From Candidatus Sulfotelmatobacter sp. (GTDB taxonomy: Bacteria; Vulcanimicrobiota; Vulcanimicrobiia; Vulcanimicrobiales; Vulcanimicrobiaceae): DNA of 64,000 nt. A program made the position numbers and the translations under genes. Shown piece after piece: positions 1 to 64,000 of the stretch (position 1 is its first letter; the number at the start of each line of letters is the position of its first letter). Under the pieces are notes generated by a model that had not been told where the DNA came from, searched no databases, and saw only the letters and a program-made list of their open reading frames with translations. The stretch is taken from the NCBI GenBank assembly GCA_035504415.1, contig DATJRY010000014.1:1-64000 (forward strand), written 5' to 3'.

Positions 1-111
1 AGCTCGCGTTCTGCACCTGGTGACGGTGGATTGCCAAGGGGGATGACGTCCGAAGGGCGGTTTGCAACACCAGCCGCGTCGGCGTCACCTCCTTGGAAAC
101 GGGCTTCGGGC

Positions 112-1392
112 TTAGGCGACCGCCGCTGTCTTGAACTGCGCCTCTTCGGTCGAGCCGGTGAGGGCCGTCGTCGAGGATTGGCCGCCGCCAACGACCTTCG
201 CGACCTCATCGAAGTAGCCGGTGCCGACTTCGCGCTGGTGACGCGTCGCCGTGTAGCCGCGTGCTTCGCTCGCGAACTCGCGCTCTTGGAAGTCGGCGTA
301 GGCCGACATCCCGCGGCGGCCGTAGTCGTAGGCCAATTCGAACATCGAGTGGTTGAGGGCGTGCCAGCCGGCGAGCGTGATGAACTGGAAGCGGTATCCC
401 ATCTTCGCCAGCTCGCTGCGGAAGCTCGCGATCGTCGTTTCGTCGAGCTTGAGCTTCCAGTTGAAGGAGGGCGAGCAGTTGTAGGCCAGCTGCTTGCCCG
501 GGAACTTGGCGTGAATCCCGTCGGCGAACGCCTGCGCTTCCTCGAGCGAGGGATGCGAGGTCTCGCACCAGATCAGATCGCAGTACGGCGCGTAGGCGAT
601 CCCGCGCGCGATCGCCTGGTCCAAGCCGGGCTTGACGCGGTAGAAGCCTTCCGGCGTGCGTTCGCCGGTCAGGAACGGCCGATCGCGCTCGTCGATGTCG
701 GACAGCAAGAGATTGGCCGCGTCGGCGTCGGTCCGTGCGATGACGACCGTCGGCACGTCGAGGACGTCCGTCGCCAAACGCGCGGCGATCAGATTGCGGA
801 TCGCCTGCTGCGTCGGGATGAGCACCTTGCCGCCGAGATGACCGCACTTCTTCTCGGACGCGAGCTGGTCTTCGAGGTGGACGCCGGCCGCGCCGGCGGC
901 GATCATCGCTTTGGTGAGCTCGAACACGTTCAGCGGGCCGCCGAAGCCGGCTTCCATGTCGGCGACGATCGGCGCGAACCAATCGCGCTCGCCCGAGCGC
1001 CCCTCGACCGTGTCGATCTGGTCGGCGCGTGCGAACGCGTTGTTGATCCGCTCGACGACCTTCGGCACCGAGTCGTATGGATACAGCGATTGGTCCGGAT
1101 AAATTTGACCGGCGGTGTTCGCGTCGGCCGCGACTTGCCAGCCGGAGAGGTAGATCGCTTCGAGCCCGGCCTTGACGGCCTCGACCGCCTGGCCGCCGGT
1201 CATGCACCCCAGCGCCACCGCCGGCTGGTCGCCCGCGAGCATGTTGCGCAGTCGCTCCGCGCCGCGGCGCGCCAGCGTGTACTCGATGCGGACGCTGCCC
1301 CGGAGCCGCTCGACGTCGGCCTGGGTGTAGGGACGGGTTGCGCCGGTGTGGCCATTCGTGTGGCCATTGGTCGGACGCGGGAGCTCGGACAC
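112..1392 (-). CDS. aceA: Isocitrate lyase
   Basis: Cleaves isocitrate to glyoxylate and succinate, the first step of the glyoxylate shunt that allows growth on acetate or fatty acids. The 426-residue protein carries the family signature [10 protein letters not shown] at residues 181-190, with C183 the expected catalytic cysteine. The metal/substrate region around DMEAGFGG is intact and the length is usual for the family. The start is GTG, chosen for the strong AAGGAGAGG ribosome site four bases upstream. The first ~22 residues (NGHTNGHTG) are a low-complexity extension. No malate synthase is visible in the window, so the second shunt enzyme must lie elsewhere. Confidence 0.96.
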
Positions 1393-1473
1393 GACCTCTC
1401 CTTCATAAAACAGTTGGATGGTGGTTTGGCCGGGTCACGCCGGATTGATGGCTGGCCCGAGCCGATGCCCGAC

Positions 1474-1501
1474 AGTATATCCCCAAAGACCCATCCGTCA
1501 A
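1474..1501 (-). promoter_or_regulatory. Sigma-70-type promoter for aceA
   Basis: Read on the minus strand, TTGACG (1496-1501) and TATACT (1474-1479) are separated by 16 bases. This gives a leader of roughly 75 bases before the GTG start of isocitrate lyase. Both hexamers are close to consensus. Assigned by inspection only. Confidence 0.6.
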
Positions 1502-1627
1502 TCCCCCACGAGCAGTCCATTTGTCGGGACCGCGCCGAACGAGCGAGGAAGAGGCGCGCCGTCGCTCGTCGAAACAAGCAAGCAGATCGATACTTTTGCT
1601 AGGGGGTGGGCGAAGGGAAGGTCAGCC

Positions 1628-2719
1628 GTGCGGATTTGGCTCGGGTATGGACTCCCGTTCGTGGCGGGCACGCTGCTCGCCGCGTGTGGGGGCGGCGGTG
1701 GCGGCGCGAGGCCCGCGCCGCCGGAAACCTCGAGCTCGACGCCGAGCGCGACGCCGGCTCCAACTCCGACGCCGACGCACGTACCGCAGACCTATCCGGT
1801 CGCGGGCACCGTCGTCCAGATCCCGGTCGACGCGTATGGCCCCGCCACGATCGACGGCGTGACCTACCAATCGGCCGACGCCGACCAAACGACTCCGCTG
1901 GCCGGCGCCGCCGTGATCATTGGCCCGGTCCCGATCGTCGGCGCTACGGTGCCGCCGACGTTGCCGACCGGCGATGTGGCAGCGACGACGAACGCCAACG
2001 GAGCGTTCACCATAACCCTCACAGTCGCGCCCGCCGCGCCGAGCAGCGCCGAACCATTCGTGATCCCGCCACAAAATCTATCGGGCACCATCCCGCCGAG
2101 CACCGGATACTACGTGCAGGTGTTTGGCGTAGGCACAGACGGCGTCAGCGCCGGCATGCTCCTCCCGCTGCACCGCTTTCTCGTCGCGAGCACGTCGTTG
2201 TCGCTTCGCGTCACCACCGCGTCGCCCGCAGAGGCAACGGCGCTTGCGAACGTCAACAGCGATCGAGCGTCAAACGCCGGCGCCGGTCCGCTGATCTTCG
2301 ACGAAGAGGAAGAAGAAGTGGCACGTCTTCACGCGAGCGACGAAGCGACAAACAACTATACGTGTCACTATGACCTAAGAAATGTAGGCCCATCATCGAG
2401 GTACCTCGCAGTCGGCGGAATCGGGCTCACCGCAGAAAATATTGAGTCCGGCGGGATAGATGGATCGGCAAGCGCAGCTTTCGCGCAAGCCGAGGGCGCC
2501 TTTTTGTCCGAAAAAAGTTCGACCGGACCTCATTACTTGAATCTCGTCGACGCAACGCACAATTGGCTCGGCTTAGCAGCGCTACCAATGTCCAGTCTGT
2601 CAGGATATTGGGAGGTCGACTACGATTTCGGGACATCGGACGACCTTGGAGCGGCAGCTGCCGCCAGCGGTTACACAAGCGCACTTTGTCCAGCGGGCAT
2701 AGTCGTGAATGATTCCTAG
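1628..2719 (+). CDS. Secreted lipoprotein, unknown function
   Basis: A 363-residue protein with a lipoprotein signal (hydrophobic stretch then LLAAC; lipid-accepting Cys near residue 18), a Gly-rich run and a Pro/Thr-rich linker. After these come about 300 residues of unrecognised, probably beta-rich, surface domain. The GTG start at 1628 follows an AAGGGAAGG ribosome site by seven bases; the frame is open further upstream but has no better start. From about 2300 onward GC content falls to about 45-60%, against about 68% before. The stop codon lies in a CCTAGG palindrome shared with the stop of the convergent gene. No function is assigned. Confidence 0.8.
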   Translation: MRIWLGYGLPFVAGTLLAACGGGGGGARPAPPETSSSTPSATPAPTPTPTHVPQTYPVAGTVVQIPVDAYGPATIDGVTYQSADADQTTPLAGAAVIIGPVPIVGATVPPTLPTGDVAATTNANGAFTITLTVAPAAPSSAEPFVIPPQNLSGTIPPSTGYYVQVFGVGTDGVSAGMLLPLHRFLVASTSLSLRVTTASPAEATALANVNSDRASNAGAGPLIFDEEEEEVARLHASDEATNNYTCHYDLRNVGPSSRYLAVGGIGLTAENIESGGIDGSASAAFAQAEGAFLSEKSSTGPHYLNLVDATHNWLGLAALPMSSLSGYWEVDYDFGTSDDLGAAAAASGYTSALCPAGIVVNDS

Positions 2720-4002
2720 GTTCCGGGGCAGCTGGTAGCAGCTGCAGACCCGGACCCGCTTGCAGCTTGCAGAATAATGTAGCTGAAGGCGGCGGAGCCT
2801 TCAGCGCTCGACCCCAAAGGCATGTCTGCGGCAGCGCTGAGGTCCAACTGTAAGCCATAGCTGCCGGGTCCAAACGGCAGCAAAACATCTGAGTTGACCG
2901 CAATCTCGCTGTTTTCGACGTTCATCTGTGTCGATCCTAAGCAGAAGGTTGTGGCCAACCCCGTCGCTGGGTTCGTCGCAATCAAGAGTATAGACGAGTT
3001 CCCGTAGTCATAATTCGATACGCCGGGACCGACGAATGTCACGTGGGAGATCACTTGTGCGCTAATGTAAACAGAATCGGTCGTCGAGATGAATTGGACA
3101 GTTTCAGAAGCGCCAGCTGCACAAATACTCATCTTTACGCCGTGCACGTCGTCTTCACTGCAGCTCGCCGCCGCAGAGATATCTGGACTTGACCCTTGAG
3201 CAATCGGCGACGCTGTCGGTGTCGGGCTGGCGAAGCCTCCCAGCGCGATGCAGTTAGGGTACGTGCCACTATAGCCCGGCGGGCAGGTTGGCGTCGCGGA
3301 CGGCGCTGGAGTGGGTGCCGGAACACAGCTTGTTGCGTTTGTTTGATTGTAGCCGGGTGGGCAGGTTGTGACGACGTTGGGCGATGGTGGCGGTGAGGGG
3401 ACGCAGCCGAGGGCGGCGCAGGCGGGGACCGTCGGGGTCGGGAGCGGCGAGGCCGCGGGCGGGTTGTCGTACGAGACGGGGCCGGTAGCGGCGAGTTGGA
3501 GCGTGCACGGAATCGTGCGCTGCGCCGTGGAGCCGGCGTAGGCGAAGACGAGCACGTAGTTCCCCGATGCCGGACAAGCGTTTTCACCGGAGGCGCTGCC
3601 GGCGAGGACGTCGCCCTTGATGCCGCCGAGTTTGCCGTTGGCGTGCAAAGCGAGAGCGAACGCGGGCGTACCGAGCAACTGCGTCTCGGTCAGCGTCACG
3701 CGGCCGTCGAGCGCGGGGAAGTCGGTCGCGAGCAACGTTCCCGTGCTGGGGCGGCGGCCGTACACGCGTGCGGTGAACCCGTCGCCGTACGCGTCGGGCT
3801 CGAAGACGATCGTCGCGCCGCCGTCGTATTCGCCGGCGGCGGTCCGTGCTGCGTCGAGCAGCGCGTCGAAGCGCGCGGCGGCGGTACTGACGGCGAGCGA
3901 ACGTGCGCTCATCGACACGCCGACGGCGCCCGTGGCGACGAGCGCCACGACGGCGACGGCGATGACGACTTCGACTAGCGTGAACCCGCGAGCGCTGCGC
4001 AC
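2716..4002 (-). CDS. Type IV pilin-like protein with Cys-rich repeats
   Basis: A 428-residue protein beginning with a prepilin leader and the class III processing motif G-FTLVE (residues 6-11), followed by a hydrophobic helix. Such proteins are cleaved by prepilin peptidase and assemble into pili or pseudopili. The middle contains Pro/Thr/Ser linkers and two CPPGY-x7-C units (residues 214-226 and 240-251), unusual in pilins. The C-terminal ~175 residues are unrecognised. The 3' half of the gene (2716 to about 3360) is about 55% GC, against about 70% in the 5' half. It may be co-transcribed with the penicillin-acylase-like gene that ends 42 bases upstream. Confidence 0.8.
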   Translation of the reverse strand: MRSARGFTLVEVVIAVAVVALVATGAVGVSMSARSLAVSTAAARFDALLDAARTAAGEYDGGATIVFEPDAYGDGFTARVYGRRPSTGTLLATDFPALDGRVTLTETQLLGTPAFALALHANGKLGGIKGDVLAGSASGENACPASGNYVLVFAYAGSTAQRTIPCTLQLAATGPVSYDNPPAASPLPTPTVPACAALGCVPSPPPSPNVVTTCPPGYNQTNATSCVPAPTPAPSATPTCPPGYSGTYPNCIALGGFASPTPTASPIAQGSSPDISAAASCSEDDVHGVKMSICAAGASETVQFISTTDSVYISAQVISHVTFVGPGVSNYDYGNSSILLIATNPATGLATTFCLGSTQMNVENSEIAVNSDVLLPFGPGSYGLQLDLSAAADMPLGSSAEGSAAFSYIILQAASGSGSAAATSCPGT

Positions 4003-4044
4003 CTCACGATGCGCGGTGCCCTCCCGGTGGGGCGGCCAGTCGGG

Positions 4045-6363
4045 TCAGCGCGTGAGCGTCAGCGTCTCCGTCGTCGCGCGCCGAACGGCCGCATCGGAGA
4101 AGGGCAACGTCGTGCGCTGGAAGTTCGCCCAGTCGGCGGCTTGATCGGTGTAGTGCGGTGAGCCCGGCTCACCGGACTCGCCGGCGTCGACGTTGATGGT
4201 GCCGGCGTCCCAGTCGCCGGCGATCCATAGCGCGCGGAACGATTGCCCGTGGCCGTTCCACTGCACGGCCGGCGCGAAGCTGCCGCCGCGCCCCGGGAAC
4301 GTCGGGCCGTTCCAGTGGGTGAACCCGAACGGTGCGAGCGGATGCGCGATCAGCTGTGCGGCCCAGACGCCGAACGTCGGAATCTCCTTTCCGAACAGCG
4401 CGTGGACGGCGCTCATGCCGTCGACGATGAACGCGTCGTAGTCGTCGTTCACGACCCAGCCCTTGGGCCGCTCGCGCAGGGCGCGCAGGACGATCTCGAA
4501 GCCCGGGCCGGTCGGCGGATACGCCTGTGCGATCGCGGTCGGGAGATGCGTCGCCGCGATCTCGCCGACCAGGTGCAAGCGGAGCGCGACGATCACCGAC
4601 GCGCCTTGCGATGCGGGCAAGAGCCGTCCGTCGAAGTTGCGCACCGCGGCGAACAGGGGCGCGAGCGCGGGATTCCGGTCGGCGTGCGTGCGCCGGCCGG
4701 CCGCCATGATGAAGTCGCGGAACTCGGCTTCGGAGGGTGAGTCGGCATCGCTCTGCTCGGCGGCGATCGCGTCCGGGCTCGAGCGGTGGTGCGCGTCGGT
4801 TGCCGCGCCGAGCGCGCGATGGATCTCGAAGGCGCGGTACGGCGGCGGCCAGAACGGCGCGAGCCGCGGCGCGGCCGCACCGCTGACGCGATTGTTCGAC
4901 GTCACGATGAGCGCGGTGCGCGCCGGGTCGACGTGCGCGGCACGATCGTACGGCAGGAGCGCGGGTTCGGGTCCGATCGGATCGTCTGCCCAGCGGCCTG
5001 CCGACGGCAAGAGCGGAATGCCCCCGGCAAGGTGATAGGCCACCGTACCGCGATCGTCGGCGAACAGCACGTTCAGCGCCGGTTCCGGCAATGCGCGCAT
5101 CGCGGCGACGCCGTCGGCCGTCGTGCGCGCCGTGAGCAGTCGAAGAAACGGCGCCAGCGGGGAGACAGGCGCGCGGCGCATGCGCCAATCCATCACGTAC
5201 GCGGCGTCACCGTCGCGCTGGATCACGACGCCGCGCGCGGTCTCGAGGAAATCTTCGTCGATGGTGTGGCCGAAGCGCACGACGATCTGCTCGTGCCGGT
5301 GCCGTGCCGTGACCCACCGACCGTTCTCGAGCAGCTGGTCGCCGCGGATGCGTTCGCGCCACACCGGGATCGCGGCGGTCTCGCCGGCGGTCACGCCCCA
5401 AGCCAGGTGCTCGTTGTGGCCGAGGGTGACGCCGGGCGTGCCGGCCAGGGCGGCCCCGGCGATGTGCATGCCGGGCGCGCTCGCTTCGACGAGATACCAG
5501 ATGCCGGGGATCGCCAGGTCGAGGTGCGGGTCGTTGGCGAGGATCGCCTTGCCGTCGGTCGTGCGTTCGGCGCCGGCGGCCCACGCGTTGCTCCCGATCG
5601 GGGGGCGCTCGTCAGCCAGTGCGACGCTCGGGGCCGCGTGGGCCGTCGGCAGCGGGGGAAGCGTCGCCAGCACGCCCGGCGCCGAGCCGTCGGTCGGGAC
5701 GTCGTAGTGCGGGTCCGTCAGCGGATAGAGCGCGTCGGTCCCGGTGGCGCCGAGCAGGCGGCGGATCTGGTCCCGCTCGATCACGTCCTGCGGGCGGTCG
5801 TCGAGATCGAGCAAGGTCGCGAAGCCGACCGCCAGGGCGTCCTCCGGCCGCCACGGCTCGAAGTGCGCGAACAGCGCCTTATACTCAGGGGGCACCGGCT
5901 GTTGCGTGGCGGCGGCGTTGATGCCGGCAGCGAAGGCGTCCAGGCCCGCTCGCTCCTGAGCGCTCGCGTGCGCGTAGACTTGGGCCGCCAGCTCGCGGAT
6001 CGCGTACCGGCGCATGAAGCGGTCTACCTTGGTGAGCGGCGACCCGAGGATCTCGGCCAGCCGGCCGTCGACGAAGCGCCGGGTGAGGTCCATCTGGAAC
6101 AGGCGGTCGCTCGCCATCGCATACCCTTCGGCGACGAACAGGTCATGGACGGTAGCGGCCCGGATGTGCGGGACACCCCGAACGTCCCGGGCGATCGTGA
6201 CGGGCTGGTCGACCGGTAGGCCGCTTTGCCGGCCGGATTCGACCGCCACGGCACGCTGCGTCGCCAGGGCCAGCCACCATCCGTAGCCAAGCCGGACGGC
6301 GAAATACAGGGTCACGAGGGCGACTAAAGCAAGCGCCCCGCGAAGCAGCCAGCGACGTACCAC
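4045..6363 (-). CDS. Penicillin acylase family (Ntn-hydrolase) amidase
   Basis: A 772-residue precursor of the penicillin G/acyl-homoserine-lactone acylase family, which hydrolyses amide bonds of acylated amines. One N-terminal membrane-spanning signal (residues 7-27) suggests export to the periplasm. The GSNAWA motif supplies the N-terminal nucleophile: Ser258 is expected to become the first residue of the beta chain after autocleavage, leaving an alpha chain of about 230 residues. The DPHL motif and the downstream HNEHLAWG segment are typical. The natural substrate cannot be read from the sequence; AHL quenching, antibiotic hydrolysis or N-acyl amino acid turnover are possible. Divergent from rpoC. 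Confidence 0.92.
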   Translation of the reverse strand: MVRRWLLRGALALVALVTLYFAVRLGYGWWLALATQRAVAVESGRQSGLPVDQPVTIARDVRGVPHIRAATVHDLFVAEGYAMASDRLFQMDLTRRFVDGRLAEILGSPLTKVDRFMRRYAIRELAAQVYAHASAQERAGLDAFAAGINAAATQQPVPPEYKALFAHFEPWRPEDALAVGFATLLDLDDRPQDVIERDQIRRLLGATGTDALYPLTDPHYDVPTDGSAPGVLATLPPLPTAHAAPSVALADERPPIGSNAWAAGAERTTDGKAILANDPHLDLAIPGIWYLVEASAPGMHIAGAALAGTPGVTLGHNEHLAWGVTAGETAAIPVWRERIRGDQLLENGRWVTARHRHEQIVVRFGHTIDEDFLETARGVVIQRDGDAAYVMDWRMRRAPVSPLAPFLRLLTARTTADGVAAMRALPEPALNVLFADDRGTVAYHLAGGIPLLPSAGRWADDPIGPEPALLPYDRAAHVDPARTALIVTSNNRVSGAAAPRLAPFWPPPYRAFEIHRALGAATDAHHRSSPDAIAAEQSDADSPSEAEFRDFIMAAGRRTHADRNPALAPLFAAVRNFDGRLLPASQGASVIVALRLHLVGEIAATHLPTAIAQAYPPTGPGFEIVLRALRERPKGWVVNDDYDAFIVDGMSAVHALFGKEIPTFGVWAAQLIAHPLAPFGFTHWNGPTFPGRGGSFAPAVQWNGHGQSFRALWIAGDWDAGTINVDAGESGEPGSPHYTDQAADWANFQRTTLPFSDAAVRRATTETLTLTR

Positions 6364-6367
6364 GATC

Positions 6368-6396
6368 TTGAGTTTCTGCCGGGATCGTGCTATAAT
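6368..6396 (+). promoter_or_regulatory. Sigma-70 promoter of rpoC
   Basis: TTGAGT (6368-6373) and a perfect TATAAT (6391-6396) are separated by exactly 17 bases. Transcription should begin near 6403, giving a 5' leader of about 150 bases before the rpoC start at 6554. The promoter sits immediately upstream of the divergent acylase gene, so rpoC does not depend on an rpoB transcript here. Confidence 0.8.
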
Positions 6397-6404
6397 ACCT
6401 GCCT

Positions 6405-6422
6405 ATGCCCTTCGGCCGATAA
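6405..6422 (+). other. Possible five-codon leader ORF (MPFGR) in the rpoC leader
   Basis: An ATG two bases after the predicted transcription start opens a five-codon frame ending in TAA. There is no room for a ribosome site, so any translation would be leaderless. It could equally be chance. Confidence 0.2.
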
Positions 6423-6454
6423 CACGGACCTAAGGAACGTCGAGCCCGGCGTCT

Positions 6455-6489
6455 CCTGGGTCTCTTCGCGTCTCCCGCGATCTCCCAGG
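6455..6489 (+). promoter_or_regulatory. Stem-loop in the rpoC leader
   Basis: Two nested perfect stems: an outer CCTGGG/CCCAGG (6455-6460 with 6484-6489) and an inner TCGCG/CGCGA (6466-6470 with 6476-6480). They are joined by a small internal loop and closed by a five-base loop. No U-tract follows, so it is not an intrinsic terminator. It could be an RNA-processing or translational-control element of rpoC. Confidence 0.45.
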
Positions 6490-6553
6490 CCACCCGGCCC
6501 CCGACGTCACCTCGACCGTGCTCTGCTGCCGACGCGCGAGAGCAAAGGAATCG

Positions 6554-10348
<3,795 letters not shown>

Positions 10349-10370
10349 GCGAGACTTCGGCAGAACACGA

Positions 10371-10401
10371 GAGCCCGGCAGCGATGCCGGGCTCTTCGTT
10401 T
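10371..10401. terminator. Intrinsic terminator between rpoC and the diguanylate cyclase gene
   Basis: A perfect 10-base stem GAGCCCGGCA / TGCCGGGCTC with loop GCGA, followed by TTCGTTT. It lies 22 bases after the rpoC stop and just before the stop of the convergent GGDEF gene. It ends rpoC transcripts and, because the stem is symmetrical, may also act on the opposite strand. Confidence 0.85.
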
Positions 10402-11872
10402 AGGCGGGGTTCGTGCTCAGCGCTTGAGTGCGGATCTTGGCCCGGTACGCGTGGGCGTCGGCGATGCGCATCGCGTTGTCGAGCGTCAAACCGGCCAGCG
10501 GCGCGAAGCCGATCGACGCGCTGACCGCCGGGGTGCGCGTGCGCTCGCCCACGCGCACGGTCGCGATCGACGCGACGAGGTGTTCGGCCAAGCGGTCGGA
10601 CTCGGCGCGTTCGGTGCCCGGGACGACGATGACGAACTCGTCGCCGCCGACGCGCGCGATCGTCGCGTCCGGGCCCGAGACCTCGCGCATCGTGGTCACC
10701 ACGGCGCACAGCACTTTGTCGCCGGCGGCGTGACCGTAGCGATCGTTGACGACTTTGAAGCCGTCCAGGTCGACGAAGAACAGTGTCCCCGTCGTCGTGG
10801 CGGCGGTCGCGCGCAGCAGACCGCGGCGGTTGAGCGCGCCGGTGAGCGCGTCGTGCTCGGCGGCGTGGGTCGCCTCGTCGAGGCGATGCTCGAGGGTGAC
10901 GCGCTCGTGCAGCAAGTAGCGCCAGCGCAAGATGACCGCCAGTCCGAAGACGAGCGCGTCGCAGACCGCCGAGACTTCGTAGAACCAGTGGTCGAGCAGC
11001 GGCATCCCGAGCGTCGTCGTATCGCGCACCAGCCGGTAGACGAGGTTCAGGGCCAGACAGCACAGCGCGACCAGCAGGTATCGGCCCGGCGGGAACGTGC
11101 GCGCGCGGGCCGCGGTGACGCCCAGCAGCACGACCATCCCGAAGCACAGCACGAAGGCGCGCAGCGGCTCGACATACGGATGCAGCGCCGGCACGGCGAC
11201 CGACGCCAGCGCCAATGCCGTGGTCGGCGCGACGCCGAGCACCTGGAGCCAGAACAAGTCGCGTGCGTCGGTCCACAGCCGCAGGTACACGATGGCGAAC
11301 GCGAGGTCGAAGACGCCGTTGAGAATGTCGAGCAGCATCACGCCGACCAGCGGCGGGATGCCCGGTCCGAGCGAGATGGCGCCGTCGCGCAACAGCTCGA
11401 TCAACCCCAGCGTCGCGACGACGCCGATGTAAAGCAGGATGCTCAGGTCGCGGGTGAACGCGAACGCCGCGATCTGCAACAGAATCACCGCCAGCAAGAT
11501 GCCGAGCATCACACCGCTCAGGCGCGCCCCGTCGATCGCCGCGTCGACGGTTGCATCCTCGGCGACCAAGCGAGGCGATCCCGCCGGGTCGGTCTCGACG
11601 CGAATCGGCGTCCCCGCCGCGATCGTGGCGGAAATCGGGACGGCCGGCACGACGTGGCCGAGCCGGCTCATGCCGACCGGCAGCATCGAGCCGGCTTGCA
11701 CGGTCTGCCCGTCGACCGTCACCCGCATCACGCGCACGTCCGGCGGTCCGACGACGAACGACGCCTGCCCGCTGGCGTGCAGGGTGGTGGTGCCCGTCGA
11801 GGCGACGGCGGGACTCAGCGACGCGAAGGCGACGCCGGCCAAAACGGCCGCCGCCCATCCGATTCGTAACAT
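10400..11872 (-). CDS. Membrane-bound diguanylate cyclase (GGDEF)
   Basis: A 490-residue protein predicted to make cyclic di-GMP from two GTP. It has a signal-like N-terminus, an extracytoplasmic segment (about 25-115), about seven membrane helices (about 118-325, 7TM-DISM-like) and a C-terminal GGDEF domain with an intact active site at residues 409-413 (GGDEF). The position of the usual inhibitory RxxD site carries G-P-D-A, so product feedback at that site looks lost. The extracytoplasmic/7TM layout suggests sensing of an external ligand. An ACAGATGA direct repeat lies in the 75-base region upstream. Confidence 0.9.
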   Translation of the reverse strand: MLRIGWAAAVLAGVAFASLSPAVASTGTTTLHASGQASFVVGPPDVRVMRVTVDGQTVQAGSMLPVGMSRLGHVVPAVPISATIAAGTPIRVETDPAGSPRLVAEDATVDAAIDGARLSGVMLGILLAVILLQIAAFAFTRDLSILLYIGVVATLGLIELLRDGAISLGPGIPPLVGVMLLDILNGVFDLAFAIVYLRLWTDARDLFWLQVLGVAPTTALALASVAVPALHPYVEPLRAFVLCFGMVVLLGVTAARARTFPPGRYLLVALCCLALNLVYRLVRDTTTLGMPLLDHWFYEVSAVCDALVFGLAVILRWRYLLHERVTLEHRLDEATHAAEHDALTGALNRRGLLRATAATTTGTLFFVDLDGFKVVNDRYGHAAGDKVLCAVVTTMREVSGPDATIARVGGDEFVIVVPGTERAESDRLAEHLVASIATVRVGERTRTPAVSASIGFAPLAGLTLDNAMRIADAHAYRAKIRTQALSTNPA

Positions 11873-11947
11873 CCGTGTAAATCGGTAATTCGCGTCCGCG
11901 GGCGCGTTACCCCGCGCTCATCTGTTTTTCATCTGTTATAAAAGCGT

Positions 11948-13942
11948 TCATTTTAGCCAACGATCGAACCAACCCACGATGCGCCGGCTGACGTCGCGCT
12001 GATCGGCCGGGCGATAGAACTCGTGCCCTTCGCCGGGGTAGATGACCAGCTCGGTCGGCACGTGGAACGCGCGCAGCGCCCGCCAGTACTCGTACGACTG
12101 CGTTACCGGTACCTCGGCGTCGCGGTCGCCGTGCAGCATCAGCGTCGGCGTGCGGACAGCCTTAACGAAATTGATAGGTGAGCTGCGCGCGTACACGCCC
12201 GGATCGTCGTACACCGAAGCCCCGAAGTACGGTATCATCCACGTGTCGATGTCGTTGGTGCCGTAGTAGCTCAGCCAGTCCGAGAGTCCGGCGCCGGCGA
12301 CGGCGGCGTGAAAGCGGTGCGTCTGCGTCAGCGCCCACATCGTCATGTAGCCGCCGTAGCTCCAGCCGAAGATGCCGACGCGTTTCGGATCGACCGGCGC
12401 GACGTGCGCGACCGCGTCGAGACCGGCCAAGACGTCGCGCAGGTCCCCGTAGCCGAAGTCCTTGACGTTGGCACGCGTGAACGCTTCGCCTTGACCGTAG
12501 CTGCCGCGCGGGTTGGGCTCGAAGACGAGGTAGCCACGCGCGGCGAGGGTGGCTTGGAACGCCATTGGGCCGCTCGGGTAGGTCGGGTAATTCGCGAACG
12601 CCGGGCCGCCGTGGATGAGCGTGACGAGCGGATAGCGCACGCCGGCCTTCCAGCCGGGCGGATAGATCAGCCAGCCCTGGACGTGCATCCCGTCGCTCGT
12701 CCAGGTGATGCTGCGCGCCGCTCCGGTCGTGCGCGGCACCGTGTCGTTGGCGTGCGTCACGCGGCGCATCGCCGTGAGCGGACCGAGCGCGATCTCGGGA
12801 GGTGCCGTAATCGACTGGACGATCGTCGCGGCCAGCCGGCCGTCGCGCGAGAGCGAGACGCCGGCGTCTCCCGGCGCCAGCCCGGCGAAGCCGGTCGCGT
12901 AGATCGTCGCCTCGGCGCTCCAGAGCGCACGTTGTCGGCGCGCAAGCGTGTCGATCGACGCGATCACGCTGCGGCTTCCCGCCAGTTCCGTCGCCACGAT
13001 GTTATCGCGCGATCCGTGCCAGGTGATCGTCGTGACGGACGCGTGCAGATTCGGCGTGACGTCCGTCGCCGCGCCGCCGCGCGCCGAGACCACCTCGACG
13101 TCGCCGCCGGTGACGGCCTCGTCGCTCATGATGCCGCCGATGTAGGCGATGCGCGTCCCATCGCCGTTCCAGCGCGGTGAGGCCAGCTGGAGCGTGGGGT
13201 GGTGGATCTCTTTGGTCGCGCCGCTGCGCGCGTCGATCGTGTAGAGGTCGGCGATCCACCAGTTCGCGTCGCCGTCTCCGTGCGCGGCGCTGACCGCGAA
13301 GCGGCGATCGTCGGGCGACCAGTCGTACTCGTACACGTTGAGATCCGCCGGCCCGAGCAGGCGAATCGCTCCGCCGCGCGCGGGCATGACCGCCAGCCGC
13401 TGCTCGTAGATTTTCGCACCGACCACGCCGGCGTCGGGTGTCGCCGGGTTGAGCGGGCTCGGCGTTTTCGGCGCACCCGGCGAGTACAGGAACGCGATGC
13501 GCGTGCCGTCGTGCGACCAACGCGGCGTGCTCAGTGGACCGCGCGCGTGCGTGAGCACGTGCGTGCGCAGCGTCGCGAGGTCGAGCAGCGCCAGCTGTCC
13601 CTGTCCCGTGGCGTCGGTGGTGACGAACGCCAGCGTGCGGCCGTCGGGCGACCAAGCCAGATCGCCCTCGTCGCAGCCGTTGCCGGCGCAGGCGCTCACG
13701 CGGCGCGTCGCGGTCGGATGCGCGACCGGCGCCAGCTCGACGTGCCCGGGGCCGCTGCCCTCGCTCTCGACCGACGCGATGTGCAGGCCGTCCGGTGAGA
13801 GCGCGACCTGCGCGTACTGGTGCACGGCAGCCAGCGCGGCCTCGATGCGCGGATAGGGTAGCGGGGCCGCTTGCGCGGTCCCGCCGAGCGCCGCGGCTGC
13901 CACGCACGCGAGAAGAAGCGCGAGTCGAGAGCGATGCGTCAT
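11948..13942 (-). CDS. S9 family peptidase (prolyl oligopeptidase/acylaminoacyl-peptidase type)
   Basis: A 664-residue secreted serine peptidase. It has an N-terminal signal peptide (about 1-26, ending AQA), a beta-propeller region with repeated TolB/WD-like SPDG and W-DGTRIA units (about 45-400) and an alpha/beta-hydrolase domain. The catalytic triad is readable: Ser528 in GWSYGG, Asp608 in GDRDAEVP and His640 in GEGHEF. It is predicted to remove dipeptides or acyl-amino acids from short peptides in the periplasm. The start lies 33 bases after the stop of the enolase-superfamily gene, suggesting it is the third gene of a LacI-regulator-led operon. The exact specificity is not readable. Confidence 0.92.
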   Translation of the reverse strand: MTHRSRLALLLACVAAAALGGTAQAAPLPYPRIEAALAAVHQYAQVALSPDGLHIASVESEGSGPGHVELAPVAHPTATRRVSACAGNGCDEGDLAWSPDGRTLAFVTTDATGQGQLALLDLATLRTHVLTHARGPLSTPRWSHDGTRIAFLYSPGAPKTPSPLNPATPDAGVVGAKIYEQRLAVMPARGGAIRLLGPADLNVYEYDWSPDDRRFAVSAAHGDGDANWWIADLYTIDARSGATKEIHHPTLQLASPRWNGDGTRIAYIGGIMSDEAVTGGDVEVVSARGGAATDVTPNLHASVTTITWHGSRDNIVATELAGSRSVIASIDTLARRQRALWSAEATIYATGFAGLAPGDAGVSLSRDGRLAATIVQSITAPPEIALGPLTAMRRVTHANDTVPRTTGAARSITWTSDGMHVQGWLIYPPGWKAGVRYPLVTLIHGGPAFANYPTYPSGPMAFQATLAARGYLVFEPNPRGSYGQGEAFTRANVKDFGYGDLRDVLAGLDAVAHVAPVDPKRVGIFGWSYGGYMTMWALTQTHRFHAAVAGAGLSDWLSYYGTNDIDTWMIPYFGASVYDDPGVYARSSPINFVKAVRTPTLMLHGDRDAEVPVTQSYEYWRALRAFHVPTELVIYPGEGHEFYRPADQRDVSRRIVGWFDRWLK

Positions 13943-13975
13943 GCGCGGGCGTTCACCGTCGCGGCGCGGGCACCC

Positions 13976-15124
13976 TCACAAGCCCGGGAAGGAGACGCGA
14001 TGTGCGCGCACCCAGTCCTCGTCGACGTCGACGCCCAAGCCGGGACCCGACGGCACGATCGCCCACCCGTCCTCGACGGTGACGGTCGCGCGCGCGTACG
14101 GACTGGCGATGAACTGGCGCCCGTTGAGGTCCACCGGCGTGGTGATGCCGAAGGCCGAGAAGAGGTGCAGCGATGCGGCCAGACCGACGTCGGAGTCGGT
14201 CAAGCCCGATCCCATCAGCCGCACGCCGGAGTCTTCGGCGTACTGGCACAGGCGTCGCGAGAGCGTCAGGCCCCCGCTGCGCTGCACCTTCGCGATCGCG
14301 ACGTCGACGGCACCGAGTTTGACGAAGGTCGCCAGGTCGCCGGGGTGGCGCAGCGACTCGTCGAGCGCGATCGGTACCGGCGAGCGGTCCCGCAGGCGGC
14401 GCAAGCCGTCGACGTCGTTGGCCGGCACCGGCTGCTCGAACGCTGCGACGCCGAGCGCGTCGAGCGCGCGCGCGACGCGCAACGCTTCGTCGACCGCGTA
14501 GCCTTGATTCGCGTCGACCCACAAGAACGCGTCGTCGCCGGCCGCTTCGCGCACGCGCTCGACGGTGCGCACGTCGTCGCGCTCGCCGTGCAGGCCGATC
14601 TTGACCTTGAAGGCGCGATAGCCGCGCGAACGGCCCTCGGCGACCGAGGCCGGCGCGCCGCCGGCACCCTCGGTCGACACGATCCAGCCGAGCGCGATGC
14701 GCTCGCACCGGCGCGCGCCGAGCAGCGCGGTCACCGGGACGCCGAGCGCGTGGCCCAGCAGGTCGTGCACGGCGACGTCGACCGCCGCTTTCGCCAGCGG
14801 CGCGCCGATCGAGAAGCCGCGGTTGATCGCACGATCGAAGGCGCGCGTGAGCCGGTCGAGATCCCACGCGTGTACGCCGAGCGCGACGGGCGCCAGATAT
14901 CGATCGATCGTCGTCGCGATCGACTCGAGCGTCTCGTAGGTCCACGACGGGATGGGAGTGGCTTCACCCCAGCCGACGGTGCCGTCGGAGCCGGTGACTT
15001 TGACCAGCACGCGAACCGACGGGGCGCCGGCGCGCGCGACGCTGCCGCCGCTGACCGCGAAGTCGGCGAGCGTCGGCAGCGCGACGGGGAGCGTTTCGAT
15101 CTGGGCGATGGTGAGGTCGTTCAT
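13976..15124 (-). CDS. Enolase-superfamily enzyme (muconate lactonizing/dipeptide epimerase subgroup)
   Basis: A 382-residue member of the mandelate racemase/muconate lactonizing enzyme family. Visible active-site elements are the KxK base (FKVKIG), three metal ligands in WVDANQG, FEQPVP and ALDES, and the opposite lysine in AIAKVQRSGG. This two-lysine arrangement is that of MLE, o-succinylbenzoate synthase and dipeptide or N-acyl amino acid epimerases. The start ATG overlaps the stop of the repressor gene (ATGA). A peptidase gene follows, which favours a peptide or amino-acid-derivative epimerase over an aromatic cycloisomerase; this is inference. Confidence 0.9.
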   Translation of the reverse strand: MNDLTIAQIETLPVALPTLADFAVSGGSVARAGAPSVRVLVKVTGSDGTVGWGEATPIPSWTYETLESIATTIDRYLAPVALGVHAWDLDRLTRAFDRAINRGFSIGAPLAKAAVDVAVHDLLGHALGVPVTALLGARRCERIALGWIVSTEGAGGAPASVAEGRSRGYRAFKVKIGLHGERDDVRTVERVREAAGDDAFLWVDANQGYAVDEALRVARALDALGVAAFEQPVPANDVDGLRRLRDRSPVPIALDESLRHPGDLATFVKLGAVDVAIAKVQRSGGLTLSRRLCQYAEDSGVRLMGSGLTDSDVGLAASLHLFSAFGITTPVDLNGRQFIASPYARATVTVEDGWAIVPSGPGLGVDVDEDWVRAHRVSFPGL

Positions 15125-16149
15125 CGGTCTTTCGGAGGAGCGGTGCTTTCGCGCAAGACGACGTCGGCGCGCGCGTGCCGCACGCGCAGCTCGCCGGCGG
15201 CCGGCTCGAGCGCCAGCTGCACGGCCAGCGCGCCCATCTCGACCAGCGGGATACGCACGGTCGAGATGGTCGGCGAGGCGTCGAGGGTGCCGGGGATGTC
15301 GTCGAAGCCGGCCAGCGAGAGCGTCTGCGGGACGCGGATGCCGCGTTCGCGCAGGACGCGCAGCGCACCGAGCGCCATCGCGTCGTTGAGCGCGACGATG
15401 CAGGTCGCCGCGCGCGCGCCGCCGCCGTCGAGGAGCGCGCGCATCGCAATCATCCCGCTCTCGCGCGAGAAGTCGCCGGGGACGATCGCCGCCGGGTCGA
15501 GCGCGAGCCCGTGCTCGGCGAGCCCTTCGGCGAAGCCGTCGAGCCGATCGCGCGTGGTCGTCAGCAGCGCGGGGCCGCCGATCACCGCGAAGCGGTGGTG
15601 GCCGAGCGCCACGAGAGCGCGGGCCAGCGCGCGCGCGCCGCCGACGTTGTCGGGCAGCACCGCGTCGCCGGTGACGTGATGGCGGCCGATGAACACCGGG
15701 CGTCCGCCGGTCGCGGCGAAGGCGTCGATCTGCGCGGCGAGGCGCTGGCTGTACGAGCGATCGTCGAGGCCGGACCCGGTCAGGATCAGCGCGTCGACGC
15801 GCTGCGAGCGCAACAGCCCCACGTACGCCAGCTCGCGCTCGGGATCGCGGTAGCTGTTGCAGACGGTGACCAGCCGGTCGGCGTCGGCCGCCGCGCGCTG
15901 CAGCCCGCGCACGATCTCGGAGAAGTACGGGTCGCTGACGTCGTGGAGGATCGCCCCGATCTGGGCGGTCCCGGCGCGGGCCAGCGCCTGCGCGTGGGCG
16001 TTGGGGACGTAGTGCAGCTCCTGGGCGGCCTGCAGCACGGCCTCGCGACGAGCGGGGTGGACCCCATCGGCGCGCCCGGAGATCACGCGTGAGGCGGTCG
16101 CGACGGAGACGCCGGCGCGGAGCGCGACGTCGCGGAGGCGGGCCGACAT
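15121..16149 (-). CDS. LacI family transcriptional repressor
   Basis: A 342-residue regulator. The N-terminal helix-turn-helix (LRDVALRAGVSVATASRVI, residues 5-23) is canonical for LacI/GalR. It is followed by the hinge helix and a periplasmic-binding-protein-like sensor domain to the C-terminus. The gene is divergent from an ABC transporter operon. The 87-base divide holds two near-palindromic CG-centred sites of the kind this family binds, so it probably represses both directions, itself included. The effector is unknown. Confidence 0.95.
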   Translation of the reverse strand: MSARLRDVALRAGVSVATASRVISGRADGVHPARREAVLQAAQELHYVPNAHAQALARAGTAQIGAILHDVSDPYFSEIVRGLQRAAADADRLVTVCNSYRDPERELAYVGLLRSQRVDALILTGSGLDDRSYSQRLAAQIDAFAATGGRPVFIGRHHVTGDAVLPDNVGGARALARALVALGHHRFAVIGGPALLTTTRDRLDGFAEGLAEHGLALDPAAIVPGDFSRESGMIAMRALLDGGGARAATCIVALNDAMALGALRVLRERGIRVPQTLSLAGFDDIPGTLDASPTISTVRIPLVEMGALAVQLALEPAAGELRVRHARADVVLRESTAPPKDR

Positions 16150-16162
16150 TGTCGCCGATCGT

Positions 16163-16178
16163 TTGAAAACGCTTTCTC
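16163..16178. promoter_or_regulatory. LacI-type operator 1
   Basis: TTGAAAACGCTTTCTC, an imperfect dyad centred on CG as in LacI/GalR family operators. It lies 14 bases upstream of the repressor start and shares the core AAACGCTTTC with operator 2. Confidence 0.65.
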
Positions 16179-16236
16179 TCAGACCTGCCGCCGGTGGTAG
16201 GAAATCGCGTTTTGAGCGTCGATACTGCGGCCGGTA

Positions 16237-17076
16237 GTGGCTGCAAACGCTTTCACGACCGTCGCCCCGGCGCGCTCCGGACTCGCCACCCGCCTGCTCG
16301 ACTTGCTCGAGGCCTGGTGGCGCCCGGGGGCGTTTCTGATCGTCTGCCTGCTCGTGTGGTGGCTGGTCACCGCCAACGGCTGGATCAAGCCGTACCTGAT
16401 CCCCTCGCCGGGTGCGGTCGTCGGCGAGTTCCGCACCGACACCGGCCTGCTGGCCCGGGCCACCGGGATCACGCTCTGGGAGACGGTGCTCGGCTTCGTC
16501 GTCTCGGTCGCGGTCGGGCTGGCCTTCGCGGTTGCGATCGTGTACTCGCGCGGCGTCGAGCGTACGCTCTACCCGCTGCTGCTGGCCGCCCAGGTGGTGC
16601 CGAAGATCGCGATCGCGCCGCTGTTCGTGGTCTGGCTCGGCTTCGGTCTCGCACCCAAGGTGCTGGTCGCGGTGCTGCTGGCGTTCTTCCCGGTGGTCAT
16701 CTCGAGCGTCGCCGGCCTGCGCGCGGTCGATCCCGAGCTGCTCGATCTCGCCGCGACGATGGGCGCGACCCCGTGGGACTCGTTCGCGAAGATCCGCTTC
16801 CCCGCCGCGCTGCCGCACATCTTCGCCGGCCTCAAGGTCGCCGTCACCTTCGCCGTCGTCGGCGCCGTCGTGGGCGAGTTCGTCGGCGCGAACGCCGGCC
16901 TGGGCTATCTCGTGCAGAAGGCCAACGGCGATCTCGACACGCCGCTCTTGTTCGCGGGCCTCATCGCGATGTCGGTGATCGGCATCGTCCTCTTCGCCGT
17001 GCTCGAGATCCTCGAGCACCTTGCCGTGCCGTGGCGCACGGCCGTCGCCGAACGCGACCTCTCCGTCACCTCATGA
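16237..17076 (+). CDS. ABC transporter permease (SsuC/TauC/ThiX-like)
   Basis: A 279-residue inner-membrane permease with about six transmembrane helices and the EAA-type cytoplasmic loop (about residues 165-195, DLAATMGATPWDSFAKIRFPA). It belongs to the nitrate/sulfonate/taurine/pyrimidine transporter class rather than the sugar class. The GTG start at 16237 is the only reasonable start; its ribosome site is weak. The second LacI-type operator overlaps its first codons. Its stop (TGA 17074-17076) overlaps an ATG. The binding protein and ATPase genes follow. Confidence 0.92.
   Translation: MAANAFTTVAPARSGLATRLLDLLEAWWRPGAFLIVCLLVWWLVTANGWIKPYLIPSPGAVVGEFRTDTGLLARATGITLWETVLGFVVSVAVGLAFAVAIVYSRGVERTLYPLLLAAQVVPKIAIAPLFVVWLGFGLAPKVLVAVLLAFFPVVISSVAGLRAVDPELLDLAATMGATPWDSFAKIRFPAALPHIFAGLKVAVTFAVVGAVVGEFVGANAGLGYLVQKANGDLDTPLLFAGLIAMSVIGIVLFAVLEILEHLAVPWRTAVAERDLSVTS
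16241..16256. promoter_or_regulatory. LacI-type operator 2
   Basis: CTGCAAACGCTTTCAC, centred 78 bases from operator 1 and sharing its AAACGCTTTC core. It overlaps codons 2-7 of the permease gene. This suggests either a roadblock or DNA looping between the two sites. Confidence 0.6.
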
Positions 17077-17093
17077 CCTCGGAAAGGACTGGA

Positions 17094-18092
17094 ATGCATC
17101 GTTTCGTCCGCGCGCTCGTCGCGTCGACCCTGCTCGCCGGCGTGCTCGGCCCGGCCGCCGCCGGCGCGCAGCCCAAGCCGCTCCACAAGCTCACCTTGAT
17201 GCTCAATTGGTATCCGTACGGCGAGCACGCGGCGTTCTACTACGGGCTCTCCAAGGGCTATTACGCGGACGAAGGGATCGACTTGACGATCCAACCCGGC
17301 GGCGGCTCGACGCAGACGGTGCAGGCCGTCGCGGCCGGCAAGGTCGACGTCGGCTACGCCGACACGCCCGCGCTGCTCAAGAACGTCGCGGCCGGGGCCA
17401 GCGTGAAGAGCATCGGCGTCATCCTGCAGACGACGCCGGCGGCGATCCAGTTCTTCGACACGCAGCACATCACGTCGGTCGCGCAGATGAAGGGTCACAG
17501 CGTCGCCGGCAGCCCGGGCGACGCGGCCTACGAAACGCTCAACGCGGTGCTCGAAGCGAATCACGTCTCGCCCGACGCGGTGCAGCGCATCAACGTCGAT
17601 CCGTCCGGCAAGCTCGCCGCGGTCATCTCGGGCCGCGCGGACTCGCTGGTCGGCTTCTACAACGATCAGGCGCCGACGATCGAGGCCCGTACCGGCAAGA
17701 AGGTCGACCTGCTGCGCTACGTCGACAACGGGGTCAACTTTTACGCCACCGGATTGGTCGCCAACGACGACACGATCGCCAAGCAGAAGCCGCTGCTGCA
17801 GGCGTTCCTGCGCGCCACGCAACGCTCGTACGCCGAAGCGATCGCGCACCGCGCCGACGCCGTCGCGGCGGAGGAGAAGCTGGCCGAGAAGCCGCCGGCC
17901 GCCGACGTCCTGACCAAGCAGTGGGACGAGACGATTGCGCTGCTGCACACGCCGCGCACCAAGAGTCTGCCGGTCGCGGTCGACGACGAGAACGACTGGA
18001 AGACGACCATCGGCGTCGTCGCCAAGTACCTCGGCCTGACGAACCCCGGCGCGCCGAGCGCGTACTGGGACGCGTCGATCGCCCGGAAGTGA
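17094..18092 (+). CDS. ABC transporter substrate-binding protein (NMT1/THI5-like)
   Basis: A 332-residue periplasmic binding protein with a signal peptide (residues 1 to about 26, ending AGAQ). The start of the mature domain, LNWYPYGEHAAFYYGLSKGYY, is diagnostic of the NMT1/THI5 family, whose members bind thiamine-pyrimidine precursors, sulfonates or aromatic acids. The start at 17094 is favoured over 17073 by GGAAAGGA upstream and by the signal peptide. It is the only soluble receptor in the cluster and so defines the imported compound, which cannot be named from sequence. Confidence 0.93.
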   Translation: MHRFVRALVASTLLAGVLGPAAAGAQPKPLHKLTLMLNWYPYGEHAAFYYGLSKGYYADEGIDLTIQPGGGSTQTVQAVAAGKVDVGYADTPALLKNVAAGASVKSIGVILQTTPAAIQFFDTQHITSVAQMKGHSVAGSPGDAAYETLNAVLEANHVSPDAVQRINVDPSGKLAAVISGRADSLVGFYNDQAPTIEARTGKKVDLLRYVDNGVNFYATGLVANDDTIAKQKPLLQAFLRATQRSYAEAIAHRADAVAAEEKLAEKPPAADVLTKQWDETIALLHTPRTKSLPVAVDDENDWKTTIGVVAKYLGLTNPGAPSAYWDASIARK

Positions 18093-18889
18093 CGACGGCG
18101 GTGGCGACGCGGGTCGGGACGGCGGCGGTCCGCTTCGAGGACGTCGCGGTGCGTTTCTCGACGCGCCGCAAGACGACCGACGCGGTCGGCGGCGTCTCGC
18201 TCGACGTCGCGCCGGGTGAGTTCGTCTCGATCCTGGGCCCGTCGGGCTGCGGGAAGTCGACGCTGCTCAAGGTCGCGGCCGGCCTGGTGCGCGCCTCGCA
18301 CGGGCGGGTCGAGCTGCTCGGCCGCCCGGTCGCGGGACCGCAGCGCGAGATCGGCTTCGTGTTCCAGCGCGCGGCCTTGCTCGAGTGGCGCAGCACGCGC
18401 AGCAACATCCTCTTGCAGGCCGAGATCCGTAAGCTCGAGCGGCGCGAAGCCGAGCGGCGCGCCGACGAGCTCATGGAGCTGACCGGTCTGCGCGGGTTCG
18501 AGAACGCCTACCCGCACGAGCTCTCGGGCGGCATGCAGCAGCGCGTCTCGCTCTGCCGCGCGCTGCTGCACCGGCCGCCGGTGCTGCTGATGGACGAGCC
18601 GTTCGGCGCGCTCGACGCGCTCACGCGCGAGCAGATGAACGTCGAGCTGCGCCGCATCTGGACCGAGACCGCGACCAGCGTCCTGTTCGTGACCCACTCG
18701 ATCCCTGAGGCCTTCTACCTCGCCAATCGCGTCGTCGTCATGACGCCGCGGCCGGGGACGATCGCGCACGTGTTCGACGTCGATCTGCCGCTCGAGCGCA
18801 ACTACGCGCAGACCATGACTTCTTCGGTGCTGGCCGAGCTCGGCGAGCACGCGCGCCGGCTGCTCGGCGCGTCCGCCCACACGGAGTAA
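18089..18889 (+). CDS. ABC transporter ATP-binding protein (SsuB/TauB-like)
   Basis: A 266-residue ATPase. Walker A is GPSGCGKST, the signature is LSGGMQQR, Walker B is LLMDEP, and the switch histidine is in FVTHS. It powers uptake with the permease and binding protein. The GTG start overlaps the preceding stop (GTGA), so translation is coupled. The sequence places it in the nitrate/sulfonate/bicarbonate importer subfamily. Confidence 0.95.
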   Translation: MTTAVATRVGTAAVRFEDVAVRFSTRRKTTDAVGGVSLDVAPGEFVSILGPSGCGKSTLLKVAAGLVRASHGRVELLGRPVAGPQREIGFVFQRAALLEWRSTRSNILLQAEIRKLERREAERRADELMELTGLRGFENAYPHELSGGMQQRVSLCRALLHRPPVLLMDEPFGALDALTREQMNVELRRIWTETATSVLFVTHSIPEAFYLANRVVVMTPRPGTIAHVFDVDLPLERNYAQTMTSSVLAELGEHARRLLGASAHTE

Positions 18890-18892
18890 ACG

Positions 18893-20062
18893 ATGTCACG
18901 CCGCACCGTCGGGATCGCCATGAACGGCGTCACCGGCCGCATGGGGATGAACCAACATCTGGTCCGCTCGATCGTCGAGATCCGCCGCCGCGGCGGGATC
19001 CGGCTCGACGACGGCACCGTCATCTGGCCCGAGCCGGTCCTGGTCGGTCGCGACGCCGGCAAGCTCGAGCGGCTGGCCCGCGAGCACGGTATCGAGCGCT
19101 GGACGACCGACGTCGACGCCGCGATCAACGATCCGGCCTGTGAGATCTTCTTCGACAGCGCCACCACCGGCGCACGGCCCGGCCTGATCGAGAAGGCCAT
19201 CGCCGCGCGCAAGCATGTCTACTGCGAGAAACCGTTGGCGCCCACGCTCGACGAGGCGCTGCGCATCGCGCGGCTGGCGCGCGAGGCCGGGATCAAGAAC
19301 GGCATCGTGCACGACAAGCTGTTCTTGCCGGGGTTCCGCAAGCTCGCGCGGCTGGTGCAGAGCGGCTTCTTCGGGCGCATCTTGTCCGTGCGCGGCGAGT
19401 TCGGGTATTGGGTCTTCGAGGGCGATTGGGGCCAGCCCGCGCAGCGGCCGTCGTGGAACTACAAGCTCGACGAGGGCGGCGGCATCATCCTGGACATGTT
19501 CTGCCACTGGCGCTACGTGCTCGAGTTCCTGATCGCGCCGGTGCGCGCGGTCGCGGCGCTGGGCACGACGCACATTCCGACGCGCGTCGACGAGCGCGGG
19601 CGCGCCTACGAGGCGACGGCCGACGACGCGGCCTACGGGATCTTCGAGCTGGACGGCGGGATCGTGGCGACCATCAACTCCTCGTGGTGCGTGCGCGTCG
19701 ACCGGCGCGAGCTGGTCGAGTTCCAGGTCGACGGGACGCACGGCAGCGCGGTCGTCGGCCTGCGCGAGTGCAAGCTCCAGCCGCGCGAGCTGACGCCGCG
19801 GCCGGTCTGGAACCCCGACGTCCCCAACCCGATCGACTTCGCGGCCTCGTGGAGCGATGTTCCGGAGAGCGACGAGTTCGACAACGGGTTCCTCGTGCAG
19901 TGGGAACAGTTCTTGCGGCACGTCGTGCGCGACGAGCCGTTCCCGTACGACTTCCTTTCGGGCGCGAAAGGCGTGCAGTTGGCCGAGGCCGGTCTGCAGG
20001 CATGGCGCGAGCGGCGCTTCGTCGACCTGCCCGCGCTCGCGCTCGAGCCGGTGCCGACGTGA
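18893..20062 (+). CDS. Gfo/Idh/MocA family NAD(P)-dependent oxidoreductase
   Basis: A 389-residue oxidoreductase with an N-terminal Rossmann fold (residues 1 to about 150) and the family motif CEKPL (EKP) after the nucleotide domain. The C-terminal half is an alpha/beta substrate domain. Members oxidise hydroxyl groups of sugars, inositols and related polyols. It starts three bases after the ATPase gene and its stop overlaps the next ATG (TGATG). The substrate is presumably what the ABC transporter brings in, or a derivative of it. Confidence 0.93.
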   Translation: MSRRTVGIAMNGVTGRMGMNQHLVRSIVEIRRRGGIRLDDGTVIWPEPVLVGRDAGKLERLAREHGIERWTTDVDAAINDPACEIFFDSATTGARPGLIEKAIAARKHVYCEKPLAPTLDEALRIARLAREAGIKNGIVHDKLFLPGFRKLARLVQSGFFGRILSVRGEFGYWVFEGDWGQPAQRPSWNYKLDEGGGIILDMFCHWRYVLEFLIAPVRAVAALGTTHIPTRVDERGRAYEATADDAAYGIFELDGGIVATINSSWCVRVDRRELVEFQVDGTHGSAVVGLRECKLQPRELTPRPVWNPDVPNPIDFAASWSDVPESDEFDNGFLVQWEQFLRHVVRDEPFPYDFLSGAKGVQLAEAGLQAWRERRFVDLPALALEPVPT

Positions 20063-21234
20063 TGCCGACGACGACGGTGCTGCGGCTGCCGCGCGCCGAT
20101 CGCACGCTGGTGCCGTACGTGCCCGCGTCGACGCCCCGGTGGTCGCTCGCGTCGCAACCGCCGGCGCGCACTCGCGTCGCGTACGCCGCGGCGCACGTCG
20201 TCGCCGACCCGTTGGCCGACGCCGATCCGGCGAGCGGGGGCGCGATCGACTGGGACGCGACGCTGGCGTATCGCCGGCATCTGTGGTCGTTGGGCTTCGC
20301 GGTCGCCGAGGCGATGGATACCGCACAACGCGGAATGGGTCTGGGCTTCGCGGACGCGCAAGAGCTGATTCGGCGCTCGGCCGCCGAGGCGCGCGCCGTC
20401 GGCGGCGGCATCGGCTGCGGCGCCTCGACCGACGATCTCGCGCCGGGCGTTGCGCACGACCTGACCGCGATCGAGCGCGCGTACGCCGCCCAGTGCGCGT
20501 TCGTGGAGGAGCAGGGCGGCACGGCGATCGTGATGGCCTCGCGGGCGCTGACGCGGGCCGCGCGCGCCGCCGACGACTACCTGCGCGTCTACGGGACCGT
20601 GCTCGGCGGCCTGCGGCGGCCGGCGATCTTGCATTGGCTCGGGCCGATGTTCGATCCCGAGCTGACCGGGTATTGGGGCAGCACCGATCTCGATCGCGCG
20701 ACCGACACCTTCGTCGCGATCGTCACGGCGAACGCGGCCAAGATCGACGGGGTGAAGATCTCGCTGCTCGACGCGCAAGGTGAGATCGCGCTGCGCCGCC
20801 GGCTTCCGGCCGGGGTGCGCGTCTACACGGGCGACGACTTCAACTACCCCGAGCTGATCGCCGGCGAGGGCGAGCACCACAGCGATGCGCTGTTGGGCAT
20901 CTTCGACGCGATCGCGCCCGCCGCGCGCGCCGCGCTGGCGGCGCTCGACGCCGGCGACCTCGAACGCTACGAGCGGATCCTCGCGCCGACGGTCACGCTT
21001 TCGCGCGAGCTGTTCCGCGCGCCGACCTCGGCCTACAAGACCGGGATCGTGTTCCTGGCGTACCTGAACGGCTGGCAGGACCACTTCCGGATGCTGGGCG
21101 GTGCCGAAGGAGTGCGCTCGGTCGTGCACCTGGCGCGCGTGCTCGAGCTGGCCGACGCGGCCGGCCTCATTTCGGACCAGGAACGTGCCGCGTCACGCGC
21201 GGCGCGCGTGTTCGCCACGGCCGGCATCGACTGA
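20062..21234 (+). CDS. DUF993 family protein (dihydrodipicolinate-synthase-like TIM barrel)
   Basis: A 390-residue protein resembling the DUF993 family, distantly related to class I lyases/aldolases of the DapA type. Visible conserved features are the AMDTAQRGMG segment (about residues 91-100), the ILHWLGPMFDP block and a VKISLLD strand whose lysine would be the Schiff-base candidate. The activity is unproven; a retro-aldol or dehydratase step on a keto-sugar is plausible. Start and stop overlap both neighbours, so its dosage is tied to the oxidoreductase and the isomerase. Confidence 0.8.
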   Translation: MPTTTVLRLPRADRTLVPYVPASTPRWSLASQPPARTRVAYAAAHVVADPLADADPASGGAIDWDATLAYRRHLWSLGFAVAEAMDTAQRGMGLGFADAQELIRRSAAEARAVGGGIGCGASTDDLAPGVAHDLTAIERAYAAQCAFVEEQGGTAIVMASRALTRAARAADDYLRVYGTVLGGLRRPAILHWLGPMFDPELTGYWGSTDLDRATDTFVAIVTANAAKIDGVKISLLDAQGEIALRRRLPAGVRVYTGDDFNYPELIAGEGEHHSDALLGIFDAIAPAARAALAALDAGDLERYERILAPTVTLSRELFRAPTSAYKTGIVFLAYLNGWQDHFRMLGGAEGVRSVVHLARVLELADAAGLISDQERAASRAARVFATAGID

Positions 21235-22097
21235 TGGACCGCGCGCGGCTCTCGCTCAACCAGTACACGGTGCGGCCGTGGTCGCTGGATGCGGCGATCG
21301 ACGCCTGCGTGCGGCGCGAGATCCCGTCCATCGCCGTGTGGCGCGACAAGCTCGCCGAAGCCGGCGTGGCGGGCGCCGCCGCGCGCCTGCGCGACGCCGG
21401 TCTGCGCGTGTCGAGCCTGTGTCGCGGTGGCTTCTTTCCGGCGCCGAGCGCGAACGAGCGCGCGCGCCGCGTCGACGACAACCGCCGTGCGATCGAGGAA
21501 GCCGCCGCGATCGGTGCGCCGCTGCTGGTGCTGGTCTGCGGCCCGGCCGAAGGTCAACCGTTACCGGAAGCGCGAGCGCAGGTCGCCGACGGCATCGCGC
21601 AGGTCGCGGCCGACGCGTTGGCGGCCGGGGTGCGCCTGGGCATCGAGCCGCTGCACCCGATGATGATCGCCGAACGCTCGGTGATCGCGAGCTTGCGCGA
21701 AGCCAACGATCTGGTGGAGCGGATCGGCGCGCCCGGCGTGCGCGTCGTGTGCGATCTCTACCACATCTTTTGGGACGCCCACGTCGAGAGCGAGATCGCG
21801 CGCGCCGGCGCCACCATCGCGGGCTGTCACGTCTCCGACTGGACGACGCCGCGCGGCGACGTCACCGCCGATCGCGCCATGCTCGGCGAGGGCTGCATCG
21901 ACGTCGCCGGCCTGGTCGGGCACGTCGAACGCGCCGGCTACGCCGGCGACATCGAGATCGAGATCCTCAACGCGACCGCGTGGCAGGGCGATCTCGACGC
22001 CTGGCTCGACCGCGCGCTCGAGCGCTACCTCACTATAGGTCCAGCTGACGCATGCGTTCAGCTCGATCGTTGTTCGCCCAGTATCGCGAAAGATTGA
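21234..22097 (+). CDS. Sugar phosphate isomerase/epimerase-like TIM barrel
   Basis: A 287-residue xylose-isomerase-like (AP endonuclease 2 family) TIM barrel. Metal-binding residues are suggested by LGIEPLHP (Glu), VVCDLYHIFWD (Asp, His), GCHVSDW (His, Asp) and the terminal IEIEIL (Glu). It is the last gene of the plus-strand catabolic operon and overlaps the upstream stop (TGATG). Normal family members end near DLDAWLDRALERY. Here the frame continues 24 residues (TIGPADAC...) into the convergent hydroxylase gene, overlapping it by 65 bases, as if the original stop had been lost. Confidence 0.85.
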   Translation: MDRARLSLNQYTVRPWSLDAAIDACVRREIPSIAVWRDKLAEAGVAGAAARLRDAGLRVSSLCRGGFFPAPSANERARRVDDNRRAIEEAAAIGAPLLVLVCGPAEGQPLPEARAQVADGIAQVAADALAAGVRLGIEPLHPMMIAERSVIASLREANDLVERIGAPGVRVVCDLYHIFWDAHVESEIARAGATIAGCHVSDWTTPRGDVTADRAMLGEGCIDVAGLVGHVERAGYAGDIEIEILNATAWQGDLDAWLDRALERYLTIGPADACVQLDRCSPSIAKD

Positions 22098-23796
22098 CCC
22101 CCACCTCGGCCGTATAACCTTGCAATCCACCGAGGAGCGTGATCTCGTCTTTCGAAAGGTCCGGGTGCCACAGGTCGACGATGAGGACGATGCGTTCCTC
22201 ATGGCTGGAGTTCCAGGCCTCGTGCACGAACGAATCGTCGAAGACTAGGGTCTTCCCGCGCTCCCAGCGGCGGGTGATCCCGTCTACACGGATGCCGCAA
22301 TCCAGCGGTACGGAGATGCCCAGGTGACACCGCAACCGCATGTTTGTCGGCCCGCGATGGGGAGCGATCGCCGTGCCGGGAGCCATGCGAGAGAAATACG
22401 CGAGCCCGGCGTGTGTCCGGATAACGGCGCTGGAGGAGAGGACTTCCATCGTCGTCGGCACCAGCGCACAGCGCTCCTCGTGGATACGACCACGTTCGAG
22501 CAGGAGCATCACGTTCCAGGCGCCCGTGCGGGAGATACGCTCCGTCTCGGAGTGGAAGTGCTCGCTTGCGAGAGCGGTGAGCTCACGACATATCTCCGGT
22601 GCCGCGCGTTCGAGGTCTTTCGCCACTGAGAAGCCCGACGCGTCCCACCATGCCTGGGAACGCAGATCCGGATAGAACCGCATCGAGCGCGCCGGATCGG
22701 CATCGCGAAGCTGCGCAATGTAGGTCGCGAAGCGCGGCGGTATCGATCCCGACTCCACGAACTCGTCAAGCGGTTTGCTCGGCTTGACCGCGAGTACTTC
22801 TGCCGCGGTGACTTTGGGGACCGCGCCTACTCGATCGAGCGCCGCAAAGATCGTAAACGGCTGTGCGGCATGCTCGTTGAGCGAGCGATGCACTTGGGTG
22901 GCGAGAAAGGAAAGAGCCTTGTCGTCCAGCTGCGGGAGCGTGGCTAGCAGGTTGGCCAGCGCCAACCACTGCGTGGGCGACAACCGCTTGTCCCATGCGG
23001 TGTTCCATGAGCATAGGGCTTCAACCGACGCCCGTCCGTGGCGGGCGGCCTCATCGAAGGAGTTTGCAGCCAGAGCATGGAGGCCGAGCCAGATCAGCGG
23101 CTCGGCAACGATCGACGGCCCGAGCGTCGCACCAATCAGTCCTTGGCGAGCAGCCTCGTCGTGGAACGTCGTGGACAACAGCGCCGAATACGCTTCGAGG
23201 AGCGATTCCTCGTTCTCGGCCGTGACGTGCTCCGTGCACGAAACCAAGATGGGCGGTAGCCGCGCCCCGAGCTTCCGCGCGGCCCGACCGAGAGCCGCTG
23301 CTCGATGAAGCCACGCCGTGGGTCCCTTGTTTTTGGCCTGTTGCTGCTCGGCGAGATTCGCGATATGAAGGACGAGGAGATCACTGGCATCGGACGCCGG
23401 AACGCGAATCAACCTGTTCTCGAAACGATCGTAGAGCGTCAGGACGTCCTCGCCGTCCGGCGCCCTCGTCGCCGCCGTCGTCAAGCTCCTACGATCGAGT
23501 GCGCAGAACAGGTAGGCGAGTCGCTCCGCTTCCTCACCTGCACAGAGCCGGACGAGGTCACGGTCTGAAAGCGGGATGAGCGAGCTCGCGAACGTGTCGG
23601 TCGAGTAGACACTGTGAAGTAAGCCGGCGATGCAGAGGTCGTCGCGACAATCCCACGCTTCGAGGATGCCAAAAGTCTGCGTGAGGTGAACGAAGAGTGA
23701 CGCCATGCCGTGCGGCATCAAGTGAGCGTCGCGTCGCCGCAGTTCGTCGGCGACGATCGCATACTTGGCCGCTAGAGACGCAACGGTTTCCATCAT
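22033..23796 (-). CDS. HD-like domain fused to aspartyl/asparaginyl beta-hydroxylase
   Basis: A 587-residue fusion. The N-terminus (about 1-160) resembles the HD-like DUF6817 domain: H37 in LFVHLTQT, AGLLHSVYSTDTF with H61-S62, and H144-x2-N in HIANLAEQ; Ser replaces the usual HD aspartate. The middle (about 170-370) is helical and unrecognised. The C-terminus (about 380-545) is an AspH-type 2-oxoglutarate oxygenase. It has the two-His iron site H480-R-G and H525, with Gly where most such enzymes have Asp/Glu, as in human AspH. R535 in RIVLIVDLWHP is the cosubstrate arginine. The start at 23796 overlaps the upstream stop (ATGATGG); a frame from 23958 is open but less likely. Base composition is lower in GC than the neighbours. 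Confidence 0.85.
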   Translation of the reverse strand: MMETVASLAAKYAIVADELRRRDAHLMPHGMASLFVHLTQTFGILEAWDCRDDLCIAGLLHSVYSTDTFASSLIPLSDRDLVRLCAGEEAERLAYLFCALDRRSLTTAATRAPDGEDVLTLYDRFENRLIRVPASDASDLLVLHIANLAEQQQAKNKGPTAWLHRAAALGRAARKLGARLPPILVSCTEHVTAENEESLLEAYSALLSTTFHDEAARQGLIGATLGPSIVAEPLIWLGLHALAANSFDEAARHGRASVEALCSWNTAWDKRLSPTQWLALANLLATLPQLDDKALSFLATQVHRSLNEHAAQPFTIFAALDRVGAVPKVTAAEVLAVKPSKPLDEFVESGSIPPRFATYIAQLRDADPARSMRFYPDLRSQAWWDASGFSVAKDLERAAPEICRELTALASEHFHSETERISRTGAWNVMLLLERGRIHEERCALVPTTMEVLSSSAVIRTHAGLAYFSRMAPGTAIAPHRGPTNMRLRCHLGISVPLDCGIRVDGITRRWERGKTLVFDDSFVHEAWNSSHEERIVLIVDLWHPDLSKDEITLLGGLQGYTAEVGVNLSRYWANNDRAERMRQLDL

Positions 23797-23975
23797 GCGT
23801 CGTTGAGGTGCTTTCGCCGTGCGGAGAAGTATCGCACGTCGAACACGAGGGCGATGAGGGTGACGAGAACCGGGCCCCAAAGGCCCGGTTCGGCGCGATG
23901 CGATATCCCCCACGCGATCCAAAGCAGCACCGCGAGCGTGGTTGAGGCGATTCCGCACCAGAGATCGGTCTTCAT
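23793..23975 (-). CDS. Small two-helix membrane protein
   Basis: A 60-residue protein with two hydrophobic segments (about 7-24 and 31-49) separated by a short polar loop (SHRAEPG) and ending in a basic, cytoplasmic-looking tail (YFSARRKHLNDA). An AAGGATG ribosome site lies 12 bases upstream and overlaps the end of the lipoprotein gene region. Its stop overlaps the start of the hydroxylase gene. No family is recognised. Coupled translation suggests that it works with the hydroxylase, for example as membrane tether, export helper or immunity factor; all are inference. Confidence 0.7.
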   Translation of the reverse strand: MKTDLWCGIASTTLAVLLWIAWGISHRAEPGLWGPVLVTLIALVFDVRYFSARRKHLNDA

Positions 23976-23989
23976 TCGTTAGGTCATCC

Positions 23990-24955
23990 TTAGGCGAGTC
24001 CGCCGGCGGTAACGCCGCATCCGAAATGTTGGAGGATCGCCGCGACTCCGCCTACCGCTCCGGCAGCCGCGGCTGCCACTTGCATGCCGGGCATGAAGAG
24101 CATGACGAGTCCTGCGGCGCCGACAGCCGAACCATAGAAGTCGAGGTCTTCGCACTGTGCCTGGTTGAACGCGATTTCACCGATGTCGTCGTCATCGGCG
24201 GACGTGATCTCGCCGAGATCACCTTCATAGCCATCGCCGAAATCCCCGTCGCCGCCATCGTCACCGCCGGACGGTGGCGTAGGCGCCTTGACGATCATGG
24301 GCTTTTTGAGGCTCGCGAACGGCGAGGCAATGAGGCCTTGACTCTGCGGATACGCGCCGGCACTCCCGGTGAAATCGTCGTCGCCGCGCCAGAGGCCGAC
24401 GTTGTCGACGACGGCGGCGATGCGATAGGTTCCATCCGAAGCTCGCATCGAGGCCGCGGCCCGATTTCCGAGCGAGTCGACGACGTGGCACAGGCCGTCG
24501 GTAGTGTAATACGCGAGCCGCTGAGTGCCACTAGCGTCCTCCGCCAAGGTCGCGGGGGCTCCGGATTTCATCGCGCCAATCTTGAAGCGACCGCTCGACG
24601 TGGTATACCAACCGGGCCGTTTGGGCAGCGCGGCGCTCAACACGAGGCGGCTACCATTCGACGATGTCGAGCGCGTGAATGCGGCGCCGAACGCGAAGCT
24701 CCCGAGAAAGTCTCCCGAGGTCGTATGAATCGCGAGCGCGTGCCCGCTTTGACTCGAGCTGACTTGGAACCCGCTATGGCCGAGTGCGGTCGTCCCCTGT
24801 CGCGCTGAAATGCGAAGTGACGCGGGATCGGCCGAGCCGGGGGAGCCGGAGGTCGACGGCCGGGGGATTGACCCGCCTCCCGAACAGGACGCCAAGAAGG
24901 CACCGCTTGCGGCGACGAACGAAAGGCGCGAGAGACGCATGGAATGTGATTCCAC
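23990..24955 (-). CDS. Lipoprotein with Asp/Gly-rich segment and hydrophobic C-terminal peptide
   Basis: A 321-residue protein. The lipoprotein signal ends FLASC (Cys24) and is followed by a Ser/Gly/Pro linker. An unrecognised domain (about 45-215) comes next, then an acidic stretch (about 229-260, rich in GD, DGD and DDDD). The C-terminus (about 272-321) is a Gly/Ala-rich hydrophobic region with Cys268 and Cys313, ending in GGLA. The GTG start at 24955 is preceded by AGGAG seven bases away. It heads a three-gene operon with the small membrane protein (14 bases downstream) and the AspH fusion. The Asp-rich segment is an obvious candidate substrate for that enzyme; the hydrophobic tail resembles a membrane-active peptide. 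Both ideas are inference. Confidence 0.7.
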   Translation of the reverse strand: MESHSMRLSRLSFVAASGAFLASCSGGGSIPRPSTSGSPGSADPASLRISARQGTTALGHSGFQVSSSQSGHALAIHTTSGDFLGSFAFGAAFTRSTSSNGSRLVLSAALPKRPGWYTTSSGRFKIGAMKSGAPATLAEDASGTQRLAYYTTDGLCHVVDSLGNRAAASMRASDGTYRIAAVVDNVGLWRGDDDFTGSAGAYPQSQGLIASPFASLKKPMIVKAPTPPSGGDDGGDGDFGDGYEGDLGEITSADDDDIGEIAFNQAQCEDLDFYGSAVGAAGLVMLFMPGMQVAAAAAGAVGGVAAILQHFGCGVTAGGLA

Positions 24956-25142
24956 CCGAGTTCTCCTCAACATGGTTTGAAACAATGACGCGTGCGCGTG
25001 TGCAATGATCATGACTCGCGTACGCCGTCTTGCGTTTTACGACCGCGTCGAATTGCTGCCTTTTCGTTTCCTTGAAGTCGCTATCGAAAATGAGAGTAGC
25101 GCACTCGCGATGCCGTCGCGTATCAGGCTTGAAAAATTCGCG

Positions 25143-25940
25143 CTACGGGATCGCGCGGACGACGCCTCCGTCCACGCGTAGGGCGGAGCCGCTCGTCCCC
25201 GACGCGGCGGGCGTGCAGAGATAGACGATCAGGTTCGCCACCTCGTCGGAGGTGAGGAAGCGCTTGAGCAGCGACGTCGGGCGCGCGGTCTCGAAGAACT
25301 GGCGCTCCATCTCGGCTTCGCTCACGCCGCTGCGCTCGGCCAGTTGCTTGACGAACGTGCCGACGCCTTCGGACTTCGTCGGACCGGGCAGCACGCTGTT
25401 GACGGTCACGCCGGTACCGGCCACGCTTTCGGCGATGCCGCGCGCCAAGGCGATCTGCGCGGTCTTGGTGACGCCGTAATGGATCATCTCGACGGGGATC
25501 TGCAGGCCCGACTCGCTCGAGACGAAGATCACCCGGCCCCAGTTGCGCGCTTTCATCCCCGGTAGGTACGCGCGGGTGAGCCGCACGCCGCTCAGGACGT
25601 TGGCCTCGAAGAAGCGCAGCCAGTCCGCGTCGTCGATCTGCTCGAACGGCTTGGGCTCGAAGATGCCGAGGTTGTTGACGAGGACGTCGGCGAGCGGGTG
25701 CGCGGCGACGAGCGCCTCGCAGCCGGCCGCGGTGGCGAGATCGCCGGCGAAGCCGCTCACGTCGGCGCGCGGGACCGCGCCGCGAATGCGGGCGATCGCA
25801 TCGTCGACGCGCGTTCGGGTTCGGCCGGTGACGACGACGCGCGCGCCTTGCGCGGCGAGTCCCTCGGCGGCGGCATAGCCGATGCCGGCCGTCGAGCCGG
25901 AGACGACGGCGACTTTTCCGGTGAGATCGAGATCGAGCAT
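25143..25940 (-). CDS. Short-chain dehydrogenase/reductase
   Basis: A 265-residue SDR. The cofactor motif is SGSTAGIG (residues 14-21), the NNLG motif follows, and the catalytic Ser-Tyr-Lys are in VSSES and YGVTK. Uses NAD(P)H to interconvert alcohols and carbonyls; the substrate is unknown. The ATG start lies 17 bases after the end of the membrane subunit of formate dehydrogenase, so it may be co-transcribed although it has no known place in that enzyme. Confidence 0.92.
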   Translation of the reverse strand: MLDLDLTGKVAVVSGSTAGIGYAAAEGLAAQGARVVVTGRTRTRVDDAIARIRGAVPRADVSGFAGDLATAAGCEALVAAHPLADVLVNNLGIFEPKPFEQIDDADWLRFFEANVLSGVRLTRAYLPGMKARNWGRVIFVSSESGLQIPVEMIHYGVTKTAQIALARGIAESVAGTGVTVNSVLPGPTKSEGVGTFVKQLAERSGVSEAEMERQFFETARPTSLLKRFLTSDEVANLIVYLCTPAASGTSGSALRVDGGVVRAIP

Positions 25941-25957
25941 CGCGCCGTACGACCCGA

Positions 25958-26854
25958 TCAGGCGGCCGGGGGCTGCGCTTTCTCGCGCGCGGCCATGCGG
26001 GCGCGCTGCGGCTCGACGGTGTACTTCGGATCGAGTGCCGATTGCTTGCCGGCCGCCAGCACGGTGAAGCGCTCGCACATCCCGGCCGCCGCGACGCACG
26101 CGGCCGCGATCGTCGAGACGGTGCGGCTGCGCCGGCCGAGCAGGCCGAGCACGGCGCCGGTCAGGGCGAGCGTGTTGGTCGCGCGCTGCAGCGCGCCGGC
26201 CCGGCCCGTGTGGTACGGCTCGGCGAGCAGCGGCCCCAGCCGTGTCTCCATGATTCCGCCGACGCCGACCATCGCGAGCGCACCGCCGATCATCAGCCGT
26301 CGTGCCGATCCGCTTTCGGCGAGCGGCGCGAACGCGACGCCCGCCGAGCCGGCGGCCGCCACCGCGCTCGAGGCGAACAGGAACGGCAGCACGTCGTGCG
26401 CTTCGTGCCACGCCGGCGTCGCGGTGTCGGCGACCAGCGCGGCCGTGTACGTCGCCAGCGCCGGGCCGACCAGGCCGGCCAGTGCCTCACCGGCGTACTG
26501 GGTGCGCCGCCAGCCCAGCAACTCGGCCAGCGTCGAGCCGCCGAGCGCGGCGCCGTACGCGCTGAAGATCCACGTCCCCACGCTCATCGGCGAGGTCGGC
26601 TTGAAGACGCGCAGCATGTTGTAGAAGCGTGCGGGCCGACCGAGGTCGACGATGAGCAGCGGTCCGGCGAGCGCGATCGCGGCCAGCGCCGCGCGCTTCT
26701 CGGCGTTCGCGAGCTTGTGCGCGCCGCGCATGCGGGCGCACGCCATCGCGACCGCGCCGGCACCGGCCAAGCCGCCGAGCCAGAAGTAGACGTCGATGTA
26801 CCAGCCCCAGATGTGCGGCCGCACGATCGGCTTGCCGTAGTACGAGTCGCTCAT
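25958..26854 (-). CDS. NrfD/PsrC-like membrane subunit of formate dehydrogenase
   Basis: A 298-residue integral membrane protein with about eight helices, of the NrfD/PsrC quinone-interacting type. It starts with a conserved cytoplasmic/interface segment (YYGKPIVRPHIWGWYIDVYFWLGG, about residues 5-28). It would pass electrons from the iron-sulfur subunit to the quinone pool. The start overlaps the stop of the iron-sulfur gene (ATGA). An NrfD-type rather than cytochrome b-type (FdnI) anchor is a distinguishing feature of this formate dehydrogenase. Confidence 0.9.
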   Translation of the reverse strand: MSDSYYGKPIVRPHIWGWYIDVYFWLGGLAGAGAVAMACARMRGAHKLANAEKRAALAAIALAGPLLIVDLGRPARFYNMLRVFKPTSPMSVGTWIFSAYGAALGGSTLAELLGWRRTQYAGEALAGLVGPALATYTAALVADTATPAWHEAHDVLPFLFASSAVAAAGSAGVAFAPLAESGSARRLMIGGALAMVGVGGIMETRLGPLLAEPYHTGRAGALQRATNTLALTGAVLGLLGRRSRTVSTIAAACVAAAGMCERFTVLAAGKQSALDPKYTVEPQRARMAAREKAQPPAA

Positions 26855-27663
26855 TGCCGCTTCGTTCCGAGCGCCGCCAGCGCGGTGACGCCGACGATCG
26901 CGAGCGCGGCCAGGCCCGCGTGTTTCCAAATCGACAGCAGATCGCGTGTGGTGTCGATCGGATCCGGCGGCAAACCGTAGACCTCGGGCTTGTCGAGCAA
27001 CAGGAACATCGAACCGCCGCCGCCGATCCCGTCGTTCTGGTCGCGGAGATAGAGCGACGCGTCGGTGTACATCCCGCCTTCGCGCACCTTGGCCAGTCGT
27101 GCGTCGGCCCGCGCGCGCAGCTCGTCGAGCTCGCCGAATTGGATCGACTGCGTCGGACAGGCCTTCGCGCAGGAGGGTTCCTCGTTGTCCTTGAGCCGGT
27201 CGTAGCAGAGCGTGCACTTGGCGGCGCGGCCGGTCTCTTCGGAGCGCCCGATGACGCCGAACGGGCAGGCCGGCACGCAGTAGCCGCAGCCGTTGCAAAC
27301 GTCCTGCTGCACGACCACCGTGCCGTGCTCGGTGCGGAAGAGCGCACCGGTCGGGCAGACGTCCAGGCACGCCGCGTGCGTGCAGTGCTTGCAGACGTCG
27401 GACTCCATCAGCCAGCGCCCGGACTGTTCGACGAACGCGACGTGGCGCCAGGTGGTCGCGGAGAGCGCGCCGGTGTTGTCGTACGACTCGCCGCTGAAGT
27501 CGTAGCCGTCGCTGGGGATCTGGTTCCACTCCTTGCACGCGACCTCGCACGCTTTGCAGCCGATGCACAGCGTCGTGTCGGTGAAGAAGCCCACGCGCGG
27601 CTGCGCCTCGTCGCCGTAGGTGGCTTGTTCGCGCGGCGCGCCGGTCGCGTCGAAGAGCTCCAT
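26851..27663 (-). CDS. Formate dehydrogenase iron-sulfur (beta) subunit
   Basis: A 270-residue electron-transfer subunit with four 4Fe-4S motifs: CIGCKACEVAC (from residue 33), CKHCTHAACLDVC (from 91), CNGCGYCVPAC (from 123) and CTLC...CAKAC (from 150). A single C-terminal hydrophobic helix (about 246-264) anchors it to the membrane, as in FdnH/FdoH. The start overlaps the catalytic subunit's stop (TGATG). It relays electrons from the molybdenum/tungsten subunit to the NrfD-like protein. Confidence 0.95.
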   Translation of the reverse strand: MELFDATGAPREQATYGDEAQPRVGFFTDTTLCIGCKACEVACKEWNQIPSDGYDFSGESYDNTGALSATTWRHVAFVEQSGRWLMESDVCKHCTHAACLDVCPTGALFRTEHGTVVVQQDVCNGCGYCVPACPFGVIGRSEETGRAAKCTLCYDRLKDNEEPSCAKACPTQSIQFGELDELRARADARLAKVREGGMYTDASLYLRDQNDGIGGGGSMFLLLDKPEVYGLPPDPIDTTRDLLSIWKHAGLAALAIVGVTALAALGTKRQ

Positions 27664-30600
27664 CAGTCCTCCGTCTCCAGTCCCGCGCGGGTGCGGTACT
27701 CGTTGAGCAGCTCGACCACCGCGCGTCCGCGCGGCCGCCGGCCGGGACGAATGTCGCAGGTCGTCGCCTTCGACTCGCCGATGTGCACGTTCGGGTCGGC
27801 CGTCATCGGCCACAGGTCGTTGGCCGCGTCGCCCGTCACCAGGCCTTGGAAGCCCCAATGGTACGGCAGCCCGACGACGCAGGTCGTGCGGCCCTCGACG
27901 CACTCGTCGTGCATACGCTCGGTGACCAGCACGCGCGCCTCAATCGCGCTGCGGGCGGTGATGATCGTCGCCCAGCCGCCGTTCTCGAGGTTGCGCAGGC
28001 GCGCCAGCGCGGGGCTGATCTCGCAGAACATCTCCGGCTGCAGCTCGGAGAGATGCGGCACCATGCGCGACATCCCGCCTGCGGTGTGGTGCTCGGTCAG
28101 CCGGTAGGTCGTCGTGATGAACGGGTACACGCGCGCGTGCGGATCGCCGTCGACCGGCTGCAGCTCGTTGTGGACGTGCGGCCAGTGCTCGCGGGTCGGG
28201 CTGGCGCGCTGCGTGTAGAGCGCGTTCTTGAAGGGCGACTCCTCCGGCTCGTAGTGGGTCGGCAACGGACCGTCGAGCAGCCCGTCGGGCGCGAACAGCC
28301 AGCCTTTGCCGTCGCCTTGCATGATGAACGGCGAGACGCCGTCGAGCGCCTTCTCCGCGGTCGCGCCGTCGGGCGGCACGTAGTCGGGTCGCTTCGTCTT
28401 GTCGAAGTCGGGGACGTCGGGGCCGGTCCACTCGCCCTTCGCCTCGTCGAACCACATGAGTTTCTTGCGCTCGCTCCACGGTTTGCCGGCCGGATCGGCG
28501 GAAGCGCGGTTGTAGAGGATGCGCCGATTGGCCGGCCACGCCCAGCCCCATTCGGGCGCGATCTCGCTCTGCTCGTTGCCGGGCTTCCGTCGGGCTGCCA
28601 TGTTCTGGCCGTCGGCGTACACGCCGCAGTAGATCCAACAGCCCGCTCGCGTCGAGCCGTCCGCCTTCAGTTGCGTGTAGGTCGAGATCGGCTTGTCCTC
28701 GGCGTCGTAGCCGTTGATCTCTTGCAGGACCGCGTCACCGTCGGGATCGTGCTGCGATCCCGTGGTCGGGTAGTCCCAGGTGAGGTCGAGCACCGCGCGG
28801 TCCTTCGGGTCGTTCTTCGCGGCCAGCTTGGCGCGGATGCGTTTGCCCAACTCGTAGTAGAACCACAGCTCCGAGCGGCAGTCGCCCACCGGCTCTTTCG
28901 CCTGATGGCGCCATTGCAAGAGCCGCTGCGTGTTGGTGAACGAGCCTTTCTTTTCGGTGTGGTCGGCGGCGGGGAGGAAGAAGACTTCGGTCTTGATGTC
29001 CTCGGTGCGCAGCTCCCCGCGGTCGATCTCCGGCGAGGTGTGCCAGAACGCCGCACTCTCGATCTCGAACAGGTCGCGCACGACGAGCCAGTCCAGCTTC
29101 GCCATCGCGCGGCGATGGAGCGATGCGTTCGCGGAGCCGACCGCCGGGTTCTCGCCGACGACGAAGAAGCCCGGCACCTTGCCGTCGAGCATCGCCAGGA
29201 TCGACGGATACGTCGAGTGGTCGCCGGTTGCCCGCGGCAGGTAGCCGAAGCAGAACTCGTTCTCCGGCGTGGCGCGATCGCCGTACCACGATTTGAGCAG
29301 GCTGACCGTGTAGGCGTCCATGTGCGCCCAGTAGCCGGCCTTCGACGAAACGGCGTCGACGAACGTCTTCAGGTCGGTGTGGTCGACCATCGGCGTCGGG
29401 ATGTAGCCCGGCAGGATGTCGAACAGCGTGGGGATGTCGGTCGAGCCTTGGATTGAAGCGTGGCCGCGCAGGGCGAGGATGCCGCCGCCGGGGCGCCCGA
29501 TGTTGCCGAGCAGCAGTTGCAGGATCGAGGCGGTCCGGATGTATTGCACGCCGACGGTGTGCTGCGTCCACCCGACCGCGTAGCAGATGGCGGTCGTCCG
29601 TTCGCGCCCGGAGTTCTCGGCCATCGCCTTGGCGACGTTGAGGAAGTCCGCCGCCGGCGTCCCGCAAATCTTCTCCACCATCTCCGGCGTGTAGCGCGCG
29701 AAGTGCCGTTTGAGGATCTGGAAGGCGCAGAACGGATCTTGCAGCGTCGGATCGACGTGCGGCGGTTTGCCGTGCTGCAATGTCGGGCCGCTCCCGCCCT
29801 TGCCGGAGCCCTCACCGGACTGCGCGCTCGTGCGCTGACCGGCGGCGCCGTGCATCGCAATGCCGCGGTATTGCCACGAGGTGAAGTCGTACTCCCGGGC
29901 TGCGGGATCGAAGCCGGAGAAGAGACCGTCGAGCTCCTCGGTGTCGCGGTAGCGCTCGTCGATGATCGTCGACGCGTTGGTGTAGGCCTTGACGTACTCG
30001 TCGAACCACAACCCGTTGTCGAGCACGTACTTGATGATGCCGCCCAGGAACGCGATGTCGGAGCCCGGGCGGATGCGTACGAAGTCGTGCGCGACGGCGC
30101 TGGTGCGGGTGAAGCGCGGGTCGACGTGGATGACGCGCGCACCGCGCTCGCGCGCTTCCATCACCCATTGGAACCCGACCGGATGGTTCTCCGCCATGTT
30201 CGAGCCCATGATGAGGATGCAGTCGCTGTTTTGCAGGTCCGCCGGAAACGTCGTGGCCCCGCCGCGGCCGAATGAGGTGCCTAGACCAGGCACCGTCGAG
30301 CTATGTCAAATTCGGGCTTGATTCTCGACTTGCACTATCCCCAAGCCCGTGTAGAGCTTCTTCATGAGATAGTTCTCTTCGTTGTCGAGCGTCGCGCCGC
30401 CGAGGCTGGCGATGCCGAGCGTGCGCCGCAGCGGCCGTCCCTGCGCGTCACGGTCTTCCCATGTCTTTTCGCGCGTCGCAATGACGCGGTCGGCGATCAT
30501 GTCGACGGCCGTGTCGAGGTCGAGCGACTCCCAGCGCGTGCCGTGCGGGCGGCGGTACTTCACCTTGTACTCGCGCAGCGGGCTCTGCGTCATCGTGCGA

Positions 30601-30875
30601 CTCGCGGAGCCTTTTGGACACAAGCGGCCGCGCGAGAGCGGCGAGTCCGGATCGCCCTCGATCTGCACGACCTTGTCGTCTTTGACGTAGATCCGTTGAC
30701 CGCAGCCGACCGCGCAGTACGGGCACACCGACTGCACGACTTTGTCGGCGGTCGCGGTGCGCGGCGTCAGCGCCGCCGAGGCGTCGGAACGAGCGGCTTC
30801 GGCGAGGCCGAAGCGGTCGCGGCCGAGTTGCCGCAGGAACGCCAACGGGGCGCGCGGACGATCCGAAGCATCCAT
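27663..30875 (-). CDS. Selenocysteine-containing formate dehydrogenase catalytic (alpha) subunit
   Basis: A 1070-residue molybdopterin enzyme oxidising formate to CO2. The N-terminal 4Fe-4S ligands are C51, C54, C58 and C86, followed by K88. An in-frame TGA at 30306-30308 is codon 190. The flanking sequence NQARI-(U)-HSSTVPGLGTSFGRG matches the NQARV-U-HGPTV context of E. coli FdnG, so the TGA encodes selenocysteine. A SECIS hairpin lies directly downstream. Reading the TGA as a stop would split the gene into 189- and ~876-residue pieces. Unlike FdnG there is no twin-arginine signal, so a cytoplasmic active site is suggested. Coupled to the iron-sulfur subunit gene. Confidence 0.95.
30276..30294 (-). 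promoter_or_regulatory. Bacterial SECIS element
   Basis: On the minus strand the RNA folds as GGTGCCT / AGGCACC (seven base pairs) closing a GGTCT loop. The loop begins 18 bases after the TGA, the same spacing and loop sequence as in E. coli fdhF. It should recruit SelB for selenocysteine insertion. Confidence 0.9.
30306..30308 (-). other. In-frame UGA selenocysteine codon
   Basis: TGA on the minus strand, codon 190 of the formate dehydrogenase alpha subunit. The conserved protein sequence continues in the same frame on both sides and the SECIS hairpin follows. Confidence 0.93.
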
Positions 30876-30903
30876 GGCCGAGCGTTACCCACGGAATGGG
30901 GCC

Positions 30904-31602
30904 TCACCCGCTGCTCCCGTCGGCCGCCTGGCTAAGGGCGCGAACGGCGCGTTCGACCGCGTCGGGCGGCGTGTCGGGTGCGAGCGGGGCGCCCAGGCGT
31001 GCGTCGATGCGCCAGCGTTCGCCGGTACGCGCGTAGGCGAAGCCGAGCGGCACGAGCGGGACCCTCGCGCCGGCGCGCTGCGCCAGGTTCGCGATCGTTC
31101 GGTAGCCGGCCGCGAACGGGAGAAACCCGTCGCCGTCGCGTGCCGGCCGCGGCGCATCGCCCGGCGTGGGATCGACGAGCGGATACCCTTCCGGAAACAC
31201 CACGACGACGCGGCCGTCGCGCAACAGGTGCGCGGCGTCCCGCAGTCCGCGGCGCAGATAGCCCATCAGCTCGCTCGCCGCGAAGGCGCGCGCGTGCGGG
31301 AGCGCGGCTGGCCGCAGGACGACCGGCCAACCGGCCAGCGCGCAGGCGCGCTCCATCCAGCGGCGCTGCCGCGCGTTCGCCGTCCAGTCGAGCGCGACGA
31401 CGATGTGCACCGGCCGCGGCAGCCGCGTCAACAGCACGGCGCCGTCGAGCAGATGGTGGTAGTGCCGCGCGACGATCAGTGCCGGCCCCGCGCGCGGCAG
31501 GTGCTCGAGGCCGCCGACGTCGACGGCGGCGGTCTGCGTCGCGAGCGCCCAGTGCGCGATCAGCCGCGGGCCGAGCGCGCCGAGCGGTGGGTAGCGGCTC
31601 AC
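30904..31602 (-). CDS. Lysophospholipid/glycolipid acyltransferase-like protein
   Basis: A 232-residue PlsC-like acyltransferase. The catalytic region is ARHYHHLLDG (about residue 45), a variant one residue longer than the canonical H-x4-D; FPEGYPLVDP is the second motif. The GTG start overlaps the stop of the CruF-like gene (GTGA). Its position after a carotenoid glycosyltransferase and hydratase suggests that it acylates the sugar of a carotenoid glycoside, the role of CruD in green sulfur bacteria. Ordinary phospholipid synthesis is the alternative. The formate dehydrogenase alpha gene starts only 28 bases downstream. Confidence 0.8.
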   Translation of the reverse strand: MSRYPPLGALGPRLIAHWALATQTAAVDVGGLEHLPRAGPALIVARHYHHLLDGAVLLTRLPRPVHIVVALDWTANARQRRWMERACALAGWPVVLRPAALPHARAFAASELMGYLRRGLRDAAHLLRDGRVVVVFPEGYPLVDPTPGDAPRPARDGDGFLPFAAGYRTIANLAQRAGARVPLVPLGFAYARTGERWRIDARLGAPLAPDTPPDAVERAVRALSQAADGSSG

Positions 31603-32438
31603 CGGGCGCCGGCGAGCCGCGCGCGCCGCGGCCGCGGCCGCACGGCGAGCGTCGCGGGCGCGAGGCTGAGCGCGACCCCGATCAGCGCGACCGGCCACAT
31701 TCCCGCCGCCAACGCGAGCACGATCGACCAGGCGACGTTGGTCGCGTAGACGGCGTACGGCATCGCCGCCGGCGAGGCGGGAGCGGAGCGCTCGTGCCAC
31801 GACCAGCGCGCGAGGCCGATGAACGCCAGGCCCGTGCCGAACCAGCCTGCCAAGTTTCGCAGCGGCATCCCGAAATACGGACCGCGCTCGAACCATTGCC
31901 AAAAGTGCAGGTACTGCAACTGCGGCGCCGCCATCGACGGATCGAGCACGAGGTCCCACGCGACCAGGAAGTAGGTGCCCAGGACGATCGACGCGAGCGT
32001 GCGGCGCGGTCGCGCGCGCACGATCGTGTCGGCCAGCACGAACGAGGCGAAGCCCATGTAGAACCACGCCAGCGGGATGGTGAACGGCACGCGGCCGAAG
32101 AGTTTCGGACCCAGGAACGCCAGGTACGCGTAGCCGCCGAACGGCCATCCGGTCTTCGTTCCAGTCAGCTCGGCGGTCGCCGAGAGCACCGTCGCGGCCA
32201 CGAAGAAGAGCAGCGTGCGCCGCCAGCCGTACGCCCACCCGCCGTACGCCAGCATCGCCAGCGCGCCGAGGATCATCCCCGTGCCGCCGGCCCGTTCGAG
32301 CGCGAAGGTGTAGAACGCCGCGGCACCCGGCGAGTGCGCCCACAGCTCCGGATGCGGGATCGCGATCAGGATGCCGAACAGGCCGAACACCATCGCGACC
32401 ACGTGCGCGATGACGAGCGCCCACGCGACGCGCTTCAC
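31599..32438 (-). CDS. cruF: CruF-like carotenoid 1,2-hydratase
   Basis: A 279-residue polytopic membrane protein with about seven helices and the conserved polar motifs of the DUF422/CruF family: ELTGTKTGWPFGGY (about residues 89-102), PFTIPLAWF and AWDLVLDPSM. CruF adds water to the psi end of gamma-carotene or related carotenoids, creating the hydroxyl that is then glycosylated. The GTG start overlaps the glycosyltransferase stop (GTGA). The neighbouring genes support this role. Confidence 0.88.
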   Translation of the reverse strand: MKRVAWALVIAHVVAMVFGLFGILIAIPHPELWAHSPGAAAFYTFALERAGGTGMILGALAMLAYGGWAYGWRRTLLFFVAATVLSATAELTGTKTGWPFGGYAYLAFLGPKLFGRVPFTIPLAWFYMGFASFVLADTIVRARPRRTLASIVLGTYFLVAWDLVLDPSMAAPQLQYLHFWQWFERGPYFGMPLRNLAGWFGTGLAFIGLARWSWHERSAPASPAAMPYAVYATNVAWSIVLALAAGMWPVALIGVALSLAPATLAVRPRPRRARLAGAR

Positions 32439-33568
32439 GCCGGCTCGTCCACCAGCGTGCGCCCGCGCCAGGTGTGCCGGCGGCGCAGCGCGCTCGCGCC
32501 CAGGAGTGCGAGCGCCGGGAGATCGGCGAGCGGCGAGAGCCAGTAGGTCCACGGCGGGCGCACGTACGCGCGCCGGGTCCCCACCAGCACGCCGACACGC
32601 ATCGCGACCAGCGCGGTCGCCACCGTGCGCACGAACGCCGCGCCGGTGACCACCTTGCCGGCCGCGAAGGCCAGCACGAGCAGCGGCAACGGCATCCCTT
32701 GCGCGAGGACCAGCTCGGCGAACGTCAGCCAAAAGCGCGCCGGCGTCACGTATCGATCGCGCAAGGTCAGCGAACGCGGCCAGCTCGCGGCGCAGTCGCG
32801 CCACGAGTCGTGCATCCGCACGACCGCGTCGCCTTCGTAGAAGCCGACCCGACCGCCGTCGGCCGCCAGCGTGCGCGCGATCGTGACGTCCTCGCAGCGC
32901 GACGCGCGTGCGGCGCCGATCGCGTCGCACGCCAACAGACCGTTGGTGCGCGCGACGAAGACCTGTCCGTTCGCTTGCACGCGCAGCGGGTCGCGGGTCG
33001 CCTGGTTCGGGATGCCGGCGCGGTAGACGAGCGTGGTCAGGAACGCCGGATGCAGCAGCCCGGCGCCCGCGTCGGGCAGACGTTGGCGCGTCGCGACGCT
33101 GAGCGCGACCAGGCGCGCATCGCGCAACCGCGCGACGCCGGCGGCCAGCAGGTGCGCGCCGACGCATGCGTCGGCGTCGACGGTGGCGATCCACTGCGTG
33201 CGCGTCGCGCGCAAGCCCGTCTCGAGGTTCCACGCCTTGCCGTTCCAGCCGGCCGGCGCCGGTCCGGCGGCGATCAGGCGCAGCCGCGGTTCGTTCGCGG
33301 CGAAGCGCTCCACCAGCGTCTCCGTGCCGTCGGTCGAGCCGCCGTCGACGACGAGGATCGCCGCCAGCTCGGGTCCGCACGCCGCCAGCGCCGCGAGCGC
33401 CGGGCCGAGGCGGTGCTCTTCGTTCAACACCGGGACGACGGCCGTGATGCGCTGCGTGCCGTCGGCCGGCGCGTCGGTCAGCGGCGTGCCGCCGGCGGTG
33501 CGCACCAGCCGCACGCCGACCCGCAGGCCGGCGAGCGCTGCCGCCACCGCGAGCACGACGAGCACCAT
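32435..33568 (-). CDS. Family 2 glycosyltransferase, CruC-like (carotenoid)
   Basis: A 377-residue GT-A glycosyltransferase with an N-terminal membrane helix (about residues 1-17). The catalytic domain begins VPVLNEE, with the VVDGGSTDGT and DADA motifs. About three C-terminal membrane helices follow (about 275-360). The start ATG at 33568 is chosen because translation upstream lacks conserved features. It is the first gene of the CruC-CruF-acyltransferase set; it probably transfers a sugar to the hydroxyl made by the CruF-like enzyme. Confidence 0.85.
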   Translation of the reverse strand: MVLVVLAVAAALAGLRVGVRLVRTAGGTPLTDAPADGTQRITAVVPVLNEEHRLGPALAALAACGPELAAILVVDGGSTDGTETLVERFAANEPRLRLIAAGPAPAGWNGKAWNLETGLRATRTQWIATVDADACVGAHLLAAGVARLRDARLVALSVATRQRLPDAGAGLLHPAFLTTLVYRAGIPNQATRDPLRVQANGQVFVARTNGLLACDAIGAARASRCEDVTIARTLAADGGRVGFYEGDAVVRMHDSWRDCAASWPRSLTLRDRYVTPARFWLTFAELVLAQGMPLPLLVLAFAAGKVVTGAAFVRTVATALVAMRVGVLVGTRRAYVRPPWTYWLSPLADLPALALLGASALRRRHTWRGRTLVDEPA

Positions 33569-33608
33569 CGCCGTGCCAGGTGCGCGCGTGGCGGCGGAAG
33601 TCCTGGCG

Positions 33609-34016
33609 TCACTCGAGCATCCACGGCTCGGGAACCGGCCGCCGGCGGCCGCCGACATAGAGGTAGCGCCCCCGGCGTGTCCGGCGCGGCGGGGCGGTGA
33701 AGGGCGCCGCGTCGCGGGTCAGCTCGCAGAGCATCTCGTCGTGCCGGCGATAGCGCAGCCGGCGGCCGTCGTCGTCGTCGATCACCTCGCGTGCGCTCGA
33801 GCGCTCCAGCTCGAGCTCCAGCAGACGAATGGCGGCGAAGCCGCCGTGCTGCTGCGGCGGGACGAGCGCCCACCCGTGGATCGAGGCCAGGCTGAAGTAC
33901 GGCCGCAGGATCCCCGCGATCGCGAGCCGGCCGTCGACGGCCGGGACCAGGATCGTCAGGACGCACGGGCGTTCCGCCCATGCGCCGAGCTGCTCGACGA
34001 ACGCACCGAGTCGCAC
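33609..34016 (-). CDS. Hypothetical protein
   Basis: A 135-residue protein of no recognised family. The GTG start at 34016 follows a GGAGGGTG ribosome site. The sequence is a mix of short strands (VLTILVPAVDGRLAIAGIL, LVPPQQHGGFAAIRLLELE) with a basic Arg-rich C-terminus and no signal or membrane segment. It lies 40 bases upstream of the carotenoid operon on the same strand and may lead it. Confidence 0.55.
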   Translation of the reverse strand: MRLGAFVEQLGAWAERPCVLTILVPAVDGRLAIAGILRPYFSLASIHGWALVPPQQHGGFAAIRLLELELERSSAREVIDDDDGRRLRYRRHDEMLCELTRDAAPFTAPPRRTRRGRYLYVGGRRRPVPEPWMLE

Positions 34017-34193
34017 CGCACACCCTCCGCGGCGACAGGAACGGTACAGGTATACCGAGCGTCGTGCCCGGCCTCCTAGCGGTCACAGTTCTTGCCCTTT
34101 GTCAAGTGATCGAACGCATACTAGACGTGGGCGCGGCGATGCGCTCACGATAGGCGTGCACCACCACGTCGATGAGAAGAGCGAGGCGCTCGG

Positions 34194-35423
34194 GTGAGCC
34201 GATCGGTCGTTCTCGTGCGACGGATCGCCTGGCTCGCCATGACGGCGTGCGCGGTTCTCGTGACTGCGGGCCTTGCTGCCTGTGGTCCGGGCAGCGTTGC
34301 CTCGGCGGCGCGGCCGTCGGCGACGGCCACCCCGGTCGCGTTGCCGAGCGCGTCGCCGTTCGCGCTGGTGGAACAGACCACGGTCGACCTGGTCGCGACC
34401 GGCGCGTCGCCGCCGCCGGTCCCGCTCCCCGCGGGCAACGGCTTCGCGCCGACGCTGCTGCTGCCGGCGCCGCAGACCGCGACCACGGCGACCCTGACCG
34501 CGCTGTTGACGAATCAGGCGCTCAGCGGGGTTCCGCCGCTTTGGTACCTGCGGAGCGCGCGGGCTGCACGTGCCGTCGCCGCGCTGAGCACAAGCAACGC
34601 CACCGTGCTCGTGTTCCTGCAGCTCTACTTTAGTACGCCGGTGATGCTGCCGTCGGGACCGGCGTTCACTTTCGACGTGCCGGCCGGCGACATCGTCGGC
34701 GGCGCGCAGTACTTCGTCGCGCTCTACGATCCGACCCGACCCTCGCTCGGTTGGCAACTGGGCTTCGAAGGTCCCGGCGCGGTGACCGGGACGACGATCG
34801 CGTTCGCTCCGAACGCGAGCGCGTTCACGTTCGCGGGCGAAGTCGTGTATTCGTTCGCGTTGCTCGCGCTGCCGGCGTCGCTCGGCGCACCGACGCCCGC
34901 GCCGTCCGTCTCGCCGATCGCCGTTCCGCCGCAGACGCCGCCGCCGACTCCGGCACCGACGCCGACTCCGGCGCCGACGCCGACTCCGACGCCGGTTCCG
35001 AGCGGCGGGACGATCGGCATCGTGATCCCGATCCCGACGCCGGCGCCGGTCGTGTGCGCGCCGGCGACGCTGGCGCTCGCGCCCGGTACCGTCGTCGTCG
35101 TCGCCTGCAGCGAGGCGGGCTACATCGACGGCTTCGCGGTCAGCGCGACCAGCCCGGGCGTCGTCAACGTCGCGGTGCCGACGCCGCGGCCGACGCCCGT
35201 CCCCACGGCCGCGCCGACCGGCGCGCCGACGCCGACGTCCGCGCCGACGTCGGCCCCCACGCCCAGCCCGTCGCCGACCGCCGGCGCGACCCCCGCGCCG
35301 CCCGCGCCGCCGCCCGTCTTCTCGTTCACCGTCACCGGGGTCGCGCCGGGCGCGACCACGCTGCTGGTGACGAGTCGCAACGGCGGCAGCGCCTCGATCC
35401 CCGTGACGGTGAGCTCACCGTGA
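34194..35423 (+). CDS. Lipoprotein with Pro/Thr repeat linkers and a C-terminal beta domain
   Basis: A 409-residue lipoprotein with signal ending GLAAC (Cys near residue 30). A globular domain (about 55-240) is followed by two Ala-Pro-Thr-Pro repeat linkers (about 242-276 and 335-375). The linkers flank two short beta-rich units that end VTGVAPGATTLLVTSRNGGSASIPVTV, an Ig-like/BIG-type pattern. Function unknown, probably outer-membrane or surface. GTG start with GAGG eight bases upstream. A second lipoprotein gene follows 38 bases later. Confidence 0.8.
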   Translation: MSRSVVLVRRIAWLAMTACAVLVTAGLAACGPGSVASAARPSATATPVALPSASPFALVEQTTVDLVATGASPPPVPLPAGNGFAPTLLLPAPQTATTATLTALLTNQALSGVPPLWYLRSARAARAVAALSTSNATVLVFLQLYFSTPVMLPSGPAFTFDVPAGDIVGGAQYFVALYDPTRPSLGWQLGFEGPGAVTGTTIAFAPNASAFTFAGEVVYSFALLALPASLGAPTPAPSVSPIAVPPQTPPPTPAPTPTPAPTPTPTPVPSGGTIGIVIPIPTPAPVVCAPATLALAPGTVVVVACSEAGYIDGFAVSATSPGVVNVAVPTPRPTPVPTAAPTGAPTPTSAPTSAPTPSPSPTAGATPAPPAPPPVFSFTVTGVAPGATTLLVTSRNGGSASIPVTVSSP

Positions 35424-35461
35424 TGCTCGCCGCGACGCTCTCGTCTTGAAAGGACAGTGAG

Positions 35462-36274
35462 ATGAAATCTGGTCTTCTCGCCTCGAGTCTGGCCGCCGCG
35501 CTGCTCGCAGCGTGTTCGGGCGCGCCGTCCGGGAGCAGCTCGAGCCCGTCCGCTACCGCGCCGATGGCGGCGCAGCGCGTGCAGGTCACCTTGACCATCA
35601 AAGCCCCGGCGACCACCAGCTTCGCGAAGAAGCGGCCGGCCTTCGTCGGCACCGCGACGACCGGCGGCTACGCGCGGGTCGACACGGCGGCGCCGATCGC
35701 GCTGAATTGCACCGGCAGCGCGCCGGCCGTCTGCACCGCGACGTTCGACGTGCTGACCGGCACGCACACCTTCGCCGGCGAGTTGAACGACACCAACAAC
35801 AACGTGCTCTCCGAGGGTTCGACGACGGCCGACATCACCACCGGCTCGCCCAACGTTTCGTTGACGCCGCTCGGCGTCGCCAGCACGGTGAACTTCGATC
35901 AAACGATCACCGCGAGCGGCAACGGCGGCACCGGAACGATCACCGCCATCGGTGACGCCGACGGCGACGTGATCAGCGGCACCGCGTTCGACAACCCGGC
36001 GCTGACCGTCGTACAGACCGGTGGGGGCGGCGTGGTCACCATCGGGCAACCCGCGATCGACACCAGTCCCGGCGGCTCCGGTGCGTTCACCGTGACCTGC
36101 ACCACGGCCGGCACGTTCACGCTCGGGGTGACGGCGGGGACGCAGAACACGCTCTTCGGCGACTGGAGCGGCGTGACGCCCAGCCTCGTCTACCCGGCGA
36201 CCGCAGCGGCCTTGACCGGCGCCAACGGTACCGTGTCGAGCACCTGCGTCCAGGGCAGCGGCAGCTTCAACTGA
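35462..36274 (+). CDS. Secreted lipoprotein, beta-rich
   Basis: A 270-residue lipoprotein with signal ending ALLAAC (Cys18) and a short Ser/Gly linker. The rest resembles a surface beta-sandwich: many alternating Thr/Val/Gly strands and a PVEG-like opening (VQVTLTIKAP). AAAGGACAGTGAG provides a good ribosome site before ATG 35462. Probably co-transcribed with the preceding lipoprotein gene. No enzymatic motif seen. Confidence 0.8.
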   Translation: MKSGLLASSLAAALLAACSGAPSGSSSSPSATAPMAAQRVQVTLTIKAPATTSFAKKRPAFVGTATTGGYARVDTAAPIALNCTGSAPAVCTATFDVLTGTHTFAGELNDTNNNVLSEGSTTADITTGSPNVSLTPLGVASTVNFDQTITASGNGGTGTITAIGDADGDVISGTAFDNPALTVVQTGGGGVVTIGQPAIDTSPGGSGAFTVTCTTAGTFTLGVTAGTQNTLFGDWSGVTPSLVYPATAAALTGANGTVSSTCVQGSGSFN

Positions 36275-36324
36275 TCGCGGCGAGGGCCTCGCCGAACGGT
36301 CGTTTCGTCGCAGACGGCGAAGCG

Positions 36325-38160
<1,836 letters not shown>

Positions 38161-38176
38161 CCGCGCGCCCCGTTCC

Positions 38177-39133
38177 CTAGGAGTGGATCTGCAGCACGAT
38201 CTTGCCCAGCACGTGACCCTGCTCGATGCGGCGGTGCGCGGCCGCGACGTCGGCCAGCGCGAAGCTCTCGACGTGCAGAGGAATCGTGCGGGTCCCGATC
38301 GCACGATTGAGCTCCTCGAACGCGGGGCGCGACATCGGACCGTCGGCGCCCAAGGCGCGATGACCGTCGGCGTGCGGTGCGGGCTCGACGCCGTTCGGGA
38401 ACGCGAACGGGACGCCGTCGCGCAGGTGCGCCAAGAACGCCGCCAGCGTCTCGCCGCCGCTGGTGACGAGCGCGGCGTCGAAGCCGCTCGGCGCGACGCG
38501 CGCGATCGCCGGCACGCCGCTGCTGGGATGCGGATCGATCGCGTGCGCGGCGCCGAGGCGGCGGAGATAGTCGTGCGCGTCCGGACGCCCGGTCGCGACG
38601 ACGTTCTCGCCGCGCGCGCCGGCGGCGAGCCAGACCGCGAGCGAGCCGACGCCGCCGCTCCCGCCGTACACGAGCAACGTCCGCCCCGAGCGCAGGTGCA
38701 GCGCATCCAAGCACGCCTGCGCGGTGAGCGCGACGCACGGGATCGCGCCGGCGACCTTTTGGTCGAGTTGGCGGGGAACGTGCCAGACGCGCTCGGCCGA
38801 GACGCTCGCGTACTCGGCGTAGAAGCCGCCGTGCGGGTTGTCGTAGCTGTAGGCGTAGACGCGATCGCCGACCCGCAGTCCGGTCACGTCGGCGGCGAGC
38901 GTGGCGACGGTGCCGCTGCCGTCGACACCGAGGATCTTCCCGGGGCTCACGGTGCCCCACGCGCCCGAACGCGCCTGGGCGTCCCACGTCCCGACGCTCG
39001 CGTAGTCGAGCGCGATCAGCACGTGATTGCGCGTCAAGCGCGGCACCTCGACGGTGCGCAGGTGGAACGCATCGGGCGGTCCGGCACCGTCGAGGACCGC
39101 TGCTCGCATCGTGGTCGGGATGCCCGCGCTCAT
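38177..39133 (-). CDS. NADPH:quinone reductase-like MDR family oxidoreductase
   Basis: A 318-residue medium-chain dehydrogenase/reductase without the zinc-binding Cys/His set, of the quinone oxidoreductase/zeta-crystallin type. The GroES-like fold is N-terminal and the cofactor motif GGSGGVG lies near residues 151-157. Reduces quinones or activated alkenes with NADPH. It converges on recQ and is divergent from the TonB-dependent receptor. Confidence 0.92.
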   Translation of the reverse strand: MSAGIPTTMRAAVLDGAGPPDAFHLRTVEVPRLTRNHVLIALDYASVGTWDAQARSGAWGTVSPGKILGVDGSGTVATLAADVTGLRVGDRVYAYSYDNPHGGFYAEYASVSAERVWHVPRQLDQKVAGAIPCVALTAQACLDALHLRSGRTLLVYGGSGGVGSLAVWLAAGARGENVVATGRPDAHDYLRRLGAAHAIDPHPSSGVPAIARVAPSGFDAALVTSGGETLAAFLAHLRDGVPFAFPNGVEPAPHADGHRALGADGPMSRPAFEELNRAIGTRTIPLHVESFALADVAAAHRRIEQGHVLGKIVLQIHS

Positions 39134-39256
39134 GCCGTCTCCTTCGTCCCTTTATCCTACCGCCGGCGCGCCCCGACGTGAAGCATCGATGAGAGCATAT
39201 GACGGCCGCTCGCCGTCTCAGAAACAACACAGCGCGCGATGCCAGGATTTCGCACG

Positions 39257-42200
39257 ATGACTCACCGGACGGCGAGCCGTTGTCTTGCCTTCTTGCTTTC
39301 GCTCGTCGTGCCCCTCAGCTCGGCGATGCCGATTTTCGCGCAATCCGACTCCGAGGACGGCATCGTGCGCATCGTCGTCGAGGACGACGGGAAGAAGCCG
39401 CTCGGCAACGCGCGCGTCTTCCTCTTGGGCCCCAACCAGGCCAGCGCGCTGACCAATCAGACAGGAATCGTCAAGTATACCGACGTGCCGGTGGGCATCT
39501 ACCGCATTCGGGTCACGCGGCCCGGCTATTTGCCGGTCATCTCGCGCTCGTTCGAAGTGCTCGGCAACAAGCAGGTCGACGTGACGGTCGATCTCGGCGT
39601 GCCCAACAATCCGACCGCGGCCGCGTCCGCCGGAACGGGCAACGCCAACACGAGCACGTCAGGCTTGCGGGTCATCGGCACGGTCCGCGCGCGGGCCGTC
39701 GTCTCGACCAGCGACGTCGACGACAGCAGTCCGGTGCGACGCATCTCCGACTCGCTTGCCGACGCGCTCAACACGCTGGCCGGCGTCGACGTGACCACGG
39801 CGTCGAACGACCCCGATGCGGCGCAGACGATCTCGCTGCACGGCCACGACGAGTCGCAGACCGCGGTGACGCTGGACGGCATCCCGCTCGGCGCGCCCGG
39901 CACGGCCGTCAACTTGCGCGGCATCGGGACCGACCTGTTCACCGGCGCCAGCGCGAGCTTCGGCGCGCGCGCCGGCGCGCTCGGCGGCGGCGTCAACTTC
40001 ACCACCCTGCAGCCCACGCAGAGCTGGCAGTCGCGGCTGAGCGTGGCGGACGGCGCCTTCGACAAATACAACTGGTCGCTCGGCGAGACCGGCTCGATCG
40101 GCAAGCTCGGGATCGCGGTGATGACGACCAAACGCGGCGGCAACAACCCGCTCACCTTCCAGGATTACGAGGACGAGAGCGGCCTGACGTATCCCCACGG
40201 GGGCGAGTCGACCAGCGCCGGCGATCTGATCAAGCTGCGTTACGAGCTGACCGACACGACCAACGTCATCTATACGGCGCTCGAGAACAACACCGACGTC
40301 GCCACGCTGTGCACGCAGTTCACCGGGCCGCTCCCGTGCGGCATCGGACCGAACAACGTGAGCACCGGCAAGTACGGCTTCGATTACCTGACGGTTCAGC
40401 AGCTGGCCGGTCTGGTGGCGATCCAAGTCACCGGGTTCGAGTCCTCGCAGCACCAGCTGACCAACGACCTCGATCGCTACATCGCCGGCATCCCCTCGCC
40501 GTACTCGGCGCAAACGAGCACCTTGGCGCGCGGCATCGCCGCGCAGGCGACGGTCGCCAAGGACAACCACACCATCACCTTCAACGCGGCGACCTTCGCC
40601 GCGCAGACCTCGTTCGATCCGCTGGTCGAAACGGGGACCAGCCTGTTCCAAACCGGTTCGGTCAACGGCGTCGCCGCGTCGACGTACTCGCTGACCGATT
40701 CGATCAAGTTGAGCGACAAGATCTCGGTCGGGCCGCAGCTCTCGCTGGCGGACACCACCGGGTCGGGCAGCTCGATCCTGGGCGGCGTCGCCGGCTCGTG
40801 GCGGCCGAACGAGCGCGACACCTTCACCGGACAGATGTCGGTCGGCAGCTCGCAGCCGGCACCGGCGATCGTGCGCAGCTACAGCGATCCGAACTCCGCG
40901 CGCACGAACTGTTACGCGGGCACGGCGCAGGTCAGCGGTCCGGGCGACCAGCCCACCAAGCAGTCGGCGATCGACTACGAAGCGACCTGGTCGCATGCGT
41001 TCGCCGACGGCGCGATCCTCAACGCCGACGTGTACCGCCAGAGCCAAGCCGGTCAGCTCGTCAACGCCGCGGTGACCGCCGCCGCCGCCGGGCTTTCGCC
41101 GACCAGCCCGTACTACGGCGCGGTCGTCGGCTACTACTCGAGCGTGTGTCCGGTGCCGCCGTTCTCGGAGCCGAACATCTACGTCAGCGAGCCGGTCAAC
41201 GACACGACGCGCGTCTATCAGGGCTTCGACATCAGCGGCCGCTTCGGATTGGGACGCGACTTCACGGTCATCCCGTCGTACTCGACCAACTCGTCGTTCT
41301 ACGCCGCCGCCGATCCGCGCTTCACCGGCGTGGGCAGCACGCTGGTCCTCTTCGAGCAGCTCTACGGCCGGCCGTTGCACAAAGCCAACCTCACGCTGGA
41401 CGCGTTCAACCCGCCCAGCGGCCTCGAGTTCCTCGCCAACGCGCAGTACGCCGGCATCGACAACAGCCAGCACCTCGCGCCGTACGTCTCGGTGAGCCTG
41501 GGCATCTCGCACCCGCTCGGGATCGGGCAGATCACGCTGTTCGAGACCAACGCGTTCAACACCGAAACCGGGTACTTCTCGACGCTCGCGTACGCCGAGC
41601 CGGAACCGCTCGTCGGGGCGCCGCCGCTGCTGGTGGCGGCCAATCCGCTGCCGCCGCGCACGCTGCAGCTCTCGTACAGCTTCAACACCGGTGCGCGACC
41701 GGGCGCGGGCGGCGCGCACATCCCGGGGATGCGCGGCGGCGGACGGCAGCTGGCGCAAGCCGCGGCGAGCCCGTCGCCCGGTCCGGGCGGGCCGCGCGGC
41801 GTGTTCGGCTTCGGCCAGCTGCACTTCGTCGAGCCGCCGGTCGGAACCGATCCGCTCGCGGTCGCGGTCACCCGGCCCGAGTGCACGGCCGACCTGCAGC
41901 CGCTGGCGCAGAAGGCGCTCGCGCAGCTGGCGGTCGCGGCGCACGCGTTCGCGGGCGGCGCGACCACGCTGCCGGCCGTCGACGGCGTCGAGGTCACGCC
42001 GCACGGCGACGCCAAGGGCGCGTGGTGGTTCGGGCTGGGGCCGCAGATCCCGCCGGGCTTGTTCCGCCGCCCGCAAAACGCGCAGGCCGGAAACGGCGGC
42101 GGCGGGCGTCGGGGCGGCTTCGGCGGTCCAGGCGGTCCGGGCGGCCCCGAGGGCCCGCCGGGCGGTTTCCAGCCGGAAGTCGCGGTCGGCCCGAACGCGC

Positions 42201-42544
42201 AGACCGCTCCGCGGCCGCAGTTCTCGCCCAGCCCCGAGCTGATCGCGGCGTTGCAGCCCTTCCGCGCGCTGGTCTCGTGCTCGTACGGCACCGTGCTCAC
42301 CCCGGCCGAGGCGACCGCGAAGGGCCTGGACGTCGGCGCGGGCGGCCCCGAGCCGCCGCCGGCGCCCGGCGCGAGCCCCGAGCCCAGACCCTCGCCGTCG
42401 CCGGGAGCGAGCCCCCGGCCGGGAGAAGGGCGAGGCCGCGGGGGCCGCGGTGGACGCGGATTCCTGCAGTATGCTCCGAACGTCGGCATCTTCGTGGTGC
42501 GGGCGCCGGAGCTCGGCACCGGTGGAGGGAGCGTCAAACAGTAG
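39257..42544 (+). CDS. TonB-dependent receptor with Gly/Pro-rich C-terminal extension
   Basis: A 1095-residue outer-membrane receptor. It has a signal peptide (about 1-29, ending IFAQ), a carboxypeptidase-regulatory-like beta domain (about 35-110), a plug domain (about 160-255, including the ISLHGHDESQTAVTLDG core) and a barrel of about 550 residues. The last strand TLQLSYSF ends near F809. A further 286 residues follow: Gly/Pro-rich collagen-like runs, Pro/Ser linkers and two short Cys-containing blocks. Barrels normally end at the terminal Phe, so the tail is odd. ATG 39257 has AGGA nine bases upstream; ATG 39239 is an alternative. The response-regulator gene starts one base after the stop. 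Confidence 0.88.
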   Translation: MTHRTASRCLAFLLSLVVPLSSAMPIFAQSDSEDGIVRIVVEDDGKKPLGNARVFLLGPNQASALTNQTGIVKYTDVPVGIYRIRVTRPGYLPVISRSFEVLGNKQVDVTVDLGVPNNPTAAASAGTGNANTSTSGLRVIGTVRARAVVSTSDVDDSSPVRRISDSLADALNTLAGVDVTTASNDPDAAQTISLHGHDESQTAVTLDGIPLGAPGTAVNLRGIGTDLFTGASASFGARAGALGGGVNFTTLQPTQSWQSRLSVADGAFDKYNWSLGETGSIGKLGIAVMTTKRGGNNPLTFQDYEDESGLTYPHGGESTSAGDLIKLRYELTDTTNVIYTALENNTDVATLCTQFTGPLPCGIGPNNVSTGKYGFDYLTVQQLAGLVAIQVTGFESSQHQLTNDLDRYIAGIPSPYSAQTSTLARGIAAQATVAKDNHTITFNAATFAAQTSFDPLVETGTSLFQTGSVNGVAASTYSLTDSIKLSDKISVGPQLSLADTTGSGSSILGGVAGSWRPNERDTFTGQMSVGSSQPAPAIVRSYSDPNSARTNCYAGTAQVSGPGDQPTKQSAIDYEATWSHAFADGAILNADVYRQSQAGQLVNAAVTAAAAGLSPTSPYYGAVVGYYSSVCPVPPFSEPNIYVSEPVNDTTRVYQGFDISGRFGLGRDFTVIPSYSTNSSFYAAADPRFTGVGSTLVLFEQLYGRPLHKANLTLDAFNPPSGLEFLANAQYAGIDNSQHLAPYVSVSLGISHPLGIGQITLFETNAFNTETGYFSTLAYAEPEPLVGAPPLLVAANPLPPRTLQLSYSFNTGARPGAGGAHIPGMRGGGRQLAQAAASPSPGPGGPRGVFGFGQLHFVEPPVGTDPLAVAVTRPECTADLQPLAQKALAQLAVAAHAFAGGATTLPAVDGVEVTPHGDAKGAWWFGLGPQIPPGLFRRPQNAQAGNGGGGRRGGFGGPGGPGGPEGPPGGFQPEVAVGPNAQTAPRPQFSPSPELIAALQPFRALVSCSYGTVLTPAEATAKGLDVGAGGPEPPPAPGASPEPRPSPSPGASPRPGEGRGRGGRGGRGFLQYAPNVGIFVVRAPELGTGGGSVKQ

Positions 42545-42545
42545 G

Positions 42546-43226
42546 ATGGCCAGCGTGGCACGAGTCCTGGTGATCGACGACGAGCGGCACCTGCGAGAGC
42601 TCCTCGAGCTCGGGCTGGGGGAAGACGGCTTCGAGGTCAAGAGCGCACCCGACGGCCGAACCGGCCTGCAGATCGTGCGCGACTGGCGACCGGATGCGAT
42701 CGTGCTGGACGTGATGCTGCCGTTCGTCGACGGCCTCGAGCTGTTGCCGATGCTGCGGCGCGTCACCGAGGCGCCGATCCTGATGCTCAGCGCCAAAGCC
42801 GACACGGACGACAAGATCACCGGCTTGCGGCGCGGCGCCGACGACTACATCCCCAAGCCCTTCGAGATGACCGAGCTGGTCGCGCGCCTGCAGTCGGCGC
42901 TGCGCCGCCCGCGGCTCGAGCAGCCGTCGATCGTCTCGTACGCCGACCTCTCGATCGATCTGGACCGCCGCGACGTCAAGCGCGGCGACCGCCACATCGA
43001 CCTCTCGGCGCGCGAGTACGCGCTGCTGCTGACGTTCGTGCGCAACCCCGAGCGCGTCTTCACCCGCGACCAGCTGCTCGATCTGGTGTGGGGGACCGAT
43101 CGCGACGTCGGCCCGGGTGCGGTCGAGACCTACGTCTCGTACCTGCGCGCCAAGATCGACGCCGGCTTCGAACCGAAGCTGATCCGCACGATCCGCGGCG
43201 CCGGCTACGCCTTACGGGCACACTAG
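42546..43226 (+). CDS. OmpR-family response regulator
   Basis: A 226-residue regulator with a receiver domain (residues 5-118) and a winged-helix DNA-binding domain (about 128-224). The acidic pocket is DD (11-12), the phosphoacceptor is D55 in VLDVMLP, and K105 lies in IPKPF. It follows the receptor gene by one base and precedes the histidine kinase by 46 bases, so all three are probably one operon. Confidence 0.96.
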   Translation: MASVARVLVIDDERHLRELLELGLGEDGFEVKSAPDGRTGLQIVRDWRPDAIVLDVMLPFVDGLELLPMLRRVTEAPILMLSAKADTDDKITGLRRGADDYIPKPFEMTELVARLQSALRRPRLEQPSIVSYADLSIDLDRRDVKRGDRHIDLSAREYALLLTFVRNPERVFTRDQLLDLVWGTDRDVGPGAVETYVSYLRAKIDAGFEPKLIRTIRGAGYALRAH

Positions 43227-43272
43227 ATACCGGTGATGGACCGAGCGCCGCGGCTCACGGAGCGCCGCTGAA

Positions 43273-44709
43273 ATGTTCACGACCTTCGCGCGTAGGCTGA
43301 CCTCCTGGTACGTGGTGGCGGGCGTCGCGTTGGTCGTGCTGGTGATGGGCGCGCTGGCCGTCGTCGCGCTGTACTTCTACGTCCAGCTCGTCGACGACGG
43401 CGTCGACGCCAACGCACGCGAGGCGGTCGGTTTCAGCGAGCGGGCGCTGCTGCGCCACCAAACGTTCGTCGACTCGGCGCGCGAGCTGGAGGCGCGCTTG
43501 TTGCGCAGTGGTATCCGCATCGTCGCCTATCAGTTTCCGCCGCCGCCGCGCGGTAGCGCGCCGCACCAGCACCACGAACCCACCGCGACCATCGTCATGG
43601 GCGGCCAAGTGTTCCACGGTGACGTGCGCGAGCACCGCTTGCAGGGTAGCCGCCTGGGGTTGGCGATCCAGACCGCGTTCGGCGGCCGCCGGCAAACGGT
43701 CGATTTCGTCGGCGGGTGGATGGACATCTTGCCGGATCCCGACGCGACGCAGCGCGTCGCGCTCTGGCTGCTGGGCGGCTTGGTGATCGTCGGCGGGCTC
43801 GCCGGCGCGCTGGCCTGGGCGACGGGGCGCTTCATCACCTCGCAGGCACTGCAGCCGCTGGTCGAGGTGACGCACGCTCTGCAGCGCTTCGCCGCGCGCG
43901 ACTTCCGGCCGCAGTCGATCGCGGTAGCCGGCAAGAGCGAGTTCGACGCCATCGCGCTGGCGTACAACGCCGCCGCCGCGCAGGTCGCCGCAGCGTTCGC
44001 CGAACGCGCGCTGGCCGAGCAGCAGATGCGGCAATTCGTCGCCGACGCCGGTCACGAGCTGCGCACGCCGCTGACGATCGTGCTCGGCTACATCGACCTG
44101 TTGCGCCGCCGCGCCGACGAGGGCGACGAGCGCTCGCGCCGGATCTTCACCTCGATCGCGCTCGAAGGCGCGCGCATGCGCACGCTGATCGACAACCTCG
44201 TCCTGTTGGCGCGCATGGAAGGCGACGATCGCCGCGAGGTCGAGCCGTTCGAGCTGCGCCCGCTGCTCGAGCAGATCGTCGAAGGCCGCCGGCTGATCGC
44301 CCCCGGGCGCCGGCTGGACCTCGACCTGGGCGTCGACGCCACCGTGATCGGCAATCGCGACGAGATCCACGAAGCGATCGCCAACGTGGTCGACAACGCG
44401 CTCAAGTACGCGCCGGGCTCGCCGATCGAAGTGCGCGCGCGCGCGGTCGAAGGCGGCGTCGAGATTCGCGTCCGCGACTACGGCCCGGGCATCCATGGCG
44501 AGGACCGCGACGCGATCTTCGATCGCTTCTACCGCGGCCGCGAACGCGGCGAGGTCGAAGGTTCGGGGCTCGGCCTGGCGATCGCCAAGCGTGCCGTCGA
44601 ACGGGCCGGCGGCACGCTGACGCTGGCCGACACCTCACCGGCCGGCACGACGTTCGCGATTCGCTTGCGTGCCGATCAGGCGACGCCCCGCGAACGCGTG
44701 CACCTCTAG
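43273..44709 (+). CDS. Sensor histidine kinase
   Basis: A 478-residue membrane kinase with transmembrane helices near 12-38 and 163-185 flanking a periplasmic sensor of about 120 residues that contains an HQHH cluster. HAMP, HisKA with His261 in DAGHELRTPL and an HATPase domain (N box NVVDNALKYA, DYGPGI, GSGLGLAI) follow. The HQHH motif could bind metal. Partner of the adjacent response regulator. Ribosome site GGAGC ten bases before the ATG. Confidence 0.95.
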   Translation: MFTTFARRLTSWYVVAGVALVVLVMGALAVVALYFYVQLVDDGVDANAREAVGFSERALLRHQTFVDSARELEARLLRSGIRIVAYQFPPPPRGSAPHQHHEPTATIVMGGQVFHGDVREHRLQGSRLGLAIQTAFGGRRQTVDFVGGWMDILPDPDATQRVALWLLGGLVIVGGLAGALAWATGRFITSQALQPLVEVTHALQRFAARDFRPQSIAVAGKSEFDAIALAYNAAAAQVAAAFAERALAEQQMRQFVADAGHELRTPLTIVLGYIDLLRRRADEGDERSRRIFTSIALEGARMRTLIDNLVLLARMEGDDRREVEPFELRPLLEQIVEGRRLIAPGRRLDLDLGVDATVIGNRDEIHEAIANVVDNALKYAPGSPIEVRARAVEGGVEIRVRDYGPGIHGEDRDAIFDRFYRGRERGEVEGSGLGLAIAKRAVERAGGTLTLADTSPAGTTFAIRLRADQATPRERVHL

Positions 44710-44786
44710 CGCCGGCACCACACCGCGCGAGCGTGAAGCGGTCGCTCGGCATAGCGGAGCCCGCGCCTGGGCACGTTGAGCGGGCG

Positions 44787-45440
44787 ATGAACGACAGCGA
44801 CACCTCCGCCCAGACCGTCCGCTACGCTTCGACCGGCGCCGCGAGCGACGAAGCCGACAAGCGCGAGGAGCGCGAGCGGCACTCGCTGCAGGCCTACGTG
44901 AGCGATCTCCTGGCACTCGAACGCCACATCGAGAAGCCGCTGGGCAGTCAGCGCAACGCCGAAGCGCTCGGCGCGTACCCCACGGTCGCGGCGACCATCG
45001 AACGCGTCGCGAGCCAGAACCGCGCGCACATCGACGCGCTCGAGATCGCGCTGGCGCGCTTGGGCGGCCATCCTGCCGCGCCGCTCAAGTCGGCCTGGAT
45101 GGCGCTGCTGGGCGATGCGGCCTCGGCGATCGGCGCGACGCGCAAGACGAAGGTCACCAAGTGGCTGCGCGACGACGACACCGCGCTCAACCTCGCCGCG
45201 TTCAGCTACGGCCTCTTGCACGCGACCGCGGTCGGCCTGGGCGACGAGGGCGTCGCGGCGCTGGCGCGCGCCGCGATGGCCGACTACGCGCGCTCGGTCA
45301 TGGAGATCAACCAGATCGTCCCCGACGTCGTCTTGCGCGAGCTGGCACAGGAAGGGAACCTGGTCGTCGCCGGTTCCGCCGAAACGATTCGCGAGCAGAC
45401 CAACGCGATCTGGCGCCGCGAGTCGGGCGTCGCGCGCTGA
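44787..45440 (+). CDS. Helical, ferritin-like hypothetical protein
   Basis: A 217-residue cytoplasmic protein, almost wholly helical after a disordered N-terminus (residues 1 to about 35). Heptad-like helices carry LALERHIEK and NRAHIDALE, reminiscent of ferritin-like four-helix bundles. No complete di-iron motif is certain. It follows the kinase gene by 77 bases on the same strand and may belong to its regulon. A stress-related role is only a guess from the fold. Confidence 0.6.
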   Translation: MNDSDTSAQTVRYASTGAASDEADKREERERHSLQAYVSDLLALERHIEKPLGSQRNAEALGAYPTVAATIERVASQNRAHIDALEIALARLGGHPAAPLKSAWMALLGDAASAIGATRKTKVTKWLRDDDTALNLAAFSYGLLHATAVGLGDEGVAALARAAMADYARSVMEINQIVPDVVLRELAQEGNLVVAGSAETIREQTNAIWRRESGVAR

Positions 45441-45443
45441 GGC

Positions 45444-46064
45444 TCAGACCTCACGTTTGGCGAGCGTGACCATCTCGCGCATGCGCGGGTGGTCGCGCTC
45501 CTGCTGGCGCATCCACTCTTCGAGATCGGGGACTTGGCCGCCGGTGCGGAAGACCCAATAGTACGTGTTGAGGTCGCCCAAATACGCGAAGCGCTTCTTG
45601 GTGTCGCGGCGCAACGCGTCGTAGCTCGGAAACGAGCGTTGATAGCTCGCGATCGAGCCGAACTCGGTGGTCAGCTCGAGCAGCGTGCGCGCGTTGCGAA
45701 CGGTGCCGGCGATCTTCGGTCGCGAGTGAACGATGCCGCCGGCGCGCATCAGCCGCTCGACGTCATCCTCGCCGTACGCGGCGACTTTGTGCACGTCGAA
45801 CTCGTCGAAGGCGCGGCGATAGTCGTCCCAGTGCGCGTCGACCATCGCCCAGGAAAGGCCCGCTTGAAAGACGGCCCGGCTGATGATCGCCAGGTGATCC
45901 GCGAGCGTGGGCTCACGGACGATGCGCGGAATCCGATCGACCGGGGTCGGGCGCTTGGGTACCCGGATCGGCGGCGCCGCTTTGGGTTCTTGCCTCGCTC
46001 GTGCCACGTCCGGCCGTACCTTCGCCGTTGGTTGCTCGCTCCTCTTGGCTCGCCAGGCTATCAA
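45444..46064 (-). CDS. DNA-3-methyladenine glycosylase I-like protein
   Basis: A protein of about 206 residues with a basic, low-complexity N-terminus and a Tag-like helix-hairpin-helix glycosylase domain from about residue 55 (LADHLAIISRAVFQAGLSW, then the RSFPSYDALRRDTKKRFAYLG region). Tag enzymes excise alkylated adenine in base-excision repair. The start is uncertain: TTG at 46064 gives the longest form and GTG at 46007 a form 19 residues shorter; neither has a strong ribosome site. Convergent with the ferritin-like gene. Confidence 0.75.
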   Translation of the reverse strand: MIAWRAKRSEQPTAKVRPDVARARQEPKAAPPIRVPKRPTPVDRIPRIVREPTLADHLAIISRAVFQAGLSWAMVDAHWDDYRRAFDEFDVHKVAAYGEDDVERLMRAGGIVHSRPKIAGTVRNARTLLELTTEFGSIASYQRSFPSYDALRRDTKKRFAYLGDLNTYYWVFRTGGQVPDLEEWMRQQERDHPRMREMVTLAKREV

Positions 46065-46105
46065 AAAGGCAGGGTCGACCCGATCGGGCGGCGCTCTAGT
46101 CCGGG

Positions 46106-47512
46106 GTGCGAGAACGGTGGGTGCTGATCGCGGCCGTCATCGGCTCCGGGATGAGTTTCATCGACCAGACCGCGGTCAACGTCGCGCTGCCGATCATGCA
46201 GCGCGACTTGCATGCCGACGCTCGCTCGCTGCAGTGGGTGATCGAGGGCTACACGCTGTTCCTCGCCTCGCTGATCCTGCTCGGCGGCGCGCTCGGCGAC
46301 CGCTACGGTCGGCGGCTGATGTTCATGATCGGCCTGGCGATCTTCGCGCTGGCGTCGCTCGGGTGTGCGCTGGCCGGCAGCATCGTGGTGGTCAACGCCG
46401 CGCGCGCGGTGCAAGGCGTCGGTGCGGCGCTGGCGGTCCCCGAGTCGCTGGCGCTGATCAGCGCGAACTTCTCCGGTGCGGCACGCGGCCGCGCGATCGG
46501 GACCTGGTCCGGCTTCGCGTCGGCCACCGGCGCCATCGGTCCGGTCCTGGGCGGCTGGCTCGCCGAGCACTGGTCGTGGCGCGGCGTCTTCCTGATCAAT
46601 CTTCCGCTGGCGGCGCTGGCGATCGCAATCTGCTGGCTGCGCGTCCCGGAGAGCCGCGACCCCGACGCGCCGCTGCGGCCCGACGTGGTGGGGCCGCTCC
46701 TCGCGACCGGCGGTTTGGGTGCCCTCACGTTCGGGCTGGTGCAAGCGCAGAGCGGTCCGATCGACGCCCGTCTGCTCGGCCTGTTCGCGCTGGCGCTGGT
46801 GCTGGCGATCGCCTTCGTCGTCGTCGAGCATCGTACGCGCGCGCCGATGATTCCGCTCGATCTGTTTCGTTCGCGAGCCTTCAGCGGCGCCAACATCTAC
46901 ACGCTGTTCCTGTACATGGCGCTCGGCGGCAGCCTGTACTTCGTCCCGTATCTGCTGATCAACGTGCAGCACTACACGCCGGTCGACGCCGGCGCGGCGC
47001 TGCTCCCGTTCGTCCTGCTCAACGCGCTGCTCTCGCGCTGGGCGGGCGGCCTGATGGGGCGCATCGGCGCGCGCGTCCCGCTCGTCGTCGGCGCGGCCCT
47101 GGTGGCGTGCGGGATGCTGGCCTACGCACGACCCGGCGTCGGTGCTACCAACTATTGGACGACGTACTTCTGGGCCGCGGTCGTGCTCGGCTTGGGCACC
47201 GCCTGCTTCGTCGCGCCGCTGACGACGACGGTCTTCGACTGCTCGCCGCCGCAGGACAGTGGCGTGGCGTCGGGCTTCAACAACGCCGTGGCGCGCAGCG
47301 CGATGCTGTTCGCGATCGCCGTGTTCGGCATCGTCCTAGTCCGCGTCGCTCCGGGCGCCGCCCGCCTGGGCGCGGGGGACCCGAGCGCCTACCTGCACGG
47401 TTTCCGCGCCGTCATGCTCGCTTCGGTGGCGTTGTGCGCGCTCGCGGCGGTGCTCGCCGTCGTCCTGATCCCGGGCCGGCCGCAGCGGCACATTGAGCCG
47501 GGCCATGGGTGA
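46106..47512 (+). CDS. MFS transporter, EmrB/QacA drug-exporter type
   Basis: A 468-residue inner-membrane proton antiporter with 12-14 helices. Motif A is GALGDRYGRRLMF, the acidic residue in the first helix is FIDQTAVNVALP, and the motif C-like segment is GPVLGGWLAEHW. These features place it in the DHA2 drug:proton antiporter family. GTG start. The alpha/beta hydrolase gene begins within its last codons, so the pair is likely co-translated. Confidence 0.92.
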   Translation: MRERWVLIAAVIGSGMSFIDQTAVNVALPIMQRDLHADARSLQWVIEGYTLFLASLILLGGALGDRYGRRLMFMIGLAIFALASLGCALAGSIVVVNAARAVQGVGAALAVPESLALISANFSGAARGRAIGTWSGFASATGAIGPVLGGWLAEHWSWRGVFLINLPLAALAIAICWLRVPESRDPDAPLRPDVVGPLLATGGLGALTFGLVQAQSGPIDARLLGLFALALVLAIAFVVVEHRTRAPMIPLDLFRSRAFSGANIYTLFLYMALGGSLYFVPYLLINVQHYTPVDAGAALLPFVLLNALLSRWAGGLMGRIGARVPLVVGAALVACGMLAYARPGVGATNYWTTYFWAAVVLGLGTACFVAPLTTTVFDCSPPQDSGVASGFNNAVARSAMLFAIAVFGIVLVRVAPGAARLGAGDPSAYLHGFRAVMLASVALCALAAVLAVVLIPGRPQRHIEPGHG

Positions 47513-48284
47513 GGTCGAGCTGATCACCAACGACGACGTGCAGTTGGCGGTGGAGCGGCGGGGCGGCGGGCCGCGGCGGGTGCTCTTCGCGCATGGTTGG
47601 ATCTCGGGGCGGCGGATGTGGTACGAGGTCGCGGACCGGCTCGACCCCGCCCGGTTCACCAGCTACGCGCTGGACTTCCGCGGGGCCGGACTGAGCGACC
47701 GGCCGATGGCCGGGCACGATCTGGACGGCTACGCCTCCGACCTGCGGGCGGCGCTCGCGGCCGTCGGCCCGGCGGTCGTCGTCGCCCACTCGATGGGGGC
47801 CAAAGTCGCGCAATACGTGGCGACCGAGCGGAACGTCGCGATCGAGAAGTTGATCCTGGTCGCGCCGGGAAGCGCCCGCGCCTATCGGGAGGCGCCCAAG
47901 CAGCGGGCGCTCGCCGAGGAGGTTTATGGGTCGCGCAAGCGGATCGAGCGCTTCCAACGCGGGGCGATGACCCGGCTGCCGGCGCCGGAGGTCATGGAAC
48001 GGATCGTCGAGGACGCCCTGATCGCCCAGCGCGAGCACTGGTTCGGCTGGTACGAGCACGGCCGCTCGGCCGAGTTCGTGGATCGGCTCGACCGGATCGA
48101 CGTCCCGACCCTCGTGGTGGCCGGTGAGAAGGACCCGCTGGCGCCCCCCAGCCGGGTCCGGCGGGACGTCGTGGACCCGATCGCTGGGGCTCTCTTCGTC
48201 AACCTGCGCAACGCCGGGCACAACCTGCCGGTTGAAACGCCTGAGGAGCTAGCCGCCATCGTCGAGCGGTTCGCCGCCGGCTGA
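47505..48284 (+). CDS. Alpha/beta hydrolase
   Basis: A 259-residue hydrolase. The oxyanion region is HGWISG (about residues 30-35), nucleophile Ser is in VAHSMGAK (near residue 94), the acid is in GEKDPL and the His in NAGHNLP near the C-terminus. The substrate is unknown (ester, lactone or C-C bond). ATG 47505 overlaps the exporter gene by eight bases; a TTG at 47493 is also in frame. Overlap with a drug exporter suggests a shared detoxification role (inference). Confidence 0.92.
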   Translation: MGEVELITNDDVQLAVERRGGGPRRVLFAHGWISGRRMWYEVADRLDPARFTSYALDFRGAGLSDRPMAGHDLDGYASDLRAALAAVGPAVVVAHSMGAKVAQYVATERNVAIEKLILVAPGSARAYREAPKQRALAEEVYGSRKRIERFQRGAMTRLPAPEVMERIVEDALIAQREHWFGWYEHGRSAEFVDRLDRIDVPTLVVAGEKDPLAPPSRVRRDVVDPIAGALFVNLRNAGHNLPVETPEELAAIVERFAAG

Positions 48285-48310
48285 GCCGGGGCGGACGGGG
48301 GGTCCGCTCG

Positions 48311-48339
48311 TTGACGCCCCCCGTGGCGCATGGTATGCT
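48311..48339 (+). promoter_or_regulatory. Sigma-70 promoter of the str operon
   Basis: TTGACG (48311-48316), a 17-base spacer and TATGCT (48334-48339). Transcription should start near 48346, about 53 bases before rpsL. Confidence 0.8.
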
Positions 48340-48398
48340 TCGAGGGTTCCGGCCCACCCGCGCGGTGTGGCCGATTTCGTGTGCGTTCGGAGAACTGA

Positions 48399-48842
48399 GT
48401 GCCAACCATTTCGCAGCTGGTCCGTAAGGGCCGCGAGAAACAGCAGAAAAAGGTGAAAACCCCGGCGTTCCGCGTCGTCTCGACCGGACCCAAGCCGGGT
48501 CACCCCGATCTGCCCAACCGCACCTTCGAGGTGCCGGGCAACCCGCAGCGTCGCGGCGTCTGCACTCAGGTCAAGACGATCACCCCCAAGAAGCCGAACT
48601 CGGCGCTGCGCAAAGTGGCGCGTGTTCGCCTCACCAACGGTGAGGAAGTGACGGCCTACATCCCGGGGATCGGCCACAACCTCCAGGAGCACTCGGTGGT
48701 GCTGATCCGCGGCGGCCGCGTCAAGGATCTGCCCGGCGTGCGCTACCACATCATCCGCGGGACGCTCGACACGTCGGGCGCCGCGAATCGCAAGCAAGGC
48801 CGTTCCAAGTACGGCGCCAAGCGCAACGTCAAGAAGAAGTAG
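48399..48842 (+). CDS. rpsL: 30S ribosomal protein S12
   Basis: A 147-residue decoding-centre protein of the small subunit. The core [17 protein letters not shown] and the [11 protein letters not shown] and KDLPGVRYH blocks are intact. Compared with the ~124-residue form there is an insertion of about 20 residues after position 24 ([20 protein letters not shown]), a site where other phyla also carry insertions. GTG start with GGAG six bases upstream. First gene of the str operon. Confidence 0.98.
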
Positions 48843-48863
48843 AAGAAGGAAGCCTCGAGAGAC

Positions 48864-49334
48864 ATGCCGCGTAAGGGCCCGGTTCCCAAGCGTCCCATCC
48901 TTCCCGATCCGAAATTCGGGTCGAAAGTGCTCGCGCGCTTCATCAACAAGGTGATGCTGCGTGGGAAGAAGTCCGTCGCCGAGCAGATCACCTACGGTGC
49001 GCTCGAGATGATCGCGACCAAGTCGGGTCGCGATCCGATGGACGTCTTCAATCAGGCGCTGGGCAACACGATGCCGCAGGTCGAGGTCCGTCCTCGCCGC
49101 GTCGGCGGCGCGACCTATCAGGTCCCGATGGAGGTCCGTCCGGACCGCCGTCAGGCGATGGCGATGCGCTGGCTGATCGGGTACGCGCGTTCGCGTCCCG
49201 GCCGCTCGATGACCGAGAAGCTCGCCAACGAGCTGCTCGACGCGTCCAACAACCAGGGTGCCTCGATCAAGAAGCGCGAGGACACTCATAAGATGGCCGA
49301 AGCCAACAAGGCCTTCGCGCACTACCGCTGGTAA
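48864..49334 (+). CDS. rpsG: 30S ribosomal protein S7
   Basis: A 156-residue primary 16S rRNA-binding protein that nucleates head assembly and contacts the E site. Full length, with the family block [17 protein letters not shown] (residues 75-91). Second gene of the str operon, 21 bases after rpsL. Confidence 0.98.
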
Positions 49335-49355
49335 GGCGGCGCTTCGCTTTCAATC

Positions 49356-51464
49356 ATGGCTCTCAAACGCGAATATCCCCTCGAGCGCACCCGTAACATC
49401 GGCATTGCCGCGCACATCGACGCAGGCAAGACGACGGCGACGGAGCGCATCCTTTTCTATACCGGCCGGACGCACAAGATCGGTGAAGTCCACGACGGCG
49501 CTGCCACCATGGACTGGATGGTCCAAGAGCAGGAACGCGGGATCACCATCACGTCCGCCGCGACTGCCTGCACCTGGCGCGACACGCGCATCAACATCAT
49601 CGATACGCCAGGCCACGTGGACTTCACCGTCGAGGTGGAGCGCTCGCTGCGCGTCCTCGACGGCCTGGTCGCGTTGTTCGACTCGGTCGCCGCGGTGCAG
49701 CCGCAGTCCGAGACCGTCTGGCGTCAGGCGAACAAGTACGCCGTCCCCCGGGTCATCTTCGTCAACAAGATGGACCGGATGGGCGCCGACTTCTTCAATT
49801 GCGTCAAGCAGATCCGCACCCGCCTGGGCGCCCCGGCGACGCCGATCCAAGTGCCGATCGGCGCCGAGGACAAGTTCGAGGGCGTCGTCGACCTGTTCAC
49901 GATGAGCAAGATCGTCTACACCGACGACCTGGGCTCGACGATGGACCACGTCCCGGTCACCGAGGTGGACGGCGAGTTGTTCACGACCGCGCAAGAGTGG
50001 CGCCAAGCGCTGATCGAGGCGATCGCGGAGCAGGACGACGAGCTGCTCGAGCTGTTCTTCGACGGCCAGGAGATCCCGGTCGAGCGTCTGCACAAGGCGC
50101 TGCGCGCCGCGACGATCGCCGGCAAGGTGCTGCCGATGCTTTGCGGTTCGGCCTTCAAGAACAAGGGCGTCCAGCCGCTGCTCGACGCGGTCGTCGACTT
50201 TCTGCCCTCGCCGCTCGACGCCAAGCCGATCACCGGCAAGGACCCGAAGGACGACGAGACGATCAGCCGTCAGCCCGGCGACGACGAGTACTTCTCGGCG
50301 CTGGCGTTCAAGATCGCGACCGATCCGTACGGCAACCTGACGTACTTCCGCGTCTACTCGGGCGTGCTCGAGAAGGGCAGCTACGTCTACAACGCGCGCA
50401 GCGGACGCAAGGAGCGCATCGGGCGCATCCTGCGGATGCACGCGAACCACCGCGAGGACATCGACGCCATCGGCGCCGGCGACATCGCCGCGGCGGTCGG
50501 TCTGACCGACACGCGCACCGGCGACACGCTGTGCGACGAGAAGCACCCGATCCTGCTCGAGAACATCACCTTCCCGGAGCCCGTCATCTCGCAGGCCATC
50601 GAGCCGAAGACGAAGGGCGACCAGGACAAGATGGGCATCGCGCTCACGCGTCTGGCGCAGGAAGATCCGACCTTCCGCATGCGCACGGACGAAGAGACCC
50701 AGCAGACGATCATCGCCGGCATGGGTGAGCTGCACCTCGAGATCATCCTCGATCGGCTCAAGCGCGAGTTCAAGGTCGAAGCGAACGTCGGCAAGCCGCA
50801 GGTCGCGTACCGCGAAGCGATCACCAAGACCGTCGAGAAGCAGGGCAAGTTCGTCCGGCAGACCGGTGGTAAGGGTCAGTACGGCGACGTGTGGGTCCGC
50901 CTCTCGCCGGGTGAAGTCGGTACCGGCTATACCTTCGAGTGGAAGATCGTCGGCGGCGTGATTCCCAAAGAATTCCAGAAGCCGGTCATGGAAGGCATCC
51001 GCGAGGCGGCCCAGTCGGGCGTGCTGGCCGGGTTCCCCGTGCTCGACTTCAAGGTCGAAGTCTTCGACGGCTCGTTCCACGACGTCGACTCGAGCGAAAT
51101 GGCGTTCAAGATCGCCGGCTCGATGGCGTTCAAGGAAGCGAACCGGTCCGCCGGTCCGATCCTGCTCGAGCCGATCATGGGCGTCGAAGTCACCGCGCCG
51201 CGCGACTACATGGGCGCGGTCAACGGCGACCTCAACCGCCGTCGCGGTCAGATCCAATCGCAGGACGAAGCCGTCGGCGGCGCGGTCGTCATCAAGGCGA
51301 ACGTCCCGCTTTCGGAGATGTTCGGCTACGCGACCGATCTGCGTTCGGCGACACAAGGCCGCGCGACCTACACGATGGAGTTCTCGCACTACGAGAAGGC
51401 GCCGAAGTCCGTCGAGGAAGAGATCGTCGCAAAGTCTCAGGGCAAGAAGCTCTCACCCGTTTAG
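49356..51464 (+). CDS. fusA: Elongation factor G
   Basis: A 702-residue translocase GTPase. G1 AHIDAGKTT (near 18-26), G2/switch [10 protein letters not shown]3 DTPGHVDF, G4 NKMDRMG, then domains II-V in normal order. Starts 21 bases after rpsG and is followed 55 bases later by tuf. Confidence 0.98.
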
Positions 51465-51519
51465 CACGAAGAACCTACCAGCAATAACGAAGTAGCAAGG
51501 AATACCAGAAAAGGGCATC

Positions 51520-52722
<1,203 letters not shown>

Positions 52723-52738
52723 GTAAGGTTCACCAGAA

Positions 52739-53047
<309 letters not shown>

Positions 53048-53053
53048 GCACCC

Positions 53054-53082
53054 GACCCCGGCGAAATCGCCGGGGTCTTTTT
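53054..53082 (+). terminator. Intrinsic terminator of the str operon
   Basis: A perfect ten-base stem GACCCCGGCG / CGCCGGGGTC with loop AAAT, followed by five T. It lies six bases after the rpsJ stop; the next gene's ATG begins directly after the T-tract. Confidence 0.93.
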
Positions 53083-53508
53083 ATGCCGAAATCGATCGAC
53101 GTCGTTCACGAGCGGACGTTCAGCGGAACGCCACGCCGCATCTACCAGCTGCTCTCGGACATCGGCACCTCGCAAGACGCCGTGTGGCCGTTCCCCTCGC
53201 AGCCGTTTCTGCGCAGCCCCGGGCCGCTGACCCCGGGGAAGACCGAGGAGTGGCACGGCGGCCTGCACGCGGTGCTCGAGGAGGCGGAGCCCGAGTCGTC
53301 CATCCGCTGGCGCGTCGATACGCCAGGGATCGACGGAACGCACGGGTTCACGCTCGAGCCGTCGGGGAAGCGCGTGCTCGTCAGGCACCGGGTGCTCGCA
53401 ACGCTCAGCGACGACGAAGGTGTTCCGCTGTGGCGCCGGCTCGAAGGCGCGCACGAGATGACGCTCGAGGCGCTCTTCGACAAGCTGGCGCGCGTTCTGA
53501 AACGGTAA
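53083..53508 (+). CDS. SRPBCC (START-like) domain protein
   Basis: A 141-residue protein of the polyketide-cyclase/START-like superfamily: an opening beta strand and [21 protein letters not shown], then GKTEEWHGG and [17 protein letters not shown] strands and a final long helix. These fold around hydrophobic ligands; the ligand is unknown. Its ATG follows immediately after the terminator, and the only purine-rich ribosome site (GGGG) lies in the terminator stem, so expression probably needs read-through or an unidentified signal. Confidence 0.72.
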
Positions 53509-53564
53509 GCTTTTCGGGCGCGCCCCAGGAGCCGCCCCGTGTGCACGGGTAGACGCGTAGCGTC

Positions 53565-56435
53565 ATGATGTCGCCGGAGCGCCGCGGTGCGCTCGCGTCG
53601 CTGGACACCGCCGCGCTCGACCTGCTGCCGGACGCCATTTGGGTGGCCGGCCCGCGCGGCGAGATCGTGCAGGCGAACGTGGCCTGGCGGCGCTTGACGC
53701 GCACCGCCGGTGATCGCCTGGCCGACGAGAGCTTCGTCGTGCTGCTGCACCCCGACGATCTGGTGCGCGTCCAGGACCGTTGGCGGGCGCACGTCGCCAG
53801 CGGCACGGAGTACGACGACGAATACCGTTTGCTCGACGAGGACGGGCGGTACCGATGGTACCGCGGGCGCGCGGCGGCGATCGGTGACGGCGGTGTGACG
53901 CTTGGCTGGATCGGCTCGATCGTCCCCTGCGAGGACGAGCATCGCGCGCGCGAGCGAGCGACCCTGCAGGCCGACGTCAACGCGCTGTTCGCCTCGGTGA
54001 CCGATCCCGACGCGTTGATCGACGCGCTGCTGGCGCGCGCCGTCCCGGCCCACGCCGACTACGCCGTCATCGATCTCTTCGACGAGCGTGGCTCGTTCGA
54101 GCGCGTCGCCAGCGCCGGGCCGCCCAACGTGCGCGAGCTGTTGGGAGCGGCCCGCGAGCGCTATCGGAATGCCAGCTCGATCGTCGGCACGTCGTGGCAC
54201 GTCGCGGCGACCGGCGAGGCGATGCTGCTGAACCTGCCGACGCAGCGCACCTGGTCCGACGAAGCCGAGCGCCTTTACGGCGACTTGGGCGTGCGCTCCG
54301 CGATCATCGTGCCGTTGACCGACGGCGTGCACCGGCTGGGTTCGCTGGCCTTGGGCCGGCTCGGCGAGGATGCGACGCCGTTCGGCGAGGACGATCTGCG
54401 CTTCTACGCCGATCTCGCCGCGCGCGCGGCCGCGGTGATCTCGCACGCGCGCACGACGCGCGAGCTGATCGGTTCCGAGCGCCGGTACCGCGCGCTCGCC
54501 GACGGCCTGCCGGACCTGATCGCGGTCACCGACGCCGGCGGCCGGCTGGCGTACGTCAACGAGCCCTGGGTGCGCCGCACCGGCTTGCGCGTCGACCCCG
54601 GCGGCGAGGACGGCTGGTCCGCTGTCGTGCATCCGGACGATCTGGCCGCGCTGCACGCGATGTTCGACCGGGCCCGCACCGAGCAGCGCGGCTTTGAGGC
54701 GCAGCACCGTCTGCGCGGCCGCGACCAGGCGTACCGCTGGTACTTGCACCGGGGCGAGCCGATCCACGCTCGCGACGCGCTGACCGGCTGGATCGGGACG
54801 TTGACGGACATCGACGAGCGCAAGCGTGCCGAAGACGCGCTGCGCATCGTCGTCGAAGCCAGCAGCGTCTTCGGCGTCATCGACGGGTCGGCGACGCTGC
54901 AAGGGATCGCCGACGTCGCGATCGCCCACCTCGCCGACTGGTGTACGATCTACCTCTACGACGAGGCGCAGCGGCTGCGTCCGGCCGCCGTCGCCCACCG
55001 CGATCCGCTGCGCCTGCGGGTCGCGCGCGAGTATTTGCGCCGCTTCCCGGTGCGCGACGACGACGAGCGCGCGCTGGTCGCCTCGACGGGCCGTGCCGTG
55101 CGCTTGGATCCGCTCCCGCCGGATTGGCTCGAGAGCGTCGACGACCTCGAGCAGCGCGCGGTCCTGGCGTCCTTGGATCTGGCCGGCTACCTGTTCGTCC
55201 CGCTGACGCTCGACGATCAGCGGTTGGGCGTGATGTCGCTGGGGCTCGAGGCGGCCGGCGACCAGCACTTCAACGACGAAGACGAGCAGCTGGCCGTGCT
55301 GCTGGCGCAGCGCGCCGCGATCGGCATCGCCAACGCGCGGCTCTACGAGCGCCAGCGCCAGGTCGCGCGCACGCTGCAAGCGGCGTTCTTGCCGGCCGCG
55401 CTGCCGGCGGTCAGCGGCGTCGCGTTCGACGGCGTCTACACCGCCGGCACGCAAGACCTGAGCATCGGCGGCGATTGGTACGACGCGCTGACCTACGATG
55501 AGACGACGCTGGGCTTCTCGGTCGGCGACGTCGCCGGGCACGGTCTGGAGGCCGCCGTGACGATGGGCAAGATGCGCCAGACGTTTCGCGCGCTGGCCGT
55601 CGTCGAACGCGACCCGGCGCGCGTCTTGGCCATCGCCGACAGCGTGCTGCGCCGCGAGCATCCCGACGTCTTCGTGACCGCCTTCGCCGCGACGTACGAG
55701 CTGCGCAGCCGCACGCTTCGCTACGCCAACGCCGGCCATCCCGCGCCGTTCGTGCGCGGCGCCGACGGCGCGCTCGATCGGCTCGCGACCGGCGGCATTC
55801 CGCTCGGGCTGGCGTCGTTCGACGCGCTGGGCACGCACGCGCGCATGCTCAGTCCCGGTGACCTCATCGTGACCTTCACCGACGGCCTGATCGAGACGAC
55901 GCGCGACTTGGCCGCCGGCGAGGCGCTGGTCGCGCGCACGCTGGCGCACCCGGCGTTCGCCATCTGCACGACGCCCGCCGCCCTGCTGCGCGCGCTGGTC
56001 GTCCCCGACGAGCCGGGCGACGACATCGCGATCCTGACGATGCGCGTCGGCGGCGGTCCCGATTGGAGCTTCGACGCCAACGACTCGAACGCGGCGCAGG
56101 CGGCCCGCGCCGCGTTCGTCGCTCGGCTCACCGCGGCCGGCGTCGACGACGAGCTGCGGGTCGCCGGCGAGGTCGTGTTCGGCGAGATCGTCGGCAACAT
56201 CGCGCGCTACACGCCGGGCACCGTCGATCTCGCGCTGCGCGGCGAACCGCGCGGCCTGGTGCTGGCGGCGCTCGACCGCGGTCCCGGCTTCCACTGGAAC
56301 GCCATGCCGCCGAAGGCGATGGCGGAGAGCGGCCGGGGACTCTTCCTCATCGAGGCGCTGGCGCGCAGCGTGCGCGCCGAGTATCTGTCCGGCTTCGGCA
56401 CCTACCTGGAAGTCGTGCTGGCCGCCGTCAGCTGA
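53565..56435 (+). CDS. Multi-sensor PP2C phosphatase/ATPase signalling protein (RsbU-RsbW-like fusion)
   Basis: A 956-residue cytoplasmic signalling protein. Domain order: PAS (about 15-125), GAF (about 135-300), PAS (about 305-425), GAF (about 430-590), SpoIIE/RsbU-type PP2C phosphatase (about 600-800; metal motifs GGDWYDA, DVAGHG and PGDD) and an RsbW-like HATPase (about 820-950; EIVGNIARY as N box, DRGPGF as G1). It joins a phosphatase and an anti-sigma kinase of the partner-switching type in one chain. No anti-sigma antagonist or sigma factor lies nearby. It converges on, and overlaps by eight bases, the acyl-CoA dehydrogenase gene. Confidence 0.9.
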   Translation: MMSPERRGALASLDTAALDLLPDAIWVAGPRGEIVQANVAWRRLTRTAGDRLADESFVVLLHPDDLVRVQDRWRAHVASGTEYDDEYRLLDEDGRYRWYRGRAAAIGDGGVTLGWIGSIVPCEDEHRARERATLQADVNALFASVTDPDALIDALLARAVPAHADYAVIDLFDERGSFERVASAGPPNVRELLGAARERYRNASSIVGTSWHVAATGEAMLLNLPTQRTWSDEAERLYGDLGVRSAIIVPLTDGVHRLGSLALGRLGEDATPFGEDDLRFYADLAARAAAVISHARTTRELIGSERRYRALADGLPDLIAVTDAGGRLAYVNEPWVRRTGLRVDPGGEDGWSAVVHPDDLAALHAMFDRARTEQRGFEAQHRLRGRDQAYRWYLHRGEPIHARDALTGWIGTLTDIDERKRAEDALRIVVEASSVFGVIDGSATLQGIADVAIAHLADWCTIYLYDEAQRLRPAAVAHRDPLRLRVAREYLRRFPVRDDDERALVASTGRAVRLDPLPPDWLESVDDLEQRAVLASLDLAGYLFVPLTLDDQRLGVMSLGLEAAGDQHFNDEDEQLAVLLAQRAAIGIANARLYERQRQVARTLQAAFLPAALPAVSGVAFDGVYTAGTQDLSIGGDWYDALTYDETTLGFSVGDVAGHGLEAAVTMGKMRQTFRALAVVERDPARVLAIADSVLRREHPDVFVTAFAATYELRSRTLRYANAGHPAPFVRGADGALDRLATGGIPLGLASFDALGTHARMLSPGDLIVTFTDGLIETTRDLAAGEALVARTLAHPAFAICTTPAALLRALVVPDEPGDDIAILTMRVGGGPDWSFDANDSNAAQAARAAFVARLTAAGVDDELRVAGEVVFGEIVGNIARYTPGTVDLALRGEPRGLVLAALDRGPGFHWNAMPPKAMAESGRGLFLIEALARSVRAEYLSGFGTYLEVVLAAVS

Positions 56436-57651
56436 ACGCCTTCTCGCCGGTGATCGCTTGGCCGAGAATCAGCGTGTGTACCTCGCTGGTGCCCTCGTAC
56501 GTCAGGACGCTCTCGAGGTTGTTCATGTGGCGGATCACCGGGTACTCGAGGGTGATGCCGTTGGCGCCCAGGATCGTGCGCGCTTCGCGGCAGATCGCGA
56601 GCGACTCGCGCACGTTGTTGAGCTTGCCGAACGAGACGTGGCTCGGGTGCTGCAGGCCGGCGTCCTTGAGGCGCCCGACGTGCAGCGCCGTCAACATGCC
56701 CTTGTTGAGCTCGAGCATCATGTTGACCAGCTTCTCTTGGGTGAGCTGGAAGGCCGCGATCGGCTTGCCGAACTGGATGCGCGTCTTGGCGTAATCGAGC
56801 GCGGTCTCGTAACAGGTGCGGGCGGCGCCCAGCGCGCCCCACAGGATCCCGTAGCGCGCTTCGTTGAGGCACGAGAGCGGGCCGCGCATCCCGGTGACGT
56901 TGGGCAGCATCGCGTCGGAGGGAAGGCGCACGTCTTCGAGCACCAGCTCCGAGGTCACCGACGCGCGCAGCGAGAGCTTCCGATCGACGTTGCGGGTCGA
57001 GAAGCCCTTGCTGCCGGTCGGGACGACGAAGCCGCGCACCGACTTGCCGACCCCGCCGTCGTCTTCGCCCTGCAGCTTCGCCCACACGATCGCGACGTCG
57101 GCGACGCCGCCGTTGGTGATCCACATCTTCGTTCCGTTGAGCACGTAGTCGTCGCCGTCGCGGCGCGCGGTCGTGCGCATCCCGGTCGGGTCGCTACCGA
57201 AGTCGGGCTCGGTCAAGCCGAAGCAGCCGATGATTTCGCCGGCCGCCATCTGCGGCAGCCATTCGCGCTTCTGTTCCTCCGAGCCGAAGGCCCAGATCGG
57301 GAGCATCGCCAGCGATCCTTGCACCGACACGAACGAACGGAACCCGGAGTCGCCGGCTTCCAATTCCAGACAGGCCAGACCGTACGAGACGGCGTTGGTG
57401 CCGGCGCACTCGTAGCCTTGCAAGTGCATTCCGAGCAGCCCCAGCTCGCCGAGCTCGCGCGCGATCTCGGCGGGGAAGGCGCCCTCCTCGAACCACTCCG
57501 CGATGTCCGGCAGCACGCGATCGCGGACGAACTTGCGCGCGGTGTCGCGGATCAGCCGCTCCTCGTCGTTGAGCAGCGCGTCGATCCCGAGAAAGTCCGT
57601 CGGACTGGGCGCCGGCGGGGTGGCGCGGTGGACGGGCGCGATCGTACTCAT
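56428..57651 (-). CDS. Acyl-CoA dehydrogenase (glutaryl-CoA dehydrogenase-like)
   Basis: A 407-residue FAD enzyme. FGLTEPDFGSDPTGM and KMWITNGG are FAD/substrate motifs; the catalytic Glu lies in LTYEGTSEVHTLILGQAITG near the C-terminus. The ILGANGITLEYPVIRHMNNLE block closely resembles glutaryl-CoA dehydrogenases of lysine/tryptophan catabolism, so that substrate is favoured though not certain. The ATG at 57651 lacks a clear ribosome site. Divergent from the NrtR-like gene. Confidence 0.9.
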   Translation of the reverse strand: MSTIAPVHRATPPAPSPTDFLGIDALLNDEERLIRDTARKFVRDRVLPDIAEWFEEGAFPAEIARELGELGLLGMHLQGYECAGTNAVSYGLACLELEAGDSGFRSFVSVQGSLAMLPIWAFGSEEQKREWLPQMAAGEIIGCFGLTEPDFGSDPTGMRTTARRDGDDYVLNGTKMWITNGGVADVAIVWAKLQGEDDGGVGKSVRGFVVPTGSKGFSTRNVDRKLSLRASVTSELVLEDVRLPSDAMLPNVTGMRGPLSCLNEARYGILWGALGAARTCYETALDYAKTRIQFGKPIAAFQLTQEKLVNMMLELNKGMLTALHVGRLKDAGLQHPSHVSFGKLNNVRESLAICREARTILGANGITLEYPVIRHMNNLESVLTYEGTSEVHTLILGQAITGEKAFS

Positions 57652-57725
57652 GGGTGTGTCGGTTCGGTCGGGGACGTTCCCCTCCTGGCACGGAGCCGGC
57701 GCCGCCACGGCGAACGTCGGCCGCC

Positions 57726-58634
57726 ATGTCGCGCGATGGGACGGCGGTGCTGCTCGGCCTGGACGCCGTCATCGTCTCCGTCCACGATGAGAGCCCACGC
57801 GTGCTCACGCTGGCCGGCGACGCGGCGCCCTCGCTGCCGTCGGGACCGTTCGATCCCGCGCGCGACCGCACGCTCGAGCTGGCGGCGCGGCGGCTGATCG
57901 ACGAACAGACCGCGCTGCGCGTCGGCTACCTCGAACAGCTCTACACGTTCGGTGATCGCAACCGCGACCCGCGCGAGGTCGCCGGCGGCCCGCGATTGGT
58001 CAGCGTCGGCTACCTCGCGCTGGCCGGCGAACGCGCCGCCGAGGAGACGGCCGCGGTCGCTTGGCGGGACTGGTACGCCTTCTTTCCGTGGGAGGACGAT
58101 CGCGCGGGGCGCGCGCCGGTGCTGGTCGAGCGGGTGCTGCCGTTCGTGGCGCGCCGCTTGGCCGGCCGGCGCGACCCGGGTCTCACCCAGCGGGCGCGGA
58201 TCGCGTTCGGGCTCGAGGGCGCGGCCTGGAACACCGATGCCGTGCTCGAACGCTTCGAGCTGCTCTTCGAGCTGGGCGGCGTGGCCGAGGCACCGGACCA
58301 CGCCGAGACGTTCGGCGCGCCGATGGCGGTCGATCACCGGCGCATCCTGGCGACCGCGATCGGGCGGCTGCGCGGCAAGATCAAGTACCGGCCGATCGTC
58401 TTCGAGCTGCTCGGGCCGAGCTTCACCCTGACCGAGCTGCAGGGGACGGTCGAGGCGCTGGCCGGGACGCGCCTGCACGGGCCGAACTTCCGCCGGCTCG
58501 TCGCCGACACCGGAATCGTCGAGCCGACCGGAGAGCGCCGCCCCACGACCGGGCGCCCGGCGAGCCTCTATCGGTTCCGGCCCGACGTCCTGGCCGAGCG
58601 GACCGACTCCGGGGTGGGGGTGCGCCGAAAGTAG
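57726..58634 (+). CDS. nrtR: NrtR-like NAD-biosynthesis regulator (degenerate Nudix plus winged helix)
   Basis: A 302-residue protein with an N-terminal Nudix fold and a C-terminal winged helix (about 220-290: [18 protein letters not shown]...GPNFRRLV, ending in a GRPASLYRF wing). The Nudix box is degenerate (RRLIDEQ in place of REUXEE), as in NrtR regulators that sense ADP-ribose without hydrolysing it. It is followed by a perfect palindrome and nadABC, which fits control of NAD synthesis. ATG 57726 chosen from the domain boundary. Confidence 0.85.
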
Positions 58635-58673
58635 CACGCCCTGGGGAGCCGGCTGCGTCATACTCTACGGAAC

Positions 58674-58698
58674 ACTTATACTAAAAATGAGTATAAGT
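58674..58698. promoter_or_regulatory. Perfect palindrome, candidate NrtR operator of nadABC
   Basis: Nine-base arms ACTTATACT (58674-58682) and AGTATAAGT (58690-58698) flank a seven-base spacer. The left arm contains TATACT (58677-58682), which could serve as the -10 box, so a bound regulator would block the promoter. It lies between the regulator stop and the nadA start, 21 bases before the latter. Confidence 0.75.
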
Positions 58699-58719
58699 AG
58701 AAGTTCCGAGGTCTTCTCA

Positions 58720-59718
58720 ATGGTCGAAACCCTGCCTTTCACCCCCGAGATTGCCGAGCGGACGCGTCCGATCTACGACCGGGTCGCGCGCGTCATCCCC
58801 GCCGTCGAGTGGCCGGTCCACGCGCCGTACGTCGACGCGATCAACCGGCTCAAGCGCGAGCGCAACGCCGTCATCCTCGCGCACAACTACCAGACGCCGG
58901 AGATCTTCCACGGCGTGGCCGACATCGTCGGCGACTCGCTGCAGCTGGCGCGCGAGGCGCAGCGCGCGCAAGCCGACACCATCCTCGTCTGCGGCGTGCA
59001 CTTCATGGGCGAGACCGCCAAGATCCTCAACCCCAGCCGCCGCGTCATCGTCCCCGACGCGCGCGCCGGCTGCTCGCTGGCGGAGTCGATCACCGCCGCC
59101 GACGTGCGCGCGCTGCGCGCGCGACACCCGGGCGTTCCGATCGTGACCTACGTGAACACCTCGGCCGAGGTCAAGGCGGAGTCCGACGTCTGCTGCACGT
59201 CCTCGAACGCGGTCCGCGTCGTCGAGGCGCTCGGCGTCCCGACCGTCATCATGATCCCCGACGAGTTCCTGGCCAACTACGTCGCCGCCAACACCAGCGT
59301 CGAGATCATCGCGTGGAAGGGCCACTGCGAGGTGCACGAGCGCTTCCGCGGCGTCGACGTCGAGTCGCTGCGCGAGACGGAAGAAGGCGTGCTCGTCATC
59401 GCGCACCCGGAGTGCCCGCCGGACGTCATCGCCGCCGCCGACTTCGCCGGCTCGACCGCCGCGATGATCGATTTCGTGCGCGACCGCGCGCCGCAGCGCG
59501 TCGTGCTGCTGACCGAGTGCTCGATGAGCGACAACGTCGCGGCGGAGTTCCCCAACGTCGCCTTCGTGCGCCCGTGCAACCTGTGCCCGCACATGCGGCG
59601 CAACACGCTGCCGAAGATCTTACGCGCGCTCGAGACGCTACAGGACGAGGTGCTGGTCGACGAATCGGTGCGGGTGCGCGCGCAGGCCTCGCTCGACCGG
59701 ATGATGGCGATCGCGTGA
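58720..59718 (+). CDS. nadA: Quinolinate synthase
   Basis: A 332-residue 4Fe-4S enzyme condensing iminoaspartate with dihydroxyacetone phosphate to quinolinate. Cluster cysteine candidates are C118 (GCSL), C203 or C232 (GHCEVH, HPEC) and C289 (CNLCPHM). AHNYQ and the GDSLQLAR motif are conserved. The start ATG 58720 has GAGG eight bases upstream; the ATG at 58687 lies inside the operator and is unlikely. First gene of nadABC, coupled to nadB by GTGA. Confidence 0.97.
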
Positions 59719-61235
59719 AGACCGACGTCCTGGTGCTGGGCGCCGGCGTGGCGGGGCTCGCCGCGGCGCTGGCGGTCGAAGGACGTCGCGTGTTCGTCGC
59801 CGGCGAGACACCGCTCGGGCGCGACCTCGCCTCCGCCTGGGCGCAGGGCGGCGTCGCCGCCGCGCTCGGCGCGGCCGACTCGCCGCTCCTGCACGCGGCC
59901 GACACGCTGGCGGCGGGCGGCGGCATCGCCGAACCCGACGTCGCCGAGACGTTGGCGCGCGAAGCGCCGGCGGCGATCGACGCGCTGGTGCGGCTGGGCG
60001 TTCCGTTCGCGCGCGCGGACGACGGCGCCCTCGCGCTGGGGCTCGAGGCCGCGCACAGCCGTCGCCGCATCGTGCACGTCGCCGACGCGACCGGCGCGGC
60101 GATCCTCGACGCGCTGCTCGCGCAAGCGCGCCGCCGACCCAACGTGCAGCTGTGCGACGGTCTGCGCGCGAGCGCGCTGCTGGTGCGGCCGGGGCGCGTC
60201 GTCGGCGCGGTGCTGGTCACGCCGGCCGGCGATCAGGTCCGGGTCGAGGCCAACGCGGTCGTGCTCGCGACCGGCGGGTTCGGCGGGCTGTACGCGCGCA
60301 CGACGACGCCGCTCGCCGCGCGCGGCGCCGGCATCGCGCTCGCCGCGCGCGCCGGCGCGACGCTCGCCGATCTGGAGTTCGTGCAGTTCCATCCGACCGC
60401 GCTGCGCACGACGGCCGATCCGCTGCCGCTGGTCAGCGAAGCGGTGCGCGGCGAGGGCGCGCTGCTGGTCGATGCCCACGGTACGCGCATCATGGACGGC
60501 ATCGACGCGCGCGGCGAGCTCGCACCGCGCGACGTCGTCGCGCGGGCGGTCGCCGCGGTCGAAGCTGCCGGCGGCAGCGTCCTTCTCGATGCACGCGAAG
60601 CGCTCGGCGAGCGGTTCGCGGCGCGCTTTCCCGGCATCTTCGCGACCGCCCGCCGAGCGGGGATCGACCCACGCACGCAGCCGCTGCCGGTGAAGGCGGT
60701 CGCGCACTACACGATCGGCGGCGTCGCGACCGATGCGTATGGCCGCACCAACGTGCCGGGCTTGTGGGCGTGCGGCGAGGTGGCCGCGACCGGACTCCAC
60801 GGCGCGAACCGGCTGGCCAGCAACTCGCTGGTCGAAGGGCTCGTCTTCGGCGCGCGGGTCGGCGAAGACGTCAGCGCGATCGGCGGCACGCAGAGCGCGA
60901 GCGGCGCGCGCAGCGCCGGCGCCCGCGAATCCGTCGCGCACGGAACGGTCGGCGCGGCTCTCCGCGAGCTGCGCGCGACGATGAGCGACGCGCTCGGGGT
61001 GGTTCGCGACGAACCCGCGATGCTGCGCGCGCTCGACGCCTTCACCGCCCTCGAGCGGACGGCCACGGACGACCGGATCGCCGACGCGGCGCTGGTCGGC
61101 ACGCTCGTCGCGCGAGCGGCGCTCGCCCGCCGGGAGAGCCGCGGCGCGCATCAGCGTTCCGACTACGCGGCCAGCGATCCGCGCTGCGCCCAGCGCAGCT
61201 TCGTCGCCCCCGCTCGGCTGGCGCGCATCTCGTGA
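59715..61235 (+). CDS. nadB: L-aspartate oxidase
   Basis: A 506-residue FAD enzyme that oxidises aspartate to iminoaspartate for Nad[12 protein letters not shown] is the N-terminal dinucleotide motif; [26 protein letters not shown] and [20 protein letters not shown] are the succinate dehydrogenase/NadB family blocks. GTG start overlaps the nadA stop and its own stop overlaps nadC, giving a fully coupled operon. Confidence 0.97.
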
Positions 61236-62065
61236 TCCCGCTCTTGGTCGACGACCTCGTCCGCAGCGCGCTGCGCGAAGACCTCGGTCGCGCGGGCGAC
61301 GTGACGACCGACGCGATCGTTCCGGCCGACGCCGTCGGCGAGGCGCGCCTGGTGGCGCGGGAAGAAGGGGTCGTCTCCGGCGTCGCCGTCGCCGAGCGCG
61401 TGTTCACGCTGCTCGACCCACGCGTGCGCGTCGAGATCCAGGTGCGTGACGGCGGCCACGTGCAGCGTGGCACCGTGATCGCGACGTTGCGCGGCCCGCT
61501 GCGCGCGATCCTGACCGGCGAACGCACGGCGCTCAACCTGGTCGGCCGCTTGTCGGGGATCGCCAGCGCGACGGCTCGCTTGACGGCGCTGGTCGCGGGC
61601 ACCCGGGCGGCGGTGGTCGACACCCGCAAGACGACGCCCGGCCTGCGCGCGCTCGAGAAAGCGGCCGTCCGCGACGGCGGGGGCGCCAACCACCGCTTCG
61701 GCCTCGACGACGCGATCCTGATCAAAGACAACCACGTCGCGATCGCGGGTGGGATCGCGCCGGCGATTCGCGCGGCCCGCGCGCACGCGGGTCACCTGGT
61801 GAAGATCGAGGTCGAGGTCGACACCCTCGCCCAGCTCGACGAGGCGCTCGCCGAGCGCGCGGACATCGTGCTGCTCGACAACTTCACCCCCGAGGAGCTG
61901 CGCGTCGCGGTCGAGCGAACGGCGGGTCGCGCGCTGCTCGAGGCGTCGGGCAACATCAACGATGCGACGATCGGCGCGGTGGCCCGCAGCGGCGTCGACC
62001 TGATCTCGGTCGGTGCGCTCACCCACAGCGTGCGCGCGCTCGACGTCGGGCTGGACATCGACTGA
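61232..62065 (+). CDS. nadC: Nicotinate-nucleotide pyrophosphorylase (carboxylating)
   Basis: A 277-residue enzyme converting quinolinate and PRPP to nicotinate mononucleotide. Conserved blocks EDLGRAGDVTT, RTALNLVGRLSGIA, DTRKTTPGLR and NHRFGLDDAILIKDNH (active-site Arg, His and Lys) and the terminal ISVGALTHS phosphate-binding region are complete. GTG start overlapping the nadB stop. Ends the de novo NAD operon. Confidence 0.97.
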   Translation: MIPLLVDDLVRSALREDLGRAGDVTTDAIVPADAVGEARLVAREEGVVSGVAVAERVFTLLDPRVRVEIQVRDGGHVQRGTVIATLRGPLRAILTGERTALNLVGRLSGIASATARLTALVAGTRAAVVDTRKTTPGLRALEKAAVRDGGGANHRFGLDDAILIKDNHVAIAGGIAPAIRAARAHAGHLVKIEVEVDTLAQLDEALAERADIVLLDNFTPEELRVAVERTAGRALLEASGNINDATIGAVARSGVDLISVGALTHSVRALDVGLDID

Positions 62066-62071
62066 ACGCGC

Positions 62072-62103
62072 GCGGCCGCGGAGCGCGGACGCTCCGCGGC
62101 CGC
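62072..62103. terminator. Strong hairpin between convergent nadC and Mn catalase genes
   Basis: A perfect 14-base stem GCGGCCGCGGAGCG / CGCTCCGCGGCCGC with loop CGGA, six bases after the nadC stop. There is no U-tract on either side. It probably acts as a bidirectional end or mRNA-stabilising hairpin rather than a classical intrinsic terminator. Confidence 0.6.
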
Positions 62104-62111
62104 CGCGGTGC

Positions 62112-63017
62112 CTATTTCTTGCTGGTCGACTTCGTGCGCGAGGAGTGGCCGCTGATCTCGCCCTTGGTGACGCGGCTCGTCTTCGCGAGTGCCTCGTCCT
62201 CTTCGTAGGGCTCGAGCGAGCTGACCACCGAGGGCTTCGCATCCGGTAGGTCGGGATCGTTGCCTTCCGGCTTGCCGTCGAGCTGCTCGAACTCCCAGAG
62301 TCCCTGCGAAGTCGCCAGGGTGAAGCCCTGATCGGCCTTGCCGTCGGTCGACGTGTTGACGTAGGCATGCGCCCAGCGTTCGTCCGGCTCGATGTTGCCC
62401 GGCGGGAAGTTCGGCTCGATCGCGGCCAGTGCCGTCTCGAACATCTTCTGATGCGCGACCTCGCGGGTCATGAGGAACGTGAGCGCGTCGCGCGTTCCCT
62501 CGTCCGGACAGAGCTTGATCAACCGTTCGTAGGTGATCTTCGCGCGCGCTTCCGCGGCGATGTCGGAACGCAGATCGGCCAGCGGATGCCCGATCGTGTC
62601 GATGTACGCGGCCGTCCACGGGACGCCGCACGAGTCGGTCAGCCGTGGCCCCGAGCCGCCGAGGACGGCTTGCGAGCCCATCCAGGCGATCTGCTGATAC
62701 TGTTCTTGCTTGCCGTCCAGGAAATCACCGAGGTAGCCGCCTTCGACCTCGTCGATCAGCGCCGTCTTGGTGCCCTTGAGGAGGCCGACGATGATCTGAC
62801 CGATCATTTCGAGATGGGAGAGCTCTTCGGTGGCGATGTCGAGCAGCATGTCGCGGCGCGGCACGTCGCTCTCCGCCCAACCTTGCGTGAAGTAGCGCAT
62901 GGCCGCCGCAAGTTCTCCTTGCGGCCCGCCGAACTGCTCGAGGCACAGCTTCGCGAACGCGGGATTCGGTCCATCGACGCGGACCGTGTACTGTAGTTTC
63001 TTGTTGTGGAGTAACAT
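62112..63017 (-). CDS. Manganese catalase
   Basis: A 301-residue dimanganese catalase that dismutates hydrogen peroxide. The ferritin-like bundle supplies metal ligands in ELAAAMRYF, TEELSHLEM and TREVAHQKMFE (Glu and His residues). The C-terminal tail is disordered and charged, as is usual in the family. ATG 63017 is preceded by AAAGGTG. Divergent from an Mn/Fe importer, consistent with joint use of manganese in oxidative-stress defence. Confidence 0.95.
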   Translation of the reverse strand: MLLHNKKLQYTVRVDGPNPAFAKLCLEQFGGPQGELAAAMRYFTQGWAESDVPRRDMLLDIATEELSHLEMIGQIIVGLLKGTKTALIDEVEGGYLGDFLDGKQEQYQQIAWMGSQAVLGGSGPRLTDSCGVPWTAAYIDTIGHPLADLRSDIAAEARAKITYERLIKLCPDEGTRDALTFLMTREVAHQKMFETALAAIEPNFPPGNIEPDERWAHAYVNTSTDGKADQGFTLATSQGLWEFEQLDGKPEGNDPDLPDAKPSVVSSLEPYEEDEALAKTSRVTKGEISGHSSRTKSTSKK

Positions 63018-63077
63018 GGCACCTTTCTGACGCTCGGCGCGCGTGTCCACAGCGCCGCATGTTGTTTCCGGTGGCTG

Positions 63078-63108
63078 TTGTGTCCCGGGATGCAGTCGTA
63101 AAACACAA
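63078..63108. promoter_or_regulatory. Inverted repeat in the catalase/NRAMP divide
   Basis: TTGTGT (63078-63083) and ACACAA (63103-63108), six-base arms with a 19-base spacer, in the 161-base region between the divergent manganese catalase and NRAMP genes. It could be a regulator site serving both; the length of the arms also allows chance. Confidence 0.3.
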
Positions 63109-63178
63109 TCGATTGCCGAGCGCACAAGCGAACGCGAGCCGGGATTCAGCCCGCACGGCGCGCGGAAAGAAGTGGCGC

Positions 63179-64000
63179 GTGGGCGTCATCGCAGAGTACG
63201 TGAACGGGTCCAGCGGCCGAACGCTCGCGGCGGCGCGCGACGTCTTGGCAGGCGGCCGGCGCGGCGTCGCGGCGGCGCTCCCGTTCGTCGGTCCCGCCTT
63301 CATCGCATCGGTCGCGTACGTCGACCCGGGCAACTTCGCGACCAACATCGCCGCCGGTTCCGCCTTCGGCTATCGGCTGCTATGGGTCGTGATCGTCGCG
63401 AACGTGCTCGCGATGGTGTTCCAGGCGCTCTCCGCGAAACTCGGCGTTGTCACCGCCCGCAACCTGGCCGAGCTGTGCCGCGAACGGCTCCCGGGGCCGG
63501 TGACCTGCGGCATGTGGCTCACCAGTGAGGTCGCGGCGATGGCGACCGACCTGGCGGAGTTCCTCGGCGCGGCGCTCGCCTTCCACTTGCTGTTCGGGAT
63601 CCCGATGGGAGCGGCGGCCGGCCTGACGGCGCTGGTCACGCTGGCGCTCCTCCAGCTGCAGAGCGGTGGCTTCCGGCCGCTCGAGGCCGCGATCGCCGCG
63701 CTGGTGGCGGTCATCGGCCTCGCCTACGTCCTCGAGACGCTGGTCGCGCGCCCGTCGTGGCCCGCGATCGCGGCCGGTTCGGTCGTCCCGTGGCTGCACG
63801 GCAGCGACAGCGTGCTCGTCGCGGTCGGTATCGTCGGGGCGACCGTCATGCCGCACGCCATCTATCTCCACTCCGCGCTGACCCAGGACCGCGTGCGGCC
63901 GGCGCACGAGCGCGAGGCCCGCCGCATCGTGCGGTTCTCGAACCGCGAGGTGGTGGCCGCCTTGACGCTCGCCGGGGCGATCAACCTGGCCATGGTAGTG
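63179..64000 (+). CDS. NRAMP family Mn2+/Fe2+ transporter (partial, runs off the window)
   Basis: The first ~274 residues of a proton-coupled divalent metal importer. Helix 1 carries the metal-binding DPGN motif (AYVDPGNFATNI) and helix 6 the MPH motif (TVMPHAIYLHS). A short cytoplasmic N-terminus precedes it. GTG 63179 with GGAAAG upstream is the likely start. The 3' end is beyond position 64000. Pairing with manganese catalase suggests an MntH-like role. Confidence 0.93.
   Translation, partial: MGVIAEYVNGSSGRTLAAARDVLAGGRRGVAAALPFVGPAFIASVAYVDPGNFATNIAAGSAFGYRLLWVVIVANVLAMVFQALSAKLGVVTARNLAELCRERLPGPVTCGMWLTSEVAAMATDLAEFLGAALAFHLLFGIPMGAAAGLTALVTLALLQLQSGGFRPLEAAIAALVAVIGLAYVLETLVARPSWPAIAAGSVVPWLHGSDSVLVAVGIVGATVMPHAIYLHSALTQDRVRPAHEREARRIVRFSNREVVAALTLAGAINLAMVV

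Follow-up and report, generated by a model that had tools for sequence, protein, structure and literature searches.

A predicted selenocysteine-decoding formate dehydrogenase gene and its SECIS-type hairpin in a probable Eremiobacterota genome

Formate dehydrogenase operon

The window (the whole stretch of 64,000 nucleotides that was analysed) belongs to a draft assembly of 4.17 Mb in 21 contigs that is 95.7% complete, and carries a formate dehydrogenase operon on its reverse strand. The alpha subunit gene (27663..30875, - strand; molybdopterin/4Fe-4S formate dehydrogenase) runs from an ATG at 30875 to a terminal TGA at 27665-27663. It encodes 1070 residues and contains a single internal stop, a TGA at 30308-30306 (codon 190; 30306..30308, - strand), that is predicted to be read as selenocysteine (Sec). 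Mechanical ORF calling breaks the frame into two fragments, 30306-30875 (189 aa) and 27663-30293 (876 aa); these are the two broken genes that an earlier note on this DNA had expected from automatic annotation. The joined product matches NF041513 (formate_DH_Act, NCBIfam; curated cut-off: 1400 bits) over its full length with 1847 bits, and scores 957 bits against TIGR01553. This protein has the Pfam domains Molybdop_Fe4S4, Molybdopterin and Molydop_binding. Its relatives in the PDB include the Sec-containing formate dehydrogenases 6sdr and 8cm4 and E. coli FdnG (1kqf). Codon 190 lies at the catalytic Sec/Cys position in the context NQARI-U-HSSTVPGLGTSFGRGG, which matches that of the Sec codons of E. 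coli fdnG (codon 196) and fdhF (codon 140). The sole internal stop and the NF041513 score bear out the earlier reading of a formate dehydrogenase that continues through this TGA with the motif NQAR(I/V)-U-H. Inspection of the alpha subunit by eye showed no clear twin-arginine leader. No other bacterial selenoprotein family is as widely distributed as the formate dehydrogenase alpha subunits (PMC13188914).

The alpha stop codon overlaps the start of the next gene (TGATG), which encodes the beta subunit, a ferredoxin-type 4Fe-4S protein (26851..27663, - strand; TIGR01582, Pfam Fer4_11). The match of this protein to TIGR01582 (FDH-beta) scores 177.6 bits, below the family cut-off of 334.7. The beta stop codon in turn overlaps (ATGA) the start of a gene encoding an NrfD-type membrane subunit (25958..26854, - strand; Pfam PF03916 NrfD, 56.3 bits). 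The same alpha-beta-NrfD gene order is found in Amycolatopsis (locus L018). Judged by its sequence, the operon is closer in type to a quinone-linked formate dehydrogenase than to a soluble NAD enzyme.

Elsewhere in the window, ARAGORN calls a 91-nt tRNA-Arg(tcg) at 13433-13523 (+ strand). Rfam, run at its gathering threshold, reports no tRNA anywhere in the window, and the call is probably a false positive.

SECIS hairpin

A putative bacterial SECIS hairpin is located 3' of the internal TGA (30276..30294, - strand; arms 30288-30294 and 30276-30282, loop GGUCU 30283-30287). It has the sequence GGUGCCU-GGUCU-AGGCACC and is separated from the TGA by CAUAGCUCGAC. The stem is a perfect 7 bp whose first pair lies 11 bases 3' of the TGA, and the GGUCU loop begins 18 bases 3' of it. 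The seven-pair hairpin with a GGTCT loop described earlier is thus present, and the distance of 18 bases, which had been given for the start of the hairpin, is correct for the loop only. As drawn, the hairpin has 7 bp and a 5-nt loop; the computed fold (-11.8 kcal/mol) adds one G-U pair, which leaves a 3-nt loop. The bSECIS model has a stem of 4-16 bp, an apical loop of 3-9 nt with G in the first two loop positions, a distance of 16-37 nt between UGA and loop and a minimum free energy of -7.5 kcal/mol or lower (PMC13188914). The hairpin falls within every one of these limits (GGUCU, 18 nt, -11.8 kcal/mol).

The energy z-score of the TGA and hairpin is modest (-1.87), so energy alone would not prove a SECIS element. 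The window has a single occurrence of their combined geometry, and 100 shuffled windows have none. Rfam at gathering thresholds gave no match anywhere in the window, so the hairpin has no backing from that database. When a covariance model built for it was run against the whole genome, the formate dehydrogenase site came back at 72 bits, a score obtained with the site itself in the training set. None of the four weaker matches inspected has a TGA in frame where the model expects one, so the model shows no further element of this type. Among the candidates rejected as SECIS elements, C21:266637 (24 bits) is within the frame of a [2Fe-2S]-type protein, and C11:616286 falls on a formate dehydrogenase-like frame with Cys. 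The latter frame (L140; C11:616286-616338, - strand) is a second reading frame of the genome for a formate dehydrogenase-like molybdoenzyme, in the Cys form (NNVDHCTRLCHASSVAAL). From their predicted products, Sec and Cys forms of the enzyme appear to coexist in the genome.

A hairpin at this place could arise simply because the conserved peptide VPGLGT is encoded with GC-rich codons, with no signal in the RNA. The peptide forces four of the seven stem pairs, and when synonymous codons were drawn at random according to the gene's own usage, a 7-pair stem appeared in 8.5% of draws; the full stem together with the GGUCU loop, however, appeared in just 0.7%. The loop-proximal stem pair joins the gene's only CCT (of 69 Pro codons) with its only CTA (of 80 Leu codons). 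GGT makes up 8 of the 95 Gly codons, and loop U24 falls on a silent third codon position.

The comparative evidence for the hairpin is stronger than these chance tests. In a set of 44 distinct elements, covariation is seen at two third-position pairs, 18-30 (CG, GC, UA, GU or UG) and 21-27 (CG, UA or GC). The covariation score of the hairpin in this set is 0.344 (shuffled: 0.110), a value reached in 0 of 500 shuffles, and shifting the pairing partner abolishes the covariation. All 76 distinct Sec-type sequences have T at loop position U24, whereas two Cys-type homologues (TGC; Sinomonas L070 and Arthrobacter L087) do not have pair 21-27, and one of these is also without the loop U. None of these stem and loop changes alters the protein, so they are a mark of selection acting on the RNA. 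No relative was seen in which TGA and intact decoding go together with third positions that are unpaired and a loop that lacks the U. Covariation at synonymous sites, a fixed loop U and the absence of a pair in Cys homologues leave a mere by-product of peptide and codon usage very improbable, and argue for a hairpin that acts as an RNA signal.

Conservation of the UGA codon

Homologous loci were found in several phyla. At the Sec position, 95 of 109 loci have TGA, 12 have TAG and two have the Cys codon TGC, such that 107 have TGA or TAG; nine further loci all have TGA (9/9). The TAG loci are from Geodermatophilaceae (Modestobacter, Geodermatophilus and Blastococcus homologues; L019, L025, L035, L048, L052, L067 and others) and share the hairpin. 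This conservation refutes a reading of the TGA as a sequencing error or as a recent nonsense mutation that made a pseudogene of a Cys enzyme. Nothing favours such a reading beyond the in-frame stop itself; the downstream frame is intact and conserved, a full Sec machinery is encoded in the genome (see below), and the chance that the codon is an error or a lesion is negligible. The earlier note had named a sequencing error as a finding that would count against its interpretation; instead, both TGA and hairpin are conserved across relatives.

Selenocysteine machinery

The earlier note also reasoned that the genome must encode SelA, SelB, SelD and tRNA-Sec, and that a complete genome without selB or tRNA-Sec would refute the selenoprotein reading. 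A genome search located all four genes (selA, selB, selC and selD), each outside the window, and the Sec-decoding trait is complete. The selA gene (C12:230435-231769; 469 bits) is followed immediately by selB (621 aa; 295 bits), whose product carries the SelB winged-helix domain. The tRNA-Sec gene (C12:268246; 75 bits) has the anticodon UCA and, by eye, an acceptor stem of 8 bp. The selD gene (L098; C11:469995-470918; 377 bits) has one in-frame TGA in the context YSACAG-U-ASK, in agreement with UxxK, the motif given for SelD proteins that contain Sec (PMC13188914). This site was found via protein homology only; a strong hairpin with a GGUCC loop lies 3' of the TGA (z-score -3.1). SelD is thus predicted to be a selenoprotein itself, which, together with the formate dehydrogenase, brings the predicted selenoproteins of the genome to at least two.

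Readthrough of the UGA without SelB, through near-cognate suppression or a general reassignment of UGA, has no point in its favour and is scarcely credible, given that tRNA-Sec (UCA), SelA, SelB and SelD are all present and that UGA remains the terminator of the alpha gene itself and of the next genes in the operon.

The presence of a TGA-interrupted alpha subunit gene with an adjoining hairpin is confirmed, and the earlier selenoprotein interpretation is supported. From the sequence evidence, the gene is almost certainly a functional selenoprotein gene, with Sec predicted to be inserted at UGA190 via SelB and the hairpin. It is an ordinary, well-supported member of a known selenoprotein family, with a textbook mechanism, and recognising it puts back together a gene that simple ORF calling cuts into two pieces.

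Host phylum and distribution of the trait

The EF-G encoded in the window is 81% identical to that of a Candidatus Eremiobacterota assembly (L020/G149) and 78% identical to that of a relative from its own order (G029), as against 63-64% for the Chloroflexi and Actinobacteria genomes that have the same formate dehydrogenase. Based on these identities, the host phylum is most likely Eremiobacterota, of which Vulcanimicrobium alpinum has been isolated (PMC9758169). At a strict threshold, tRNA-Sec is found in at least 100 of the 149 genomes sampled from this phylum. The formate dehydrogenase family of the window is present in 64 of the 149, and all Sec sites read from the phylum's genomes are TGA. 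Enzyme-bearing genomes without a strict tRNA-Sec call were considered as possible Cys users, and this was rejected: among five such genomes examined, four encode a SelB that scores above the cut-off, and the remaining one (G121) has a completeness of only 83%. A formate dehydrogenase gene with two in-frame TGAs was noted in a genome of the same genus (G128), but the other TGA, near the gene's end, is the normal terminator. The product of this gene (L133; C4:1350561-1354730) is a Sec formate dehydrogenase of the classical FdnG type; it has a twin-arginine-like leader and the motif EQQARV-U-HGPTV, and differs from the enzyme of the window.

No paper naming both selenocysteine and Eremiobacterota was found in a literature search that covered only a minority of subscription papers and is therefore weak evidence of novelty. 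It is possible, although we put it forward tentatively, that Sec decoding is widespread in Eremiobacterota and apparently undescribed there, and that the bacteria of this phylum, together with Actinobacteria, may rely on a SECIS subtype without a bulge that their own SelB recognises. The significance of the locus lies in the pairing of the selenocysteine trait with a respiratory-type formate dehydrogenase in a little-studied, largely uncultivated phylum; with both present, formate may serve as an electron source.

Proposed model

The model starts from direct observations: the sequence, its conservation and covariation, the four sel genes and the layout of the operon. SelA and SelD would produce Sec-tRNA-Sec(UCA). 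With the ribosome positioned at UGA190, SelB loaded with GTP and Sec-tRNA would attach to the hairpin (30294-30276) by its C-terminal winged helix, and the codon would be read as Sec instead of ending the chain. In the alpha subunit, Sec190 would ligate Mo or W. Electrons would then pass from the 4Fe-4S cluster of this subunit to the FdhB-like subunit and on to the NrfD-type quinone-linked membrane subunit, both encoded in the same operon. For the decoding, the metal ligation and the path and direction of the electrons, the model draws on established knowledge of these families.

Comparison with known systems

The NF041513 enzymes of Actinobacteria (Amycolatopsis, Actinomadura, Streptomyces, Modestobacter and others) are approximately 63-67% identical to the window's enzyme over nearly the whole length, and have Sec at the same place and the same SECIS loop and spacing. 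The window's host, however, is in another phylum, and the stem letters differ by compensatory synonymous changes. The formate dehydrogenases of Geodermatophilaceae (Modestobacter, Blastococcus and Geodermatophilus) belong to the same enzyme family and share the hairpin, but have UAG as the Sec codon, whereas the window's gene has UGA and the tRNA a UCA anticodon. The use of UAG for Sec in this family of Geodermatophilaceae enzymes has already been published (PMC5330540).

E. coli fdhF and fdnG resemble the window's gene in the His that follows the UGA, the [GA]GUCU loop and membership of TIGR01553, and the loop of fdhF has the same spacing of 18 nt from the UGA. The stems differ. In fdhF and fdnG, the 5' arm is one nucleotide longer owing to an unpaired base, a bulged U that is contacted by SelB. 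The stem in the window is symmetrical and fully paired; its 5' arm has no bulged U of the E. coli type, and the 44 aligned elements are in register with equal arms. The earlier description of a near-identical E. coli-type SECIS element accordingly fits the loop and spacing, but not the stem, which is a symmetrical 7 bp. Given that the E. coli elements have an unpaired U and this stem has none, its recognition by the SelB of the genome is presumed. A further difference lies in the operons: E. coli fdnG is accompanied by the cytochrome b FdnI, and the window's operon has the NrfD-type subunit instead.
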